Below, piece after piece: positions 1-64,000 of a stretch of DNA of 64,000 nucleotides. Location of the stretch: positions 1 through 64,000 of the forward strand of contig JAAYKY010000012.1 in assembly GCA_012522185.1 (NCBI GenBank), in the 5' to 3' direction. Each line of letters begins with the position of its first letter. Position 1 is the first letter of the stretch. Position numbers and translations under genes: made by a program. The notes under the pieces are model-generated. The model was not told the origin of the DNA. It searched no databases and saw only the letters and a list, made by a program, of their open reading frames with translations. The DNA comes from Flavobacteriaceae bacterium. Its GTDB lineage: Bacteria > Bacteroidota > Bacteroidia > Flavobacteriales > Weeksellaceae.

Positions 1-36
1 AAGATGAGTGCTTAAACAAAGAGAATAGCTCATCTT
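1..36 (+). terminator. Possible terminator hairpin at window edge
   Basis: A perfect 8-bp inverted repeat (1-8 with 29-36) has a 20-base loop and is followed by a short T-rich stretch. It could end a plus-strand gene lying left of the window. The T-tract is weak and the loop is long, so this is tentative. Confidence 0.3.
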
Positions 37-94
37 TTGTGCAATGCTTGAATGTAATCCCTCTTTTATTCTAAATTAGAAGGTATAAAAAAAA

Positions 95-120
95 CCGTCC
101 CGATTTTGTAAACGAGACGG
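95..120 (-). terminator. Intrinsic terminator of the beta-helix lipoprotein gene
   Basis: Two 8-base arms (95-102 and 113-120) pair with one G-T wobble. Read on the minus strand, they are followed by a run of about eight T. It lies 30 bases past the stop of the minus-strand lipoprotein gene. Confidence 0.75.
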
Positions 121-150
121 CTTCTTTTTGTCTTAATTTCTTATAAAACT

Positions 151-1503
151 TTAAGGTAAAGTTTCAGGGTCAATTAAAATTTCATAGGCACCAAGTGTAG
201 GATTTGTAGAACGTGCTTGTCCTAAAATATCGGTAGGAATGATGTATGAATTGCTTCCTGCGTTTTGAGCCGGAGACTCTAAAAACAATCTCAAATCATT
301 TTTACCAAAACCTGAATTGACAAACAAAGGATCTTCGTTTAGGGTATTGGTTGCACCGTTTGGATTCTCACCTTTGATTAAATTAAAATCAAACTGAATA
401 TTTCCGGTCGTTCCTTCTTCGACTTGAACTGCATTCATGGCGCGTCCATAGAAAATCGAATTATAGAATCGGGCATTCAGTGGATTTCCTTCATTGCTAA
501 GGTAAAGACTCCAATTATAGCCGGCTCCCTGACCGATGTTGTGGTAATTTGCAAAAGTACAATGTCTGAAATCGTAAACCCCACCTTCAATCCCAACTGC
601 TGTGATATCGCTGTTGTTGATCACGAGATTGCTTCCAGTGATATTTGAGTTTTTCGCATAAAGACCAATGGATTCATTGTTCAGAATTTTTGTGTTGGAA
701 ATCTCCAAGTAGGAGTCTTCTACTTCAAGTCCGATATGACCTCCTTTGATGATTGCATAATCGATTTTGTTAAAGACCGTGTTATTGGGTGATTTCAATT
801 TGATTTTCCCCCACATATTGGGTAAGGAATCAGAGCGTTCGTCCATGCGGTCGGTTCGGAAAACTACATTTTCTTGGGCTGTGCCATTTATACTGACGCT
901 TCCATTTATGTTAAGTTCGGCGTTTTGATGGAAATAAACTTTGGTTCCTGGACCGATATTTACATTATCAGCACTCACTTTTCCAAAAATCACACGCGAA
1001 TATTCATTGTCCCAATTGATGTTTCCCAGCGAGTAGTCTTCCGTTTGATCTGTATTGTAAAATAAAGCTTTCTCTATGTAGGAAATCAATTTGATTTGTT
1101 GATGATGGGTCGTTGTTTCAAAATTAATTTCATCTTCATACAGCGGATTTACAGGAGCTTCTCCAGCTGCAATTTCCACAAAAATAAAAATACTGTCCTT
1201 CTTACGGATGGGGACATTCTCAAAATCATAACCGGGCATTCCATCTACATTTAATTTAAAAAGAGAAGCCTCTCCACGCGAAAGGAAAATTCTCGGAATC
1301 AATACATCATCGTTCTGATGGTTATGAACGGTAAGCTTAAAAGTCTGAGAATTAGTATGATTGAAAACAGTATCAAGATGTACCGTATCATTTGAAAAGC
1401 TAAGATTCTCAGTGGCCAAATCAAAGTCAAAATCATCACGACAAGAAGATATTCCGACAATTAAAGCCATCAGACCCGGTACGATCAGGTTGCGGATTTT
1501 CAT
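151..1503 (-). CDS. Lipoprotein with right-handed beta-helix repeats
   Basis: This 450-residue exported lipoprotein has an N-terminal hydrophobic stretch ending in a lipobox with Cys21, so it is probably anchored in the outer membrane. Residues about 35-140 look like a beta-sandwich-type domain. Residues about 160-430 carry irregular repeats rich in Asn, Gly, Ile and Val, as in right-handed parallel beta-helix proteins (phrases such as NISNTKI, GLYAKNS and GSNLVINNS). No catalytic residues of a pectate lyase can be picked out, so an enzymatic role is not supported. Proteins of this shape are common conserved hypothetical lipoproteins in Bacteroidota. The ATG start fits the promoter at 1527-1557, which leaves a leader of about 17 bases. 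The gene is monocistronic, with its own terminator. Confidence 0.8.
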   Translation of the reverse strand: MKIRNLIVPGLMALIVGISSCRDDFDFDLATENLSFSNDTVHLDTVFNHTNSQTFKLTVHNHQNDDVLIPRIFLSRGEASLFKLNVDGMPGYDFENVPIRKKDSIFIFVEIAAGEAPVNPLYEDEINFETTTHHQQIKLISYIEKALFYNTDQTEDYSLGNINWDNEYSRVIFGKVSADNVNIGPGTKVYFHQNAELNINGSVSINGTAQENVVFRTDRMDERSDSLPNMWGKIKLKSPNNTVFNKIDYAIIKGGHIGLEVEDSYLEISNTKILNNESIGLYAKNSNITGSNLVINNSDITAVGIEGGVYDFRHCTFANYHNIGQGAGYNWSLYLSNEGNPLNARFYNSIFYGRAMNAVQVEEGTTGNIQFDFNLIKGENPNGATNTLNEDPLFVNSGFGKNDLRLFLESPAQNAGSNSYIIPTDILGQARSTNPTLGAYEILIDPETLP

Positions 1504-1526
1504 ATAATTGTATATTAAATTGAAAA

Positions 1527-1557
1527 CAAAACTAAATAAATCTGAGCAATGTACAAA
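1527..1557 (-). promoter_or_regulatory. Bacteroidota-type promoter of the beta-helix lipoprotein
   Basis: On the minus strand, TTTG (1554-1557) is separated by 19 bases from TAGTTTTG (1527-1534). This is a full match to the -33/-7 consensus of Bacteroidota housekeeping promoters. Confidence 0.7.
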
Positions 1558-1652
1558 GCAGAACGAATAAACTACTTAATTTATTGAATTAAATAAAATT
1601 ATGACCTTTGAAAAATTAAATGAGAAATAATTTTTTATTTTAATAAAATTAC

Positions 1653-1736
1653 TATCTTTGCAAGCTCAAAATAAGAATTAGTTTAATGCAATGGATGCTG
1701 ACGGAAAGTTGAAATTGCCCAATAAAAATAAATCTC
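1653..1736 (+). promoter_or_regulatory. Promoter and about 70-base leader of rpmE2
   Basis: The -7 element TATCTTTG lies at 1653-1660, with no clear -33 box. Transcription would start near 1667, leaving an unusually long leader of about 70 bases. The leader holds two short upstream frames: an 8-codon one at 1686-1712 and a 30-codon one at 1691-1783 that overlaps the rpmE2 start in another frame. Either could be incidental. Confidence 0.5.
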
Positions 1737-1988
1737 ATGAAAAAAGGAATTCACCCAGAAAATTACCGCTTAGTAGTATTTAAGGATATGAGTAATGACG
1801 AAACTTTTATTACTCGTTCAGCTGCTGAAACAAGAGATACAATTGAAGTTGACGGTGTAGAGTATCCATTGGTGAAAATGGAGATTTCCAGTACATCTCA
1901 CCCTTTTTATACCGGTAAGGTAAAATTGGTTGACACGGCTGGGCGTATTGATAAGTTCAAGAACAAATACGCAAAATTCAAGAAATAA
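1737..1988 (+). CDS. rpmE2: 50S ribosomal protein L31, type B
   Basis: This 83-residue ribosomal protein bL31 belongs to the zinc-independent type. The N-terminus [10 protein letters not shown] and the segment [11 protein letters not shown] are characteristic of the family, and the protein contains no cysteine, unlike zinc-binding L31. L31 sits on the large subunit near the bridge to the small subunit. Type B copies can replace the zinc form when zinc is scarce in bacteria that have both; no second copy is in this window. The gene is single, with a long leader and a strong terminator shared with the convergent acyl-CoA ligase gene. Confidence 0.96.
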
Positions 1989-2021
1989 GATTTTAATTTG
2001 TTCATAATTTAAAACAAAAAG

Positions 2022-2049
2022 TCCCGAAAGTTTGCTTTCGGGATTTTTT
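2022..2049 (+). terminator. Bidirectional terminator between rpmE2 and the acyl-CoA ligase gene
   Basis: A perfect 9-bp stem (2022-2030 with 2035-2043) closes on a TTTG loop. T-runs follow on the plus strand and, read in reverse, on the minus strand. It therefore probably ends both convergent genes. Confidence 0.85.
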
Positions 2050-2068
2050 ATGTAGAATAATTAGAGAA

Positions 2069-3856
2069 TTATTCGCCCGCATACCTTCCATACAGTTCCT
2101 TGTATAGTTCTTTGTATTTTTCCATAAGTACTCTTCGTTTTAGCTTCAGAGTAGGAGTGAGCTGACCGCCTTCGATTGACCATTCGTCAGGTGTTAAACG
2201 GAAAGTTTTGATTTGTTCCCAATGTCCTAAAGAGTGATTAAACAAATCGATTTCCTTTTGGATTAAATCAATCAACTCTTTGTGCTTTACCAATTCTTCA
2301 CGGGAAGGAGGCAAGGAAATATTTTGTTCTTTTGCCCAAGCGGCTACGTTTTCAAAACTTGGTTGGATCAATGCCGAAGGCATTTTTTCGCCTTCACCGA
2401 GTACCATTATTTGCTCGATGAATCGAGATTGTTTAAAATCGTTTTCAATGCTTTGAGGCGCAATATATTTACCTCCCGAAGTCTTGAAGATTTCCTTTTT
2501 GCGATCCGTAATTTTAAGGTTCCCATTGTGTAATTCCCCAATGTCCCCCGTTTTGAAATAGCCATCGTCTGTCATCACCTCTTTAGTCATTTCAGGATTA
2601 TTATAATACCCCATCATTACGTTAGGCCCCTTGATTAAAATTTCTCCATCAGGAGCAATTTTCACTTCGACACCGTCAATTGGTTTTCCAACCATTCCAA
2701 TTCCAAATCCATCTTTGGACATGGAGTTTACTGTACAAACAGGCGAAGTTTCAGTTAGTCCATAGCCTTCCAAAATTGGAATTCCAGCTCCCCAAAACAT
2801 ACGGTTCAATCTCGGGGAGAGAGCTGCACTTCCTGAAACCATGCAAGTCATATTTCCGCCTACACCTTCTCGCCATTTTTTGAAAACAAGTGTATCGGCG
2901 ATTTTGTGTTTGATTTTCCAGCTTAGACTTTGTTGCCCAAAAGGTTCATAGTTCTCAACGAGCCCTATGGCCCACATGAATATTTTTGTTTTAATTCCAC
3001 CTGCAGAAGCTCCTTTATCATAAATTTTCGCATAAACTTTTTCAACCAGCCGAGGTACAACTGTCATGACATCCGGTTTGACTTCTTTCAGGTTCTCACC
3101 AATGCTTTCCATGTTTTCTGCATAGTAAATCCCGATACCGTTGTAGGTATATAGATAAATCAACATCCGTTCAAAAATATGACAGAGCGGGAGAAAACTA
3201 AGCGCTTTGGGTTTTTCGGACGGGAATTTAGGTACCCGGGGATTGCTCCCGATAACATTTGAGAGAATGTTATGATGGCTGAGCATAACGCCTTTGGGTC
3301 TTCCCGTTGTACCCGAAGTATAAATAATGGTAACTAAGTCTTCAGGCTTTACCTGTGCTTTTACAGCTTCTACTTCATGTTGATTCTCAGCATCGGATCC
3401 CAAGTCAAATATTTCATTGAGATTCGGCGCACCTTCCACATGGTCAAATGTATAAACACTCACCAAAGAAGGAACTTCAGCTTTGATTGAACTGATTTTT
3501 TCAAATAGATCTGAATCCGAAACAAAAGCAAATTTCACTTCAGAATCATTGAAAATATAAGCATAATCCCGTGGAGAAATAGTTGGATAAACCGGAACGC
3601 TGATGCATCCGATTTGCTGCAAACCGATGTCGAGTAGGTTCCATTCGGTTCGGTTGGTGGTCGAAGCGATGGCAATTTTATCGCCATGTTTTACGCCGAG
3701 TTTTAAAAATCCTCTGCTGATGGCATTGGCCTTGTTGACGTATTCATTGGTGGAAATCGTCTGCCACTCGCCATTTTTCTTCATCGCGATACTATCGTTG
3801 CGAGGGGAGTTCCGAAGCTGATGCTCCAGAAAGTCAAAGAGTCTTGTTATTTTCAT
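2069..3856 (-). CDS. AMP-dependent long-chain acyl-CoA ligase
   Basis: This 595-residue member of the ANL adenylating family (FadD-like) activates a fatty acid with ATP to acyl-AMP and then to acyl-CoA. The P-loop-like motif YTSGTTGRPKG is at about 179-189, EGYGLTETSP at 363-372, the hinge-proximal KTGDIG at 435-440 and DRKKEIFKTSGG at 451-462. Length and motif order match bacterial long-chain acyl-CoA synthetases of about 600 residues. No membrane segment or signal peptide is evident, so the enzyme is cytoplasmic or peripheral. A near-consensus -7 box (TAAATTTA, 3876-3883) lies just upstream of the ATG. The small acidic gene 51 bases upstream may be co-transcribed. The substrate chain length cannot be told from sequence. 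Confidence 0.93.
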   Translation of the reverse strand: MKITRLFDFLEHQLRNSPRNDSIAMKKNGEWQTISTNEYVNKANAISRGFLKLGVKHGDKIAIASTTNRTEWNLLDIGLQQIGCISVPVYPTISPRDYAYIFNDSEVKFAFVSDSDLFEKISSIKAEVPSLVSVYTFDHVEGAPNLNEIFDLGSDAENQHEVEAVKAQVKPEDLVTIIYTSGTTGRPKGVMLSHHNILSNVIGSNPRVPKFPSEKPKALSFLPLCHIFERMLIYLYTYNGIGIYYAENMESIGENLKEVKPDVMTVVPRLVEKVYAKIYDKGASAGGIKTKIFMWAIGLVENYEPFGQQSLSWKIKHKIADTLVFKKWREGVGGNMTCMVSGSAALSPRLNRMFWGAGIPILEGYGLTETSPVCTVNSMSKDGFGIGMVGKPIDGVEVKIAPDGEILIKGPNVMMGYYNNPEMTKEVMTDDGYFKTGDIGELHNGNLKITDRKKEIFKTSGGKYIAPQSIENDFKQSRFIEQIMVLGEGEKMPSALIQPSFENVAAWAKEQNISLPPSREELVKHKELIDLIQKEIDLFNHSLGHWEQIKTFRLTPDEWSIEGGQLTPTLKLKRRVLMEKYKELYKELYGRYAGE

Positions 3857-3907
3857 GTTTGGTTAAAATCTTTTCTAAATTTAATAAAAAATAATTCGTA
3901 TTTCAAA

Positions 3908-4141
3908 TTATTCTTCATCTTCATACGAATTCATTTCATGGTCAAAAAAATCAAATGCTTTTTCCATGAGTTCAGCAATTTCGGTTTCCAAATCCACATC
4001 GGGCTCTTCTTCGAGTTCATCAAACCATTCGATTTCTTCTGTTTCTACATCGAGTAAGAACCTTGGGAAATCGGTGTGAAGTATGTAAATTTTCTCAGGA
4101 TAATCTGAATTATCAGCTATCAGAAACTTGGGTGTTTCCAT
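3908..4141 (-). CDS. Small acidic conserved protein
   Basis: This 77-residue protein is rich in Glu and Asp (clusters such as DELEEEPDVDLE) and has no signal peptide or membrane segment. I do not recognise a named family. Similar small acidic proteins occur as conserved hypotheticals in Flavobacteriia. Its start overlaps the 3' end of the MATE exporter gene by 29 bases on the same strand, which suggests translational coupling. The reading frame is coherent and ends 51 bases before the acyl-CoA ligase start. The function is unknown. Confidence 0.7.
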   Translation of the reverse strand: METPKFLIADNSDYPEKIYILHTDFPRFLLDVETEEIEWFDELEEEPDVDLETEIAELMEKAFDFFDHEMNSYEDEE

Positions 4142-5534
4142 CTATTAATTTTTTAGTTTGTTTATGATATCGTAAAAGTAACAAAATTGAAGCAATCGTC
4201 AAACCTACCAGCAAACCAATCCAAACTCCATAGGACCTTAACCCAAAATAAATAGCAAGTAGAATTCCGAGTGGGATGGCAATGACCCAATAAGCCACAA
4301 AAGTTATCATGGAAGGAATCCGGACATCTTGCATACCTCTTAAAGCACCCAGCGAAACCAATTGAACTCCATCTGAAAGCTGAAACAAGGCTGCGATGAT
4401 CAAAAGTTGCGAGGCTAGATGAATCACCGCTTGATTGTCGAGGTAGAGCGCAGGCAAAGTATGTCGGAGCGCGACCATAGCAATCCCGCAAATAAACATA
4501 AATCCTATCACCATAAAAATAGTGGACCAGCCGGCATCCCGAAGGAGTTTGTAATTCTTCAGTCCCAACTGATATCCTACACGCACCGTAGCAGCTACGC
4601 TGAGTCCCATGCACATCATGAAGGTCGTCGAAGCAAGGCTGATGGCAATCTGATGAGCAGCTAAATGGGTTTTTGCCAATTCTTGTTCCGCAGGATCCAA
4701 AGACAATGCATACCCACAAATAAAGGCTGCACCACTAAATGCACTCACCTCAAAGAAAGAAGTCAGCGCTGTTGGGATTCCCATTTTCATGATGCTTTTA
4801 AAAATGGATTTCTCGAAAATTCTAAATCGAACCGCTTTCAGGTATTCCTTCGTCTTTTTGAAATTCCATAGTGTGATAACCAGCACAATTAACATACTGA
4901 TTCTAGCACAAAAAGTTCCCCAACCGGCACCTTCTACTTCCAGTCTTGGAAATCCCCAATAGCCGTAAATCCAACCATAGTTCAATAAAATATTGACAAT
5001 GTTACCGGCTATCGTCGCAACTGTTACCGGAATGGTGAGTGAAAGTCCTTCCGAAAATTGACGAAAAGTCTGAAAAACCATAATCGGTAGCATGGACCAA
5101 GCCATAATGGATAAGAAAGGAAGAGCAGCGTCAATTACATCCTTGGGTTGTCCGAGATGATAGAGTACGGGTTTGGAAAAATTCAAGACCAATAAAAGGA
5201 TTAGCGCCAAAGCTAAATTTAGAACCAAACCATGCGAAAATATTTTACCGGCGCCTTCTTTATCCTTTTTGGCATCCGCAGAAGCAACCAAAGGAGAAAT
5301 CGCAAAGCTGAACCCAAAAGCAACGACCAAAGCAGTGATAAAAACGGCATTTCCTAAAGAGACAGCTCCCAGAGCGGTTTTCCCCAATTGATCATCGACT
5401 ATGTAATCAAACCTTCCACCTAGACCACCTACCATGAAGTTGTCCACCAAATTAACCATGATTTGCCCCGCCTGTGTAATCATCACAGGAACAGCCAATT
5501 TTAAATTCCGCTTTAAATGTTCACGGTATCTCAC
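4113..5534 (-). CDS. MATE-family multidrug/cation antiporter
   Basis: This 473-residue inner-membrane exporter of the MATE (NorM/DinF-like) family has about 12 hydrophobic segments in two halves. It starts with the typical cytoplasmic basic stretch and first helix (LAVPVMITQAGQIMVNLVDNFMVG). Such proteins export cationic or aromatic compounds against a Na+ or H+ gradient. The start codon is GTG. A perfect -7 element (5539-5546) ends only four bases before it, so the mRNA may be leaderless. The 3' end overlaps the small acidic gene. The substrate is unknown. Confidence 0.93.
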   Translation of the reverse strand: MRYREHLKRNLKLAVPVMITQAGQIMVNLVDNFMVGGLGGRFDYIVDDQLGKTALGAVSLGNAVFITALVVAFGFSFAISPLVASADAKKDKEGAGKIFSHGLVLNLALALILLLVLNFSKPVLYHLGQPKDVIDAALPFLSIMAWSMLPIMVFQTFRQFSEGLSLTIPVTVATIAGNIVNILLNYGWIYGYWGFPRLEVEGAGWGTFCARISMLIVLVITLWNFKKTKEYLKAVRFRIFEKSIFKSIMKMGIPTALTSFFEVSAFSGAAFICGYALSLDPAEQELAKTHLAAHQIAISLASTTFMMCMGLSVAATVRVGYQLGLKNYKLLRDAGWSTIFMVIGFMFICGIAMVALRHTLPALYLDNQAVIHLASQLLIIAALFQLSDGVQLVSLGALRGMQDVRIPSMITFVAYWVIAIPLGILLAIYFGLRSYGVWIGLLVGLTIASILLLLRYHKQTKKLIDGNTQVSDS

Positions 5535-5538
5535 AAGC

Positions 5539-5546
5539 CAAAGTTA
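5539..5546 (-). promoter_or_regulatory. -7 element of the MATE gene (near-leaderless)
   Basis: TAACTTTG on the minus strand is followed by only four bases before the GTG start codon. Confidence 0.5.
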
Positions 5547-5554
5547 TTTTAAAC

Positions 5555-5588
5555 ACAAAAAAATCCTTCATAATTGAAGGATTTTTTA
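5555..5588 (-). terminator. Terminator of the DUF1573 gene
   Basis: A perfect 10-bp stem (5561-5570 with 5575-5584) has a 4-base loop and is flanked by A and T runs on both sides. It ends the minus-strand DUF1573 gene and lies between that gene and the MATE promoter. Confidence 0.85.
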
Positions 5589-5609
5589 ATTCCTGTTATT
5601 TGTAAACAA

Positions 5610-5984
5610 TTATTTTTCCTTTACAACTCCTTTGATTCGGAAAATCTTACGACCCTCTTTTACTGCATTGGAAGTAAGAGTAACCGTTTTATTAAATGCA
5701 CCTGCTTTATTCGTAGTTGTATATTCAACGGTCATCGGAGCAGATTGTCCTGGAGCGATTGGATCTTTCGGCCATTTTGGCACAGTACATCCACAAGAAG
5801 CTCTCGCATCAGAAATAATAAGAGGTTTATCTCCCGTGTTTTTAATCTGAACGGTTGTAACGGCCTTTCCACCGTATTCAATGCTTCCTAAATCAACATT
5901 TGACTCGCTTATTTCGATTTCCTGTGCGTTTAGTAAAGCTAAACCACCCACAAAAAAAAGTCCTGTTAATAATAGTTTCTTCAT
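5610..5984 (-). CDS. Secreted DUF1573 domain protein
   Basis: This 124-residue exported protein has a signal peptide ending LLNAQ (about residue 21) followed by one immunoglobulin-like DUF1573 domain. The family hallmark is present: an FDLGSIEYGG-type strand start, GDKPLIISDARASCGCT with its CGC motif, and a PIAPGQ turn. The family is abundant in Bacteroidota and its members are thought to be periplasmic or surface proteins; no biochemical role is established. A promoter (TAAATTTG at 6007-6014) lies about 22 bases upstream of the ATG. The gene is monocistronic and divergent from valS. Confidence 0.9.
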   Translation of the reverse strand: MKKLLLTGLFFVGGLALLNAQEIEISESNVDLGSIEYGGKAVTTVQIKNTGDKPLIISDARASCGCTVPKWPKDPIAPGQSAPMTVEYTTTNKAGAFNKTVTLTSNAVKEGRKIFRIKGVVKEK

Positions 5985-6006
5985 TTGAATTATTTTTTTA
6001 CGATAA

Positions 6007-6014
6007 CAAATTTA
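6007..6014 (-). promoter_or_regulatory. -7 element of the DUF1573 gene
   Basis: TAAATTTG on the minus strand lies about 22 bases before the ATG. No good -33 box is seen. Confidence 0.5.
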
Positions 6015-6047
6015 GAAATTAAATTTAAATATGAATCTTACTAGTCT

Positions 6048-6055
6048 TACATTTG
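6048..6055 (+). promoter_or_regulatory. -7 element of valS
   Basis: TACATTTG lies 41 bases before the valS ATG, giving a predicted leader of about 35 bases. The -33 region is not recognisable. Confidence 0.5.
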
Positions 6056-6096
6056 CAATTCATTAACAATTAAATTACCAATTAGATTTAGACGAA

Positions 6097-8715
6097 ATGG
6101 AATTACAAACAAAATACAATCCCCAGATTGTTGAGAAGAAATGGTACGATTACTGGATGGAAAACGAATACTTCTTTTCCAAACCCGACGAACGTAAAGC
6201 TTATACCATCGTAATTCCACCTCCAAACGTCACAGGGGTCCTTCATATGGGCCATATGTTGAACAATACGATTCAAGATGTTTTAATCCGTCGTGCCCGA
6301 ATGAAAGGTTACAATGCTTGCTGGGTACCCGGAACCGATCATGCTTCCATAGCAACCGAAGCAAAAGTAGTGGCTAAACTCAAAGAAGAAGGAATTTCAA
6401 AGTTTGAAATCGGAAGAGAGAAATTTCTCGAACACGCATGGGAATGGACGCATAAACACGGAGGAATCATTTTGGAGCAATTGAAAACTTTGGGTTGTTC
6501 ATGTGATTGGAACCGAACCAAATTTACAATGGACGAGGATTTATCCGAATCAGTAACCAAAGTATTTGTGGATTTGTACAACAAAGGATTGATTTATCGT
6601 GGCTACCGCATGGTGAACTGGGATCCGGAAGCCAAAACCAATATTTCAGATGAAGAAGTTGTTTACCAAGAAAAACAAGGGAAATTATATTTCCTTCGAT
6701 ACCTAATCGAAGGAACGGATGAATACATCGTCGTAGCAACAACACGCCCCGAAACCATTTTTGGAGATACAGCTGTTTGCATCAATCCCAATGATGAGCG
6801 TTATTCATTTCTGAAAGGAAAAAGAGTAATAGTTCCGATTGCAAACCGTGTAATTCCAATTATAGAAGATGAATATGTGGATATGGAATTTGGAACGGGT
6901 TGTCTGAAAGTAACACCGGCTCACGATGTGAATGATTATGAGTTAGGGAAAAAACACGAGCTGGAAATCATAGACGCCATCAATGAGGATGCTACTTTGA
7001 ACCATCATGCCTTGCACTATGCAGATAAAGACCGATTTAAAGTGCGTAAAGAAATTGAATCGGAACTTGAATCAAAAGGATTACTTGAAAAAGTTGAAAA
7101 TTACACAAACAAAGTTGGGACTTCCGAAAGAACTGGAGCGGTAATCGAACCCAAACTATCGGTTCAATGGTTCCTGAAAATGAAAGATTTGGCACAACCG
7201 GCTTTGGAAAATGTGATGAATGACACCATTCAGTTTCATCCTTCCAAATTTAAAAATACCTACAAACATTGGATGGAAAACGTCCATGATTGGAATATTT
7301 CTCGACAATTATGGTGGGGACATCAGATTCCGGCCTTTTATTATGGCGAAGGTCAGGATGATTTTGTAGTAGCTCTGAATAAGCAAGAAGCAATTCAAAT
7401 CATCCAAAGAGAAAGAAATCTGGTGCTGACCGAAGAGGATTTGCGTCAGGATGAGGACGCCCTCGATACCTGGTTTTCTTCTTGGTTGTGGCCGATTTCG
7501 GTTTTCAATGGAATTAATGATCCTGAAAACGAAGAAATCAACTACTATTATCCAACTCAGGATTTGGTAACCGCACCCGAAATTATGTTTTTCTGGGTAG
7601 CTCGAATGATCATCGCAGGCTATGAATACCGAAATGAATATCCATTTAAAAATGTGTATTTCACAGGAATTGTTCGAGACAAACAAGGACGAAAAATGTC
7701 GAAATCTTTAGGGAATTCGCCCGACCCGATTGAGCTTATGAAACAATACGGAGCCGATGGGGTTAGGGTAGGGATGCTACTTTCTTCTCCAGCCGGAAAC
7801 GATTTGCCCTTTGATGAGGAATTATGCGTTCAAGGAAGAAATTTCGCCAATAAAATCTGGAATGCTTTCCGCTTGATCAAAGGATGGGAAGTAGATGAAA
7901 GCTTGGAAACGCCGCAAGAAAATCATTTTGCAGCCGAATGGTTTTATTCGAAATTTAATTCGGAACTAAAAGACATCGAAGCCAATTACGAGAAATACAG
8001 AATTTCCGATGTTTTAATGGCAGTTTATAAATTGATATGGGACGATTTCTGTTCCTGGTATTTGGAAGCTGTAAAACCCGAATTCGGAAAGCCAATCGAT
8101 CGTAAAACTTATGATTCAACCCTTGAGTATTTAGAGAATTGCCTGAAAGTTCTTCATCCTTTCATGCCGTTTTTGACCGAGGAAATCTGGCAGTTGATGG
8201 GGGAAAGAACTACGGAAGAAGCCCTGATTATTTCTGAATATCCTCAAGTGGAGAACTTCTGGGAAGGTGTATTGAGCCAGTTTGAGGTTACCTCTGAAGT
8301 AGTTTCGGGTGTGAGATCCATTCGAAATGAAAAAGGAATTTCACCCAAAGAAAAACTGGAATTATTTGCTGCTGAATCTTCAAAAGAAGCATTGAACATT
8401 GAATTGATTCAGAAACTTGGAAATGTCGAAGTTCAGTTTGCAGAGCAATTCCCAGAAAAAGGATTTAGATTTCGAGTTGGAACCTATGAGTTCTCGGTTC
8501 CGGTAACGGAAAACATCGATATGGAAGCCGAAAAGGAAAAACTGGAAAAAGAGAAAGAATATCTTTATGGATTCCTAAATTCGGTTCGTAAGAAATTAAC
8601 CAATGAAAAATTCGTTAGCGGAGCACCTGAAGCAGTGGTCAATGCCGAAAAGAAAAAAGAAGCCGATGCGTTGGAAAAAATTGCGCAAATCGAAGAGCAG
8701 TTAAAAAACTTTTAA
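6097..8715 (+). CDS. valS: Valyl-tRNA synthetase
   Basis: This 872-residue class Ia aminoacyl-tRNA synthetase charges tRNA-Val with valine in the cytoplasm. It shows the HIGH-type motif HMGH (50-53) after PPPNVTG, and the KMSKS motif (533-537) followed by LGNSPDP. The valine-specific editing domain lies in between ([13 protein letters not shown]), with the WFSSWLWP segment before KMSKS. The C-terminal 65 residues form the basic coiled coil that binds tRNA ([15 protein letters not shown]), typical of ValRS. Length and domain order are normal. The gene is single, with its own promoter and terminator. Confidence 0.98.
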
Positions 8716-8741
8716 ATCAATTTAAATTAAAACAATATTAT

Positions 8742-8780
8742 AACCTCACTCGCTTTTAGAACTTGTGAGGTTTTTTTTAA
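8742..8780 (+). terminator. Terminator of valS
   Basis: An 8-bp stem (8742-8749 with 8765-8772) is followed by a run of eight T, 26 bases past the valS stop. Confidence 0.85.
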
Positions 8781-8815
8781 AATTTTCTGAATGACTTATC
8801 TTTAAATTAAAAATC

Positions 8816-9076
8816 ATGCTTTCTGAAAAACAAATGGAATTAATCCAAATAATTGAATCCAATACAGGGCTTCAATTTCGTGAAAATCCAACTGAAGGAA
8901 ATCTTTGTTTTGCTCAGAATAATTTAGAATTACAAGATGAATATAAGTTAGAATTTAATTTAGCTGATTTAAATCATTATTTTAAATCCTTTTCTGAAAC
9001 TGAGATTTCACTACCCAAGGACTCTACAACCTTTTGGAAATTAGTTAAAAAGGGGAGGGGACTTAAAAAAAAATAA
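8816..9076 (+). CDS. Small protein of unknown function
   Basis: This 86-residue protein is hydrophilic with a basic tail (KKGRGLKKK) and no signal peptide or membrane segment. I do not recognise a family. The ATG is preceded by a near-consensus -7 box (TATCTTTA, 8797-8804), which favours a real gene. It sits between the valS terminator and the Mrp operon and could form a short leader gene of that operon. The function is unknown. Confidence 0.55.
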   Translation: MLSEKQMELIQIIESNTGLQFRENPTEGNLCFAQNNLELQDEYKLEFNLADLNHYFKSFSETEISLPKDSTTFWKLVKKGRGLKKK

Positions 9077-9182
9077 AAACAAACCCTTTTAAATTCAAAT
9101 AATTTCTATGATTTTACTATTTTGGGGGGCTTAAAATTTGTTCAATTTTCGTACTTTTACGAACCCTGAAACAAAAACCTCT

Positions 9183-11489
9183 ATGATAGGCATCTTGATT
9201 TCTGTTTTTGTCTTTGCATTTCTGATTTTATTTTCAGGGCAATTCCTACGTGCCGTATATTACAGATTTTTGGCATTATTTCCATTGGGACTTTTTGTTT
9301 ATTTTGGGTATTACCTGATAAACCTTCAATGGGAAGAAAATCTGATTTTGGCGTACGAATGGATCCCAAGTCTGGGAATAAATATGGATTTTAAAATCGA
9401 TGGACTTTCAGTATTATTCTCGCTTTTGATAACGGGAATCGGTACGCTAATCTATTTCTACGCTGCAGATTACCTCAAACATTCGCCTTATCTCAACCGA
9501 TTTTATTGCTATTTGACGCTCTTCATGGGAGCTATGCTCGGTTTGGTTTTGTCAGATAATCTCATAGGCATTTTCATCTTTTGGGAGCTAACGAGTATCA
9601 GTTCATTTTTCTTAATTGGTTTTAATAACGAAGATGAAAATTCAAGAAAAAGTGCCATGACGGCATTTGCCATTACCGGTTTAGGTGGGTTCTTCTTATT
9701 GTCAGGTTTGCTCTTGATAGCCAATATTACTGGAACTTATTCGATTGCCGAACTATTAAATTCAACGGAATTGATTCAGAATCATTCGCTTTATGTTTTG
9801 ATTTTGATTTTCATTTTTGCGGGAGCTTTTACCAAATCGGCTCAATTTCCGTTTCACTTTTGGTTGCCTGGAGCCATGGCTGCGCCTACGCCCGTTTCGG
9901 CCTATCTGCATTCGGCTACTATGGTAAAAGCCGGAATTTATATTTTGGCAAGATTTACACCTGTCTTAAGTGATGGATTTATTTGGAATAATACTTTAAT
10001 GATTGTAGGAGGAATTACCATGATTTATGGGGCATTCCATAGTATTTTCCGAACCGATATGAAATCCATATTGGCTTATTCTACCGTTTCAGCATTGGGA
10101 ATTATTGTTTTTTTACTTGGAATTGGGACCGATTATGCCATTTATGCTGCTGTTACTTTTATTTTGGTTCATGCACTTTACAAAGCTTGTTTGTTTTTGG
10201 TTACGGGAATTGTTGACCACACGGTTCATAGTCGTGATTTAAATCTCATCGGTGGTCTGGGCAAATTGATGCCGGCAGTGGCTGCTGCAGCTTTTATCGC
10301 ATCACTTTCCAGTGCCGGAGTTCCATTGACATTTGGTTTTTTAAGTAAAGATTTAATTTACGAATCAACTCTTTCCATCGCACAATGGGGGATTTGGCTA
10401 ACCGCTTTGGCTATTCTTACCAATGTTTTCTTGGCTTGTTCTGGCTTTCTTGCAGGAATTAAACCATTTATAGGGAAATTAGGTCAAATGCCGGTTTATT
10501 TTCATAAACCTACATTGTTTCTCTGGTTACCGGTCGTGATTTTAAGTTCACTTTCGCTTTTGTATGGGATTTTTCCTTCTATTCCCGATAATGGAATTTT
10601 AAAATATACCTTTCAAGCTGTTTCGGGACAAGAAACAGGAATTTACCTGAAAGTATGGCATGGCTTCAATACCGTTCTTTTGCTATCGGTTTTGACCATT
10701 GCGCTGGGAATTGCACTTTTTCTCTTGATTCCCTACTTGCGCAAACCCTTGGAAAATGTTTACAAATTGGAGTCCGTATCGCCTCAGAGTTTGACAGAAG
10801 GTTTTGGAGAATTTTTCCGTCGTTTTGCATTTGTTTATACAAGATTGATGCACAATGGATATCTCCGTAATTACCTGATAGTCATTGTGATATTTATCAC
10901 AGTTCTGGTGGGTTATCGATTGTTTACAACCATTGAAATTCAATTGATTACAGAAGATTTATCAGGATTCCGTGTGTATGAATTCGTTGTGTTCATAATT
11001 ATATTAGTTTCAACTTATTATACTTTACGAACGACTTCGAGGTTGACGGCCATTGCGAGTTTGGGGATTATCGGTTATTGTCTCTGTTTGATTTTTGTAT
11101 TTTATGGGGCACCGGATCTTGCGATGACTCAATTTGCAATTGACACTTTGACCGTAGTTTTATTTGTATTGGTATTGTTTAAATTACCTGCATTTTTGCC
11201 ATTCCGCAATAAGAAAATCATTGTTAGAGACGGATTGATTTCACTGGGATTTGGAGGTTTGATCATGTTGATCACGCTTCAATCATTGATTTATCCGGCA
11301 AGTAAAGAAATCAGCCGTTTTTATGCAGAGAACGCTTATGTTCTTGCAAAAGGTAAGAATGTAGTGAATGTTATTTTGGTGGATTTCAGGGGTTTTGATA
11401 CTTTAATTGAAACCATTGTCTTATCCATTGCTGCTTTGGGTGTTTTTGGAATTTTAAAATACAGAGGGATAAATGAAGAGGCCGACTAA
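9183..11489 (+). CDS. mnhA: Mrp/Mnh cation:proton antiporter subunit A
   Basis: This is the large subunit of the multisubunit Na+(K+)/H+ antiporter, homologous to NuoL of complex I, with 768 residues. About 16 or more membrane helices are visible. The NuoL-like core carries the conserved segment FHFWLPGAMAAPTPVSAYLHSATMVKAG, with the lysine-bearing channel helices after it. The C-terminal third has the MbhD-like domain (YGAPDLAMTQFAIDTLTVVL) and the MbhE-like end (NVILVDFRGFDTLIE). The open frame extends upstream to a TTG at 9138. I prefer the ATG at 9183 because the protein then starts directly with a membrane helix and a -7-like box (9152-9159) lies in front of it. It is the first gene of a seven-gene operon. 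Confidence 0.95.
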   Translation: MIGILISVFVFAFLILFSGQFLRAVYYRFLALFPLGLFVYFGYYLINLQWEENLILAYEWIPSLGINMDFKIDGLSVLFSLLITGIGTLIYFYAADYLKHSPYLNRFYCYLTLFMGAMLGLVLSDNLIGIFIFWELTSISSFFLIGFNNEDENSRKSAMTAFAITGLGGFFLLSGLLLIANITGTYSIAELLNSTELIQNHSLYVLILIFIFAGAFTKSAQFPFHFWLPGAMAAPTPVSAYLHSATMVKAGIYILARFTPVLSDGFIWNNTLMIVGGITMIYGAFHSIFRTDMKSILAYSTVSALGIIVFLLGIGTDYAIYAAVTFILVHALYKACLFLVTGIVDHTVHSRDLNLIGGLGKLMPAVAAAAFIASLSSAGVPLTFGFLSKDLIYESTLSIAQWGIWLTALAILTNVFLACSGFLAGIKPFIGKLGQMPVYFHKPTLFLWLPVVILSSLSLLYGIFPSIPDNGILKYTFQAVSGQETGIYLKVWHGFNTVLLLSVLTIALGIALFLLIPYLRKPLENVYKLESVSPQSLTEGFGEFFRRFAFVYTRLMHNGYLRNYLIVIVIFITVLVGYRLFTTIEIQLITEDLSGFRVYEFVVFIIILVSTYYTLRTTSRLTAIASLGIIGYCLCLIFVFYGAPDLAMTQFAIDTLTVVLFVLVLFKLPAFLPFRNKKIIVRDGLISLGFGGLIMLITLQSLIYPASKEISRFYAENAYVLAKGKNVVNVILVDFRGFDTLIETIVLSIAALGVFGILKYRGINEEAD

Positions 11490-11919
11490 CAGACAAAAGT
11501 CAAAGAAATTTGACCTGATTATTTTAAAAACAGCAACGAATTATCTGATTCCTTTACTGTTGATGTTCTCCATTTTTGTATTGTTGAGAGGGCATTACTT
11601 ATCGGGAGGAGGTTTCGTGGGCGGACTGATTGCATCGATTGCTTTCGTTCTTCATTCATTTGCTCATACTACCAAAGAGACACTTTCTTTGTTTCGGTTT
11701 TCGCCTAAAACATTGATCCCGATTGGTTTATCAGCTTCTCTGGTCAGTGCTTTTCTTCCTGTATTTACGGGTGCGCCTTTTTTTACAGGACTTTGGCTGG
11801 AGAAACCCATTGCTGTTATAGGCTCGGTGGGAACGGCTTTGTTTTTTGATGTCGGAGTTTACATTGTGGTGGTGGGAGTGACTTTGACAATTTTATTTAC
11901 GATTAAAGATAATGTTTAA
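11473..11919 (+). CDS. mnhB: Mrp/Mnh antiporter subunit B
   Basis: This 148-residue, four-helix membrane subunit overlaps the end of mnhA by 17 bases. The MnhB hallmark RGHYLSGGGFVGGL is present at about 43-56. This subunit continues the MbhE/MnhB part of the complex and is needed for assembly of the antiporter. The basic N-terminus is cytoplasmic. The length is normal for the family. Confidence 0.95.
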   Translation: MKRPTNRQKSKKFDLIILKTATNYLIPLLLMFSIFVLLRGHYLSGGGFVGGLIASIAFVLHSFAHTTKETLSLFRFSPKTLIPIGLSASLVSAFLPVFTGAPFFTGLWLEKPIAVIGSVGTALFFDVGVYIVVVGVTLTILFTIKDNV

Positions 11920-12273
11920 ATGGAATTATTACTGGTTTTATTGGTGGGCGTTTTCTATGCAGCTGGAATTTTCCTGATGCTTCGCCGAAGTATGGTAAAA
12001 CTGCTCCTGGGGCTTTTATTGCTCGGGAACGGAGCTAATATTGTGATATTTCTGACCGGCGGACTGACCAAAGGTAAACCACCCATCATCGACGAAGCAG
12101 AAAGAACTTTTACGGATGCTTATGCAGACCCGGTTCCTCAAGCTTTGATTTTAACGGCGATTGTAATTAGTTTCGCTTTGAACTCATTTGCGGTTATTTT
12201 ACTCAAAAAAGTATATGAAACCACTGGGTCCGATGATTTGGATTCTCTAAACATTCAGGATTTGGATATATGA
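11920..12273 (+). CDS. mnhC: Mrp/Mnh antiporter subunit C
   Basis: This 117-residue subunit with three membrane helices is homologous to NuoK of complex I. It carries the family segment LLLGLLLLGNGANIVIFLTGG and the DPVPQALILTAIVISFA stretch shared by MnhC proteins. The ATG follows the mnhB stop with no gap. Its role is in the proton or cation path of the antiporter. A short acidic C-terminal tail (DDLDSLNIQDLDI) is cytoplasmic. Confidence 0.95.
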   Translation: MELLLVLLVGVFYAAGIFLMLRRSMVKLLLGLLLLGNGANIVIFLTGGLTKGKPPIIDEAERTFTDAYADPVPQALILTAIVISFALNSFAVILLKKVYETTGSDDLDSLNIQDLDI

Positions 12274-13787
12274 TTACGAATTTTATACTTGCTCCCATAT
12301 TAGCCCATATGCTGACGGCGATTTTGCTGGTGTTTTTCTGGCGAAATATTGCAGCACAGCGAATCATAAGTATTACGGGCAATTTGATTGCTTTTTTGCT
12401 GTGCATTCGCTTGTTCAATGCAACAGAAGAATACAATTATCTCATAGTGCAAGTAGGAAGCTGGGAAGCGCCGTTCGGGATTATTTTCGTTTCCGATACT
12501 TTAAGTTCAATCATGGTGATTCTCACATCCATCGTGAGCTTAGCAGTAGGGATTTTCTCAACTGTAGGACTGAATCCCAGCCGGATTAAATATGGCTATT
12601 TTGTATTTTTCCATTTCCTCGTTATGGGACTTTTAGGAGCTTTTCTCACCGGAGATATCTTTAACCTTTATGTTTGGTTTGAAGTGGTGATTATTTCCTC
12701 CTTTATTTTGTTGACACTCGGTGGGAAGAAAATGCAGATGGAAGGAGCGATTAAGTATGTAACTATGAACATGCTTGCTTCGGTTGTTTTCTTAACTGCT
12801 ATCGGGATTTTGTACGGAATCACAGGAACCTTGAACCTTGCCGATTTAGCGGTGAAAATAAAAAGTATTCAAAATCCGGGATTGGTTTCTGTAACCGCAC
12901 TCTTATTCTTTGCTGGTTTTGGAATTAAATCCGCCATATTTCCATTGTATTTTTGGCTTCCTTCCTCTTATCATACACCTCCTTCGGCAATTGCTGCTAT
13001 TTTTGGAGGCCTGCTTACAAAAATGGGAATTTACGCCATGATACGTACGTTTACGCTGATTTTTCAGCCCGATGAATTCATGCAAAATGTCATCATCATC
13101 ATCGCTATTTTGACTTTGATTACCGGAGCTTTAGGTTCCATCAACAAAAGAAGTGTTCGAAGATTGATATCTTATTTGATTGTTTGTCATATCGGTTATT
13201 TAATCGCCGGAATTGGACTCTATACAGAAATCGCCTTTGTCGGTGTGATTTTTTATTTGATACATGATGTAATTGTGAAGAGTAACTTACTGATGATGAC
13301 AGGGATTATTCAAAAAATAAGAAATACGATTGATATGACCCGTTTAGGTGGTTTGTACAGTGATTATCCGAAAATTTCCATCGTCATAGCGATTGCAATG
13401 TTTTCACTGGTAGGAATTCCGCCTTTGTCTGGATTTTGGCCGAAAATTCAATTTTTTGGTGAGGCTCTTGAGACGAAACATTATATTTTATTGGGTGCGA
13501 TTATTTTTGCCAGCTTTGTGACTCTTTATGTGATGGCCAAAATGTGGTCTGAAGTTTTCTGGAAAGAATCCCCGAAACCTCTGACCGAGGAAACCGATCG
13601 ATTTGCCAATTTGACGATGATTAAGAAAATAGCTTTGATTGCTCCGATTACTGCATTGTCTTTTGTATCTTTATACATAGGACTGAATGCGGAAGGAATT
13701 TATGAAATTGCACAGAAAACTGCGGAAGAATTAATGAATCCGGATCGATACATCGATGCGGTTCTAAATGGGAACTTTGGGAGATGA
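12270..13787 (+). CDS. mnhD: Mrp/Mnh antiporter subunit D
   Basis: This 505-residue antiporter-like subunit, homologous to NuoM/NuoN, has about 14 membrane helices. Seen directly are the conserved GDIFNLYVWFEV (channel glutamate), GIKSAIFPLYFWLPSSYHTPPSAIAAIFGGLLTK (split here only by residue numbering near 215-248) and GIPPLSGFWPK. These identify MnhD. The start overlaps the mnhC stop by four bases (ATGA), typical of translational coupling. Confidence 0.95.
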   Translation: MITNFILAPILAHMLTAILLVFFWRNIAAQRIISITGNLIAFLLCIRLFNATEEYNYLIVQVGSWEAPFGIIFVSDTLSSIMVILTSIVSLAVGIFSTVGLNPSRIKYGYFVFFHFLVMGLLGAFLTGDIFNLYVWFEVVIISSFILLTLGGKKMQMEGAIKYVTMNMLASVVFLTAIGILYGITGTLNLADLAVKIKSIQNPGLVSVTALLFFAGFGIKSAIFPLYFWLPSSYHTPPSAIAAIFGGLLTKMGIYAMIRTFTLIFQPDEFMQNVIIIIAILTLITGALGSINKRSVRRLISYLIVCHIGYLIAGIGLYTEIAFVGVIFYLIHDVIVKSNLLMMTGIIQKIRNTIDMTRLGGLYSDYPKISIVIAIAMFSLVGIPPLSGFWPKIQFFGEALETKHYILLGAIIFASFVTLYVMAKMWSEVFWKESPKPLTEETDRFANLTMIKKIALIAPITALSFVSLYIGLNAEGIYEIAQKTAEELMNPDRYIDAVLNGNFGR

Positions 13788-14263
13788 TGAAGAATTTCTT
13801 ACTTAATCTTTTACTTTCACTGGTTTGGGTAGCCCTGACCGGACACTTGAATTATTTGAATTTTTTATTTGGATTTCTGATGGGATTCGCCATTTTATGG
13901 ATGCTTTCACGTACCAATGCCATCGATAAAGGCTATTTCTATAAAGTCCCAAAATTACTGTTGTTTGCATTGTTCTTCCTATATGATATCATCAAAGCAA
14001 ATATCGAAGTAACAAGAGAAATCCTACGTCCCAGATTTCAACTTCGTCCTGCGGTAATAAGTTTTGAACATCGACTTCAGTCCGATTTTGAAATCACGAT
14101 GCTGACCAATTTGATTGCACTTACACCGGGAACAATGGTGGTGAAAATTAGCCCCGATAAAAAATATCTTTACATCCATTGTTTTAATGTGAAAGACCGA
14201 GATAAATTTATTGAAACGATGAGAAACGGTTTAGAAAAAAAATTAATAGAAGTAATTAGATAA
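13784..14263 (+). CDS. mnhE: Mrp/Mnh antiporter subunit E
   Basis: This 159-residue subunit has two to three N-terminal membrane helices and a cytoplasmic C-terminal domain. The family marks are present: VPKLLLFALFFLYDIIKANIEV, and LTNLIALTPGTMVVKISPDKKYLYIHCFNV in the soluble part. It overlaps mnhD by four bases. MnhE has no homologue in complex I and is specific to Mrp antiporters, which supports antiporter over hydrogenase-type assignment of the operon. Confidence 0.95.
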   Translation: MMKNFLLNLLLSLVWVALTGHLNYLNFLFGFLMGFAILWMLSRTNAIDKGYFYKVPKLLLFALFFLYDIIKANIEVTREILRPRFQLRPAVISFEHRLQSDFEITMLTNLIALTPGTMVVKISPDKKYLYIHCFNVKDRDKFIETMRNGLEKKLIEVIR

Positions 14264-14553
14264 TGTCTGTACACCAATATTTACAATTTGTAATTCTACC
14301 TATCATCTGCCTAGCGTATTTGATTATTTTTATACGATTTCTCAAAGGTCCAAAAGTGGTGGATAGAGTAGTGGCAATTGACCTGATTATCACCTCAGGC
14401 GTAGGATTGATCGGTGTCTTTTGTATTCTGTACAACAATGCCTCTTTCCTAGATGTGGCTATGATTTTGGCACTGATTGCTTTCTTGAGTACCGTCGCGT
14501 TTTCATATTACCTCGACAACGGAGAATCCAAAAAAAAGAAAAAAAATGAATGA
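14263..14553 (+). CDS. mnhF: Mrp/Mnh antiporter subunit F
   Basis: This 96-residue protein has three membrane helices. The family signature GPKVVDRVVAIDLI is at about 29-42, followed by the LDVAMILALIAFLSTVAF helix, and the tail is basic (KKKKKNE). The start codon shares one base with the mnhE stop. The subunit is part of the Mrp complex. Confidence 0.95.
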   Translation: MSVHQYLQFVILPIICLAYLIIFIRFLKGPKVVDRVVAIDLIITSGVGLIGVFCILYNNASFLDVAMILALIAFLSTVAFSYYLDNGESKKKKKNE

Positions 14554-14899
14554 CATCATCATCATGGTATTTTGTACGCTGGGTGCGATTTTTATACTGA
14601 TTGCTTCTCTTGGTATTTACAGAATGCCGGATTTCTATACCCGATTATCAGTAACGGTTAAAGCTGGAACACTTGGCGTAGGCTGTATCCTTGGAGCCGT
14701 GGCTTATTACTTCTATGATTTTGCGGTTTCGACCAAGGTGTTTGCTATTATATTCTTTCTGTTTATAACTTCACCCGTTGCCGCTTTTATGATTTCCCGT
14801 ACAGCATATGTCAGCGGAATTAAACTTTGGAAAACCACTTATGTGGACAAAGAAGCCGATTTAGGCTTGGGCGAAGAAGATATCCCGGAAAACGATTGA
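14546..14899 (+). CDS. mnhG: Mrp/Mnh antiporter subunit G
   Basis: This 117-residue last subunit has three membrane helices. It carries the signature GIYRMPDFYTRLSVTVKAGTLG and the helix FLFITSPVAAFMISRTAY that mark MnhG. It overlaps mnhF by eight bases. It ends four bases from the stop of the convergent hydrolase gene, and no terminator hairpin is visible between them, so transcripts from both sides may overlap. Confidence 0.95.
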   Translation: MNDIIIMVFCTLGAIFILIASLGIYRMPDFYTRLSVTVKAGTLGVGCILGAVAYYFYDFAVSTKVFAIIFFLFITSPVAAFMISRTAYVSGIKLWKTTYVDKEADLGLGEEDIPEND

Positions 14900-14903
14900 T
14901 TAT

Positions 14904-15554
14904 CTAAAACTTTGAAAGTTCTTGGTTGATTAACTCACTCAACTTCCTTGCTTTTTGCATCACCATCACATGGGTTCCTCCTTCTATTTTTTGCGCATTC
15001 TTAATTTTTGAATAAGGAAAAACAATGTCTTTCGTTCCATGATAATGAACGTAAGTTTTCATTTCTACATTGTTTTGCCAATTCACAATCCGATCCATCG
15101 ACCACTTCAGGTAATAAGGATCTCGGTATTCGAAAAACTCATTCAAATTTGGCATTTTCGCATCGTAAATATTTCGGAAAATTGCATAGGAAATCCCATT
15201 GTCAGAGGAAATAAATTTGGAAGGTACAAGCCGATGTAAGTTTGTCTTGGAAGAAAACTTCATATAAGCAGGCAATTCCGAACGAGTTTTTACGGTGGAA
15301 ATCAATAAATTTTGTTGAGGCTCCAGAAAACGATTTATTTCTTGCGCTATGATACCACCAAATGATAATCCCATCAAAATAAAATCCTCTGTGGGATCGA
15401 TTTTCTCAGCCATTCTCTGAGCATAATGATCCAAGCTTTCGCCTTTTTCAGGTTGAATCCATGGAAGATAAACCAATTCAAAATCTGGATTTAATTTCAA
15501 GTATTTAAATGCCTTTTGGTTAGCACCCAATCCGCTTATTTGATAAATTTTCAT
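14904..15554 (-). CDS. Alpha/beta-fold hydrolase
   Basis: This 216-residue cytoplasmic hydrolase has the nucleophile elbow GLSFGG (Ser at about 64), an acid candidate in the GTKDIVFP segment and a late histidine in GGTHVMV, together a plausible catalytic triad. The N-terminal GLGANQKAF resembles the oxyanion-loop region of esterase-like members. The substrate is unknown. The gene lies 38 bases downstream of mtaB and is probably in the same transcript. Confidence 0.8.
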   Translation of the reverse strand: MKIYQISGLGANQKAFKYLKLNPDFELVYLPWIQPEKGESLDHYAQRMAEKIDPTEDFILMGLSFGGIIAQEINRFLEPQQNLLISTVKTRSELPAYMKFSSKTNLHRLVPSKFISSDNGISYAIFRNIYDAKMPNLNEFFEYRDPYYLKWSMDRIVNWQNNVEMKTYVHYHGTKDIVFPYSKIKNAQKIEGGTHVMVMQKARKLSELINQELSKF

Positions 15555-15592
15555 GATGAATTATCAGTTTTGGAAATGAACCTAAAGGAGAA

Positions 15593-16939
15593 TTAAGAAA
15601 TTGAATAAGATAGTTCAGCAGGACTTTTTGAAACTTCAACAATTCCGGCCGAATTCAACATAACCAAATCAACGTATTCAGTTTGATTAATCAAATTCTC
15701 ATCAAAATCCGTTTCCACTTTCACGTAATTCTCTGTAAATCCATGGATTTTTCCATTCTTGTTCTCTGACTCCCAAAGCACTTTTTGCGTAGTTCCCAAC
15801 TGAGATTGATAGAAAGCAATACGCTTTTTCTCCGAAAGAATTCTCAACATGGTATTTCGTTTTTTGCGAATATGTTGTGGGACAATGCCTTCGAATTCGG
15901 TAGCTTCCGTATTATCACGTTCGGAATAGGTGAAAACATGTAAATAACTGATCGGTAAACTATTTAGGAAATTGTAAGTTTCCAAAAATAATTCTTCGGT
16001 TTCACCCGGAAACCCAACAATCACATCGACACCGATGCAAGCATGAGGCATAAGCGAACGAACCTTTTCGATCCTGCCCCGATAAAGCTTTGTTAGATAA
16101 CGTCGCCTCATCTTTTTTAAAATTTCATCACTCCCGGATTGAAGCGGAATGTGAAAATGAGGAACAAATCTTTGGGATTGAGAAACGAATTCAATGATTT
16201 CATTTCGAAGTAAATTGGGCTCAATAGAAGAAATTCGAAACCTTTCAATGCTTTCGACCTGATCCAATTCCTGAATTAATTCCAGAAAAGTATGCTCGTG
16301 TTTCTTATTTCCAAATTCTCCCTTACCGTAATCTCCAATATTTACACCCGTCAAAACGATTTCTTTAATTCCTTTTTCGGCAATTTCCCTAGAGTTTTTC
16401 AAAACGTTTTCTACGGTATCTGAACGAGAAATCCCGCGGGCAAGTGGAATGGTGCAATAGGTGCATTTATAATCGCATCCATCCTGAACCTTCAAAAAAG
16501 CGCGCGTGCGATCGCCAATCGAATAGGAACCCACATAAAAGTCTGCTTCTTCAATCTCACAGGAATGCACGATGGCCTGGTTATCCTTGTTTAAATCTTC
16601 GAGATAATCCGCAATATTGAACTTTTCAGTAGCGCCCAAAACCAAATCAACGCCTTCCATTTCAGCGATTTCATAAGGTTTTAATTGCGCATAACAACCC
16701 ACAACCACTACAAATCCTGCCGGATTGGACTTCAAGGCTTTTTTTACGATGCTACGGCATTCCTTATCGGCATTGGCTGTAACCGAACAAGTATTGATTA
16801 CATAAACATCTGAAGGTTCAGAGAATTCCACACGCTCATAGCCGTTGTCCAAAAGGTTTCGGGCAATGGTAGAAGTTTCGGAAAAATTCAATTTACATCC
16901 GAGTGTGTGAAAAGCAACTGTTTTATTCGTTGAAAACAT
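15593..16939 (-). CDS. mtaB: tRNA (t6A37) methylthiotransferase MtaB
   Basis: This radical-SAM enzyme converts t6A to ms2t6A at position 37 of ANN-decoding tRNAs. From the chosen ATG it has 448 residues. The N-terminal MTTase domain has three cluster cysteines (15, 51, 82), and the radical-SAM motif CxxxCxxC is at 155, 159 and 162 (CDYKCTYC). A C-terminal TRAM-like domain follows. It aligns with MtaB rather than MiaB in its N-terminal start (VAFHTLGCKLN). The frame extends five codons upstream to a TTG. The promoter TACTTTTG (16944-16951) overlaps that extension and ends four bases before the ATG, so the ATG at 16939 is favoured and the mRNA may be leaderless. Confidence 0.93.
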   Translation of the reverse strand: MFSTNKTVAFHTLGCKLNFSETSTIARNLLDNGYERVEFSEPSDVYVINTCSVTANADKECRSIVKKALKSNPAGFVVVVGCYAQLKPYEIAEMEGVDLVLGATEKFNIADYLEDLNKDNQAIVHSCEIEEADFYVGSYSIGDRTRAFLKVQDGCDYKCTYCTIPLARGISRSDTVENVLKNSREIAEKGIKEIVLTGVNIGDYGKGEFGNKKHEHTFLELIQELDQVESIERFRISSIEPNLLRNEIIEFVSQSQRFVPHFHIPLQSGSDEILKKMRRRYLTKLYRGRIEKVRSLMPHACIGVDVIVGFPGETEELFLETYNFLNSLPISYLHVFTYSERDNTEATEFEGIVPQHIRKKRNTMLRILSEKKRIAFYQSQLGTTQKVLWESENKNGKIHGFTENYVKVETDFDENLINQTEYVDLVMLNSAGIVEVSKSPAELSYSIS

Positions 16940-16943
16940 TTTG

Positions 16944-16951
16944 CAAAAGTA
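16944..16951 (-). promoter_or_regulatory. -7 element of mtaB (near-leaderless)
   Basis: TACTTTTG on the minus strand lies four bases before the mtaB ATG. It decides between the ATG and an upstream TTG that would lie inside the promoter. Confidence 0.55.
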
Positions 16952-16983
16952 CAAAATATTAACAATCCAGCAGTTAAAAGAAA

Positions 16984-16997
16984 GGGTGATTTCACCC
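16984..16997. promoter_or_regulatory. Palindrome GGGTGA-TT-TCACCC, candidate operator
   Basis: This perfect 6+2+6 palindrome lies 82 bases before the LamG lipoprotein gene and 45 bases upstream of mtaB. A near copy with one mismatch (18030-18043) lies upstream of the next lipoprotein gene. It may bind a dimeric regulator, possibly the response regulator encoded 3 kb downstream; that link is inference. Confidence 0.4.
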
Positions 16998-17078
16998 CTG
17001 AGAAAAGGAGGATTCGCCGAATCTGATCGAATTTAGCATGGACAATCTTTGCAATATGAATCTTAAAAACAATTAGTT

Positions 17079-17891
17079 ATGAAAAATTTAAAATTTAATC
17101 TGCTTTATGTTGCTCTGATTGTCGGACTGATAATTTCATGTGATAATGACGACAATCCCAATCCCCAACCTGAGCCTGAATCCAGTTGTATCCCGGCTAA
17201 CTTGCAAACCAATATGATTGCTTTTTATCCTTTTTCCGGTGGTTCTATAAATGATTTTTCCGGTAATAATTACAATTTATCCAATCCTACAACTGCTACG
17301 CCTGCTCAGGACAGAAATGGTAATGCAAATTGTGCATTTTCATTTGATGCTGCCAATGGCGAATTTTTAACCAGTACCAATTCTGCTTTTATAAACGGTT
17401 TTGACAATCAGCCCTTTTCTGTTTCGCTTTGGTTTAAAGCCGAGGGAACGAGAAGTGGAGGTATTTATGAGCAGTTAATCGGAAGAGATACCGGTTTGCA
17501 CTGTCCGGATACCTATGGCCAATGGTCAGTAGGACTATATGACTGCCGTAACTCAGTTTTTGGGATCAATGATTACAGTTTATGGGGCGATGGCTATCCA
17601 AATTTTTACGGTGATACTGATTGTGCAAATGATCCTTCTACCAATGTTTGGCATCATTTGGTAGTTACCTCTGACGGAACTCCGGGAGGAACGATGATGT
17701 ACATAGACGGATTGCCAACTAGTCATTCTCCCAATACAGGATGTAGCAATCCACAAGGGACTTCCGATATAGGTGATTTATTTTTGGGAAAAGAATACAC
17801 GGGATTACTGGACGATGTGGTCTTGTTTAGCCAGACGCTTACACAAAGTGAAGTCACCCAACTGTATGAGCTGGCTCCCTGTTGTTTATAA
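17079..17891 (+). CDS. LamG/concanavalin-like lipoprotein
   Basis: This 270-residue lipoprotein has Cys21 in the lipobox (LIISCDNDD) and a Pro/Gln/Glu-rich linker to about 35. A single concanavalin A-like jelly-roll domain of the LamG/pentaxin type follows. The typical start (MIAFYPFSGGSINDFSGN), central FSVSLWFKAEG, WHHLVVTSDG and YIDG motifs and the closing LDDVVLFSQTLTQSEVTQLY are all visible. Such domains usually bind sugars or proteins at the surface. About ten further cysteines suggest disulfides. No type IX secretion C-terminal domain is present. A weak -7 box (AATCTTTG, 17044-17051) lies upstream. Confidence 0.85.
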   Translation: MKNLKFNLLYVALIVGLIISCDNDDNPNPQPEPESSCIPANLQTNMIAFYPFSGGSINDFSGNNYNLSNPTTATPAQDRNGNANCAFSFDAANGEFLTSTNSAFINGFDNQPFSVSLWFKAEGTRSGGIYEQLIGRDTGLHCPDTYGQWSVGLYDCRNSVFGINDYSLWGDGYPNFYGDTDCANDPSTNVWHHLVVTSDGTPGGTMMYIDGLPTSHSPNTGCSNPQGTSDIGDLFLGKEYTGLLDDVVLFSQTLTQSEVTQLYELAPCCL

Positions 17892-17975
17892 TATACTAAA
17901 TAAATGGTGTAAAATGAGAATTCAAGACTGGCCGATACTTAAAAACCTTTTACATTATCAAATATTTTACATCAT

Positions 17976-18012
17976 GAGAAGCTTTCTGCAGACTGAAAGC
18001 TTCTCTTTTTTA
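17976..18012 (+). terminator. Terminator of the LamG lipoprotein gene
   Basis: A perfect 11-bp stem (17976-17986 with 17995-18005) is followed by six T. Confidence 0.85.
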
Positions 18013-18029
18013 TGGTAAAAAAATAAAAA

Positions 18030-18043
18030 GGGTGAATTCCCCC
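18030..18043. promoter_or_regulatory. Near-palindrome GGGTGA-AT-TCCCCC, second copy of candidate operator
   Basis: It has the same 6+2+6 layout as the palindrome at 16984-16997, with one mismatch. It lies 59 bases before the next lipoprotein gene. The flanking A-run and T-run mean it could instead be a second terminator hairpin. Confidence 0.3.
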
Positions 18044-18102
18044 TTTTTTTAAACAAGGACCTTCTTATTTTTACAATAATTAATTCTAAAATTATTGAAA
18101 TT

Positions 18103-18639
18103 ATGAAAACGAAACTTTTACCACTTGTCAGTTTGCTGATGATTTCTTTTTTTTCCTGTAAAGACGATGATAATCAGGGGAATAATCACGAGGGGTGTTT
18201 CATAGAAGTTCCTTGTACCGAGCCAAACGGTTTAATCTCTGTTGCGGAAGCAGATGTTTTGGAAGAACATTATAAAGATGTTTTTTATGGTCTTTTCAAT
18301 GAAGGCAATATGCCTTATAACGGATATGACGGAGCCGTCCGTTACATTTGGTTTGATTTGGATGAAATCAAAAAATACATTGTTTATATCGAACAAAATG
18401 CGCAGGAAAACGGATACGATAATCTGGGGTTGCGTGTATATTTGGGCGCAAAAGACCAGTTGGGACAAGACGGTGAAGTCTATCCTCGTCAAACGGTTTT
18501 CTTTGTTCCCACTACCAATCCCAGTGGGGGTAGTGATGTTGCCGACAATCTGAATATTGTTAATGCAAAAAGACTGAATTTAGGCGGAGCCGGAATTCCG
18601 GATAGTGTAGACCAAGAAGACGGAGTAGGAGCGCCATAA
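18103..18639 (+). CDS. Lipoprotein of unknown function
   Basis: This 178-residue lipoprotein has Cys19 in the lipobox (FFSCKDDDN). The mature part has no recognised domain. It contains a predicted helical segment (EADVLEEHYKDVF), a strand-rich centre with LRVYLGAKDQ, and a Gly-rich acidic C-terminus. Similar lipoproteins occur as conserved hypotheticals in Flavobacteriia. It is followed after 10 bases by a membrane-protein gene and then the two-component genes, so it may be the first gene of a sensing operon. The function is unknown. Confidence 0.8.
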   Translation: MKTKLLPLVSLLMISFFSCKDDDNQGNNHEGCFIEVPCTEPNGLISVAEADVLEEHYKDVFYGLFNEGNMPYNGYDGAVRYIWFDLDEIKKYIVYIEQNAQENGYDNLGLRVYLGAKDQLGQDGEVYPRQTVFFVPTTNPSGGSDVADNLNIVNAKRLNLGGAGIPDSVDQEDGVGAP

Positions 18640-18649
18640 CTCATTATAT

Positions 18650-19261
18650 ATGTCCGTTCAGAATTATATTTACCTTTCCATCCAACTGCTTGCTTGTTGT
18701 GCCGCCATCTATTATTGGCGGCATTACAGGCAAACGCCCATGTGGATATTTCTTCCTTTTTTGATTTATACCTTTTGCAATGAAATTCTGGCGATGGCTC
18801 TTTCTTCCAAATATCCGGTTAGGATTCTTTACAACTTGTATATCCTGATTTCTTTCGGTGTATATATGTATTGGTTTGACAAACTTCTCAAATTCAGATT
18901 CTGGAAATGGATTATCTGGATTTTGTTTGCGGCAGCTTTTATTTATGATGCGCTTACAATTAATCTCATTAAAAATCTTATCAAAACAACGGTAAATGTT
19001 CAGGCGGTTTTATTGCTGATTTTTTCTCTTGTATTTTTTGTTAACTTGCTTAAGAGTAACGAAGTGATTCATTACCAACGATTACCGGAATTCTGGATTG
19101 TTTGCGGTTTGCTCATGTTTTACATTGGCTTTGTCCCTTTGTCGCTTTATTTGGGACAGGGATATAATATTTTACATATTTATTACATCGCTATCATTAT
19201 TTTGAATTTATTGCTGTATGGCGGATATATAATTGGATTTTATGTTTCAGGAAGGAGATAA
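18650..19261 (+). CDS. Six-helix membrane protein upstream of sensor kinase
   Basis: This 203-residue protein has about six hydrophobic segments spread over its whole length, ending in a short basic tail (SGRR). There is no recognised family. Its 3' end overlaps the histidine-kinase gene by 20 bases. The kinase itself has only one membrane segment and no sensor domain, so this protein is a good candidate for its membrane sensory partner (inference). Confidence 0.75.
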   Translation: MSVQNYIYLSIQLLACCAAIYYWRHYRQTPMWIFLPFLIYTFCNEILAMALSSKYPVRILYNLYILISFGVYMYWFDKLLKFRFWKWIIWILFAAAFIYDALTINLIKNLIKTTVNVQAVLLLIFSLVFFVNLLKSNEVIHYQRLPEFWIVCGLLMFYIGFVPLSLYLGQGYNILHIYYIAIIILNLLLYGGYIIGFYVSGRR

Positions 19262-19997
19262 ACTGCTTTTCATAGTCGGGATTATGATTCTGATACCTTT
19301 TTCCATGGTGTTATTGTTTGTCATTTTCAATAATCGCAAAAACAAACTGATCCGTCAGCAAATGGAAGAAAAGAAGAAATTTGAAACTGAATTAGCAGAG
19401 TCCCAAATTGAAATCAGAGAAGAAACCCTCCGCAACATCAGTTGGGAGCTCCATGACAACATAGGCCAACTTCTGACCCTGGCCAAAATCCAGTTGCAGA
19501 ATTCAAATAAAGATCCCAAGAAAATTGATGAATCGGTCAATATCCTGGGTGATGCGCTTCGCGAACTCAGGGCATTGTCCAAATCGGTCAATCCCGAAAG
19601 TTTAAAAAACATGAGTTTGCTGGAGGCCATTAACAATGAAATCGAACGTTTCGAACGGATGAATTTTATCAAAACCGAATTTGAGATAACCGGTACTCCT
19701 TTTGAAATTCCGCAGAAAGAAGAAATCATTATTTTCAGAATTCATCAAGAATTTTTTGCCAATACTATCCGGCATTCGCGCGCAACTGAGCTCCGAATTA
19801 ACGTTATTTATAAAATGGACGAATTGGAAATCCATACTTATGATAACGGAATCGGATTTAATCCAAAAGTTGATTTTAACGGAATCGGACTCAAAAACAT
19901 GAGTACCCGGGCTGCTTTAATCGGAGCAAAACTTAGCCTGAATTCCACTCCTAATAAGGGAACCGAGCTGGTAATTAAAAAATCTTTTAAAACATGA
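19242..19997 (+). CDS. Sensor histidine kinase, NarL/DesK type
   Basis: This 251-residue kinase has one N-terminal membrane helix (about 8-30), a short coiled linker, a HisKA_3 dimerisation domain with the phospho-accepting His71 in SWELHDNIGQ, and a C-terminal ATPase domain. The ATPase domain shows the N-box-like FFANTIRHS, the G1 box YDNGIGF and GIGLKNMSTRA. It lacks a periplasmic sensor domain. I chose the ATG at 19242 over a TTG three codons upstream. It overlaps the preceding membrane-protein gene and, by four bases, the response-regulator gene. Confidence 0.93.
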   Translation: MFQEGDKLLFIVGIMILIPFSMVLLFVIFNNRKNKLIRQQMEEKKKFETELAESQIEIREETLRNISWELHDNIGQLLTLAKIQLQNSNKDPKKIDESVNILGDALRELRALSKSVNPESLKNMSLLEAINNEIERFERMNFIKTEFEITGTPFEIPQKEEIIIFRIHQEFFANTIRHSRATELRINVIYKMDELEIHTYDNGIGFNPKVDFNGIGLKNMSTRAALIGAKLSLNSTPNKGTELVIKKSFKT

Positions 19998-20635
19998 AAC
20001 ATAAAATAGCCATAGTTGACGACCATACTTTATTGTCTCAAGCCATAGGAAACCTGATTGAAAGTTTTGATGATTTTGAAACCGATGGAATTTTTCACAA
20101 CGGTCAGGAATTGATTAACGCACTGAAAAATAAAACCATTCAACCTCAAATCGTTTTGATGGACGTCAATATGCCGGTTCTCAACGGAATCGAAACAACC
20201 AAAATCCTTACAAAAGAATTTCCAGACCTTTTGGTTTTAGCACTTTCGGTAGATGAAGACGAAAATACCATCATCCAAATGCTGAAATCTGGAGCAAAAG
20301 GCTATTTGAGTAAAGATATTCAGAAAGATATGCTGCATTTGGCACTTACTAATATTTTGCAAAACGGATTTTTTCATACTCAAAATGTGACCGATGCTTT
20401 GCTGGGAAGTCTTAAAAAGAAAAATGAACTCGACGATTTAAAAGAACGTGAAATAGAATTTATTCAGTTGGCTTGTACTGATTTGACATACAAAGAAATT
20501 GCGGATAAAATGTTTTTGAGTCCCAAAACCATCGACAATTACCGTGATGCCGTGTTTTCTAAACTAAACATCAAAAACAGGGTAGGTCTTGTATTATTTG
20601 CCATAAAAACAGGAATTTACAGGATTGAATCCTGA
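19994..20635 (+). CDS. Response regulator, NarL/FixJ family
   Basis: This 213-residue response regulator has a receiver domain with the acidic pair Asp9-Asp10, phosphorylated Asp57 (VLMDVNMPVLNG) and Lys in the SKDI loop. A LuxR-type helix-turn-helix follows at about 145-210 (LKEREIEFIQLACTDLTYKEIADKMFLSPKTIDNYR, given here only as its range of motif blocks). It overlaps the kinase gene by four bases, so the two form a cognate pair. Target genes are unknown; the two upstream lipoproteins and the downstream YceI gene are candidates by proximity. Confidence 0.94.
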   Translation: MKHKIAIVDDHTLLSQAIGNLIESFDDFETDGIFHNGQELINALKNKTIQPQIVLMDVNMPVLNGIETTKILTKEFPDLLVLALSVDEDENTIIQMLKSGAKGYLSKDIQKDMLHLALTNILQNGFFHTQNVTDALLGSLKKKNELDDLKEREIEFIQLACTDLTYKEIADKMFLSPKTIDNYRDAVFSKLNIKNRVGLVLFAIKTGIYRIES

Positions 20636-20675
20636 TTTATTGTCTTAGATCAATATTAATTGCTTTTATAAACTC

Positions 20676-20683
20676 TAAATTTG
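20676..20683 (+). promoter_or_regulatory. -7 element of the secreted YceI gene
   Basis: TAAATTTG lies 22 bases before the ATG. The -33 region is weak, which would fit dependence on an activator. Confidence 0.5.
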
Positions 20684-20705
20684 TATCAATCAAAAAATTA
20701 TAGAT

Positions 20706-21275
20706 ATGAAAACATTTTTAGTATCGGTTCTGATGATTGCTTCAGGCCTTCTTTCCGCCCAAACTTTGACAAATGACCCGGCGCATTCTCGACTAGGATT
20801 TGCTGCCAATCACCTGATGATTTCTCAGGTTGAAGGAAATTTCACAGACTTTAATGTTACATTGACTTATACAAAAGAAGATTTATCCGATGCGAAATTT
20901 ACAGTGAATGCAAAACTAACCTCTGTAAATACAGGAGTAGAAGCACGTGACAATCACCTTAGATCTGCAGATTTCTTCGACGTAGCCAAATACCCGGATT
21001 TGAAATTTGTATCGACTTCTTTCACGAAAAAAATTGGAAATGAATATGAATTGATCGGAGATTTGACAATTCATGGCGTAACTAAATCTGTGAAATTAAA
21101 AGCTTATTACAACGGAATGATTGTTAATCCCATGTCCAATGAACAAACACTTGGATTTACGATCAAAGGAAAAATAAATAAAAATGACTTCGGGGTAGGA
21201 ACGGACTTCCCTGCAGCAGTTGTAGGAAGTGAAATTACCATCGTATCTAACTTAGAATTCCCAATTAAAAAATAA
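20706..21275 (+). CDS. Secreted YceI-family protein
   Basis: This 189-residue protein has a signal peptide ending LLSAQ (about 19) and a YceI lipocalin-like beta-barrel. Typical family segments are DPAHSRLGFAANHLMISQVEGNF, LRSADFFDVAKYPDLKF and LTIHGVTKSVKL (each short block is directly visible). YceI proteins bind isoprenoid or other lipidic ligands in the periplasm. A second YceI copy without a signal peptide is at 51249. The gene has its own promoter and a terminator. Confidence 0.93.
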   Translation: MKTFLVSVLMIASGLLSAQTLTNDPAHSRLGFAANHLMISQVEGNFTDFNVTLTYTKEDLSDAKFTVNAKLTSVNTGVEARDNHLRSADFFDVAKYPDLKFVSTSFTKKIGNEYELIGDLTIHGVTKSVKLKAYYNGMIVNPMSNEQTLGFTIKGKINKNDFGVGTDFPAAVVGSEITIVSNLEFPIKK

Positions 21276-21302
21276 ACTTTTTCATAATTTTATATTTTAC
21301 AT

Positions 21303-21331
21303 AAGTCGGACTTGTTCCGGCTTTTTTTTTC
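21303..21331 (+). terminator. Terminator of the secreted YceI gene
   Basis: A stem of about eight base pairs with one wobble (21303-21310 with 21315-21323) is followed by a run of nine to ten T. Confidence 0.8.
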
Positions 21332-21405
21332 GCTATCCAACCTTTTCTGACGAGTTTGCATCTATATAATTAGAACTTTGATTTCCGAAAATATGATAAA
21401 ATAAG

Positions 21406-21429
21406 TTCGGAGGCAAAGAAGCCTCCGAA
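21406..21429. other. 9-bp hairpin in a convergent intergenic region
   Basis: A perfect inverted repeat (21406-21414 with 21421-21429) has a six-base loop and lies between the YceI terminator and the serine hydrolase. No promoter or T-run is attached; the role is unknown. Confidence 0.5.
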
Positions 21430-21451
21430 TCAAAAATTCCACTTTTTTCTT

Positions 21452-21488
21452 AAACCTCGGGCGAACGAAATTTCGTCAGAGGTTTTTT
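21452..21488. terminator. Compound hairpin downstream of the serine hydrolase
   Basis: A 7-bp outer stem (21452-21458 with 21479-21485) encloses a 12-base perfect palindrome (21465-21476). The T-run follows on the plus strand. On the minus strand, where the adjacent hydrolase gene ends, the T-tract is poor, so the direction is uncertain. Confidence 0.5.
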
Positions 21489-21492
21489 CATT

Positions 21493-22800
21493 TTACTTAA
21501 TTTTCTCAAAAAGAAATTCACCACCGCCCTGCAAAAGCATGAAAGATTTTAAATCTTCTGAGAATTTTAATTGGATTCCACCCAAATCAAATTTAAAAGT
21601 AAACTCATCTACTTTTTCCAAAGGAAAAGGGAATTGCCCCGTTGCTTGCGCAATATACTGACCTTCGTTTTCTGTGATTTGAATGTCCAAGCCAATCTGA
21701 GAATTGGAAAAAGTTCCATGGTAACCAGGCGCTACATCCGCGTTCGATGATGCAAATTCAGGAATCTCAAATTCTTGATTGAAAACAGCACTAAGAGCTG
21801 CGATAACTATATTGTTGTTGCTGTAATTTGTTCCGTTAGAAGTCAAGGCTACAGATACATTTTCGTTGGGAAAATAAGCCCAAATTGAACTAAAACCATC
21901 AATCCCACCGGTATGACCCCATCCTTTTTTGTTGTAAAAAGGAATTTCAAAAAGTCCTAAACCATAATCGTTTGTGAAACTTGTCATTTCTTTCAGACTA
22001 TTTTCGGAGATGATTTTACCAGAAAACAAAGCTTCACCAAAATGGATGATGTCCGCAGGTGTAGAAATAATCCCACCGGCACCCAAACTAATCGAGGAAT
22101 CGGTTTCAGATTTTTTAACCCATTCTCTTTGAAATGAATAGGAATTCGATTCCTTATTATTTAAATCAATTTTCCCACCAAATCGAGTATTTTTCAACTC
22201 CAAGGGTTGAGCGATTTTCTCATTCAAAATTTCAGCAAATGATTTTCCATATACTTTTTCGAGAATTATTGTCAACAAAACATAATTGGAATTGCTATAT
22301 TCACCACGACTTCCAGGCTCAAATGCCGGCTCATAGTTATAAATCTTATCGAGCATTTCAGCTCTTGAATGTGCCTTTGTATGCCAGTCCAAATATTTCG
22401 GGTCGTCTGTGATACTGTAAATTCCGCTGTGGTGATTCAATAATTGCTTGAGCGTAATTTTATCAGCATTTTTTAATTTGGGAAAAAAACTGTCAATGGA
22501 TTGATTCAAGTCTAATTTTCCTTCATCAACAGCCAATAAGGTCAAAGCTGCGGTGAAAGTTTTGGTAATCGAACCAATTCTATACAAGGTTTGAGCGTCG
22601 TTTTTCTTTTGACTGTCATAATCAGCAAAACCCAAACTTCGTTCGTAAATGATTTTACCATTTTCCGAAATAGCAATGCTTCCGTTGAACTTATCATTTG
22701 TTTCCAGAGCATCAAAGAATTGATCGAGTTGGGCTGAATTGAACTGTGCATTCAAATTCAAAAAACTCAATAAAAAAATAGAAGTGATAAGAAATTTCAT
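21493..22800 (-). CDS. Secreted serine hydrolase, class C beta-lactamase fold
   Basis: This 435-residue exported protein has a signal peptide ending LNLNAQ. The catalytic domain has the SxxK motif SITK (77-80), the YxN motif YSN (168-170) and a GHTGG box replacing KTG. It therefore belongs to the serine beta-lactamase/penicillin-binding-protein-like esterase family (EstB/FmtA/AmpH-like). A C-terminal beta-rich domain of about 100 residues follows. The natural substrate may be a peptide or an ester; beta-lactam hydrolysis is not implied. The gene starts 17 bases after the small membrane protein gene, probably in the same transcript. Confidence 0.88.
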   Translation of the reverse strand: MKFLITSIFLLSFLNLNAQFNSAQLDQFFDALETNDKFNGSIAISENGKIIYERSLGFADYDSQKKNDAQTLYRIGSITKTFTAALTLLAVDEGKLDLNQSIDSFFPKLKNADKITLKQLLNHHSGIYSITDDPKYLDWHTKAHSRAEMLDKIYNYEPAFEPGSRGEYSNSNYVLLTIILEKVYGKSFAEILNEKIAQPLELKNTRFGGKIDLNNKESNSYSFQREWVKKSETDSSISLGAGGIISTPADIIHFGEALFSGKIISENSLKEMTSFTNDYGLGLFEIPFYNKKGWGHTGGIDGFSSIWAYFPNENVSVALTSNGTNYSNNNIVIAALSAVFNQEFEIPEFASSNADVAPGYHGTFSNSQIGLDIQITENEGQYIAQATGQFPFPLEKVDEFTFKFDLGGIQLKFSEDLKSFMLLQGGGEFLFEKIK

Positions 22801-22817
22801 GTTAAAAATTTAAAAAA

Positions 22818-23213
22818 CTAATTTGAAATATAAGGACGAGAATTTTTGCTTTTGATTTCAGCCAGCCAATAAATAAAACCACCTAAACCATTGGCAAATA
22901 GAATAATCAAAATCCAGACAATACGCATATTACTATTGTCAGTTTCAAAATTTGGGTTTTTAGTGACGTGTAATATGTAATAAATCAAACTGAAAATCGA
23001 AATTAAAGCAGTAAGCATAATCATCACAAAGAAAAATCCAAATCCGACAAATAACTCCATAGGCGTCTCATTTGCCACTTCAGCATTTCCATCAAAATTC
23101 TCAGCTTGAGTAATCATCGAGAAAACAAAAACCATATAACCGACGAAAATTAATGCAAATAGTAGTATCGGTGCGATGGCAAGAAAAGCCTGAAGCTTTG
23201 AATTATTGAGCAT
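22818..23213 (-). CDS. Small membrane protein with PLDc_N-like segment
   Basis: This 131-residue protein has three or four membrane helices. The C-terminal part (NMRIVWILIILFANGLGGFIYW) resembles the phospholipase D N-terminal membrane domain found alone in many Bacteroidota and Firmicutes proteins. No catalytic domain is attached. The function is unknown. It lies between the M3 peptidase and the serine hydrolase on the same strand. Confidence 0.75.
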   Translation of the reverse strand: MLNNSKLQAFLAIAPILLFALIFVGYMVFVFSMITQAENFDGNAEVANETPMELFVGFGFFFVMIMLTALISIFSLIYYILHVTKNPNFETDNSNMRIVWILIILFANGLGGFIYWLAEIKSKNSRPYISN

Positions 23214-23275
23214 GATTTTGGTTTTATCATAGGTAGAAAATTAATAAGATTTGTTACAAAACTCCACCTAAAACG

Positions 23276-25351
23276 TCAATCTAAAAAGCCTGCACGTTTC
23301 ATCAAAGCATCGTTGCTTGGCTTCTGTCCTCGGAACTCCACATACAAATCCATCGGATCTACACTGCCGCCTTTTTCCAGTAAAGTCTTGAATTTTTTTG
23401 CCACTTCTGGATTGAAAATTCCGTTTTCCTTGAAATAAGAAAAAGCATCGGCATCCAAAACTTCCGACCATTTGTACGAATAATATCCCGACGAATAACC
23501 ACCGTTGAAAATATGCGAAAAAGAAACGCTCATATTGGTGCCTGAAACCGGAGGATAAACATTCGTAGGTTCAAATGCTTGGTTTTCATAAGTTTCTACC
23601 GAATTGACTTTCAAAGGATTTTCTCCATGCCAAGCCATGTCCAGTAAACCGAAACTCAATTGACGAACCGTTTGATAGCCTTCCATATAATTCGAAGCAT
23701 TTCTCACTTTCTGAATCAATTCCTGCGGAATGGTTTCTCCGGTTTTATAATGCTGTGCAAATAATTCCAGCACTTCGGGTTCGTAACAGAAGTTCTCCAT
23801 GAACTGCGAAGGAAGTTCAACGAAATCATACAAAACATTGGTTCCAGAAAGGCTTTCATACGTACTGTTGGCGAGCATTCCGTGCAAAGCATGGCCAAAT
23901 TCGTGGAACAAAGTTGTCACTTCGCTAAATGTCAATAGGGAAGGAGCATCGGCGGTTGGTTTTGTGAAATTACAAACGATGGAAACATGCGGTCTTTGCA
24001 TTTTTCCGTTGATGTTGGACTGTCCGCGGAAATCGGTCATCCAAGCACCGGCACGTTTTCCTTCACGCGGAAAAAAGTCCGTATAGAAAAGTGCCAGATG
24101 ATTTCCCTTATCGTCCAGAACTTCGTAAACATTCACATCTTCGTGGTATTTGTCGATGTCATTTCGAAGTTTAAATTGAATTCCAAATAATTTTTCGGCT
24201 ACCTGAAATGCACCTCCTACAACTTTGTCCAATTGGAAATAAGGTTTTAATTCATCTTCCGAAAGACTGAATTTTTCCTGTTTTACTTTTTCAGCATAAT
24301 AAGCATGATCCCATCTTTCCAACTGAGAAATTCCGTCCTTGGATTGGGCATAATCCTGTAAAAGCTGAACATCTTTCAGTCCGAATGACTTGGATTTTTT
24401 CAATAAATCATCCAGAAAATCTTTGACGGTTTCAGGTGTTTTGGCCATTCTTTCTTCCAAAACAAAATCAGCATGGGTGTTGTAACCCAATAAGTTAGCG
24501 CGTTCCAAGCGAAGTTCTGCAATTCGCATTACATTTTTTTCGTTGTTGTATTCATTGTCCTGAAAAGCTTTTCGCGAATAAGCCATATAAAGTTCCTTGC
24601 GCAAATCCCGATTTTCCGCATAGGTCATAAGCGGAAGATAACTCGGAATTTGCAAGGTGAAAGTCCAGCCTTCTTGATTTCTTTTTTCGGCTTCGGCTTT
24701 TGCTTCAGCGATGACATAATCCGGAAGGCCTTTTAGATCGGATTTATTGGTTATGTTTTTTGAATAAGCATTGGTTTCAGCCAGTGCATTTTGTCCGAAT
24801 TGAACCGATAAACTCGCTAGTTCTTTGTCGATAGCTCTTAATTTTTCTTTTTTCGCTTCGCTTAAATTTGCGCCGTTTCGGCTAAAGTTTTTATAGGATT
24901 TATCGAGTAATCTTAATTGTTCCGCATTCAGATTCAATTTGTCTTTTTGGTCATAAACCGTTTTCACACGTTGAAACAAAACTGGATTCAGACGTATGTC
25001 GTTACTGAATTCCGATAGCATCGGTGAAACTTCCTGTGCGATTTTTTGAATTTCAGGATTGGTTTCAGCCGAATTCATATTGAAAAAAATGGAAGAAACC
25101 CGACTGAGTTGTTCGCCTGAAGTTTCAAGCGCCAAAATTGTATTCTCAAAATTAGGCGTTTCCGAATTTTGGCAAATCGCATCGATTTCCTGTTTGGCAT
25201 TTTCGATGGCAATTTGAAAAGCGGGAAGATAATGCTCGTTTTTTATCTGACTGAAAGGAACGGACTCAAAAGGCGTATCGAATTTCTCTAACAAAGGATT
25301 TTCCATTTGGTATTGACTGATTAATAAGATTAAAAAATATAAAAATTTCAT
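23276..25351 (-). CDS. M3-family oligopeptidase (Dcp/OpdA-like)
   Basis: This 691-residue zinc metallopeptidase has the active-site motif HEFGH at 483-487 and the downstream zinc glutamate in the following helix (YDFVELPSQFMEN). The architecture is the all-helical neurolysin fold, and the N-terminal half matches Dcp-type proteins (NPLLEKFDTPFESVPFSQIKNEHYLPAF region). It degrades oligopeptides or removes dipeptides. A perfect -7 element at 25375-25382 supports the ATG at 25351. This gives a short hydrophobic N-terminus (MKFLYFLILLI) before the usual start at Met16. That could be an export signal or an unused extension. Confidence 0.9.
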   Translation of the reverse strand: MKFLYFLILLISQYQMENPLLEKFDTPFESVPFSQIKNEHYLPAFQIAIENAKQEIDAICQNSETPNFENTILALETSGEQLSRVSSIFFNMNSAETNPEIQKIAQEVSPMLSEFSNDIRLNPVLFQRVKTVYDQKDKLNLNAEQLRLLDKSYKNFSRNGANLSEAKKEKLRAIDKELASLSVQFGQNALAETNAYSKNITNKSDLKGLPDYVIAEAKAEAEKRNQEGWTFTLQIPSYLPLMTYAENRDLRKELYMAYSRKAFQDNEYNNEKNVMRIAELRLERANLLGYNTHADFVLEERMAKTPETVKDFLDDLLKKSKSFGLKDVQLLQDYAQSKDGISQLERWDHAYYAEKVKQEKFSLSEDELKPYFQLDKVVGGAFQVAEKLFGIQFKLRNDIDKYHEDVNVYEVLDDKGNHLALFYTDFFPREGKRAGAWMTDFRGQSNINGKMQRPHVSIVCNFTKPTADAPSLLTFSEVTTLFHEFGHALHGMLANSTYESLSGTNVLYDFVELPSQFMENFCYEPEVLELFAQHYKTGETIPQELIQKVRNASNYMEGYQTVRQLSFGLLDMAWHGENPLKVNSVETYENQAFEPTNVYPPVSGTNMSVSFSHIFNGGYSSGYYSYKWSEVLDADAFSYFKENGIFNPEVAKKFKTLLEKGGSVDPMDLYVEFRGQKPSNDALMKRAGFLD

Positions 25352-25374
25352 CGTTTAGTTTGTTATAAGGCAAA

Positions 25375-25382
25375 CAAAGTTA
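25375..25382 (-). promoter_or_regulatory. -7 element of the M3 peptidase gene
   Basis: TAACTTTG on the minus strand lies 23 bases before the ATG at 25351. It favours that start over the internal Met16. Confidence 0.5.
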
Positions 25383-25404
25383 GAAATAATAAACAGTATA
25401 AATT

Positions 25405-25430
25405 GAAAAAACCCGTAGAAAAACGGGTCT
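25405..25430 (-). terminator. Terminator of the RhlE-type helicase gene
   Basis: A 6-bp stem (25411-25416 with 25423-25428) is followed, on the minus strand, by six T. It is 143 bases past the helicase stop. Confidence 0.6.
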
Positions 25431-25572
25431 CTGAAAATTTTCATAGTAAGGATGATTAAAGTAAAAAGGGTTGCAAATTGGTGATTTATGACTTCTGATT
25501 CATTCACCGAAACTGATGTTTGAAACAGAAGACAAAAATATCAAACTTTACTCGAATCTAAAATAGCTAGGG

Positions 25573-26823
25573 CTAGGTATTTTTTCCTTTTCGAAAATGC
25601 TTAAAATTTGATTTTTTGGCGGTTTTGTTTTTTTCTGTTCTTTTTGGGCGCGGTTGTTTTTGTTTGGGTGGTGATAATTCGAAGTTTTCCATCGGAAAAG
25701 GATTTTTTTCTGCTTTAGGGATTTTCATGCCGATGGTTTTTTCAATATCTTTCACATAGGATTTCTCATCAGTGTCACAAAGCGAAATGGCTATACCTTC
25801 GGCTCCGGCCCGCCCGCCACGACCAATCCTATGAACATAAGTTTCCGGTATATTGGGAATTTCAAAATTTACTACGTATTTCAATAAATCAATATCGATT
25901 CCTCGTGCGGCAATGTCTGTTGCAACAAGCACTTTTATTTTTTTATTTTTGAAATTATTCAAAGCATTCTGACGCGCATTCTGAGTCTTATTTCCATGAA
26001 TTGCTGCAGCTGTCACTTTTAATTTACCCAAAGCTCTGACCAATTTGTCTGCGCCATATTTCGTTCGTGTGAAAACCAAGACACTTTCTTTGATTTCTTC
26101 TTGAAGTAAATGATGTAAAAGTTTGATTTTATTGACTTTATCTACATAATAAATAGCTTGTTGAATGGTTTCAGCAGTCGTGGACTCTGGTGTAACTTCG
26201 ACTTTTACAGGTTGATTTAAAATGGAATTGGCCAATTCCTGGATGGGTTTGGGCATGGTGGCCGAAAAGAAAAGAGATTGTCTTTTTGGCGGCAGAATTT
26301 TCAATAATTTTTTTATGTCGTGAATGAATCCCATGTCGAGCATTCGGTCAGCTTCATCCAGTACAAAATATTCGATATCTCGTAAGGAAATAATATTTTG
26401 CCCAATTAGATCTAGCAATCGTCCGGGCGTAGCCACCAAAATATCCACTCCATTTCGTAGTCTTCCAACCTGAGGCGTTTGTTTGACACCTCCAAAAATA
26501 ACCGCATGTTTCAGGGAAAGATGTTTTCCGTATTCGGCAAAACTCTCATCGATCTGAATCGCCAGTTCACGCGTGGGCGTTACGATCAATGCTTTGATGG
26601 ATTTTTTATTGTTTTTGTTTTTTCCATTTTCCAAAAGTTGAAGAATAGGGATGGCAAAGGCTGCGGTTTTTCCGGTTCCGGTTTGGGCACAACCCAATAA
26701 ATCCTTTCCTGATAAAACTTGTGGAATGGATTCTTGCTGAATGGGAGTAGGATTTTCGTATCCAAGTTCTTCCACCGCTTTTTGAATGGGATCGATTAAT
26801 CCCAGATTTTTAAATGTAATCAT
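25573..26823 (-). CDS. DEAD-box RNA helicase, RhlE type
   Basis: This 416-residue ATP-dependent RNA helicase shows AQTGTGKT (motif I, 46-53), PTREL (83-87), TPGR, DEAD (156-159), SAT and HRIGRGGR (motif VI). A basic low-complexity C-terminal tail rich in Lys and Arg follows (PKQKQPRPKRTEKNK), typical of RhlE-type helicases that act on ribosome assembly or RNA decay, often at low temperature. It is preceded by a structured leader of about 175 bases. Confidence 0.94.
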   Translation of the reverse strand: MITFKNLGLIDPIQKAVEELGYENPTPIQQESIPQVLSGKDLLGCAQTGTGKTAAFAIPILQLLENGKNKNNKKSIKALIVTPTRELAIQIDESFAEYGKHLSLKHAVIFGGVKQTPQVGRLRNGVDILVATPGRLLDLIGQNIISLRDIEYFVLDEADRMLDMGFIHDIKKLLKILPPKRQSLFFSATMPKPIQELANSILNQPVKVEVTPESTTAETIQQAIYYVDKVNKIKLLHHLLQEEIKESVLVFTRTKYGADKLVRALGKLKVTAAAIHGNKTQNARQNALNNFKNKKIKVLVATDIAARGIDIDLLKYVVNFEIPNIPETYVHRIGRGGRAGAEGIAISLCDTDEKSYVKDIEKTIGMKIPKAEKNPFPMENFELSPPKQKQPRPKRTEKNKTAKKSNFKHFRKGKNT

Positions 26824-27004
26824 TTGTGATTTCTAAGTAATTATTGCTCCAATTCTTAAGTGAATACAGAAGCATTGTTTATTCTGTTTTTAGGGCTGAC
26901 TGATGTGAAATTCTCTTCCAATAGTATCTTTTTGTGAAAAAAGAACAGCCCTAATTTGGAGTTTACGGATCGGTTTTTCTGATCTGAAAAGAACTTTACG
27001 GTCG
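26824..27004 (-). ncRNA. Structured 5' leader of the DEAD-box helicase mRNA
   Basis: Between the promoter (27005-27012) and the helicase ATG lie about 175 bases without a gene. They contain a perfect 7-bp inverted repeat (AGGGCTG at 26892-26898 with CAGCCCT at 26946-26952) enclosing 47 bases, and a second small dyad near 26976-26986. Long structured leaders are known for cold-shock helicase genes; a regulatory role here is inferred. Confidence 0.45.
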
Positions 27005-27012
27005 CAAAAGTA
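27005..27012 (-). promoter_or_regulatory. -7 element of the DEAD-box helicase gene
   Basis: TACTTTTG on the minus strand has a TTG about 23 bases further upstream. It lies 182 bases before the helicase start codon. Confidence 0.5.
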
Positions 27013-27243
27013 CGAAACTAATAAGATTTATGAATCAAGTATTCTTAATTTATAGTATTTCCTATGCATTTAAATTTATAGTCTAAACATATCATTTTCT
27101 GTTTTTTGAGATTAAAAGTCTCACAGAAGTTAAGGGAATTCACAAAGCCTGAGTTATAGAAAACAACCCTAAACGGCGAAATTGATATTAATTGAGTTCA
27201 AAATTAATTTGTTTCTAAGGAAAGTGAAAAACTGTTATACAAA
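27013..27243. other. Intergenic stretch without a recognisable gene
   Basis: Together with the leader this makes a gene-free gap of 477 bases (26824-27300). This AT-rich part holds only a small 5-bp hairpin near 27108-27124. I see no reading frame, promoter pair or repeat of note. Confidence 0.6.
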
Positions 27244-27270
27244 AAATCCGTCCAAAAACCGGACGGATTT
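27244..27270 (-). terminator. Terminator of the rsfS-ftsH-cdsA-psd operon
   Basis: A perfect 10-bp stem (27244-27253 with 27261-27270) is followed by six T on the minus strand, 31 bases past the last gene of the operon. Confidence 0.88.
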
Positions 27271-27300
27271 AATTCCATAAAATTTAATTCTCAATAAATA

Positions 27301-27546
27301 TTATTCTGTAGATTCCGTTGATTCCTCATTGGTTTCTACCGGAGCAGGAGCGGTGCTCAAGGTATCGTTTACTTCTGAAACAGAATCTTCTGTTTCCACT
27401 TCTTCTGCTGTTTGCCCTTCTTCCTCAACTACCTCTTCTGCAATCTCATCGTAAGTTTCTGGGTAAATCGCTTTATTGCCTTTGGGAGTCGAGTCACAAG
27501 CTACAAACAAAAAGCTTGCTACTATTAAAAGTCCTAATTTTTTCAT
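27301..27546 (-). CDS. Small acidic lipoprotein
   Basis: This 81-residue lipoprotein has Cys17 in the lipobox (FLFVACDS). The mature 64 residues are very acidic and Glu/Thr/Ser-rich with no folded domain evident. It is the last gene of the rsfS-ftsH operon, 42 bases after psd. It could be a surface spacer-like lipoprotein; the function is unknown. Confidence 0.75.
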   Translation of the reverse strand: MKKLGLLIVASFLFVACDSTPKGNKAIYPETYDEIAEEVVEEEGQTAEEVETEDSVSEVNDTLSTAPAPVETNEESTESTE

Positions 27547-27588
27547 ACTATTTTAAATTTCTTTGATTAACTGAATTATTTTACAAAA

Positions 27589-28242
27589 TTAGTTTAATTC
27601 CGCAATTTTTTGGATACCTCCACGAGTTTTATCTCCTTTTTCAACCAGAATCTGGGTTCCAATTGGAAGAAATAAATCCAATCGCGATCCAAATTTAATA
27701 AATCCATATTCTTTACCAGCATCTGCCTTATCACCATCTTTCGCATACATCACAATCCTTCTGGCAACTGCTCCGGCTATCTGCCGAAACAAAATCTTTT
27801 GATTGTTTTCTGTTTCCACCACCACCGTAGTGCGTTCGTTTAATTCAGAAGATTTCGGATGAAAAGCCACCATGAACTTTCCTTTATGGTATTTCGTATA
27901 AATAACTTTTCCAGAAACCGGATATCGAGTTACATGCACGTTCAATGGTGACATGAAAATCGAAAGTTGAATGCATTTTCCTTTTATAAATTCATTTTCT
28001 TCTACTTCTTCAATCACCACTACTTTCCCATCTACAGGTGCAATGATGTCTTGTGGTGAGAATTCTCCAATTCGTTCAGGATTTCTGAAAAACCAAACAA
28101 TCAAACCATATAAAACCCAAATAGGAAGAATCAGCAACCAAATGAAATAAGCCGGTAAGTAGAGAGAAATTAGAATACTTAGAGCCAAGAATAAAATAAA
28201 AAATCCAATTAAAATAATGCGTCCTTCTTTGTGCAGTTTCAT
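27589..28242 (-). CDS. psd: Phosphatidylserine decarboxylase family protein
   Basis: This 217-residue membrane-associated enzyme forms phosphatidylethanolamine from phosphatidylserine. Two N-terminal membrane segments (about 10-55) are followed by PVDGKVV and HVTRYPVSG, and the self-cleavage site is Gly185-Ser186 in KFGSRLD. The serine becomes the pyruvoyl cofactor of the small subunit. It belongs to the short Psd class common in Bacteroidota. The ATG at 28242 is preferred over a TTG three codons upstream because the family starts MKLHKEG. It follows cdsA, matching the phospholipid pathway order. Confidence 0.93.
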   Translation of the reverse strand: MKLHKEGRIILIGFFILFLALSILISLYLPAYFIWLLILPIWVLYGLIVWFFRNPERIGEFSPQDIIAPVDGKVVVIEEVEENEFIKGKCIQLSIFMSPLNVHVTRYPVSGKVIYTKYHKGKFMVAFHPKSSELNERTTVVVETENNQKILFRQIAGAVARRIVMYAKDGDKADAGKEYGFIKFGSRLDLFLPIGTQILVEKGDKTRGGIQKIAELN

Positions 28243-28297
28243 CTGATTCAAATTAAATTATTACCTTCTAAATCTTAGGTTCAAATTGGATTAGTGA

Positions 28298-29131
28298 TTA
28301 TAAAATGTTTGATATTAAAAGATATAAATATACTATGGGTATGACAAATATAAAGCTATCTAGTCTATCTAAAAAGCCGCCGTGTCCGGGAATTAGTTTC
28401 CCACTGTCTTTGGCATTGAACATTCGTTTTAGTTTGGATTCTACCAAATCACCGATCGGCGCAGCAATTCCCACGATAAGTCCGATGATCCACCAGTTAA
28501 TTTTAGTTTCCGTCACGATAAAATATTCTAATAAGTATCCAGCGAAAACCGTAAATACAAATCCCCCAATGGCGCCTTCCCAGGATTTTCCACCGGAAAT
28601 TCGAGGGGCTAATTTATGTTTGCCCCAAAGACTTCCTATCACATAAGCCATGATGTCACTTACCCAAATCAGGATGAAAATAAAAAGAATTTCATGGGTA
28701 ATTACTTCTTTTCCCAATACGTATTCTGTTTGGGGAATAGTAAGTGCCAACGAAAAAGGAACCGCTAAATAAATGACACTGATGGTCGCTTTTCCAAATT
28801 CAATATATAGTTCATTGCTCGAAAACAAAATGGTATAGCATGCGAGTATGAAGAGAATCGGTCCGGCGAAACTCAAGGATTCCGGTACAAAAGCAGTTTG
28901 TTGTTGAAATAAATAATCGGAAAAGAAATAAAAAACACCGGCAGATCCGAGAAAAGCAAGTGCAATGTAAATTTTATCCGTTAATTCTGTAATGGAAATA
29001 AATTCAATAAAACAAAGAAGGAAAAGCAAAGCCATTAAGCCGGCAAAAACCCAAGGTCCTGAAGTAGTGGCAAAAACAATCAGCCCTATGTACAAAGAAC
29101 CAAAAACAATGCGGGGCAATAAATCTTTCAT
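28298..29131 (-). CDS. cdsA: Phosphatidate cytidylyltransferase
   Basis: This 277-residue integral membrane enzyme makes CDP-diacylglycerol from phosphatidic acid and CTP. About eight membrane helices are visible. The family signature KDSGKLIPGHGGFLDRLDS lies near the C-terminus (about 239-257), and GGKSWEG near 180 is also conserved. It sits 11 bases after the LUD gene and 55 bases before psd. Confidence 0.95.
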   Translation of the reverse strand: MKDLLPRIVFGSLYIGLIVFATTSGPWVFAGLMALLFLLCFIEFISITELTDKIYIALAFLGSAGVFYFFSDYLFQQQTAFVPESLSFAGPILFILACYTILFSSNELYIEFGKATISVIYLAVPFSLALTIPQTEYVLGKEVITHEILFIFILIWVSDIMAYVIGSLWGKHKLAPRISGGKSWEGAIGGFVFTVFAGYLLEYFIVTETKINWWIIGLIVGIAAPIGDLVESKLKRMFNAKDSGKLIPGHGGFLDRLDSFIFVIPIVYLYLLISNIL

Positions 29132-29142
29132 TTCTAAATTTC

Positions 29143-29739
29143 TTAAACCTGTTCAACCAAAAACAAATAAATATTTTTGGCAGTGGAGGAGGCATCTACA
29201 TTGTGCATGTTCTTTCCTCTGATTGAAGTTATCCCCGTTGGGATATTATCTCCCTTGCTGGACTTTAATCGCTGCAAAGCTTCACTGATATTGGAAACCA
29301 ATTGAGAAGGTGAGGCGTAAACGATGATATTTTGAGGTAAGTCCTCTTGTTTTCTGCCATTTGTTTGATGAGAAGAAAGCATAATCGCTCCATCGAAAGC
29401 GACGAGATATTCGCATTCAATCATAGCAAAATCGGATTTTGCGGTAGAAGAAGCTGTATGTTTTATGTTGGATCTTCCCAGGAGAGATATCAATTTACTA
29501 TCGAAACAAAGTACTTCATCGATTTGTTCATTGTCACTTATGTATTTTAAATTCTCCAAAACTTCTTGCTCGTTGCTGCAATAGAAAAAGAAGCCACCGC
29601 CTGCCACAAAGTTTTTTGTAAACAAAACATCGATGGGTTCTTGGGTTTTGAAAGTGACAAATTCCAATTCAGTATCCTCGTCTTCCTTTTCTTCGGTTTG
29701 AGGCGATAAAAACTGTTTAATTTTTTTCCACATACTCAT
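29143..29739 (-). CDS. LUD-domain protein (LutC/YkgG type)
   Basis: This 198-residue cytoplasmic protein has a LUD domain, as in lactate-utilisation protein LutC. The C-terminal part is typical (IIVYASPSQLVSNISEAL, then GDNIPTGITSIRGKN). Its partners LutA and LutB are absent here. Instead the gene sits between ftsH and cdsA, so its role is probably not lactate oxidation. A second ATG two codons downstream is an alternative start. The function in this operon is unknown. Confidence 0.8.
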   Translation of the reverse strand: MSMWKKIKQFLSPQTEEKEDEDTELEFVTFKTQEPIDVLFTKNFVAGGGFFFYCSNEQEVLENLKYISDNEQIDEVLCFDSKLISLLGRSNIKHTASSTAKSDFAMIECEYLVAFDGAIMLSSHQTNGRKQEDLPQNIIVYASPSQLVSNISEALQRLKSSKGDNIPTGITSIRGKNMHNVDASSTAKNIYLFLVEQV

Positions 29740-29790
29740 AAATCATGAGAATTGACGAAAATACTAATTTAAATGAATTATCTTAAAGGA

Positions 29791-31827
29791 TTAATCTTTT
29801 TTTTCTACAGTTTCATCCTGAATCACTGGTTTTTTTTCAGTTTCTGAGTTCATTGCAGAAACCACATTTCCCGGTGGGTCGATATTTTCATCGTCTTCAA
29901 AAATTCTTTCTCCGAAAATTTCGACCAAATCTTCACGGAAAATCACCTCTTTTTCCAATAATTTTTCCGCCAGTTGATCCAATTTCTCACGGTTTTCAAC
30001 CAAAAGATCTTTCGCGCGTTGGTATTGATCTTCGATGATATTGGAAACTTCCTGATCTATCAATTTGGCTGTTTCCTCGCTATAAGGCTTACTGAATCCA
30101 TATTCGTTCTGACCGGTCGAGTCATAATAAGATACATTTCCAATTCGTTCGTTCAATCCATAAATGGTTACCATAGCTGAAGCTTGCTTGGTTACTCTTT
30201 CCAAATCGCTCAAAGCACCTGTGGAAATATCTCCAAATACAACTTCTTCTGCTGCTCGGCCTCCCATGGTAGCGGCAATTTCATCCAGCAATTGTTCCGT
30301 TGTTGTAATCTGACGTTCTTCGGGTAGGTACCAAGCTGCACCTAAAGATTTACCTCTTGGGACAATGGTAACTTTCACCAAAGGAGCTGCGTGAGGCAGA
30401 AGCCATCCGATGGTGGCATGGCCGGCTTCGTGATAAGCAATTCTACGTTTCTCTTTGGGTTTGATTAATTTATTTTTCTTTTCGAGTCCTCCAACGATGC
30501 GGTCCACTGCATCCAAGAAGTCCTGACGTTCTACTTTGTCTTTGTTTTTACGAGCGGCCACAAGCGCAGCTTCGTTACAAACGTTTGCAATATCGGCTCC
30601 ACTAAATCCAGGTGTTTGTTTGGCTAGGAAATCCGAATCAACATCAGTTCCAAGTGTCAATGGTTTCAAGTGGACTTCAAAGATTTCTTTTCTTTCATTC
30701 AATTCCGGTAAATCCACATGGATCAAACGGTCAAATCTCCCGGCACGCATCAAAGCTTTGTCCAATACATCGGCACGGTTGGTAGCTGCCAGTACGATTA
30801 CATTGGTATCGGTACCGAAACCGTCCATTTCAGTCAGAAGCTGATTCAGGGTGTTTTCTCTCTCATCGTTTCCACCTGTGAAATTATTTTTTCCTCGGGC
30901 ACGACCGATGGCATCGATTTCATCAATAAATATAATGGCAGGTGCTTTGTCTTTTGCATTTTTAAACAAATCCCGAACGCGTGAAGCTCCAACTCCCACA
31001 AACATTTCTACGAAATCTGAGCCCGAAAGCGAGAAAAACGGCACTTTGGCTTCGCCTGCAACGGCTTTGGCCAAAAGTGTTTTACCGGTTCCAGGAGGGC
31101 CTACAAGCAAAGCTCCTTTCGGAATTTTACCTCCGAGTTTCGTGAATTTTTCCGGGTTTTTAAGGAATTCAACGATTTCCTCCACTTCTTCTTTGGCTCC
31201 TTCCAGTCCAGCTACATCCTGAAAGGTAACACGAACTTTGTCGTTTTCATCAAATAATTTTGCACGAGATTTTCCGATATTGAAAATCTGTCCGCCCGGT
31301 CCACCGCCGGCAGCACCCAGCCTTCGGAACATGAAATACCAAATAGCTCCAAAAATCAAGACCCAAATCAGGATGTTCCAAAAAATACCACTGAATTTAT
31401 CTGGAGGTATATTGGTGTAATTGGTGCTCAAATTATTTTCCTGAATGGTTTGTTCGATTTCGGTTTCGAAATTAGCGTTGTCCGCTACGATAAAGGAGTA
31501 TTGAGGCGCAGCCTGTGCAAAAGCTGACATATTGGAGTTCTCTTTGAAACCTTTGAATTGATCTAATTTCAAAGCTTCATCAGTCAAATAAACATCGACT
31601 TTGTTGTCTTCAAGGTGGAGTCGAACGGATTTTACATAGCCTTGATTTAAATATTCAAAAAAGGTTCCTCGATCCAAACGTTTGGACTCACCGGCCATAC
31701 TGCTTGAGAAAAACCAAAATCCAATTAGTAAAAACCCTACTATGGCATAAATCCACATGGGGTTAAAAGAATTGCCAGGATTGGTTTTTTTGGGATTATT
31801 ATTGTTTTTATTATCGTTAGTGTTCAA
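29791..31827 (-). CDS. ftsH: ATP-dependent zinc metalloprotease FtsH
   Basis: This 678-residue membrane-anchored AAA+ protease has a first membrane helix at about 24-42 and a second at 146-168 with the extracytoplasmic domain between. The Walker A motif GPPGTGKT is at 243-250, Walker B at [11 protein letters not shown], the SRH arginines at RAGRFDR, and the zinc motif HEAGH at 466-470. FtsH degrades misassembled membrane proteins and, in other bacteria, lipid-synthesis enzymes, which makes its place in an operon with cdsA and psd notable. It lies 10 bases after rsfS. Confidence 0.98.
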
Positions 31828-31837
31828 GTCAAATTTT

Positions 31838-32200
31838 TTAAATGGTTATTGAAATTTCTTTAGCATCTCCCCACAAACTTTCAATGTCATAATATTCGCG
31901 GTATTCCTTCTGAAAGACGTGGACGATGACATTTGTATAGTCCATCAAAATCCACTGGGCATTGTCGTTTCCCTCAACGTGCCAAGGTCTTTCTTTGGTC
32001 GCATTTCGAACTTTCTTTTCTACCGAAGCTGCTATAGAAGAAACGTGGGTATTGGAATTTCCGTTGCAGATAATGAAGTATTCACAAAAGGCATTTTCAA
32101 TTTCTCTCAAATCAAGTACTACTACATCTTCGCCTTTCAAATCCAAAATGGAGTCAACTATTGTATCAATTAATGTTTTAGAATCTACTTTTTTACTCAT
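31838..32200 (-). CDS. rsfS: Ribosome silencing factor RsfS
   Basis: This 120-residue RsfS/YbeB/Iojap protein binds L14 and blocks subunit joining. Family segments are visible: DVVVLDLREIENAFCEYFIICNGNSN, ERPWHVEGNDNAQWILMDY and VHVFQKEYREYYDIESLWGDA (each directly readable in parts). It is the first gene of the operon, with a promoter (TAATTTTG at 32219-32226) 18 bases upstream. Confidence 0.97.
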   Translation of the reverse strand: MSKKVDSKTLIDTIVDSILDLKGEDVVVLDLREIENAFCEYFIICNGNSNTHVSSIAASVEKKVRNATKERPWHVEGNDNAQWILMDYTNVIVHVFQKEYREYYDIESLWGDAKEISITI

Positions 32201-32218
32201 TCAAACTTTTATAAGTTG

Positions 32219-32226
32219 CAAAATTA
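32219..32226 (-). promoter_or_regulatory. -7 element of the rsfS-ftsH operon
   Basis: TAATTTTG on the minus strand lies 18 bases before the rsfS ATG. The -33 region is weak. Confidence 0.5.
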
Positions 32227-32295
32227 GTGAATTATCCACTAAAGTATTAAGATTTTAAATAATTTAGCTACCCTAATAATTAAAATTCGAAATGG

Positions 32296-33012
32296 ATGGA
32301 AATTTATCATTTTGAGTCCCTTCCCAGTACCAATTCCGAACTGATTGAAATGTCCAAAAAAAATGCCAAATCATGGACTGTGGTTTATACCTTCAGACAA
32401 TCCAATGGAAAAGGCTATGCTGGAAATCAATGGAGTTCAGAACCTGATAAAAATTTAGCAGTTAGTGTGTTGATTAAGAGTGTTTTGAGTTATGATGAGT
32501 TGATTTATTTCAACCAATGGCTTTGTTATTCGGTCGCTAACTACCTAAGCCAATTTTCTGATGAAATTTATGTCAAATGGCCGAACGATATAATCATCCA
32601 AAATAAAAAGGTTTGTGGAATTTTAATTGAGACGCATAAGTCTGATAATGAGTTGAATATAATTTCAGGAATTGGTGTTAATGTAAATCAAACGAACTTC
32701 CAAAATCTTGAAAAAGCGGGTTCCCTAAAAACCCAAACCCAAAAAGAATTTGATTTAAAGGAAATTTTGTCAGGTTTACTGACAGAATTGAAAAATAACT
32801 ATGAATGGGTGGAAGCAAAAGATTGGGAGAAAATAAAAAACTTATACAATCAACGTTTATTCAGAGTAAATCAAATCTCGCTTTTCAAAAAAGAAGAAAA
32901 GGAATTCCAAGGAATTATCCGAGGCATCGATAAATTTGGTCAATTAATGGTCGAAACTTCTGATGGCAAAACTCATCCTTTCAAATATAAAGAAATTGAA
33001 TTGAAATATTGA
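32296..33012 (+). CDS. birA: Biotin--[acetyl-CoA carboxylase] ligase
   Basis: This 238-residue ligase attaches biotin to the biotin carboxyl carrier protein. The biotinyl-AMP loop (RQSNGKGYAGNQW), VKWPNDI and KVCGILIE motifs are all present. It lacks the N-terminal DNA-binding domain of E. coli BirA, so it is a group I, enzyme-only ligase. It is divergent from rsfS. Confidence 0.95.
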   Translation: MEIYHFESLPSTNSELIEMSKKNAKSWTVVYTFRQSNGKGYAGNQWSSEPDKNLAVSVLIKSVLSYDELIYFNQWLCYSVANYLSQFSDEIYVKWPNDIIIQNKKVCGILIETHKSDNELNIISGIGVNVNQTNFQNLEKAGSLKTQTQKEFDLKEILSGLLTELKNNYEWVEAKDWEKIKNLYNQRLFRVNQISLFKKEEKEFQGIIRGIDKFGQLMVETSDGKTHPFKYKEIELKY

Positions 33013-33052
33013 ACAAATAAATTTGTTAGCCTAATCTAACTTTATATATTTG
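33012..33052 (+). promoter_or_regulatory. Consensus promoter with overlapping palindrome, TonB receptor gene
   Basis: TTTG (33022-33025), a 19-base spacer and TATATTTG (33045-33052) make a textbook Bacteroidota promoter. A perfect palindrome of 7+2+7 (AACAAAT-AA-ATTTGTT, 33012-33027) covers the -33 box, the position expected of a repressor site. Confidence 0.65.
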
Positions 33053-33069
33053 CCTCATTAATTTTAGCA

Positions 33070-35121
33070 ATGAGAAAATATATAGTTTTATTATTTGGGG
33101 CATTCAGTATCCATTTATTTGGACAAATTGAAGAAGATTTTGCCGAATTTGATTCTGTGGATGACATCGAATTTGAAGGAGCTGTCATCACAGGTACGAT
33201 GAAAGAAGTAAGTCGTTTGGACAGTCCGGTGCCAGTAGAAGTCATTACATCTAAGTTATTTCAAAAAAATCCAAGTCCGAGTTTGTTTGATGCAATCGGT
33301 ATGGTCAACGGAGTTCGGCCACAGATCAATTGCAATGTTTGTAACACCGGTGACATCCAAATCAACGGAATGCAAGGGCCTTATACTATGATTTTAATTG
33401 ATGGAATGCCGATTGTCAGTGCGCTTTCAACGGTTTATGGATTGAATGGAATTCCGAATAGTATGGTGGAAAGAATCGAAGTTGTAAAAGGTCCGGCTTC
33501 TTCACTGTACGGTTCGGAAGCCATGGGTGGTATCATCAATATCATCACCAAAGATGTAGAGAAAGCACCTCAATTTTCCGCAGATTTCTTTACAACTTCT
33601 TGGCTGGAATACAATACAGATTTTTCTACAAAGTTCAAAGTTGGAAAGGCGAGTAGTTTGTTGGGAATCAATTATTTTCAATATATAAATAAGGTGGACA
33701 ATAATGACGATAACTTTACGGATTTAACTTTACAAGATCGGATTTCCATTTTTAATAAATGGAATTTCAATCGAAAAGAAAACCGAAAAGCCGGGATCGG
33801 ACTTCGGTATGTTTACGAAGATCGTTGGGGTGGCGAATTAGAATTCGATAAAAGGACCGATCGTGGAAGTGATGAAGTCTATGGAGAATCCGTTTTCACT
33901 TCTCGTTTTGAAGCCGTGGGGAATTATCAACTTCCACTGAAAGAAAGAATTTATACACAGTTTTCTTATAATTATCACGACCAAGATTCCTGGTATGGCG
34001 ATACGCCTTATAAGGCGAATCAGCAGGTTTTATTTGGACAAATCTATTGGGACAAAAGTTTTGGGAAACATCATATTTTGGCGGGAGCTTCTTTGCGCTA
34101 TACCTTGTACGATGATAATACACCGGCAACGGCTTCAGCAGATGGAAATGAAAATGAGCCTTCGAAAACCATTTTGCCAGGAATATTTATTCAGGATGAA
34201 ATCCAATTCAATCCAGAAAACACGCTTCTACTCGGTTATCGATACGATTACGATGAAAATCATGGGAGTATTCATTCGCCACGTTTGGCTTATAAATGGA
34301 ATTCGTTTAACAAACGACATACCTTGAGGGGAAGTTTTGGAACCGGATTCCGAGTGGTCAATCTATTTACAGAAGATCATGCGGCACTCACCGGATCTAG
34401 GGAAGTGATTATTAAAGAACAGCTTAAACCTGAGAAATCTTACAATGCAAATTTAAATTATGTTGGTCGTTTCAATACCGATTTCATGAATTTGGATTTC
34501 GACCTTACCGGATTTTATTCCTATTTTACCAACAAAATTTTGGGCGATTACGATGTGGACCCCAATCAGATTGTTTATCAGAATTTAAAAGGTCACGCCA
34601 TTTCGCAAGGAATTTCCCTGAATTTGAATTTTTCATTTGGATTTCCGCTTCGATTTTCCACAGGGATAACTTATATGGATGTATTTCGAAAAGAAAAAAA
34701 CGAAGAAAATACAGAAGAGAAGATAGAGGAGTGGTTTGCGCCCAAATGGTCGGGAATATTTGTTGCAACTTATACATTGCCCAAAAATTTCACCTTAGAC
34801 ATCACCGGGAACTGGAACGGCCCGATGCGACTTCCCATTCACCCAAAGGATTATCGACCTGAATATTCTCCTTGGTTTTGCATTGCCAATGTACAAATCA
34901 GTAAAAAATTCAATAATGGCATTGAATTGTACGGAGGAATTAAAAACCTTTTTGATTTTGTGCCGAGCGAAGATCCCCTGATGCGTGCCTTTGATCCTTT
35001 TGATCAATTTGTGGAAGACCCGATTAATAATCCGCATGGATATACATTTGACACTACTTACAACTACGCTTCTCTACAAGGGATTAGAGGATTTTTAGGA
35101 ATTCGTTATGCAATTTTTTAA
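33070..35121 (+). CDS. TonB-dependent receptor with CxxC plug
   Basis: This 683-residue outer-membrane receptor has a signal peptide ending LFGQ (about 18). A plug domain follows at about 50-160 (DSPVPVEVITS, INGMQGPYTMILIDGMPIVS, VVKGPASSLYGSEAMGGIINI), then a 22-strand-type barrel ending in Phe. It resembles the CirA/BtuB class for iron-siderophore, haem or cobalamin uptake. No SusD partner follows. Cys88 and Cys91 in the plug (NCNVCN) are unusual for such receptors. The gene is followed after nine bases by a secreted thioredoxin, probably co-transcribed. The ligand is unknown. Confidence 0.9.
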   Translation: MRKYIVLLFGAFSIHLFGQIEEDFAEFDSVDDIEFEGAVITGTMKEVSRLDSPVPVEVITSKLFQKNPSPSLFDAIGMVNGVRPQINCNVCNTGDIQINGMQGPYTMILIDGMPIVSALSTVYGLNGIPNSMVERIEVVKGPASSLYGSEAMGGIINIITKDVEKAPQFSADFFTTSWLEYNTDFSTKFKVGKASSLLGINYFQYINKVDNNDDNFTDLTLQDRISIFNKWNFNRKENRKAGIGLRYVYEDRWGGELEFDKRTDRGSDEVYGESVFTSRFEAVGNYQLPLKERIYTQFSYNYHDQDSWYGDTPYKANQQVLFGQIYWDKSFGKHHILAGASLRYTLYDDNTPATASADGNENEPSKTILPGIFIQDEIQFNPENTLLLGYRYDYDENHGSIHSPRLAYKWNSFNKRHTLRGSFGTGFRVVNLFTEDHAALTGSREVIIKEQLKPEKSYNANLNYVGRFNTDFMNLDFDLTGFYSYFTNKILGDYDVDPNQIVYQNLKGHAISQGISLNLNFSFGFPLRFSTGITYMDVFRKEKNEENTEEKIEEWFAPKWSGIFVATYTLPKNFTLDITGNWNGPMRLPIHPKDYRPEYSPWFCIANVQISKKFNNGIELYGGIKNLFDFVPSEDPLMRAFDPFDQFVEDPINNPHGYTFDTTYNYASLQGIRGFLGIRYAIF

Positions 35122-35130
35122 TTTTCTTGG

Positions 35131-35574
35131 ATGAAAGAAATTCAAAAAATATTCATTTGTTTTTCATTGATTTTTGGAATCTTTTCAAATGCGCAATCCA
35201 TTGATATAAATGAAATTGAAGCGAAATTAGTAGAGCAACCTAAACATTTGGTTATCAAGTTTTCGACCGAATGGTGTGGAATCTGTAAAATCCAAGACCG
35301 AAGGATTGAGAAAAGCGAAGAACTGAAAGAAATCTTGTCCGAAAGAATTTATTTCATCGAATTCGATGCTGAAACCAAAGAAAGTTTTCAGTTGCTAGGA
35401 AAAGCGTTTAGAGGTCAACCCCATGGGATGCACGAATTTGCGGAAATCTTATTGGAAGGAGAAACTATTTATCCGGCTTGGGTTATATTAAATTCTGATT
35501 TGGAAATCATTTTTAAATATACCGGATTGCTCAAATCAAAAGAATTGATTTCTATTTTTACACAAATTTTGTAG
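35131..35574 (+). CDS. Exported thioredoxin-like protein
   Basis: This 147-residue protein has a signal peptide ending SNAQ (about 22) and a thioredoxin fold with the active-site motif WCGIC (Cys49, Cys52). The cis-proline region is visible as YPAWVIL. It probably acts as a periplasmic disulfide reductase or oxidase. Its position directly after the CxxC-bearing TonB receptor suggests that the receptor plug or its ligand is the redox partner (inference). Confidence 0.85.
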   Translation: MKEIQKIFICFSLIFGIFSNAQSIDINEIEAKLVEQPKHLVIKFSTEWCGICKIQDRRIEKSEELKEILSERIYFIEFDAETKESFQLLGKAFRGQPHGMHEFAEILLEGETIYPAWVILNSDLEIIFKYTGLLKSKELISIFTQIL

Positions 35575-35598
35575 ATTTAATTTTTAAAACAAAAACCA

Positions 35599-36063
35599 AT
35601 GTCTGAAAAACTATTTAACGCCATACGAAGCGATGATTTCAAATCGGTTAAGGAAATTCTGGAAGCAGATAAATCCTTATTGAACATAAAAGATGCTCGC
35701 GGTTCCACTCCTTTGTTACTTGCTACTTATTATGGCTACGAAGATTTGACCGAATATATTTTAAGCCTTGATCCAGAGTTAAACGGAAAGGATGGTTCGG
35801 GAAATACGGCACTGATGGGCGTTTGTTTCAAAGGGCATTATGGAATTGCAGAAATGCTTCTGAAAGCAGGTGCCGATCCCAATATCCAAAACGAAATGGG
35901 CGGTACAGCTCTCTCATTTGCTGCCATGTTCAACAAAGTGGATTTGGTTCGATTGCTACTTTCCCATGGTGCGGAAAAAGATATCAAAGACAATCAGGGC
36001 ATGACTGCTTTGCAGCAGGCCGAACGTCAAGGATTTTATGAAATAATGGATTTTTTGAGGTAA
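35599..36063 (+). CDS. Ankyrin-repeat protein
   Basis: This 154-residue cytoplasmic protein consists of about four ankyrin repeats (GSTPLLLATYYGYEDL, GNTALMGVCFKGHYGIAEMLLKAGADPN, GGTALSFAAMFNKVDLVRLLLSHGA and GMTALQQAERQGFYEI blocks). It has no signal peptide, so it probably binds a protein partner. It lies 24 bases after the thioredoxin gene and has its own terminator. Single bacterial ankyrin proteins are sometimes linked to catalase and peroxide defence; the convergent yaaA gene would fit that, but this is only suggestive. Confidence 0.88.
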   Translation: MSEKLFNAIRSDDFKSVKEILEADKSLLNIKDARGSTPLLLATYYGYEDLTEYILSLDPELNGKDGSGNTALMGVCFKGHYGIAEMLLKAGADPNIQNEMGGTALSFAAMFNKVDLVRLLLSHGAEKDIKDNQGMTALQQAERQGFYEIMDFLR

Positions 36064-36085
36064 AAAATCAATTTAAAATCTGAAC

Positions 36086-36128
36086 AACGGCGGATCTCAC
36101 AGCTTCTATGTGGTATTCGCCGTTTTTT
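36086..36128 (+). terminator. Terminator of the TonB receptor-thioredoxin-ankyrin operon
   Basis: A 7-bp GC-rich stem (36086-36092 with 36118-36124) has a 25-base loop and a run of six T on the plus strand. Confidence 0.7.
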
Positions 36129-36138
36129 CCAATGGAGC

Positions 36139-36897
36139 TTACCGAACAAATGTTAACTTCGTTTCGGTTGAGAGTTTTTCATCAAAGGAATAATTATTCT
36201 CGTTGAACAATTTCACTTCGTTCAAAGTCGAAACATTGTTTTCAGCACAATAGCGTGCCATCATACCGCGTGCTTGTTTGAAATAAACCATGATAGGTTT
36301 CAATTGTCCGTTTTTAAAATCCAGAAAGTCCACTTCGATTTTCGGAGATTTCAAAACTTTATCATCCAATACTTTGGAATATTCAACACTGGCAAGATTT
36401 AAAAGGATTTCGTTTTTCTTCAGCTTTGAATTGACATATTCTGTAAGTTTCTCCTTCCAAAATCCATACAGATTTTTTGAACCGTTTACATCTAATTTAC
36501 ATCCCATTTCCAATCGATAGAGCATCACGCGATCGCTGGGTTTGAGAATTCCATAAAGACCGGAGAGTATGAAAAGGTTTTCGTTTAGGTAATCCTGCGC
36601 TTCTTCTGATAAGGTTTCTGCGTCCAACCCACGATAGACTTCACCTTTGAAAGCAAGTACCGACTGGAGACTATCTTTTTTGGAAGGTTTGGTTTTCCAA
36701 TTGAGGTTTCTCTCCATATTCATTTCGGCCAAATCAGAAGAAATGGACATGAGTTTTTCCAAATCTTTTGGACTTTTATTTCTCAATTCATCCATGACAA
36801 TTTCGGATTCAGATAAAAATTTCGAAGAAGAAGATTTTTTCCAGTTTCCTTCGGTTTCGAGTGACATTAACTTTGCAGGTGATAATAAAATTTTCAT
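36139..36897 (-). CDS. yaaA: Peroxide stress protein YaaA
   Basis: This 252-residue YaaA/DUF328 protein lowers free intracellular iron during peroxide stress in E. coli. It starts with the family N-terminus MKILLSPAKLM. LSGLYGILKPSDRVMLYRLEM and a C-terminal KQARGMMARYCAENN are characteristic. A good promoter at 36908-36938 is directly upstream. It is convergent with the TonB receptor operon. Confidence 0.95.
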   Translation of the reverse strand: MKILLSPAKLMSLETEGNWKKSSSSKFLSESEIVMDELRNKSPKDLEKLMSISSDLAEMNMERNLNWKTKPSKKDSLQSVLAFKGEVYRGLDAETLSEEAQDYLNENLFILSGLYGILKPSDRVMLYRLEMGCKLDVNGSKNLYGFWKEKLTEYVNSKLKKNEILLNLASVEYSKVLDDKVLKSPKIEVDFLDFKNGQLKPIMVYFKQARGMMARYCAENNVSTLNEVKLFNENNYSFDEKLSTETKLTFVR

Positions 36898-36907
36898 CTG
36901 GCTAAAT

Positions 36908-36938
36908 TAAATATAATTCTTTGGTTTTAACAATCAAA
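36908..36938 (-). promoter_or_regulatory. Promoter of yaaA
   Basis: On the minus strand, TTTG (36935-36938), a 19-base spacer and TATATTTA (36908-36915, one mismatch to TAnnTTTG) precede the yaaA ATG by 10 bases. Confidence 0.55.
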
Positions 36939-36948
36939 CCAATTCTCA

Positions 36949-37074
36949 ATGAAAATAGCCGTATCATTTCTTTTTATAGCTTTATCTTTTATAGGTCTTC
37001 GCGCCCAGACATATCATTTTGATGTTGCATTGGTTTCTGAAATTTATGCAGAAACTCCTTACAAAAACTCATTG
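36949..37074 (+). pseudogene. Truncated 5' end of a secreted-protein gene
   Basis: An ATG is followed by a convincing signal peptide (MKIAVSFLFIALSFIGLRAQ) and about 20 residues of mature-like sequence (TYHFDVALVSEIYAETPYKN). Then the frame runs into the antisense strand of the Sua5-family gene, where its composition (Ser/Thr/Ile-rich) is no longer protein-like. This looks like the remnant of a gene whose body was deleted. The exact break is near 37059-37075 and is my estimate. Confidence 0.45.
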
Positions 37075-37682
37075 ATATCGCCTTTTCCTTCTCTGATGAT
37101 TACGACTTCATTATCGGAAAGGTCGATGACCGATGAAGCCACATTGTCACCCATTCCGCTATCCACTACCAAATCCACAATTTTGTCGAATTTTTCGGCA
37201 ATTAATTCCGGATCGGTGGTGTATTCAATGATTTCATCCTCGTCTTTGATGGAAGTAGAAGCAATGGGGTTTCCCAATTTCTCAACAATCATTTGAGGGA
37301 CCAAATGGTCAGGCACACGAATCCCAACAGTTTTTCGGTTTTTGTAGGTATTGGGCAAATTATTGGAAGCTTCAAGCACAAAGGTAAAAGGGCCGGGGAG
37401 AGCTCGTTTCAATAATTTAAAATGGGGATTGGAAATCGGTTTTGTATAATAAGCCAAATGACTCAAATCATTGCAAACAAAGGAAAACTGTGCTTTTTCA
37501 GGTTTGATCCCTTTTATTCGACAAAGTTTTTCCATGGCTTTTGCATTTGTGATGTCACATCCCAAACCATAAACTGTATCGGAAGGATAAATGACAAGTC
37601 CGCCATTTTTCAGGACTTCAACAATTTGTTCAATTGCTCTTTCATGAGGATTTTGTGGATGTACTTTGATGAGTTTTGCCAT
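37059..37682 (-). CDS. Sua5/YciO/YrdC-family protein (threonylcarbamoyl-AMP synthase-like)
   Basis: This 207-residue protein has the YrdC dsRNA-binding-type fold. The nucleotide-binding start is visible (GGLVIYPSDTVYGLGCD), along with the KxR-type KLCRIKGIKP, the PGPFTFVLEAS region and GIRVPDH. Residue choices and length resemble the YciO branch (about 205 residues) more than TsaC or full Sua5. The role in t6A synthesis is therefore likely but not certain. Together with MtaB at 15.6 kb it would belong to the same tRNA A37 pathway. The ATG start is at 37682. Confidence 0.88.
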   Translation of the reverse strand: MAKLIKVHPQNPHERAIEQIVEVLKNGGLVIYPSDTVYGLGCDITNAKAMEKLCRIKGIKPEKAQFSFVCNDLSHLAYYTKPISNPHFKLLKRALPGPFTFVLEASNNLPNTYKNRKTVGIRVPDHLVPQMIVEKLGNPIASTSIKDEDEIIEYTTDPELIAEKFDKIVDLVVDSGMGDNVASSVIDLSDNEVVIIREGKGDINEFL

Positions 37683-37817
37683 GTTTCTAAACTTTTGGTT
37701 AAATCAATGATTTTACTGTAAATATAAACATTCCTCAAAGATTGACTGAAAAGAATCTCAGCTGCTTTGAGTGTGAAAATTTGAATTTGAATCCTAAAGA
37801 GTTCATTATCTTCTCCA

Positions 37818-38840
37818 TTACTTCTTATCGACAACCGGTCGTTTTTCTGCATTGGCAAGTTCCCATGCCGTAGCAAAAACCAATTGAGCACGGCGACTCA
37901 GAATTTCATAATTAATTTTATCCGGCGTATCGGTTGGTTTGTGGTAATCTTCATGAACTCCATTGAAATAAAAAATTACCGGTATATTATTCTTCGCAAA
38001 ATTATAATGATCCGAACGGTAATAGTAACGGTTCGGGTCGTTTTCGGCATTGAATGTATAATCCAAATTCAAATGAATGTGTTTCTGATTGACTTGTTCC
38101 GAAAGGGTATGTAAATCACTACTTAATTTATCGGAACCGATTAGATAAACATAATTAGGGTCACTCAAATGGGCATCGTCCACACGTCCAATCATATCGA
38201 TGTTTAAATTGGCAATTGTATTTTCCAAAGGAAAAACCGGTTGTATATCGGTATAGAATTTAGAACCCAAAAGCCCGATTTCCTCCGCTGTTACATGAAG
38301 AAATAATATCGAACGTTTGGGCGCAAATCCATCTTTTTCTGCTTTCTTGAAGGCTTTTGCAATTTCCAAAATCGCAACCGAGCCCGATCCATCATCGTCT
38401 GCACCATTATAAATTTCCCCATCATAGACTCCTACATGATCGTAATGCGCCGAAATCACCAAAACTTCTCCGGGTTTTTCAGTTCCCGGAATAAAGCCCA
38501 AAACGTTTTCGGTGTCTTTCAGAATTCGATGATAAGTTTTGGCGGGAATATGTTGGAAATAATTATCCACATAGGGACTTTCTGGTGATTCAATTTCGTT
38601 TTCGATATAAAAATTTCGAATGTATTCAGCTGCTTTTTTCTGACCTTCATCGCCCGTATTTCTTCCTTCAAATTCATCCGAAGCAAATAGGTACAAATGC
38701 TCTTTTAGAATTTCGGGTTGGATGGACTGAATGTAGCGTGGCAGTGCTTTGTCATACTCTTCTTTGGTGTAATTTTTTTGCGGGGAACATTGCCATAAAA
38801 AGGCATTTACCAAGAAAAGAAGTAGAATGGATTTTTTCAT
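37818..38840 (-). CDS. M28-family zinc aminopeptidase lipoprotein
   Basis: This 340-residue lipoprotein has Cys18 in the lipobox (FLWQCSPQ). The M28 peptidase domain shows the zinc ligands in SAHYDHVG (His), NGADDDGSG (Asp), TAEEIGLLGS (Glu-Glu) and NIDMIGR (Asp), with a final histidine in the RSDHYNF block. It probably acts as an aminopeptidase at the outer membrane. It has its own promoter (38857-38864). The 135 bases between its stop and the Sua5-family gene are on the 3' side of both and hold no clear signal. Confidence 0.92.
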   Translation of the reverse strand: MKKSILLLFLVNAFLWQCSPQKNYTKEEYDKALPRYIQSIQPEILKEHLYLFASDEFEGRNTGDEGQKKAAEYIRNFYIENEIESPESPYVDNYFQHIPAKTYHRILKDTENVLGFIPGTEKPGEVLVISAHYDHVGVYDGEIYNGADDDGSGSVAILEIAKAFKKAEKDGFAPKRSILFLHVTAEEIGLLGSKFYTDIQPVFPLENTIANLNIDMIGRVDDAHLSDPNYVYLIGSDKLSSDLHTLSEQVNQKHIHLNLDYTFNAENDPNRYYYRSDHYNFAKNNIPVIFYFNGVHEDYHKPTDTPDKINYEILSRRAQLVFATAWELANAEKRPVVDKK

Positions 38841-38856
38841 AAAATTGGATTTCTAT

Positions 38857-38864
38857 CAAAAATA
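38857..38864 (-). promoter_or_regulatory. -7 element of the M28 peptidase gene
   Basis: TATTTTTG on the minus strand lies 16 bases before the ATG. Confidence 0.5.
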
Positions 38865-38887
38865 ATTAAAATAATGAATTTACCTAA

Positions 38888-39226
38888 TTAATTATCGAAC
38901 TCTGTAACCGAAATCAGTTGAATCCATTCGACCCATTTCACGGCATCTTCGGGCGATAGTTTATGGGCAAAGCGAACCGCTTTTCGAGCCATCTTTGGCG
39001 TTTCAGCGAGTAAGACTTTTAAACGTAAATTCTCACCCGTTTCGGCGGCTTTCATGGATTGGTCAAAATGATCGAGGTATTCCAGTGCGAATTTATTTAC
39101 TTCTCGTTTGCTGAATTCCGGCATTTGGTATTTTTCGATCAAAGCTTTGTCCCTTTCTGAGTATTGATAAGTACTACAATTCGTGAGAGAAAGTATAAAT
39201 ATTGGGAGAAAAAAATAGGTTTTCAT
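38888..39226 (-). CDS. Small lipoprotein, paralogue of the next gene
   Basis: This 112-residue lipoprotein starts at the ATG at 39226 and has Cys17 in the lipobox (LSLTNCST). The mature part is helical, with the pattern PEFSKREVNKFALEYLDHF and a closing LSPEDAVKWVEWIQLI. This pattern recurs in the neighbouring 135-residue lipoprotein (PQFSNPEVQQFAEEY and LSSDEAQKFTEWVSEI), so the two are tandem paralogues. The open frame extends to a TTG at 39244, which lies inside the promoter and is therefore rejected. The function is unknown. Confidence 0.8.
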   Translation of the reverse strand: MKTYFFLPIFILSLTNCSTYQYSERDKALIEKYQMPEFSKREVNKFALEYLDHFDQSMKAAETGENLRLKVLLAETPKMARKAVRFAHKLSPEDAVKWVEWIQLISVTEFDN

Positions 39227-39241
39227 GTGGTATGATTTGGT

Positions 39242-39249
39242 CAAATGTA
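39242..39249 (-). promoter_or_regulatory. -7 element of the small lipoprotein gene
   Basis: TACATTTG on the minus strand lies 15 bases before the ATG at 39226. Confidence 0.5.
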
Positions 39250-39261
39250 AAAAATTATTCC

Positions 39262-39290
39262 ATAAAAAAAATCCTGCTTTGAGGCAGGAC
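39262..39290 (-). terminator. Terminator between the paralogous lipoprotein genes
   Basis: A 6-bp GC-rich stem (39272-39277 with 39284-39289) is followed by seven T on the minus strand, 23 bases past the stop of the 135-residue lipoprotein gene. Confidence 0.8.
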
Positions 39291-39312
39291 TTTATTCAAT
39301 TTTGGGATGAAT

Positions 39313-39720
39313 TTACATTCCAGAAACCGCTCTGTTGATTTCGCTCACCCATTCGGTGAACTTCTGAGCTTCATCAGAACTAAGTTTTTGGTTGATTTCT
39401 CCAATTTTTCTAGTCCATTCAACGGTTTTAGCTTGTAATTCCTGGATTTTAGCAGCGTCTCCAGATTGAGCCGCAGCTGCAGCATCTCTTGCAAAAGCTG
39501 CATATTCTTCAGCAAATTGCTGAACTTCCGGGTTGCTGAATTGTGGAATGTCTGCAATTGCAATATTGGCTTCATTTGCTGACTGTACATTATCTTCCGC
39601 TACATCAGTCATTTGTTCAGTTGTGTCTTGAATGGCATCCTGAACTTTCTCTTCTTCTTTTTTACAAGAAGTAAGTGTTACCAAACCGATAACGGTCATT
39701 GTTAAAAAAAGTTTTTTCAT
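39313..39720 (-). CDS. Small helical lipoprotein
   Basis: This 135-residue lipoprotein has Cys19 in the lipobox (VTLTSCKK). An acidic linker (about 20-50) leads to a helical domain of about 80 residues that is alike in pattern to the downstream paralogue at 38888. The domain is Ala-rich in the middle (AAFARDAAAAAQSGDAAK). Its promoter is at 39749-39756 and its terminator at 39262-39290. The function is unknown. Confidence 0.82.
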   Translation of the reverse strand: MKKLFLTMTVIGLVTLTSCKKEEEKVQDAIQDTTEQMTDVAEDNVQSANEANIAIADIPQFSNPEVQQFAEEYAAFARDAAAAAQSGDAAKIQELQAKTVEWTRKIGEINQKLSSDEAQKFTEWVSEINRAVSGM

Positions 39721-39748
39721 TTTTCTACTTTTAAGGTTTAATTCTTAT

Positions 39749-39756
39749 CAAAAGTA
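39749..39756 (-). promoter_or_regulatory. -7 element of the 135-residue lipoprotein gene
   Basis: TACTTTTG on the minus strand lies 28 bases before the ATG. Confidence 0.5.
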
Positions 39757-39831
39757 AAAAAATAATCTCAGAGTAGCTTTAAAAAATCATTAGAATAATT
39801 CAGATTATCAACGGGATTATAAACAAACCAA

Positions 39832-41589
39832 TTAGCTGAATTCATTTACTTGAAACTGAACTTCATAAAGTTTTTGGTAATAGCCGCCTTGGGTCAAAAG
39901 TTCACGGTGCGTACCTCTTTCAACAATTTTGCCTTCGTCCATCACCAAAATCTGATCGGCTTGTTGTATGGTTGCTAGACGATGCGCAATCACCACCGAA
40001 GTTCTACCTTTGGTTAGTTTTTCGGTTGCAGTTTGAATTAAAGTTTCCGATTCTGTATCGATTGATGAAGTGGCTTCATCCAAAACAAGTATCTCGGGAT
40101 TGTAAACATAAGCTCTCAGAAAGGAAATCAATTGACGCTGACCGACCGAAAGACTTGCGCCTCGTTCACTCACTTCGGACTCATATCCTTTGGGCAAATT
40201 CATAATAAAATCATGAATGCCAATCTCCTTTGCGGCTTTTTGAACATCTTCTAAACTGATGTCGCGATTGCCAAGAATGATATTTTCGTAAATGGTAGTA
40301 TTGAAAAGGAAAACATCTTGAAGAACTACCGCAATATGGCTTCTTAAATTATTGATTTCAACCGAATAAATACTTTTCCCATCGATTTTTATATCGCCCG
40401 AGTCAATGTCATAAAACCTACTCAGAAGATTGATGATTGTAGATTTCCCTGCACCGGTTGCGCCTACAATTGCAATGGTCTGTCCGGGTTCGGTCTGGAA
40501 GGAAATTCCTTTCAAAACTGGACTATCTTGGATGTAAGAAAAATGAACGTTTTCAAATTCGATTTTGCCTTTTACGTCACTTAAAATCTCTTTCCCATTA
40601 TTGGGAAGTGTTTGATCATCATCCAAAATTTTAAACACACGATCCGCACCAATCAATCCCCGTTGAATGGAATTAAATCGATCGGCGATCTGTCGCATGG
40701 GTTGCGTAAGCATCGTGATATAAGAAATAAAAGCAACGACTTCACCCACCGATAAATCTCCGTGAACCGCCGTTCGTAAACCTCCAAACCACAGAAGTAA
40801 TCCAATCGCTAAGGCTGAAACGACATCCACAACCGGGAAAAGCAAAGCAAAGTATAAATTGGTTTTCAGAAATGCCGTTCTTAATTCTTTATTGATGGAT
40901 TTAAACCCTTCGAACTCCCTATCCTGACGGTTAAATAGTTGTACAATCGACATTCCGCTCAATCTTTCTTGAACGTAGGTATTTAATTTTGCTGTGACAT
41001 TTCGCTCTGCTTGATAAACTTTTTTGAGTGCTTTCTGAAAGAGATTGGTGATGATAATCATCATCGGAAGAATGATAATCACAATCGAAGCCACCATCCA
41101 ATTCATGTAGTACATAATGCTGATGATGAAAATAATTCGAAGTGTATCCACCATCAAGGTCAGAATCCCGTTGTTAAATATTTCGGCTATAGTTTCAATG
41201 TCGGAAACCGATCGGGTGACAAGAACACCGTTGGGCGTTTTGTCAAAATAAGCCAATCGAAATTTGATGATGTGATTAAACAAGCGAACTCGGAGATAGC
41301 GAATGACTCTTTGCGCCATTTTATTGGCCAAGAAAATCACAAAAAAGCTTAGAAAAACTTCAATCATCAAAACGCCTCCAATCAAGAAGATGAAATAGAG
41401 AAGTCCGTTTACATCCCGATTTAGAATGTAAACATCGATTGCATCTTTCATCAAATAAGGGCGATAGGTGGAAACCACCGCACTCAATATCGCAAATAGA
41501 ACAACCGAAACAAATAGTACTCGGTAGCTCATTCCGATTTTGACTACGCGTTTTAAACCACTGAAATCAAATTTGTTGGATTCACTCAT
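39832..41589 (-). CDS. ABC transporter, fused permease/ATPase (MsbA/MdlB-like)
   Basis: This 585-residue type IV ABC half-transporter, probably an exporter, has six membrane helices in the first 310 residues. The ATPase domain that follows has Walker A GATGAGKST, the signature LSVGQRQ, Walker B ILVLDEATSS and H-loop IAHRLAT. The open frame runs 31 codons further upstream inside truA; the start MSESNKF at 41589 is chosen because it overlaps the truA stop by eight bases (ATGAGTGA). The substrate is unknown; lipid or drug export is typical of this branch. Confidence 0.92.
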   Translation of the reverse strand: MSESNKFDFSGLKRVVKIGMSYRVLFVSVVLFAILSAVVSTYRPYLMKDAIDVYILNRDVNGLLYFIFLIGGVLMIEVFLSFFVIFLANKMAQRVIRYLRVRLFNHIIKFRLAYFDKTPNGVLVTRSVSDIETIAEIFNNGILTLMVDTLRIIFIISIMYYMNWMVASIVIIILPMMIIITNLFQKALKKVYQAERNVTAKLNTYVQERLSGMSIVQLFNRQDREFEGFKSINKELRTAFLKTNLYFALLFPVVDVVSALAIGLLLWFGGLRTAVHGDLSVGEVVAFISYITMLTQPMRQIADRFNSIQRGLIGADRVFKILDDDQTLPNNGKEILSDVKGKIEFENVHFSYIQDSPVLKGISFQTEPGQTIAIVGATGAGKSTIINLLSRFYDIDSGDIKIDGKSIYSVEINNLRSHIAVVLQDVFLFNTTIYENIILGNRDISLEDVQKAAKEIGIHDFIMNLPKGYESEVSERGASLSVGQRQLISFLRAYVYNPEILVLDEATSSIDTESETLIQTATEKLTKGRTSVVIAHRLATIQQADQILVMDEGKIVERGTHRELLTQGGYYQKLYEVQFQVNEFS

Positions 41590-42328
41590 GGATGAAAAGC
41601 GATTTTGGATAGACAACATCCGCAAGGTACAAACCTTGAGCCGGTGCAGAACCACTTGCAAAGCTACGGTCTTTTTGTGCAATGATGTTGTTAAATTCTT
41701 CTAAACTTATTTTTCCTTTCCCGACATCTACCAGCGTTCCGACGATTGCACGCACCATATTGCGTAGAAAACGATCGGCAGTAATGGTAAATTTTAATTC
41801 GGAATCCAGCATTTCCCATCGAGCAAATTTCACTTCGCAAATATGGGTCTTCACATCGGTATGTAATTTGGCAAAACTACTGAAATCTTTCTTTCCCAAA
41901 AGTAATTGAGATGCTAAATTCATTTTTACAAGATCCAGATCCATTCGAATTTGCCATGCAAAATCAAAATCAAAAGGATTTTTTCCCATCCGAACCAAGT
42001 AGTGATAAGTTCGGTCAGAAGCATCAAATCGAGCATGTGCACTCGGACTCATTTGGTGAATCTTATAAATCACAATGTCTTTGGGTAGAAATGAATTCAG
42101 TCGATGTACCAAATCTTCGGGTACAACTTCTTCAAAATCAAAATGGGCAAACATCTTCAAAGCATGGACACCAGTATCGGTTCTTCCGGCACCAGTAACT
42201 TCAATTTTTGTTCGCAAAAGTGTGGAAACTGCTTTTTCCAAAACTTCTTGTACAGAAATTTGTTTCGGCTGACGTTGCCAACCAAAATAGTTTTTACCAT
42301 TGTATGCTAATTCCAGAAAGTATCTCAC
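41582..42328 (-). CDS. truA: tRNA pseudouridine(38-40) synthase
   Basis: This 248-residue TruA makes pseudouridine at positions 38-40 of the anticodon arm. The catalytic aspartate is in GAGRTDTGVHA (Asp51). The N-terminus (MRYFLELAYNGKNYFGWQ) and DRFLRNMVRAIVGTLVDVG are characteristic. The start codon is GTG; a -7 element (42346-42353) lies 17 bases upstream. It overlaps the ABC transporter gene by eight bases. Confidence 0.96.
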   Translation of the reverse strand: MRYFLELAYNGKNYFGWQRQPKQISVQEVLEKAVSTLLRTKIEVTGAGRTDTGVHALKMFAHFDFEEVVPEDLVHRLNSFLPKDIVIYKIHQMSPSAHARFDASDRTYHYLVRMGKNPFDFDFAWQIRMDLDLVKMNLASQLLLGKKDFSSFAKLHTDVKTHICEVKFARWEMLDSELKFTITADRFLRNMVRAIVGTLVDVGKGKISLEEFNNIIAQKDRSFASGSAPAQGLYLADVVYPKSLFIHE

Positions 42329-42345
42329 CCTGATTTAATGTGGAG

Positions 42346-42353
42346 CAAAATTA
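42346..42353 (-). promoter_or_regulatory. -7 element of truA
   Basis: TAATTTTG on the minus strand lies 17 bases before the GTG start and supports that start. Confidence 0.5.
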
Positions 42354-42410
42354 GGAATTATAAATTTTGACTCCTCATTTTATTGAAACCTTTTGAAAAA
42401 TGATTGGCAA

Positions 42411-42626
42411 TCAACCATTTATTTTTCGGACAATCCAAAGAATGACGGAAGCCAATACGGAAATTAAAATCATAGAAGAAATCGGGAAATAGAAAGAAAA
42501 ATCCGGTTTATTTATTCGGATATCGCCGGGCAGCTTTCCAAACCAGTTGAAATTGAAACTGCTGAAATGCAAAATCAAACCGATGATAAGGAGGATTGCT
42601 CCAAGGATGATAAAGGTTTTTCCCAT
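42411..42626 (-). CDS. DUF2905 small membrane protein
   Basis: This 71-residue protein has two membrane helices separated by the family motif FGKLPGDIRI, which identifies DUF2905. The family is widespread and uncharacterised. Its promoter (42649-42656) overlaps the region of the divergent phosphoesterase promoter. Confidence 0.9.
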   Translation of the reverse strand: MGKTFIILGAILLIIGLILHFSSFNFNWFGKLPGDIRINKPDFSFYFPISSMILISVLASVILWIVRKING

Positions 42627-42635
42627 TTTTAGAAT

Positions 42636-42656
42636 TAAGTTTGTAGCACAAATTTA
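42636..42656. promoter_or_regulatory. Face-to-face promoter pair between the DUF2905 and phosphoesterase genes
   Basis: TAAGTTTG on the plus strand (42636-42643) and TAAATTTG read on the minus strand (42649-42656) lie five bases apart. Each is 20-23 bases from its own start codon. The plus-strand one supports the TTG start of the phosphoesterase. Confidence 0.55.
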
Positions 42657-42663
42657 GTTCAAA

Positions 42664-43155
42664 TTGAAAATACTTCTGCTTTCTGACACCCATAGCTACA
42701 TCGATGATCGAATTTTGGAGTATGCTTCCCAAGCCGATGAGGTTTGGCATGCGGGTGATATTGGCGATTTAAAAGTGACGGATGAAATTTCAAAATTAAC
42801 TCGATTAAGAGCAGTTTACGGAAATATCGATGGAACTGAAGCCCGAAAAGAATTTCCTTTGAATAATCGTTTTCAAATCGAAGGAGTCGAGGTTTGGATC
42901 ACGCATATCGGTGGATATCCGGGCAAATACAGTCCGGCCGTTCGCGAAGAAATTACCAAAAATCCTCCAAAAATTTTTATTTCTGGCCATTCGCATATTT
43001 TGAAAGTTATGCCCGATAAAAAATTGAACTTAATTCACATGAATCCGGGTGCTTGTGGGATTTATGGTTTTCATCAAATCCGCACGATGTTGAGATTTGA
43101 AATCAATGCCGGGAAAATCGAAAATCTGGAAGTGATAGAGTTGGGAAAACGCTAA
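42664..43155 (+). CDS. Metallophosphoesterase, YfcE/MJ0936 family
   Basis: This 163-residue calcineurin-like phosphodiesterase has the metal-binding motifs LLSDTHS, HAGDIGD, VYGNID and SGHSH, all present in order. The start codon is TTG. It is kept because the family starts MKILLLSDTHS exactly there and a -7 element lies 20 bases upstream. Members act on phosphodiesters; the physiological substrate is unknown. Confidence 0.92.
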   Translation: MKILLLSDTHSYIDDRILEYASQADEVWHAGDIGDLKVTDEISKLTRLRAVYGNIDGTEARKEFPLNNRFQIEGVEVWITHIGGYPGKYSPAVREEITKNPPKIFISGHSHILKVMPDKKLNLIHMNPGACGIYGFHQIRTMLRFEINAGKIENLEVIELGKR

Positions 43156-43191
43156 AAAAGATTCTTTTTCGGAAAATTAAATATTCTCTCT

Positions 43192-43199
43192 TATATTTG
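43192..43199 (+). promoter_or_regulatory. Orphan -7 element in front of a short terminated transcript
   Basis: TATATTTG has no coding region behind it and is followed about 30 bases later by a terminator hairpin. Confidence 0.4.
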
Positions 43200-43205
43200 T
43201 AGTCC

Positions 43206-43264
43206 TTATCTCTACCTAATCTATTGAGTCCTTCCTTAATCTTTGTATTGGAAGGATTTTTATT
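43206..43264 (+). ncRNA. Candidate small RNA of about 59 nt
   Basis: A perfect -7 box (43192-43199) and an intrinsic terminator (stem 43229-43235 with 43250-43256, then five T and an A/T-rich tail) enclose a short non-coding stretch. It may instead be the terminator of the phosphoesterase gene with a chance -7 match. No -33 box is recognisable. Confidence 0.25.
43229..43262 (+). terminator. Intrinsic terminator downstream of the phosphoesterase
   Basis: A 7-bp stem (43229-43235 with 43250-43256) has a 14-base loop and a T-run. It is 73 bases past the phosphoesterase stop. Confidence 0.7.
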
Positions 43265-43374
43265 TTTTAAGGATAATTATAGTTTTAATATTCATACCAC
43301 CTTCCAAGAATTAAGAGATTTTAACAAGGCTTTTTGAGGATTAGTTTTTACATTTAATCCCAAATCAAATCAGA

Positions 43375-44328
43375 ATGCAGAAGAGAAAATTAGGTAATAC
43401 AGACTTGGAAGTTTCACCGATCGCTTTTGGTGGAAATGTTTTTGGCTGGACATTGGACGAAGAAAAGTCTTTTGATATCATCGATGCTTTTGTAGGAGCG
43501 GGATTTAACTTTATCGACACCGCAAATAATTATCCTTATTGGGTAAAAGGAAATGACGGCGGAGAATCCGAACGAACGATCGGGAATTGGTTGAAAAAAA
43601 GACGTATTCGTGACAAAGTGGTCATTGCAACGAAAGTTGGAGGAAGAGGGAAAAATCAAAGCAAAACCAATGCTTCTAAAAAGCATATTTTAAAGGAAGT
43701 TGATAATTCTTTGATGCGTTTAAAAACAGATTACATCGATTTATATCAATTGCATTATGACGATGAGATTACACCTGTAGAAGAAACCTTGTCGGCCTTT
43801 CAGGATTTGATTCAGGAAGGTAAAATCCGATGGATTGGTGTGTCCAATATTTCTCCCGGTAGGCTTGTGGAATCACTTGAAGCAGCCGAGAAATTTAACC
43901 TCCCCAAATACCAAACGCTTCAGCCCGAATACAATCTTTGCGAAAGGGAAAAATACGAAACTTTGTATGAGCCCATCGTTTTGAAAAATGATTTGGGTGT
44001 TATGAATTATTATGCACTTGCCAGTGGATTTTTGACGGGAAAATACCGAACCTTGGAAGATTTACAGAAAAGCCAGAGAGGAAAAGACGTGGAAAAATAC
44101 ATGAACGAGCGGGGAATGCGAATTTTGGATGCATTGGCGGAGATTTCCATCGAATACAAAACGACGTCTGCCGTTGTGGCTTTGGCTTGGTTGCTTCGGC
44201 GTCCGAGTATCTGTTCACCCATTGCCAGTGCGACGAGTTTGAGTCAATTGGACTCTCTAATTCAGGCGCCTCAATTGGATTTGAATTCATCGGCAGTCAT
44301 GCGATTGAATGAAGCAAGCGAATATTGA
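43375..44328 (+). CDS. Aldo/keto reductase
   Basis: This 317-residue TIM-barrel NAD(P)H-dependent oxidoreductase has the catalytic tetrad visible: Asp in FIDTANNYPYW (with the Tyr following), Lys in VVIATKVGG and His in YQLHYDD. It resembles the YajO/Tas group of AKRs. No signal peptide is seen. A near-consensus -7 box (TACATTTA, 43349-43356) lies upstream. The substrate is unknown. It is convergent with the DUF2200 gene. Confidence 0.92.
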   Translation: MQKRKLGNTDLEVSPIAFGGNVFGWTLDEEKSFDIIDAFVGAGFNFIDTANNYPYWVKGNDGGESERTIGNWLKKRRIRDKVVIATKVGGRGKNQSKTNASKKHILKEVDNSLMRLKTDYIDLYQLHYDDEITPVEETLSAFQDLIQEGKIRWIGVSNISPGRLVESLEAAEKFNLPKYQTLQPEYNLCEREKYETLYEPIVLKNDLGVMNYYALASGFLTGKYRTLEDLQKSQRGKDVEKYMNERGMRILDALAEISIEYKTTSAVVALAWLLRRPSICSPIASATSLSQLDSLIQAPQLDLNSSAVMRLNEASEY

Positions 44329-44330
44329 GC

Positions 44331-44690
44331 TTAATTTCTGAGAATTTTGTCCATCGATTTTCCCTTGGCAAGTTCATCGATTAATTTATCGAGATAGCGA
44401 ACTTTCTGTATGATTTCGTCTTCAATTTCTTCCACACGGTCTCCACAAATTACACCCGTAATTTTGGAGGCTTTCGGATTGAATTGAGGGGCTTCAAGGA
44501 AAAACCTTTCAAAATCCGTTTGATTGTCAAGTATTTCTCGAAAGCTGACTTCATCGTATCCGGTCAGCCAAAATATAATTTCATTTACTTCTTGTTGAGT
44601 CCGACCTTTTTTTTCGGCTTTGCTTAGATAATGCGGATACACAGTCGCTACCGACATTTTGTAAACTCTTGGGTAATTTTTAGGATCCAT
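44331..44690 (-). CDS. DUF2200 domain protein
   Basis: This 119-residue protein has the DUF2200 core (VYKMSVATVYPHYLSKAEKKGRT, ending WLTGYDE, seen as consecutive blocks). The open frame extends 18 codons upstream to an ATG that lies inside the terminator hairpin of the RND operon. The start at 44690 is chosen because a perfect -7 element (44708-44715) lies in front of it. The function is unknown. Confidence 0.88.
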   Translation of the reverse strand: MDPKNYPRVYKMSVATVYPHYLSKAEKKGRTQQEVNEIIFWLTGYDEVSFREILDNQTDFERFFLEAPQFNPKASKITGVICGDRVEEIEDEIIQKVRYLDKLIDELAKGKSMDKILRN

Positions 44691-44707
44691 TATAAATTGA
44701 ATTAAAA

Positions 44708-44715
44708 CAAAATTA
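44708..44715 (-). promoter_or_regulatory. -7 element of the DUF2200 gene
   Basis: TAATTTTG on the minus strand lies 17 bases before the ATG at 44690. Confidence 0.5.
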
Positions 44716-44727
44716 AAAATAATTTCA

Positions 44728-44757
44728 ACAAAAAGGCAACCCATGAAGAGTTGCCTT
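44728..44757 (-). terminator. Terminator of the RND efflux operon
   Basis: A perfect 8-bp stem (44733-44740 with 44750-44757) is followed by a short T-run on the minus strand, 37 bases past the stop of the outer-membrane factor gene. Confidence 0.8.
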
Positions 44758-44794
44758 CCACATAAACCTAAAACTATAAATGTTTAAACTTTCT

Positions 44795-46204
44795 TTATCT
44801 CCATCCACCGCCCAGTGCTCGGTACAATTGAACCATTGCGTTCAGTCTTCCATACTCTGTATTGACAACGGCCAATTGCGCCATCAAAGCATTTTCTCTT
44901 GCCGTCAAAACTTCCAGATAACTCGCCATTCCATAGACCTGCAGTTCTTCTGAAAATTCGATAGCTTCCTGATAAGCTTCGTATTCTTGTTGTTTCAAGC
45001 CAATTTTTTCCTGATTGGTCTGAAAGGAATAAAGCGCATCCGATACTTCACGACTAGCATTCAAAATCGAATATTTATAATTCAACAAAGCCGATTCTTG
45101 TCTTGCTTGACTGACTTCGTATTGTGTTTTGATCTGCCTTCCGTTTAAAATTGGTTGTGTCAAAGAACCTACGAGACTCGCAAACAAAGAATTTGCACTA
45201 AACAAATCTTCAAATTCTATACTTTGCAATCCTCCGTTTGCTGATAATCGAAGGGAAGGATAAAAACTACTTCTCGCTACATTTGTCAATTCAAAAGCAT
45301 TGATTAGCGCAAATTCGGCGGCCATCACATCGGGGCGATTGCTCAGCAATTGAACCGGTACGCCTATGGTCAGTTCATGGTTGATTTCCTGTTCTCTCAA
45401 GGAAGTTCTTTCGATTTCATGAGGACTTTCACCCAAAAGAATACTAAAGGTATTTTCTAAAAGTTTAATGTCATTATTGATGTCCAACAAAAGTGCTTGA
45501 GCATTTAAAAGTTGAGCTTCGGTCTGACGAACTGCAACTTCGGTCACAGTTCCTGCATCTTTTAAAAGCTGAATCGCTTCCAGACTTTCTTCACGGTTGG
45601 CAATGGTTTCTTCGGTGATTCGCTTTTGTTCGTCCAAAGCCAAAAGTCGGAAATAATTAGAAGCAATTTGAGCCACTAAATTGGATTTTACCGCTTGGTG
45701 AGCGGAAACAGATTGTAGATAAGAGGCTCTTGAGGCACGATCTGCACTCCTGATTTTACCCCAAATATCAGCTTCCCAAGAAAGTCCGAGCGATAATTCC
45801 GATTGGCCCAACCAATCTCTTTCACTCAATCCCTGACCTGAAATTGAATTCAAGGAAGGGGAGGTATAAGTATAACTTCCATTGGCATTGAGCGTTGGAA
45901 AATACCCGGCTTTTCCTTGTTTCATATAAGCTTCGGCCGCCCGAATGTTTTGCAAAGCAATCCGGATATCCAGATTATTGGAAAGTGCTTTGTCGATGTG
46001 TTCACTAAGCTTTTCATCTTTGAAAATTTCTTTCCATGAAAGAGAAGCAAGGCTCAAACTATCGGTCGAAATCTGATCCGTTCGGAAGTATTGCTCGTTC
46101 ACAACTTCTTCTTGCGGACGGCTGTAATCTTTGGCTACAAAACAGGATTGAACTACTGCCAAAACCGCCGGTATGATAATATATTTTAAATTTTTCATTT
46201 TCAA
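44795..46204 (-). CDS. TolC-like outer-membrane efflux lipoprotein
   Basis: This 469-residue outer-membrane factor of the NodT/OprM type is lipid-anchored by Cys21 (AVVQSCFVA). Two TolC-type repeats of long helices are visible (DIRIALQNIRAAEAYMKQGKAGYFPTLN and the later SNRPDVMAAEFALINAFELTNVARSSFYPSLRLS, described by their positions 75-105 and 275-310). It forms the outer-membrane exit duct of the RND pump encoded just upstream, 26 bases away. Confidence 0.95.
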   Translation of the reverse strand: MKMKNLKYIIIPAVLAVVQSCFVAKDYSRPQEEVVNEQYFRTDQISTDSLSLASLSWKEIFKDEKLSEHIDKALSNNLDIRIALQNIRAAEAYMKQGKAGYFPTLNANGSYTYTSPSLNSISGQGLSERDWLGQSELSLGLSWEADIWGKIRSADRASRASYLQSVSAHQAVKSNLVAQIASNYFRLLALDEQKRITEETIANREESLEAIQLLKDAGTVTEVAVRQTEAQLLNAQALLLDINNDIKLLENTFSILLGESPHEIERTSLREQEINHELTIGVPVQLLSNRPDVMAAEFALINAFELTNVARSSFYPSLRLSANGGLQSIEFEDLFSANSLFASLVGSLTQPILNGRQIKTQYEVSQARQESALLNYKYSILNASREVSDALYSFQTNQEKIGLKQQEYEAYQEAIEFSEELQVYGMASYLEVLTARENALMAQLAVVNTEYGRLNAMVQLYRALGGGWR

Positions 46205-46230
46205 TTAATTAGTTCAAAATACAGAATTCC

Positions 46231-49200
46231 TTAAGGATTTAAATTTGAATTTTCAGTATTTACTTTCTCAAATTTCATCGGTTTTACTTTTTCTTGTAAC
46301 CATTGGAAAATCACATAAAGAACCGGAATATTGAAGACTCCGATAAGGGTTCCGATAAGCAATCCAAATGCTGCACCCGTTGCAATGGAGCGGTTTCCTA
46401 CATAACCAATTCCCGATGAGAATACCAATGGCATCAATCCAAAAATAAATGCAAAGGAAGTCATGAGGATTGGGCGGAAACGAGCTTTGGCACCGTTGAA
46501 AGCAGAACTTGCCAGTGACTCTCCCTGTCGACGCCTTTGGAGCGCAAATTCCACAATCAGAATTGCGTTTTTGGCGAGGAGGCCGACGAGCATAATCAAG
46601 GCAATTTGGAAATAAATATTGTTTTCCAATCCGGCTAATTTCTGTGCCCAATATGCTCCCATCAATCCACCTGGTATCGATAAAATCACCGAAAAAGGCA
46701 AAAGATAACTTTCATATTGTGCAGATAAAATGAAGTAAACGAAAATCAAACAGAGCATGAATATCATCAGGGTTTGGTTTCCGGAACTAATTTCTTCCCT
46801 TGTCAAACCAGCAAAATCCACTCCGTAGTTTGTTGATAAAGTAGAATTTGAAACTTCTTGGATGGCTTGAATCGCATCTCCGGTACTATAACCCGGATTT
46901 GCTGCCCCAGAAATACTTGCATTGGTAAACAAGTTAAATCGGTTAATTACTTGCGGGCCGTAAATTCGGTTTAGTTTTACGAATTGAGTAATCGGCGTCA
47001 TCGTTCCATTGGAAGTTCGTACAAATATTTTATTTAAATCTTTTTCGCTCGCACGATCTTCGGGCAATGCTTGAACCATCACGCGGTATTGTTTCCCATA
47101 CCTTGTAAAGTCGGCAGCATAAATTCCTCCAATGTATCCTTGCAATGCATTAAATAAATTGTTTACCGTTACACCGGATTGTTTGGCAAGTGGAATATTT
47201 AGTTCGATTTCATATTGAGCATAATTTGTATTAAAGGAAGTCTGAGCATATTGAATTTCGGGTCTTTGCATTAATTGACCTACAAATCCTTGTGCGACCT
47301 CAGCGAATTCACTCAAATCACCACCTGATCGATCCAATAATTTCATTTCAAATCCAGAGGATATACCAAATCCTGGAATGGACGGAGGTGAGAAAAAAAT
47401 CATATTGGCTTCGGGCATTTGAGCCGCTAATCCGAATAATTTTCCTACCACTGCATTACTCGAAGATTCTTCTGAGCTTCTCTCTTCTAAGCTTTTCAAC
47501 CGGATCATTCCCATTCCGTAGTTGGATCCTTGCCCGGACACAAAACTAAAACCGGAAACCATTGTCACAGCATCCACTTCAGGTATTTGTGATACTTTCT
47601 CTTGGAATTCAGCTTGCATAGCAGCCACACGGTCACCTGAGGCACCCGGCTCAAGTTCAAAGTTTGCCATGATAAAGCTTCGGTCTTCACCTGGTACAAA
47701 TCCAGTAGGCATCGTTCGATCTGCCCAGTAAATTCCTACACAACATAAAATTAAAATCAAGAAAGTCACCCATTTGTGTCGTAAAAGGAAATGGAAACTC
47801 TGCGCGTATTTATTGGTAATGGCATTAAATGCCGTGTTAAATCCATCAAAAAATCTTTGAAGTAAATTTTTCTTTTTGCCTTTTTCCTCTACATGAGGCT
47901 TCAGGAACATAGCACATAGTGCCGGGCTCAGCGTCAATGCGTTGACGGCTGAAATCGCAATGGCAACTATCAGAGTTACACCAAATTGTTTATAAAATAC
48001 TCCAGTAGGGCCACCGATAAAAGTTACCGGAATAAATACGGCACCCATCACAAGCGTAATGGAAATAATGGCTCCGGTAATTTCATTCATCGTACTGATG
48101 GCCGCTTCTTTTCCGGCGAGATTTGTTTTTTCAATTTTGGCGTGAATCGCCTCGACGACGACAATCGCATCGTCCACCACAATTCCAATGGCCAAAACCA
48201 AAGCAAACAATGTCAATAAGTTAATCGAAAATCCAAACAAATTCAAGAAGAAAAAGGTTCCGACAATCGAAACCGGAACCGCAATGAGCGGTACCAAGGT
48301 AGAGCGTATGTCTTGAAGGAAAATAAATACAACGATAAACACCAGAATAAAGGCTTCAATCAATGTCGTCAATACTTTGTTGATAGAAGAATCCAAGAAT
48401 TCGTTGGTATCAAACATGATTTTGTAATCCACTCCGGCAGGCAAAGTTTTGGAGATTTCCTCCAACTCTCCTTTCAATTCGTCGATGATTTCTTTTGCAT
48501 TCGATCCAGGTGTTTGGTAAATCGCCATGGCCACCGCAGGAAGTCCGTTCAATCGAGAAATTCCTGTATAGCCCTGGGATCCCATTTCAATTTTAGCTAC
48601 ATCTTTTAAATAAAGAATTTGACCATTAGGAAGGGATTTGATGACAATGTTTTCATACTGTTCCTCGGTTTGGTATTTACCGCTATAACGGATTACATAT
48701 TGAAATGCTTCTCCGGCATTCTCACCTAATTGACCGGCGGCAGCTTCCAAACTTTGTTCGTTGAGCGCGGTGGTTATATCGGCAGGAACCAATCCATAGG
48801 AAGCCATTTTAGCAGGGTCAAGCCAAACCCGCATGGCGTAATTTCGTAAACCAAATACGTTGGCATCTCCCACACCATTTACTCTTTTTAACTGAGGAAC
48901 TACGTTGATATTCATGTAGTTCTGAACGTATAGCTGGTCGTAATCTTCATTTTCTGAAAAGAAGGAAACAAACATCAAAGCACTGGTTTGTTGCTTTTGA
49001 GTTACTACTCCGGAACGTGTTACTTCAGCAGGTAGGAGTGGAGTTGCACGTGCCACACGGTTCTGAACGTTCACCGAAGCAATGTCGGGATCTACATCCT
49101 GCTTAAAAGTAATCTGAATGGAAGCCGAACCGTTGTTGGTTGCGGTAGAAGAAATATAATCCATTCCCTCTACACCATTGACCTGTTCTTCAATCGGAAT

Positions 49201-49386
49201 GATCACACTTTCTAGAACCGTTTGAGCGTTTGCGCCGGGATAATTGGCGGAAATCTGCACGGTGGGCGGAGCAATGTCCGGATATTGTGTAACGGGGAGG
49301 GAAATAATTCCCAGAATCCCCAGAATAACTATGATGACGGAAATTACTGTCGATAATACCGGTCTTTCTATAAATGTTTTTAGCAT
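46231..49386 (-). CDS. RND-family efflux transporter, HAE1 (AcrB-like)
   Basis: This 1051-residue inner-membrane proton-driven pump has the N-terminus MLKTFIERPVLSTVISVI typical of HAE1 transporters. Two blocks of membrane helices flank large periplasmic loops. The proton-relay helix 4 is visible with two aspartates (GIVVDDAIVVVEAIHA), and GxxxAKNAILIVEFA lies in the second half. It exports amphiphilic drugs, dyes or bile-salt-like compounds; the substrate range here is unknown. It is six bases after the adaptor gene. Confidence 0.97.
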   Translation of the reverse strand: MLKTFIERPVLSTVISVIIVILGILGIISLPVTQYPDIAPPTVQISANYPGANAQTVLESVIIPIEEQVNGVEGMDYISSTATNNGSASIQITFKQDVDPDIASVNVQNRVARATPLLPAEVTRSGVVTQKQQTSALMFVSFFSENEDYDQLYVQNYMNINVVPQLKRVNGVGDANVFGLRNYAMRVWLDPAKMASYGLVPADITTALNEQSLEAAAGQLGENAGEAFQYVIRYSGKYQTEEQYENIVIKSLPNGQILYLKDVAKIEMGSQGYTGISRLNGLPAVAMAIYQTPGSNAKEIIDELKGELEEISKTLPAGVDYKIMFDTNEFLDSSINKVLTTLIEAFILVFIVVFIFLQDIRSTLVPLIAVPVSIVGTFFFLNLFGFSINLLTLFALVLAIGIVVDDAIVVVEAIHAKIEKTNLAGKEAAISTMNEITGAIISITLVMGAVFIPVTFIGGPTGVFYKQFGVTLIVAIAISAVNALTLSPALCAMFLKPHVEEKGKKKNLLQRFFDGFNTAFNAITNKYAQSFHFLLRHKWVTFLILILCCVGIYWADRTMPTGFVPGEDRSFIMANFELEPGASGDRVAAMQAEFQEKVSQIPEVDAVTMVSGFSFVSGQGSNYGMGMIRLKSLEERSSEESSSNAVVGKLFGLAAQMPEANMIFFSPPSIPGFGISSGFEMKLLDRSGGDLSEFAEVAQGFVGQLMQRPEIQYAQTSFNTNYAQYEIELNIPLAKQSGVTVNNLFNALQGYIGGIYAADFTRYGKQYRVMVQALPEDRASEKDLNKIFVRTSNGTMTPITQFVKLNRIYGPQVINRFNLFTNASISGAANPGYSTGDAIQAIQEVSNSTLSTNYGVDFAGLTREEISSGNQTLMIFMLCLIFVYFILSAQYESYLLPFSVILSIPGGLMGAYWAQKLAGLENNIYFQIALIMLVGLLAKNAILIVEFALQRRRQGESLASSAFNGAKARFRPILMTSFAFIFGLMPLVFSSGIGYVGNRSIATGAAFGLLIGTLIGVFNIPVLYVIFQWLQEKVKPMKFEKVNTENSNLNP

Positions 49387-49392
49387 ACTGAA

Positions 49393-50586
49393 TTAAAATA
49401 CGGGTTGAATTGGACGAGCGATTGAATCAAAATTTACCATTTGGGGCTGAATAGCAGCTTTATCTCTAAGCTTCCCCATTCCTTGCACTACTATTTTATC
49501 TCCTTTCTTTATTCCTGATTTTACAATTGCCAGGTTATCTACACGATCTTCGATTTCAATGATGGTGTTGTGAACCGTATCGTTCTCAACTTTGAACACA
49601 TAGGTAAATCCTTGTTGTTCAAAAGTGGCCGTTTCTGGAATGATTACCGCATTCGGATAGTCTTTCGGGATGCGTACTGTACCGCTGTTTCCGTTGCTAA
49701 GCAAACGATCTTTATTGGGGAAAATCGCTCGGAACTGAATCGTCCCGGTTTGTGGATTGATTTGCCCAGTCACGGTTTGGATTTTACCTTTTTCATTGTA
49801 CAATTGACCATTGGCCAAAACCAAATCTACTTCGGGAATGTTTTTTAGTTTTTCCTGTACATTTTTTCCTTCCATTTCGTTTAGGAAATTTAAATACTCG
49901 CTTTCGTTCATTGAAAAATAAGCATAGACTTCGCCTACTTCCGAAACCGAGGTCAAAGGTGTTGGATCGGCAGGCCCCACCAAACTACCTTCACGGAAAT
50001 TGATAGCACCTACCACACCGGAAATTGGACTTCTTACTATTCCAAAATCGATGTTGGCCTGAATTCCACTGTAACTTGCTTGAGCTTGTTGCTGAGCAGC
50101 TCTTGCTTGTGCCAATTGACCCTCGGCACGCATCAAATTGGCTTTTGCTGTTTCAAGTTGAACATTACTGATGATGTTTTTCTCCACTAGCGGAACTAAT
50201 TTATCTACTTCCACCTGAGCAGCATTTACAGCTGCTTGTGCAGCACTCACATTTGCTTTGGCAGCACTGATTCCTGATCTTGCTGCATTTGCATCTTGCG
50301 ACTGAACGGTCGTCTCAAGTTTAAACAAAGGCTGACCGGCACTGACAATCTGGCCTTCATCCACAAATACTTGAGTGATATAGCCGGAAATTTTCGCACG
50401 AACTGCATTGTTTACTTTTCCTTCGATGCTGACAGGGAAAGCCTGATGACCTACCATGTTTCTTTCTACAGCTTCTACAACCGGAAGCGATAGAACCAGT
50501 GCTCCTTGTGGTTGTTGTTCATTTTTACAGGACACAAAAAATGCAAGGCATATAGCAAATACTGAAATGGATACTCTCTTTTTCAT
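49393..50586 (-). CDS. RND periplasmic adaptor lipoprotein (AcrA-like)
   Basis: This 397-residue membrane-fusion protein has Cys20 in the lipobox (AFFVSCKN). A barrel-sandwich lipoyl domain is split by a helical hairpin of about 70 Ala/Gln-rich residues (about 105-170), followed by beta-barrel and membrane-proximal domains (GQINPQTGTIQFRA). It connects the RND pump to the outer-membrane factor. The start is one base after the regulator stop. Confidence 0.96.
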   Translation of the reverse strand: MKKRVSISVFAICLAFFVSCKNEQQPQGALVLSLPVVEAVERNMVGHQAFPVSIEGKVNNAVRAKISGYITQVFVDEGQIVSAGQPLFKLETTVQSQDANAARSGISAAKANVSAAQAAVNAAQVEVDKLVPLVEKNIISNVQLETAKANLMRAEGQLAQARAAQQQAQASYSGIQANIDFGIVRSPISGVVGAINFREGSLVGPADPTPLTSVSEVGEVYAYFSMNESEYLNFLNEMEGKNVQEKLKNIPEVDLVLANGQLYNEKGKIQTVTGQINPQTGTIQFRAIFPNKDRLLSNGNSGTVRIPKDYPNAVIIPETATFEQQGFTYVFKVENDTVHNTIIEIEDRVDNLAIVKSGIKKGDKIVVQGMGKLRDKAAIQPQMVNFDSIARPIQPVF

Positions 50587-50587
50587 C

Positions 50588-51067
50588 TTATAATTTCTGA
50601 GTTAAATTTTCTAATTTTTCAATTGTTTTTTCCAGACGCTCGATAGCATGACCCAAATGTGAAATATAGATTTCTCCTTTTTCTATACTCACCGGATCGG
50701 GATGGCTGATTTTCGCAAATCTATGCTGCATCAGTCTTTCAGCCAGATATTTTTCACGGATTAATTCCTTTTGAATTTTTTTCAACCGCAGCGGCAAATG
50801 CTGTGCCGTAATACGATAGCGACGTTTTCTTTCACCTATCCTATTGAAATCAACGATATAATCATATTTAATCAATAAATTCAAGCTGGTAGAAACAGAA
50901 CTTTTGCTGACATTGAAGATGTTTACTAAATCATCGAAAGTATAACCTTCCTTGATGCCTTCGACCAAAAGAAACGAATAAATCTTCGCCGCCAAGGGAG
51001 GCAAAGAAGTCGTCTGAAGATAATGCTGTGTAAACTCTTCTATTAATTCTATCTTTTCTTCTTTCAA
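50588..51067 (-). CDS. GbsR/MarR-type transcriptional regulator
   Basis: This 159-residue winged-helix regulator has its HTH at about 35-80 (IKEGYTFDDLVNIFNVSKSSVSTSLNLLIKYDYI, residues in order) with the basic wing GERKRRYR. The C-terminal helices are for dimerisation. The frame extends 23 codons upstream. The TTG at 51067 is chosen because a strong promoter (51085-51114) overlaps the extension. As first gene of the RND operon it is the likely local repressor and may also act on the divergent YceI gene. Confidence 0.88.
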   Translation of the reverse strand: MKEEKIELIEEFTQHYLQTTSLPPLAAKIYSFLLVEGIKEGYTFDDLVNIFNVSKSSVSTSLNLLIKYDYIVDFNRIGERKRRYRITAQHLPLRLKKIQKELIREKYLAERLMQHRFAKISHPDPVSIEKGEIYISHLGHAIERLEKTIEKLENLTQKL

Positions 51068-51084
51068 TTCAAAGAATTTTGCTG

Positions 51085-51114
51085 CAAAAATAAAGTTTGT
51101 TCGGAAGCAACAAA
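51085..51114 (-). promoter_or_regulatory. Promoter of the RND efflux operon
   Basis: On the minus strand, TTTG (51111-51114), an 18-base spacer and TATTTTTG (51085-51092) lie 17 bases before the TTG start of the regulator. Confidence 0.6.
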
Positions 51115-51202
51115 ACAAATCGAAGTTAATTAACATTTTTTTAATTCTTTGAAAAAATTCTATTCCTTAACTTAGGTCAACGTTAGGGTAAATCACTGCC
51201 CG

Positions 51203-51210
51203 TACATTTG
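51203..51210 (+). promoter_or_regulatory. -7 element of the cytoplasmic YceI gene
   Basis: TACATTTG lies 38 bases before the ATG. The upstream region holds two TTAGG/GTTAGGG copies in place of a clear -33 box, which could indicate regulator binding. Confidence 0.45.
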
Positions 51211-51248
51211 CAATATAAGATCTAAGTATAACTATAAAACAAAATATT

Positions 51249-51761
51249 ATGTCAGTAAAATGGAATTTAGATAAGACTCATTCAGAGGTTCAATTCAAAG
51301 TTAAGCACATGGTGATTTCTACCGTTACAGGAGATTTTTCAAGCTTTGACGCCCATGCAGAATCGGAAGATGAAGTTTTTAAAAATGCAAAATTTGAATT
51401 CTCAGCCGATGTGAATTCAATCAGTACCAAAAACGAACAAAGAGACGAGCATTTGAAGAGCGATGATTTCTTTAATTCGTCGGAATTTCCAAAATTAACT
51501 TTCAAGGGAAGTGAATTTGACGGAGAAAAATTAAAAGGTGAAATCACTATGAAAGGGGTGACGAAACCCATTACATTGGACGTTGATTTTGGGGGAGTTA
51601 TCACCGATCCTTATGGAAATCAACGTGCGGGATTTGAATTTACCGGACAGTTGAACCGAAAAGATTTCGGCCTGAATTGGAACGGTACACTGGAATCTGG
51701 CGGATTAGTTGTTTCAGATAATGTAAAATTATTTGTAAATTTGGAGTTCACAAAACAATAA
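51249..51761 (+). CDS. YceI-family protein without signal peptide
   Basis: This 170-residue YceI lipocalin-like protein lacks a signal peptide, unlike the copy at 20706, so it is probably cytoplasmic. Family blocks are KWNLDKTHSEVQFKVKHM, HLKSDDFFNSSEFPKLTF and EITMKGVTKPITLDVDFGG. YceI proteins bind polyisoprenoid-type ligands. It is divergent from the GbsR/MarR regulator of the RND operon, which is a natural regulator candidate. Confidence 0.93.
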   Translation: MSVKWNLDKTHSEVQFKVKHMVISTVTGDFSSFDAHAESEDEVFKNAKFEFSADVNSISTKNEQRDEHLKSDDFFNSSEFPKLTFKGSEFDGEKLKGEITMKGVTKPITLDVDFGGVITDPYGNQRAGFEFTGQLNRKDFGLNWNGTLESGGLVVSDNVKLFVNLEFTKQ

Positions 51762-51786
51762 AGCGAAATAACTAATTGCACAAGAC

Positions 51787-51819
51787 ACCTTGTTTCCTTC
51801 TCGGGAGCAAGGTTTTTTT
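51787..51819 (+). terminator. Terminator of the cytoplasmic YceI gene
   Basis: A 6-bp stem (51787-51792 with 51808-51813) with an inner pairing is followed by seven T. Confidence 0.75.
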
Positions 51820-51846
51820 ATGACTTAAATTTTAATTTTCAAAGAA

Positions 51847-53499
51847 TTAGAATCGAGTAAGTATTCCAAAATGAATTTTTGAATTTCGGAAGTCAAAACT
51901 AGAATCCGATTGTTTACCCACGGCATAACTTAAATTAAATACACCCAATTGAGTAAGAAAAGAAATCCCGGTGCCTAAACCCAAGAGATTTTCATTTAAT
52001 CCAGAAGATTTATTTTCCACAAATCCATAATCGCCAAAAACAGAAATGTAAAATCCATCGTTGGGCATGAAACGGTATTCCAAACTGGCGATCCCATAGG
52101 TCGATGCAAATACACTTTCTTCGTTGAAGCCACGTAAACTCCCAAATCCACCGATTCTGTGCAATTCATTTTCTGAATAAAAATCTTCTTCACCAAACAA
52201 ACCATATCCCTCGATTCTTACCTTTAATAAATGCCGATCCACCAATTTGAAAATATGAAATGCTTCCAAGCCAATTTCATATTGAGGACCACTTAATTCT
52301 GTGAATTCATGGGTTTCCGGATCCAAATCACGGCTTTTCCGAGTCAAAGCTTTGCCCAGCAAATTCAGGGCAGAACGACCTTCGAGCAAACGGTTTTGAG
52401 CGGGTAAAAGATACTCATAACTAAGTCCAATCCCACTTTTATTGAAATCATCATACAATAAAGCCATTTCAGGATGTTCGTCGAGTACGAAATTCGAACT
52501 TTCATAACTCAAATTCAATCCCAAATTTGAATTCATACTGATTTGATAAAACAGTCTTTCTTCGATTTTTGTACTCACGAAAACACTGTCTTTCCGATAC
52601 ATATTGAATTGGGTTTCCGTTCCAATTGGCGAACGGAACAAATAAGGAATTCGAACTTTTAAGTCAAGCGAAGTACTTTTATCGGGCGTTGCAATCCAAT
52701 TTAGCCGAATGCGCTCCATGCCATTGAAGTTATTATTCAGCTCAATCTTTACATTTCCATTCAATTGAAAATCACCATTTGCATCGTTCCCAAAACCTAA
52801 AACTCCATCAAAAAGATTGGATTTAACTTTATTTACATACAAATAAACCGTTGTAGAATCCGTATTGAAAAGAGTTTGAGGTGGACGAGCTTCTTCAATT
52901 AAAGGATTGAAACTCATTCGTTCCGAAATTTTTCGAAGCTCCGATTCATTGTAAATATTTCCTTTTTTTAAACCTAAACCGTAACGAATGTATCCCTTCG
53001 ATAATTTTTCATAACCTTCTACATTTACACCGTCAATTGTCCTCGCACCAAATAATTGTAAATCAAGCGCTATCTGAGCTTCCCCATCTTTGTATCCCAA
53101 AGGATTGATTTTCACTTCTGTAAACGGAAATCCTCTTTCAGCGTATCGGTCAGAAACGGATTGAATTAAGGAATCCAAATTCTTGACTGCAAACCAATCT
53201 TCATTTTGCTGAAAAATCGTATCATTTTTTATCCAAACTTTTTTATACATTTTTCCTTTGTTCAGGTAAACGTTTAGATCCCGCACGGAATCGAGTTTGA
53301 GTGTATAATAGCCAATGGTTTTAAGCGAATCCAAAGTTTGATAAAGAGCAGAATCTTGTGTGATACGTTTCTGAAAATCGGCTTCGTAAATGGATTTTTC
53401 CGGTTTGAAATTAAAAAACTGATAAATGGAATCATTCTTCTCCTGCGAAAAAACAAAGGAAAACAAAAACAACATCCATATAAAAATCCGAAACTTCAC
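51847..53499 (-). CDS. Omp85/BamA-like outer-membrane barrel protein
   Basis: This 550-residue protein has a signal peptide ending FVFSQ. One or two POTRA-like domains (about 60-210) are followed by a 16-strand-type barrel. The barrel carries the Omp85 motif GFGSLRGFNEES (about 430-441), where RGF is the lid-lock motif, and ends in Phe. It is shorter than BamA (about 800-850 in Bacteroidota), so it is more likely a TamA-like or FhaC-like accessory member than the essential assembly protein. The start codon is GTG. It is divergent from selO. Confidence 0.88.
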   Translation of the reverse strand: MKFRIFIWMLFLFSFVFSQEKNDSIYQFFNFKPEKSIYEADFQKRITQDSALYQTLDSLKTIGYYTLKLDSVRDLNVYLNKGKMYKKVWIKNDTIFQQNEDWFAVKNLDSLIQSVSDRYAERGFPFTEVKINPLGYKDGEAQIALDLQLFGARTIDGVNVEGYEKLSKGYIRYGLGLKKGNIYNESELRKISERMSFNPLIEEARPPQTLFNTDSTTVYLYVNKVKSNLFDGVLGFGNDANGDFQLNGNVKIELNNNFNGMERIRLNWIATPDKSTSLDLKVRIPYLFRSPIGTETQFNMYRKDSVFVSTKIEERLFYQISMNSNLGLNLSYESSNFVLDEHPEMALLYDDFNKSGIGLSYEYLLPAQNRLLEGRSALNLLGKALTRKSRDLDPETHEFTELSGPQYEIGLEAFHIFKLVDRHLLKVRIEGYGLFGEEDFYSENELHRIGGFGSLRGFNEESVFASTYGIASLEYRFMPNDGFYISVFGDYGFVENKSSGLNENLLGLGTGISFLTQLGVFNLSYAVGKQSDSSFDFRNSKIHFGILTRF

Positions 53500-53534
53500 T
53501 TTTCTGAAACGCTAATTAACGAAACAAATTATAA

Positions 53535-53562
53535 TTGGCTCAAAGATTGTACGCTATTTTTG
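53535..53562 (+). promoter_or_regulatory. Promoter of selO
   Basis: TTG (53535-53537), a 17-base spacer and TATTTTTG (53555-53562) lie 30 bases before the chosen ATG. Confidence 0.55.
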
Positions 53563-53592
53563 CATTCAATAATTTATTTGAAAAATCATTTC

Positions 53593-55038
53593 ATGCCGAT
53601 TTTTAATTTTGACAATTCTTATCTTCAACTTTCCGATAAATTTTATCGGAAAGTCAAACCAAATCCTGCGCCTCATCCTGAATTGCTTTTACTGAATAAT
53701 GATTTGATGAAAAATCTGGATTTGGATATTTCGGATGAAAACCAATTATTGAAAATTTTATCGGGAAATGAATTGGAAGACGGTTCTCAACCGATTGCGC
53801 AAGCTTATGCCGGTCATCAATTCGGACATTTCACAATGCTCGGCGACGGACGTGCAATTTTATTGGGCGAACATTTAACGGAATCCAATCGTCGTTTTGA
53901 CATTCAGTTGAAAGGAGCAGGGCAGACGCCTTTTTCTCGTCGTGGCGACGGAAAAGCGGCCGTGAAACCGATGCTTCGGGAATTTCTGATGAGCGAAGCC
54001 ATGCATTATCTGGGCGTTCCGACTTCGCGAAGTCTTGCCGTGATTAAAACCGGTGAACCGGTTTATCGGGAAACCATTATGGAAGGAGCGGTTTTGACAC
54101 GTCTGATGAGCAGTCACATTCGGGTAGGAACTTTTGAGTTTGCGCGTTATTTTGGTGGAGTGGAAGAACTGCGCGAATTGATGAATTACACCATCAACCG
54201 ACATTTTCCGGAATTAAACGATGCCCAAAATCCGGCTTTGGCATTGCTTGAAAAAGGGATGGGTTTGCAAATGGATTTGATTGTGAATTGGATGCGAATT
54301 GGTTTTATACACGGAGTGATGAACACCGACAATACTTCGATTCCGGGCGAGACTTTTGATTACGGTCCTTGTGCTTTTATAGGGATTTACCATCCCGAAA
54401 CTGTATTTAGTTCCATTGATCGTGATGGACGTTATGCATTTGGAAATCAGCCCAATATTATCAAATGGAATCTTTCCAGATGGGCCGAAACTTTATTGCC
54501 GTTAATTAATTCCGACGAAAAGAAAGCCATCGAATTAGCCACTGAAAAAATCAATTCATTCGATGAGGTTTTCACGCAAAAATGGTGGGAAATGATGTTT
54601 GCCAAACTGGGAATTTCAAATCCAAAAATGGGCGACGATGATTTGGTGAACGAATTATTGCGACTGTTGGAATTGCATCAAAAAGATTATACCAATACTT
54701 TTACATATCTTCGAACTCCTGAAATTTTCGATAAAAATCAATTCTTCTTGGATGAGAAATTCGATGCTTGGACTCAAAAATGGAAATCCCGAATTAAGTT
54801 AGAAAACGGTGGAACAAACTCCGCTTTTGAATTAATGAAAAAGCAAAATCCAGTATTCATTCCCCGAAATTTTCACGTCGAAAAAGCATTGGACGAAGCC
54901 GAGAAATCTGATTTTTCATTCTTGAATTCTTTTCTCGATTTACTCAAAACACCCTATGAATTTCGTCCCGAAATGAAAGAGTTTCTTCATAGTCCTGAGG
55001 AATACGATTCCAATTATATGACGTTTTGTGGGACTTGA
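53593..55038 (+). CDS. selO: SelO/YdiU protein AMPylator
   Basis: This 481-residue pseudokinase-fold protein transfers AMP from ATP to Ser, Thr or Tyr of target proteins, with a role in oxidative stress in other organisms. Family blocks include QAYAGHQFGHFTMLGDGRA, QLKGAGQTPFSRRGDGKAA, SREFL/SEAMHYLGVPTSRSL and FIHGVMNTDN (catalytic region), then DYGPCAFIG. It ends with the conserved TFCGT tail, whose cysteine corresponds to the selenocysteine of animal SelO. The frame extends far upstream into the Omp85 gene; the ATG at 53593 fits the promoter and the family N-terminus. No terminator is seen. Confidence 0.95.
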   Translation: MPIFNFDNSYLQLSDKFYRKVKPNPAPHPELLLLNNDLMKNLDLDISDENQLLKILSGNELEDGSQPIAQAYAGHQFGHFTMLGDGRAILLGEHLTESNRRFDIQLKGAGQTPFSRRGDGKAAVKPMLREFLMSEAMHYLGVPTSRSLAVIKTGEPVYRETIMEGAVLTRLMSSHIRVGTFEFARYFGGVEELRELMNYTINRHFPELNDAQNPALALLEKGMGLQMDLIVNWMRIGFIHGVMNTDNTSIPGETFDYGPCAFIGIYHPETVFSSIDRDGRYAFGNQPNIIKWNLSRWAETLLPLINSDEKKAIELATEKINSFDEVFTQKWWEMMFAKLGISNPKMGDDDLVNELLRLLELHQKDYTNTFTYLRTPEIFDKNQFFLDEKFDAWTQKWKSRIKLENGGTNSAFELMKKQNPVFIPRNFHVEKALDEAEKSDFSFLNSFLDLLKTPYEFRPEMKEFLHSPEEYDSNYMTFCGT

Positions 55039-55073
55039 TAAATCCTCGGGTTTTGATAGTTTTTTTTTAAGTC

Positions 55074-57737
55074 TTAAAATTTATATCGCAATTGCACCAA
55101 GAAATATCGTCCCAAAACTTCTTTTGTATTGATGATGGTTTGGTTGTTTACCGCATCAAAACTCGAAGTTACGATGGTTTCATTGCCCAAAAGATTTCCA
55201 CCAATCAACGTCAGATAGGTGCTTTTGGCAAGATGAAATCTCAAAGAAGCATTTAAGGATTGATTCTCGTTGATTAAATCCTCGTTTTGATATTGAATTC
55301 GGTACGAATAGTCCGATTGGAAAAGGAATTTATCGGAAATTGCCCAAGCAAATTTCCCGAAAGGGCGCCAAGTAGTGAAGTCGTTTTCTGTCAATGATTT
55401 GAAATCACTTTTGATGTAGTTCAGTCCCAAATCGAATTCTACTTTTCGTCGGATTTTGAATTTGTTAGTCAAAGTATAGGATTGGGTGAAAGTGGAATTA
55501 TTGACCAAATTTGAAATCAATTCATTGTTTTGATCCAAGAAATTAATTCGGGTAAAATAATCCGAATAATTGATATTTCCATTTATAAATAAGGAATAAA
55601 TCCTTGAAAATCTTTTACTTCCGCCAAAATAAACATTCAAAGACTGATCGTCTTCTGGGTTGTTTATCAGGGAATTAACCTGTGGGAATGCACCTAAATT
55701 GGACGCGCTCTGTATGTTGTCCATACTTCGGTTGTAGTTAGCTCCGACATAAAAATTCAGAAATTTAAAGGAATTGAAATAATTATAACCGATGCTTGCG
55801 CTATGGTACAAAGACTCTCTCAATGCGGGATTTCCACGGAAAATCGAATAATAATTTCGGATTTCATAATTGCCCGATAAATCGGTCAGATTGGGAAGTT
55901 TGTATTCTTGTTTATAGCTTAAATTTAGATTTTGTGAATTATTGAATTTGATTTCTGCTCTCGCATGAGGTAGGATTTTCGTGAACTCCAATTTGTTTTC
56001 ACCTCCGATGAAATTTATTTTTTCACGGAAGTTATAAACGCCGACTCCTAAGTCGAATTTCAGAATGCCAATTTTTTTGGTATAAGTTAAATCCGCATAA
56101 ATCTCTGTGTAATTGAAATCAGAATCGGTTTGAAAAAATTCCTGCTGAATGAGTGAATTGTCTTCGTATATATTATTTTCCAGATTTTGCCAGCTGAAGT
56201 TGCTTCCTGCTTTGATTCTAAGATTGCTCGTATTGGTCAACAAATGATTGTAGATCCCGTAAATCTGAAGGTTTTGCGTGTTTAAATCCCGATTTTGGCG
56301 CAAATTATAAAAACTAAGGCTGTCAATTATCAGAGGAACCACATCGGAATTGATGAATAAATCCGGCTGATCGTTCGAAATTTGGTGGCGAACATAAAAA
56401 CCGATGTTGTGATCACGTCCGACTTTTCTGATGTAGGAAAGGTTTTGACGAAGACTAAAACTTGTTTTCTCATTTAGATTATTTCGATATCCGGTCGAAA
56501 TATCATTCAAATGCGTATCGGCAAATTGTTCGTTTTCATTTTCCAGGTAATTAAAGCTCACGCGGTATTTGAATTGTGATTTAGAGTCGGGCGAATAATC
56601 CATTCGAAATCTTCCCAAAGTCGAAAGCAGATGTTGATCGTTCATCTGTTCGTCCCGGTAATTCATTCCGGCACCGATTCTTTCTTGCGTAGATCTGAAA
56701 TTCAAATTGTGATTATTGAAAAGTACAAATCCATTGGTATATACCTTTTTATTGGGTTCAAATCCAAAATGCAAAGCACTCAAAAAAGCGTTCATATCGG
56801 TTGCATCTTGTGCTGTTCCCAAGGAAATAGAGTTGGATTCTTGTCGAAGTGAGAAACTGCTTCCTTCTTCCATCAGCTCTGAAATTCCTCCGAGAAAGGA
56901 AAAATAATCTTCGTAAGTGAAAACTTCTTTTCCAAATGTATTGTAATCTGCGATGAGAGTTCCGTCTGTTTTGGGGCTGAAATAAAACAATTTGGTTTGT
57001 ACGTCCGAATGTTCATGCGCATCGCCGCCCAGAGTGGCATTCCCAAAAATAAGGCTTTTTTTATCTTCTTTGAGTTCGATGTTGAGCATGGCTTCCTCAT
57101 CGTCTGAAAGCGAGTTTGCAAAAGGGTTGGCTTTGAACTTTCGGTTCAACTGAATTTTGTCAATGGCATCTGCGGGAAGGTTTTTGGTGAGTAATTTGGT
57201 GTTTCCGCCGAGTACTTCACGATCGCCTACTTTTATGGTTTTGATTTCCTTTCCTTCGTAATAGACTTTTCCGTTTTCTACCTGAAGTCCGGGTAGTTTT
57301 TTTAGTAAATCTTCCAGGTTTTCATCGGCCGCCGTACGGAAAGAGTCGGCATCGTATTCGATGGTATCTCCTTTGACTGTAATGGGTTGTCTGGCTCGGA
57401 TGACGGCTTCTTGTAGTGAAACCGCAGCTCTTTTCATTTGAAAACGCACGGATTTACTACGATCCATTTGGATGGTTTCTGCATAGGATTCAAAATCGAA
57501 ATGTTCGGCTTCTACTTCATAGGTTTCTCCGCAAGGCAAATCCAAAACAAAGGCTCCTTCGGTATCGGTAAAGGTAAAAGCAACGCCTTCATTTTTGGAA
57601 TTGAAAGCCGAAACCGAAGCGTCGAAAACCGGTAAACCGATGCTGTCCCGGATTTCGCCACGAAGTTTACAGGTTTCTTGGGCGGTTGAAATTTGAAATA
57701 TAAATATGGTTAAACCAAAAAGTAGAAACTTTTTCAT
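55074..57737 (-). CDS. Outer-membrane beta-barrel protein, TonB-receptor fold
   Basis: This 887-residue protein has a signal peptide ending ISTAQ. A carboxypeptidase-regulatory-like beta-sandwich follows at about 22-110 (LRGEIRDSIGLPVFDASVS). A plug-like domain is at about 120-230 (LQEAVIRARQPITVKGDTIEYDADSF, LLKKLPGLQVENGKVYYEG) and a large barrel ends in Phe. It belongs to the Bacteroidota group of TonB-receptor-like proteins with a TQQ-type plug and no SusD partner. These often neighbour GLPGLI genes, as here. The ligand is unknown. It is probably the last gene of the peptide-GLPGLI operon, 75 bases after the previous gene. Confidence 0.88.
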   Translation of the reverse strand: MKKFLLFGLTIFIFQISTAQETCKLRGEIRDSIGLPVFDASVSAFNSKNEGVAFTFTDTEGAFVLDLPCGETYEVEAEHFDFESYAETIQMDRSKSVRFQMKRAAVSLQEAVIRARQPITVKGDTIEYDADSFRTAADENLEDLLKKLPGLQVENGKVYYEGKEIKTIKVGDREVLGGNTKLLTKNLPADAIDKIQLNRKFKANPFANSLSDDEEAMLNIELKEDKKSLIFGNATLGGDAHEHSDVQTKLFYFSPKTDGTLIADYNTFGKEVFTYEDYFSFLGGISELMEEGSSFSLRQESNSISLGTAQDATDMNAFLSALHFGFEPNKKVYTNGFVLFNNHNLNFRSTQERIGAGMNYRDEQMNDQHLLSTLGRFRMDYSPDSKSQFKYRVSFNYLENENEQFADTHLNDISTGYRNNLNEKTSFSLRQNLSYIRKVGRDHNIGFYVRHQISNDQPDLFINSDVVPLIIDSLSFYNLRQNRDLNTQNLQIYGIYNHLLTNTSNLRIKAGSNFSWQNLENNIYEDNSLIQQEFFQTDSDFNYTEIYADLTYTKKIGILKFDLGVGVYNFREKINFIGGENKLEFTKILPHARAEIKFNNSQNLNLSYKQEYKLPNLTDLSGNYEIRNYYSIFRGNPALRESLYHSASIGYNYFNSFKFLNFYVGANYNRSMDNIQSASNLGAFPQVNSLINNPEDDQSLNVYFGGSKRFSRIYSLFINGNINYSDYFTRINFLDQNNELISNLVNNSTFTQSYTLTNKFKIRRKVEFDLGLNYIKSDFKSLTENDFTTWRPFGKFAWAISDKFLFQSDYSYRIQYQNEDLINENQSLNASLRFHLAKSTYLTLIGGNLLGNETIVTSSFDAVNNQTIINTKEVLGRYFLVQLRYKF

Positions 57738-57812
57738 TCATTAAGATTTGATTGATTAGTAAGAAAAGAAGTTGAATTGTTACAAAATTCAGATCATATT
57801 GTAGTTTGAGTT

Positions 57813-58571
57813 CTAATCTTTGTCAATTCCACCGTCATACATTTCTTTCATTTTTTGCATTTGTTTTTCGTTTTCTTCTTTGAATTCTTTCTGATTGACA
57901 AGTTTTCCTTTTTTGGGACGAGTAATTTTTGTTTTTTCATTTCCGGTCTGGATGGAAATTGCGGTTGTGGTTTGGGTTTGTTCTCCACCGGTTTTAGTTT
58001 TGGAGGTTCTTTCTAATTTTAAGATTAAACCCGGTAATCCGCCATAGACATCGGGTCCACTTTTGAAACTCAATCGAGGCGCATACCAAGCGACTAAATT
58101 CGTAGTGCTATCCACTTCGGCGGTTGCTTTTCGAACTTCATATCCTAAAATCTCTTGGGATTCACGGGTGATTTTCCAGTCATAGGTTTTTACAGAATCC
58201 TGAATGAGGTAATCCACATTCCACGAATTGGCTTCTCGCAAAACTAAATTTTCTTTTAAATTTTTATAAAGTTTGCCTCTTTGTCCAAGACTTATGTACA
58301 CCCTCGAACCTTCGTCTTTTTGCTGGTTGTTGATTCTTTCCTGGTATTCATAAATGGATTCATCGGGCGTCATTATGAGTTGATAATAAGATGGCGTTTC
58401 CATAGCGATTTTCAGTGCGTCTTGCCATTCTTTGTCTGCTATATTACTATCTGAAAAGGTGGTTATATTATCCATTTCCATTTTGGTAAAGGATTCGTAT
58501 TCGACGATGAGTTTGTCTTGTGCGTTTAGTAAAATTCCGGCGGCGAATAGAATTAAAAATATTTTTTTCAT
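57813..58571 (-). CDS. GLPGLI family protein (single domain) 4
   Basis: This 252-residue exported protein has a signal peptide ending LLNAQ. The family core is ILGYEVRKATAEV then VAWYAPRLSFKSGP and GGLPGLILKLE (about 170-183). The C-terminus is MYDGGIDKD. The GLPGLI family (TIGR01200) is confined to Bacteroidota and has no known function. The position usually held by Cys in GY-x-C-x-KA is Val (EVRKA) here. The frame extends upstream into the neighbour's 3' end; the ATG before the signal peptide is used. Confidence 0.9.
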   Translation of the reverse strand: MKKIFLILFAAGILLNAQDKLIVEYESFTKMEMDNITTFSDSNIADKEWQDALKIAMETPSYYQLIMTPDESIYEYQERINNQQKDEGSRVYISLGQRGKLYKNLKENLVLREANSWNVDYLIQDSVKTYDWKITRESQEILGYEVRKATAEVDSTTNLVAWYAPRLSFKSGPDVYGGLPGLILKLERTSKTKTGGEQTQTTTAISIQTGNEKTKITRPKKGKLVNQKEFKEENEKQMQKMKEMYDGGIDKD

Positions 58572-58629
58572 TTGATTGATTTTAGGAATTTTGATTTGTT
58601 TGGAAACGAAAATAGGGAATTTTAATGAA

Positions 58630-59376
58630 TTAGTCTTTGTCCACCGCGTCTTGTTCATTCCACATTTGGTTTCTTTTATCATTTGCTTCTTGGAAAATTC
58701 CGTCAATTTCTTCAGCTTTGATCTGGGTGCCCTGATCGGGTTTGATTATTTTTAATTTTTTATCTGATTGTCTGATGGATTCTGCGAGAAAACGTTCGTG
58801 ATACACCATGGTTTTGGAAGATTTTTCTGCTTCGAGAATCAATCCGGGTACCCCCCAATAGTCGCTCGGTCCATTTGAGATAGCCAGCTTTGGCGCATAC
58901 CAAACCGTATAAACCGCAGTAGAATCTTCGGCCGTTGCTTTTCGAACCTCGAATCCCAAAATATCCTTTTTTTCTTTGGTAATTTTCCATTCCTGCCTTT
59001 CCAATTTATCCAAAGAAAAATACTTCTTCCCATAAACGTTAAAATCTTTTCTTTGGGTTGAATCCGATAAATTTTTATAAGTAGTGCCAAATCCGGCAGG
59101 AGCGACCTTTATCACGGCAGCATTTTGATCCTGATTATTGTTGATTTTCTCCACATAAGTAAAAGAAGATTCTTTGCCGGAAATCAACATTTTATATTCA
59201 GCCGGATCGGGTTCTTCATTTTGTTTAAGCTGATCTCTTAATCCATCGTTAATGAATTCTTGTCTGATTTCATCAGGAAGTGTTTTTCTGACAACGGCCT
59301 GATACGTAATTTCTAAATTCTGAGCATTTAGAAAAAGGCAGAACAAGGCAATAAAAAAGACGGTATATTTTTTCAT
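58630..59376 (-). CDS. GLPGLI family protein (single domain) 3
   Basis: This 248-residue exported protein has a signal peptide ending FLNAQ. The core is ILGFEVRKATAE, TVWYAPKLAISNGP and WGVPGLILEAE, where the motif reads GVPGLI instead of GLPGLI. It ends AVDKD. Spacing to its neighbours is 46 and 58 bases on the same strand. It shares an 18-base identity around its stop codon with the next gene upstream, a sign of tandem duplication. The function is unknown. Confidence 0.9.
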   Translation of the reverse strand: MKKYTVFFIALFCLFLNAQNLEITYQAVVRKTLPDEIRQEFINDGLRDQLKQNEEPDPAEYKMLISGKESSFTYVEKINNNQDQNAAVIKVAPAGFGTTYKNLSDSTQRKDFNVYGKKYFSLDKLERQEWKITKEKKDILGFEVRKATAEDSTAVYTVWYAPKLAISNGPSDYWGVPGLILEAEKSSKTMVYHERFLAESIRQSDKKLKIIKPDQGTQIKAEEIDGIFQEANDKRNQMWNEQDAVDKD

Positions 59377-59422
59377 GGTAATGGAGTTTAATTCTGAAGG
59401 CAATATCGAAAAATTTATTGAA

Positions 59423-60124
59423 TTAGTCTTTGTCCACGCCGCTATTGTACAGTTCATGAAATCTCTGGTCTTGTTCTTTATGAAATTCTTGGTACTCTTT
59501 CAGGCTCATTCGTTTTCCTTTTTTTGAAAGGGGAGGAGTTTTCAATTCCTTATTTTTAACTTCAATTTCGGTTGCTGTATATCTTTTAACTTCTAAGATG
59601 TCACCATAGTCCGTTCTGATTTCTAATTCCAAAATCAATCCGGGTAGTCCGCTATAGATTTCCGGTCCATGCTTGGCAGGAAGGTTTGGGCTGTACCACG
59701 CAGTTATTTCTGTGATATCGTTCAATAATGCTGTTGCTTTTCTTACAGAAATATCTAAAATGTTTTTTGTCTCCTTTTCTAATTTCCACGGATATTCAGG
59801 CAAATTGTCTTGAAGTATAATGTCTTGTCCATAAATATTTATATTTTCCGTGAATTCATTATTCTTTAAATCTTTCTGAAGTATGCCTGTTTTTCTAATA
59901 AACCCATAGGATTTCCCTAAGTCTTGATCGTTTTGAATTCTTTCGATGTACTCGTATAAAGAATAGTTTTCATTGAGAGAGAGTTTAAAATAGGTATAAA
60001 CTCCTTCCTCTTCCTTATCGTCTTCGATTAAAATTGGAAGTACTTGATAAGTGATTTCCATTGTTTCCTGAGCCGTTGCTTTAAAGGAAAACCACACAAA
60101 AAAGAAGGATAAGAAGGGTTTCAT
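59423..60124 (-). CDS. GLPGLI family protein (single domain) 2
   Basis: This 233-residue exported protein has a signal peptide ending ATAQ (about 19). The core is ILDISVRKATALL, TAWYSPNLPAKHGP and SGLPGLILELE, and it ends SGVDKD. The canonical cysteine is again replaced (SVRKA). It lies 54 bases after the double-domain gene and is probably co-transcribed. The function is unknown. Confidence 0.9.
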   Translation of the reverse strand: MKPFLSFFFVWFSFKATAQETMEITYQVLPILIEDDKEEEGVYTYFKLSLNENYSLYEYIERIQNDQDLGKSYGFIRKTGILQKDLKNNEFTENINIYGQDIILQDNLPEYPWKLEKETKNILDISVRKATALLNDITEITAWYSPNLPAKHGPEIYSGLPGLILELEIRTDYGDILEVKRYTATEIEVKNKELKTPPLSKKGKRMSLKEYQEFHKEQDQRFHELYNSGVDKD

Positions 60125-60178
60125 ATAATGAAGATTGAAAGTTTACATTTAATAAATTAAGGTAAGATTGTTTTAATT

Positions 60179-61588
60179 TTAGCCCTTATCAACACCGTAG
60201 TTTTCCAACTCAAATTGCTTATTATAAATCTCTTTTTCTAATTCATCGAATTCTTTACTTGTATAATAGGATTCAGCTGGTTTTAGTTTGTTTAATTCGA
60301 AGTTTTTCCCATTTTTCTTTATTTCTATAATTTCGTACCGATTAATCTGGGAAGAGGATTCTGTTATTTGTTTTTCTTCGACTTCCAAAATCATTCCGGG
60401 TAATCCATAGTATAAAAGTGGTCCATCAGGAATAGGGATATCAGATGTGTACCAAACAGTAATTTGGTATTTGTTGTCATCGGTTACAGTGAATGCTTTT
60501 GTGCAATTATAACCCTGAATATTTTTGAATTCATTTCTGGAAATTACCCAATTAAAATTAGGGATAGTATCTTTAACTGAATAAAGCTTTCCATTTATTT
60601 CTTCTTCCTTTATAAATGTTTTATTCGAGAGATCTTTATTGTATTTTGCATTAGTAAGGAAAATCGTATAACGCGAATTACTCGGTTGGCTATTGTCTAT
60701 CCTATCGAGATCATAAAATGTTGATTGATAGTTTTTTGTACATAATCTACTATAATTAGGAACGCTCTCTATATCATTTTTTATATCGTTGGATTTAAAC
60801 TCAGTATAATATTTATAGTCCAAACAATAAGAGTCCTGAACTAAATTATCTTGAAATTTGTAAACTTCTATCGACTTGGAAGTATCTATGTGAATATCTG
60901 TATTGTACTGGCTATAGATTTGTTTCATTAGTAAATTATAATTAATGTTAGCCTCTCTAATTGCTGTATCCCAATTTAGTATCTTACGTGGGTCTGGTTT
61001 GTAATTTATTTTCAATTCCGGTGCATTATTCACAATTAATTTATTTGCTTGATAATTCACTCTGCCCTTGACTTCCAGTATCATTCCGGGCAAACCATTA
61101 AATTTCCAGGGACCATCATTGATAGGAATTTCCGGAGCAAAGTAAACCTCGTATTTTCTTCCTTTGTATGAGGTTGTGGCATATGTACAAGTATATCCAA
61201 GTATCTCTTTGGTTTTACTTTCGTCTATTTCCCATACAAATGAATCAATTTCCTCTTCTATAATTGCGTTTGTCAGATATAAAATATCGGGATCTGAATA
61301 CATCTTGCCAATAGAGAAATCCTTGTAATGGTTTTTTCTTTTTTTTATTATATCTCCTCTTAACCGGTTTTCCTCGTCAAAATAGGAAGTGGTCTTGTCG
61401 ATTATATTATAATCGTAGTAAAAATAAGACTGATTGTTTTCATTTATATATTTACATTGAATAGTGTCATTTCCATTTTCTTCTAAATTGTCTATTCTCA
61501 AAAACTCTGCATAATAATTATGTTGAGAGAATAGAGAAATTGGTAATAGAATAAGAAATAAAATTAAAGACCTATAATAATTGCTCAT
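60179..61588 (-). CDS. Double-domain GLPGLI protein
   Basis: This 469-residue exported protein has two full GLPGLI domains in one chain. Repeat 1 has ILGYTCTYATT, VYFAPEIPINDGP and NGLPGMILEV (about 165). Repeat 2 has IQGYNCTKAFT, VWYTSDIPIPDGP and YGLPGMILEV (about 394). Both repeats keep the cysteine that the three single-domain neighbours have lost. The signal peptide ends LFSQ (about 22). It ends YGVDKG, like the neighbours' VDKD. It is the second gene of the operon, after the peptide gene. The function is unknown. Confidence 0.9.
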   Translation of the reverse strand: MSNYYRSLILFLILLPISLFSQHNYYAEFLRIDNLEENGNDTIQCKYINENNQSYFYYDYNIIDKTTSYFDEENRLRGDIIKKRKNHYKDFSIGKMYSDPDILYLTNAIIEEEIDSFVWEIDESKTKEILGYTCTYATTSYKGRKYEVYFAPEIPINDGPWKFNGLPGMILEVKGRVNYQANKLIVNNAPELKINYKPDPRKILNWDTAIREANINYNLLMKQIYSQYNTDIHIDTSKSIEVYKFQDNLVQDSYCLDYKYYTEFKSNDIKNDIESVPNYSRLCTKNYQSTFYDLDRIDNSQPSNSRYTIFLTNAKYNKDLSNKTFIKEEEINGKLYSVKDTIPNFNWVISRNEFKNIQGYNCTKAFTVTDDNKYQITVWYTSDIPIPDGPLLYYGLPGMILEVEEKQITESSSQINRYEIIEIKKNGKNFELNKLKPAESYYTSKEFDELEKEIYNKQFELENYGVDKG

Positions 61589-61610
61589 TTCATAAAATTT
61601 AAGTTAGTAA

Positions 61611-61646
61611 TTAACAACAGAGGTTTAATTTAATCCCTGTTGTTAA
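61611..61646 (-). other. Perfect inverted repeat between peptide gene and GLPGLI genes
   Basis: Ten-base arms TTAACAACAG (61611-61620) and CTGTTGTTAA (61637-61646) enclose 16 bases. No T-run follows on the minus strand, so it is not a classical terminator. It may stabilise or process the upstream peptide mRNA, or cause partial termination. Confidence 0.5.
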
Positions 61647-61661
61647 AATTCAATTTACCTG

Positions 61662-61889
61662 TTAATCAGCCGCTAAAGCCGCCTGTTTTGCTTTGTTCAA
61701 TGCCGCTTGAGCAGCTGTACAATCAGCTCCTGTACCACAGTAAGTATTTGCCCCTACATCTTCACATATAGTACAAGTTAGAACCTCCTCGTCCTCGGCT
61801 TTCTTGATTTCATCTTTAGAAACACTATTACTTGCCATCGCAAAACTTCCCAGTAGCCCAAAGCTACATAATAAAACTAATTTTTTCAT
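61662..61889 (-). CDS. Small secreted four-cysteine peptide
   Basis: From the ATG at 61889 this is a 75-residue precursor with a signal peptide ending FAMA (about 18). The mature peptide of about 57 residues has an acidic front (KDEIKKAEDEE), a Cys core (CTIC at 39-42, then Cys51 and Cys57) and an Ala/Lys-rich helix tail. I recognise no named family. The open frame continues in phase to an ATG at 61970 that would add a second, lipobox-like signal (IIFLSMVFISC). It is the first gene of the probable GLPGLI operon and is divergent from the TPR/AraC regulator. Confidence 0.75.
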   Translation of the reverse strand: MKKLVLLCSFGLLGSFAMASNSVSKDEIKKAEDEEVLTCTICEDVGANTYCGTGADCTAAQAALNKAKQAALAAD

Positions 61890-61983
61890 GTTAAACTCGT
61901 CATCATTTATACAAGAAATAAATACCATTGACAAAAAGATTATACAAGCTGTTTTTTGAATTTGATGCATAGATCTTTTTTTA

Positions 61984-62011
61984 CAAATATTTAAATTAAA
62001 TCACTGACAAA
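61984..62011 (-). promoter_or_regulatory. Probable promoter of the peptide-GLPGLI operon
   Basis: On the minus strand, TTTG (62008-62011), a 16-base spacer and AATATTTG (61984-61991, one mismatch to TAnnTTTG) predict a start near 61977. The imperfect -7 box fits an activator-dependent promoter. Confidence 0.45.
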
Positions 62012-62032
62012 CAAATAGTTGATGTTCGCTTT

Positions 62033-62067
62033 CCTGAATTGTTACGGAGCAATTCAGGAATTGTTAC
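62033..62067. promoter_or_regulatory. Candidate AraC-type operator: direct repeat plus palindrome
   Basis: GAATTGTTAC occurs at 62036-62045 and 62058-62067, a 22-bp period (about two helical turns). Overlapping it, CCTGAATTG (62033-62041) and CAATTCAGG (62050-62058) form a perfect 9-bp inverted repeat. The element lies 21 bases upstream of the predicted -33 box of the peptide promoter, where AraC-family activators usually bind. Confidence 0.55.
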
Positions 62068-62184
62068 AGGAAGTTCAAGTAAAAGATTTGGGTTCAGGGA
62101 ATTAAAAAATGAAGAAAATTTGGAGAGAAAATGTATTTTACAAAAAAACTTCATAAGTTTAGGTACCAATTAAACTGATATAGG

Positions 62185-63903
62185 ATGAAAAATCTTGTGA
62201 ATTTTTTGCTGTTTTTAGCTTTTTTAAACTTGCCCGCATTTCTTTTTGCACAAAAAATAACGGATTTGGCACAAATGTCTTATGAGGAATTAAACAATAA
62301 GTATAATAATTTGGATAATAAGAAAGCAGAAGCAATTCTGTATGTGAATGCCTATATCTTAAAAGCGAAAATTGAAAATAATCCACTTCGTTTATTTTAT
62401 GGCTATAAAAGTGCTGCAGCTTTTTCTAACGATATAAAAAAACTTGCCTACGTGGACAGTATGGTTTGGGCAGCTGAAAACACAAAGGACAAAGATATTA
62501 TAGGCAGTGCCTGGCTTTCCAGGGGAGTTAATCTTTACAATCTCAGAAATTATACTTCAGCATTGGATGCGTACAATAAAGCCGAAGAACATTTAAAAGA
62601 AACGAAAGATGCCTATCTGAAATATAAAGTTTTGTATAATATTGCTTTGGTAAATGCTTATTTGGGACATCATGAAATAGCCATTTCAAAGTTTGAAGAA
62701 TGCAAAATACATTTTTATAATTCAATTGAAACATCAACGCATCCAAATGAAGAATACAACAACCGTAAATATTACCTTTTTACGCTCCACCGTTTGGCAA
62801 ATCTTTATCAATCCCTCGGACAATTAGGAAAGTCAAAGGAATTGATAGAAACTGGAATGAAAGAATCTTCTGATACAGAATTTTGGTACGAGAGAGCATT
62901 GTTGGAGAAAACTTTAGCGGTTCAGAAGTTTTACGAAGGAGATTACAAAATGTCTATGGGAATTTTAAAATCTCTTGTTCCTCTTTTCACAAAGGAAGAT
63001 AAATTTGACTGGGTCGCTGTTTCTTATTTTTACATAGGGAAGAATTTAGAATCCTCGCAAAAAGACAATGAAGCGATAGAATACTTCCAAAAAATAGACT
63101 CGATTTTTCAGAAAAGAAACTACCTCAATCCTGAGCTAAGGGAAGCTTATGAAATCTTACTGACTCATTATCGAGCCAAAGACAATCGAGAAAGCAAGTT
63201 GTATTACATAGAACGCTTGATTGAATTGAGCAAATTGATGGAAAAAGATTTTGTGTACCTCAATTCAACTTTGCACAAAAAGAAAGAATTTGAAACCGCC
63301 AATTTAATTTTGGAGAAAAAACAAATAGAGAAGAGTAGTCAATCTCAATCACTTTTTTATCAAATTTTGATTGGAATAGCAGGAATTTTAGTGATAGCAA
63401 TCTCTGTTAAATTGTATGTAAGCCACAGAAAAAACAAGCAATTAAAACTCTTGTTAGACCGTCCAAAAATAAAGTCTCTCACAGAAGAATTGACCGAAGA
63501 AAAGTCCATAGAATCCAATAAATTACCCATTGAAAAAATCAATGAACTGCTCGAAAAATTAAAAAGTTTTGAAAGAGAAAAAGAATTTAATGAGCCGGGA
63601 CTTACGATTGAAATCCTGTCCAAAAAATTGGAAACAAATAGTCGTTACTTATCTTTTGTGATAAACAATCATTTGGGAAAAAACTTCAATGCCTATCTAA
63701 ACGAACTCAGAATAAACCATTTGATTGACGAACTTAAATCGAATCCGTCCATGAGAACCTTGAAGATGGATGAATTGGCCAAAAAATCGGGTTATGCCAA
63801 TCGGCAAAGTTTTTCCCGAGCATTTCGCTCAGTAACCAAAGTTTCACCTGCTTACTTTATTGAGAATATATCAGAATTCAAAGAAGAAGAAATCTTTGTT
63901 TGA
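62185..63903 (+). CDS. Membrane-spanning TPR-AraC transcriptional regulator
   Basis: This 572-residue protein has an N-terminal signal/anchor (about 1-22, ending LFAQ). A large periplasmic helical region follows at about 25-385 with TPR-like repeats (YTSALDAYNKAEEHLK, HHEIAISKFEECK, DNEAIEYFQKID). One membrane helix is at about 391-411, and a cytoplasmic AraC-type double HTH at about 465-565 ends in AKKSGYANRQSFSRAFRSVTKVSPAYF. This one-component design, a periplasmic sensor directly joined to a DNA-binding domain, is common in Flavobacteriia. By position its target is the divergent peptide-GLPGLI operon. A near-consensus -7 box (TAAGTTTA, 62154-62161) lies upstream. Confidence 0.9.
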   Translation: MKNLVNFLLFLAFLNLPAFLFAQKITDLAQMSYEELNNKYNNLDNKKAEAILYVNAYILKAKIENNPLRLFYGYKSAAAFSNDIKKLAYVDSMVWAAENTKDKDIIGSAWLSRGVNLYNLRNYTSALDAYNKAEEHLKETKDAYLKYKVLYNIALVNAYLGHHEIAISKFEECKIHFYNSIETSTHPNEEYNNRKYYLFTLHRLANLYQSLGQLGKSKELIETGMKESSDTEFWYERALLEKTLAVQKFYEGDYKMSMGILKSLVPLFTKEDKFDWVAVSYFYIGKNLESSQKDNEAIEYFQKIDSIFQKRNYLNPELREAYEILLTHYRAKDNRESKLYYIERLIELSKLMEKDFVYLNSTLHKKKEFETANLILEKKQIEKSSQSQSLFYQILIGIAGILVIAISVKLYVSHRKNKQLKLLLDRPKIKSLTEELTEEKSIESNKLPIEKINELLEKLKSFEREKEFNEPGLTIEILSKKLETNSRYLSFVINNHLGKNFNAYLNELRINHLIDELKSNPSMRTLKMDELAKKSGYANRQSFSRAFRSVTKVSPAYFIENISEFKEEEIFV

Positions 63904-63919
63904 TTAGATCTTTAAAGAA

Positions 63920-63948
63920 AAACCCACAAATCAAAGACTTGTGGGTTT
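63920..63948. terminator. Bidirectional terminator after the TPR-AraC gene
   Basis: A perfect 10-bp stem (63920-63929 with 63939-63948) has the better T-run on the minus strand. It fits a convergent gene ending just to the right as well as the AraC gene ending 17 bases to the left. Confidence 0.75.
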
Positions 63949-63951
63949 ATA

Positions 63952-64000
63952 TTAATTTGCAATTATACTTTCATTTTCCTTGTCCAAATAAGTCTGAACA
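63952..64000 (-). CDS. Possible 3' end of a minus-strand gene (partial)
   Basis: On the minus strand a frame enters at the window edge and reads VQTYLDKENESIIAN before a TAA stop at 63952-63954, directly before the terminator. Sixteen codons are too few to name it. Another frame also stops nearby, so the frame choice is tentative. Confidence 0.3.
   Translation of the reverse strand, partial: VQTYLDKENESIIAN

What the first reader, a model, noticed from the sequence alone, without database searches (positions are those of the whole stretch)
55074..63903. Candidate undescribed envelope system: TPR-AraC sensor, secreted Cys peptide, four GLPGLI proteins and an outer-membrane barrel
Seen: six minus-strand genes with gaps of 46-75 bases and no strong terminator between them (peptide, double GLPGLI, three single GLPGLI, TonB-receptor-type barrel), divergent from a membrane-spanning TPR-AraC regulator. 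Known: GLPGLI (TIGR01200) and these barrel proteins are Bacteroidota-specific and functionally uncharacterised, and they often neighbour each other. Inferred: a signal-responsive secretion, scavenging or peptide-handling system in which the small peptide is either the cargo or the signal. The peptide as first gene and the five-domain GLPGLI expansion are the less usual parts.
Basis: partly seen in the sequence, partly recalled or inferred. Interest (0 to 1): 0.75.

Follow-up and report, generated by a model that had tools for sequence, protein, structure and literature searches.

The report
Secreted peptide with dedicated GLPGLI partner
A small cysteine-rich secreted peptide in a Moheibacter-type bacterium is encoded beside its own matching GLPGLI protein and an outer-membrane channel, an arrangement found across the Bacteroidota that gives the first strong clue to what the widespread, uncharacterised GLPGLI proteins do.

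Summary
Homologues of the window peptide (beta-hairpin plus helix, 4 Cys) lie directly upstream of GLPGLI genes in other Weeksellaceae. In a forward search with the peptide profile, all 24 Cys-bearing hits among the top 30 loci (18 from loci not used in the profile) have GLPGLI directly downstream; the six without a Cys core have none. Small leader peptides precede GLPGLI 55-fold more often than other genes. Peptide cores co-vary with their GLPGLI partner. The same core occurs behind a Sec signal or a bacteriocin-type double-glycine leader, and some pairs sit in RiPP clusters. The GLPGLI domain is predicted to have a LolA/RseB/PNGase-F-II-bowl fold, and barrels often follow directly. Best reading: an exported bacteriocin-like peptide with a cognate periplasmic GLPGLI carrier and a barrel for outer-membrane passage. 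Immunity is the main rival. The TPR-AraC link is local, but its putative half-site recurs before the barrel. In a sister species the peptide module is absent. I found no description of this pairing in open-access papers.

The parts
61662..61889 (-). secreted 4-Cys peptide, 75 aa (Sec-type signal about residues 1-20; predicted beta-hairpin + helix core, residues 39-74, at about 61668-61775)
   Evidence: AF2 core pLDDT about 94; homologues upstream of GLPGLI in other genera
60179..61588 (-). double GLPGLI protein (469 aa): N-domain in the peptide-linked clade B, C-domain in the non-peptide clade A
   Evidence: TIGR01200 E 4e-61, two stretches; tree; AF2 of N-domain pLDDT 89.3; LolA/RseB/PNGF-II bowl fold
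59423..60124 (-). single GLPGLI protein, clade A
   Evidence: TIGR01200 E 1e-30; tree
58630..59376 (-). single GLPGLI protein, clade A; counterpart next to the barrel in a congener
   Evidence: TIGR01200 E 7e-36; L142 9706-10455
57813..58571 (-). single GLPGLI protein, clade A
   Evidence: TIGR01200 E 4e-35
55074..57737 (-). outer-membrane barrel with N-terminal carboxypeptidase-regulatory-like domain and plug-like region
   Evidence: PF14905 E 2.5e-16, PF13620 E 1.2e-9; 69-82% identical copies in 4 of 5 congeners
62031..62067 (.). candidate operator between regulator and peptide: 15-nt direct repeat, 22-bp period, overlapping a perfect 11-bp inverted repeat
   Evidence: the spaced repeat is unique in the genome
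57774..57784 (-). third copy of the half-site TGTAACAATTC, in the gap before the barrel
   Evidence: 2 of the genome's 5 TGTAACAATTC sites lie in this locus, this one and 62058-62068
62185..63903 (+). TPR-AraC regulator with N-terminal signal/TM, divergent from the peptide
   Evidence: HTH_18 and TPR domains; comparable divergent layouts in L070 and L114

Best explanation
The locus makes and handles an exported, bacteriocin-like peptide. Shown by computation: the peptide is one of a large, fast-diverging set of leader-plus-Cys-core peptides, each encoded directly before a cognate GLPGLI protein of one clade and co-inherited with it; cores can sit behind a Sec or a double-glycine leader, so the core must work outside the inner membrane; the GLPGLI domain is predicted to have the LolA/RseB bowl fold; a PF14905 barrel often follows. 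Inferred: the Sec-exported core folds (probably with disulfides) in the periplasm, the N-terminal GLPGLI domain binds it as a dedicated LolA-like carrier, the C-terminal or separate clade-A GLPGLI domains take it over or dock it at the outer membrane, and the TonB-type barrel passes it out, as Oar does for PopC in Myxococcus. The TPR-AraC protein probably controls peptide and barrel through the TGTAACAATTC sites, and may sense the peptide or envelope state. The peptide's target (killing, signalling) is unknown; antibacterial use is most likely because leaders and neighbouring genes match bacteriocin and RiPP loci.
For: Forward search: 24 of 24 Cys-bearing peptide hits have GLPGLI directly downstream (18 from loci not in the profile), 0 of 6 without a Cys core. 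Enrichment 43/121 GLPGLI versus 6/611 other genes, odds ratio 55, p about 1e-30. Peptide-core versus GLPGLI similarity r = 0.83, and 0.56 when GLPGLI similarity is under 0.5; no permutation of 2000 reached either value. Leader swap L074/L122: unrelated leaders, near-identical cores, GLPGLI 71% identical. Tandem pairs with conserved leaders but weakly similar matures. GG leaders are NF047798, TIGR04139 and TIGR04149, with grasp and SPASM maturases, C39 ABC exporter and HlyD-like gene in L114/L197. GLPGLI fold: PNGF-II bowl Z 13.7, MucB/RseB about 9, LolA about 8. Barrel directly downstream in 24/78 and 40/79 loci. TonB-type Oar secretes PopC (PMC6434023). Half-site in both intergenic regions.
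Against: No binding, export or activity was measured. The window locus has no PCAT, maturase or double-glycine leader among its genes. Many GLPGLI genes (nearly all of clade A, most Bacteroidales ones) have no peptide, so the family may have a broader role. LolA-fold proteins mostly carry lipids, and similar folds serve as sensors and enzymes. Peptides are sometimes broken while GLPGLI stays intact (own genome C36), which suits immunity better than carriage. The congener's site lacks the peptide module but keeps barrel and GLPGLI. The co-variation test does not remove shared species history. Signal peptides were called by a simple hydropathy rule.
Confidence: 0.5

Rival explanations
1. The peptide is a bacteriocin and the GLPGLI protein is its immunity protein: it sequesters the peptide in the periplasm and protects the producer; the barrel is the peptide's receptor or exit.
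For: One-to-one pairing with hypervariable peptides and tandem arrays of different pairs; bacteriocin-type leaders on a subset; intact GLPGLI beside broken peptides (L046, L078) and GLPGLI pairs with no peptide (L048), as expected for orphan immunity genes.
Against: Immunity proteins are usually small, not 250-aa LolA-fold proteins with a fused second domain; it does not explain the many peptide-free GLPGLI-barrel pairs, including overlapping genes in Bacteroidales.
Confidence: 0.25
2. The peptide is a pheromone: barrel and GLPGLI proteins take it up or present it, and the TPR-AraC protein senses it and induces the locus.
For: Divergent TPR-AraC layout also in L114 and L070, and a nearby co-oriented one in L125; TPR/response-regulator type genes just upstream in L188; half-sites before peptide and barrel.
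Against: Only 1 of 27 further TPR-AraC homologue loci has GLPGLI within 1.5 kb, and most peptide-GLPGLI pairs have no such regulator beside them.
Confidence: 0.12
3. The barrel and GLPGLI proteins form a nutrient-scavenging or envelope-stress system and the peptide is an accessory that was captured secondarily.
For: The barrel-GLPGLI pair without peptide is conserved in the genus and across the phylum; GLPGLI genes are among direct PhoP targets in Riemerella (PMC9603813).
Against: Does not explain co-variation and near-exclusive pairing of peptide with clade-B GLPGLI.
Confidence: 0.1
4. Chance: the peptide is an unrelated small gene and the gene order means nothing.
For: No significant sequence hit to this peptide in the first search of five congeners; peptide sequences diverge quickly.
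Against: Odds ratio 55, 24/24 versus 0/6 forward test.
Confidence: 0.02

Closest known systems
GLPGLI family (TIGR01200 / Porph_ging PF09697), function unknown
   Same: All four window proteins score above the curated cut-offs
   Different: Here a clade is tied to cognate exported peptides; the double protein joins two clades
Bacteroidota RiPP / bacteriocin-like loci: leader_Chryseo NF047798, TIGR04139, TIGR04149, grasp-with-spasm TIGR04192/TIGR04193 (graspetide branch 5 of PMC8939145)
   Same: Precursors with these leaders stand directly before GLPGLI genes, and a divergent TPR-AraC gene flanks one such cluster; PF14905 barrels were already reported as neighbours of graspetide loci
   Different: The window peptide has a Sec-type signal, no maturase and no C39 exporter among its genes; the parts of PMC8939145 and PMC10352776 that I searched do not name GLPGLI
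LolA/LolB and RseB/MucB periplasmic fold family; N-terminal bowl domain of PNGase F-II (PF22252)
   Same: Predicted fold: PNGF-II bowl Z 13.7, MucB/RseB about 9, LolA about 8; PF22252 above cut-off for three of four proteins
   Different: Paired with a peptide gene, not with lipoprotein sorting or sigma-factor control; no sequence match to LolA families
Oar TonB-dependent transporter that secretes protease PopC (PMC6434023)
   Same: TonB-type outer-membrane barrel proposed to export a periplasmic polypeptide
   Different: Cargo here is a tiny Cys peptide; export by this barrel is inferred only

Membership tests
GLPGLI family (TIGR01200) | score above the curated cut-off of 50 bits | tested here: met
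   121.7, 124.1, 106.7 and 206.7 bits
PNGase F-II N-terminal bowl domain (PF22252) | score above cut-off and same fold | tested here: met
   Above cut-off in three of four proteins, the fourth just below; Z 13.7 over 166 residues for the N-domain of the double protein
LolA/LolB lipoprotein carriers | LolA-type half-barrel fold | tested here: inconclusive
   LolA chains Z about 7-8.5, rmsd 4-6 A, which the tool calls middling; no sequence-family match
LolA/LolB lipoprotein carriers | carries lipoproteins between the membranes | not testable with these tools
   needs biochemistry
TonB-dependent transporter | barrel of a TonB-receptor-type family with N-terminal extension | tested here: met
   PF14905 and PF13620 above cut-off
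TonB-dependent transporter | plug domain and TonB box | tested here: inconclusive
   plug-like sequence is visible, but Pfam reported no plug match; TonB box not tested
Grasp-with-spasm / graspetide RiPP cluster | ATP-grasp and SPASM maturases beside the precursor | tested here: not met
   none among the locus genes scanned; present only in relatives such as L114
Double-glycine-leader bacteriocin | leader ending in GG, cleaved by a C39 ABC exporter | tested here: not met
   window peptide has a Sec-type leader and no NCBIfam leader match; related peptide-GLPGLI pairs elsewhere do have GG leaders

The most novel reading that the evidence does not exclude
GLPGLI proteins are a dedicated periplasmic carrier family for exported peptides in Bacteroidota: a LolA/LolB-like relay (clade-B domain picks up the peptide, clade-A domain hands it to a TonB-type barrel) forms a peptide secretion route across the outer membrane that serves both Sec-exported and PCAT-exported (RiPP) peptides.
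Probability: 0.35. Interest if true: 0.87.

Novelty: new variant of a known kind. Interest (0 to 1): 0.74.

Why it matters
GLPGLI proteins are abundant in Bacteroidota (11 places in this 2.5-Mb genome) and have no known function; three open-access papers name them, and the two I read only list them as regulated genes; none was found by model accession. Tying one clade to cognate, hypervariable exported peptides makes the function directly testable and exposes a large set of unannotated small secreted peptides, many with Sec leaders that current RiPP and bacteriocin leader models do not match. It also suggests how such peptides could cross the outer membrane.

Tried and rejected
A sequence search with the single peptide found nothing significant in congeners and nothing in plasmids; the link only appeared by reading upstream of GLPGLI genes. 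TPR-AraC as a conserved part of the system: rejected as general, kept as local (1 of 27 further loci). Shared operator in other TPR-AraC loci: L114, L125 and L293 gave no 11-nt direct repeat of 18-24-bp period, and L070 one of chance quality. The ssDNA fold of the regulator-peptide gap is not unusual (z -0.5) and Rfam gave nothing. Fold search of the peptide gave only chance-level matches to parts of double-stranded-RNA-binding domains (E about 1). The weak NCBIfam hit of the peptide to a Shiga toxin B model (E 0.03, 14 of 201 bits) covers mostly the signal region and is chance. The weak own-genome peptide hit on contig C31 is not in a recognisable peptide gene. No solved structure matches the barrel by sequence. 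I considered whether 'cluster 23' of PMC8939145 is GLPGLI: it is described as often lipoprotein-like with conserved His and Arg and occurs in candidate-phyla bacteria, which does not fit, but the supplement could not be read.

Full report
WHAT IS THERE. The six minus-strand genes and the divergent regulator are exactly as described. GLPGLI (TIGR01200) scores far above cut-off in all four proteins, twice in the long one. The barrel carries PF14905 and a carboxypeptidase-regulatory domain, and the regulator has TPR and HTH_18 domains. The 75-aa peptide has a Sec-type leader (judged by a simple hydropathy rule and by eye), four Cys in the mature part, and no known family. The whole genome has 11 GLPGLI places, five of them here. 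A congener in the sampled set, G002, has the same contig as Moheibacter sediminis (338,865 bases, L062 and L235), so the window comes from the GTDB genus that contains it.

THE PEPTIDE IS LINKED TO GLPGLI. In regions fetched only for similarity to the double GLPGLI protein, small leader peptides with two or more Cys stand within 200 bp upstream of 43 of 121 GLPGLI genes but of only 6 of 611 other genes (odds ratio 55, p about 1e-30). Direct homologues of the window peptide (C-x2-C ... YC ... C-x2-A) precede GLPGLI genes in Profundicola, Halpernia and Vaginella and in unnamed relatives. I then turned the test round. The profile of seven such peptides was run on 296 family genomes. Among the 30 loci returned, all 24 with a Cys-bearing peptide have a GLPGLI gene directly downstream on the same strand, and the six without one (signal-only look-alikes and one 1-Cys ORF near a contig end) have none. 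Eighteen of the 24 were not in the profile. The pairing extends to Flavobacteriaceae, Saprospiraceae, Hymenobacter and Bacteroidales.

THE PARTNERS BELONG TO EACH OTHER. A tree of 132 GLPGLI domains puts most peptide-linked domains outside the clade ('A') that holds the window's single GLPGLI proteins; I call the peptide-linked part 'B'. The label is clustered (30 changes versus 38 in shuffles, 0 of 500 as low) but not one clean clade. The window's double protein, and double proteins in Profundicola and a relative, join a B-type N-domain to an A-type C-domain. Across 74 peptide/GLPGLI pairs the similarity of peptide cores follows that of the GLPGLI proteins (r = 0.83; 0.56 for pairs with GLPGLI similarity under 0.5; no permutation of 2000 as high). 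This does not remove shared species history. In tandem arrays the leaders are conserved (identical in L102, 82-93% in L275) while matures are only 22-38% identical there, with GLPGLI partners also diverged.

CORES CHANGE LEADERS. In one B subclade the same core (C..W..V..pCGa.Y.LC..NY) sits behind a Sec signal in some species and behind a bacteriocin-type double-glycine leader (NF047798 leader_Chryseo) in others. L074 and L122 are the cleanest case: unrelated leaders, cores that differ at 7 of 36 positions (counted on the alignment), GLPGLI 71% identical. So the core, not the leader, is what is kept, and it must act outside the inner membrane. In Bacteroidales the precursors before GLPGLI are TIGR04149 rSAM-modified RiPP peptides. 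In L114/L197 five leader-peptide/GLPGLI pairs share a cluster with a VKOR-like protein, TIGR04192 and TIGR04193 maturases, a C39-type ABC exporter and a HlyD-like gene, and a TPR-AraC gene stands divergently at the edge, as in the window. L070 (Chryseobacterium edaphi) has the same divergent TPR-AraC, peptide, GLPGLI order with a SPASM fragment and exporter genes. The window locus itself has no maturase or exporter, so it is not a RiPP cluster by those criteria.

STRUCTURE. AlphaFold2 models the GLPGLI N-domain at pLDDT 89. Its best matches are the bowl domain of PNGase F-II (Z 13.7), VioE, MucB/RseB (about 9) and LolA (about 8). These are bowl or half-barrel proteins, several of which hold ligands in the periplasm. 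The peptide core is modelled as beta-hairpin plus helix (pLDDT about 94 for residues 41-70). Both rest on shallow alignments.

BARREL AND REGULATION. A barrel of this family lies directly downstream of GLPGLI in 24 of 78 Weeksellaceae loci and 40 of 79 phylum-wide loci, often with overlapping genes. In a sister species the barrel (82% identical) and one GLPGLI gene lie next to the same cyanophycin-synthetase-like gene that follows the regulator here, with no peptide, double GLPGLI or AraC, so the peptide module is an accessory to a conserved unit. The regulator-peptide gap holds a 15-nt direct repeat with a 22-bp period overlapping a perfect inverted repeat, unique in the genome in its spaced form. 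TGTAACAATTC occurs five times in 2.55 Mb: one copy is in this gap and one in the 75-bp gap before the barrel. That is good, untested evidence that one regulator touches both ends of the locus. The regulator family as a whole is not tied to GLPGLI.

MECHANISM. I favour an exported bacteriocin-like peptide whose cognate GLPGLI protein is a LolA-like carrier that delivers it to the TonB-type barrel; TonB-type export has a precedent in Oar/PopC. Cognate partnership itself I hold at about 0.85. Carriage to the barrel is inference (about 0.4). Immunity is the strongest rival, because peptides break while their GLPGLI stays intact. The PF14905-graspetide association was already noted (PMC8939145); the GLPGLI association I did not find in the open-access library, which does not cover subscription journals.

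Noticed in passing
L046 about 6600-8000 (own genome contig C36): A second peptide-GLPGLI-barrel cassette in the same genome; its peptide reading frame has an in-frame TAA while the GLPGLI and barrel genes look intact.
   Followed up: partly
C-terminal ends of GLPGLI proteins, window genes at 57813-61588 and relatives: Clade-specific conserved tails: GVDKD/GIDKD-like in clade A (all four window proteins), PYNPIELE-like in another clade. They could be docking signals for the barrel or another partner.
   Followed up: no
L114 (2000-10500): Five different double-glycine peptides, each followed by its own GLPGLI gene, inside a grasp-with-spasm cluster.
   Followed up: partly
L275 (7354-11654): A Bacteroidales MAG with three tandem Sec-peptide/GLPGLI pairs; leaders 82-93% identical, mature parts 22-38%.
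   Followed up: partly
L070, L072, L076, L105: A GLPGLI subclade is preceded by longer secreted proteins (148-162 aa) with a C-terminal 6-Cys segment (C..C...W.C.D.PT..G..LC..DC..EC).
   Followed up: no
L092 and L123: Tandem GLPGLI genes directly behind a large membrane protein that reads like an M56/BlaR1-type peptidase; not checked by a family scan.
   Followed up: no
L213, L239: GLPGLI genes on contigs labelled Gracilibacteria and Staphylococcus MAGs; probably misassigned Bacteroidota contigs.
   Followed up: no
window 51847-53499: Outer-membrane protein with POTRA repeats (PF07244) next to the locus, unrelated to the peptide system as far as seen.
   Followed up: no
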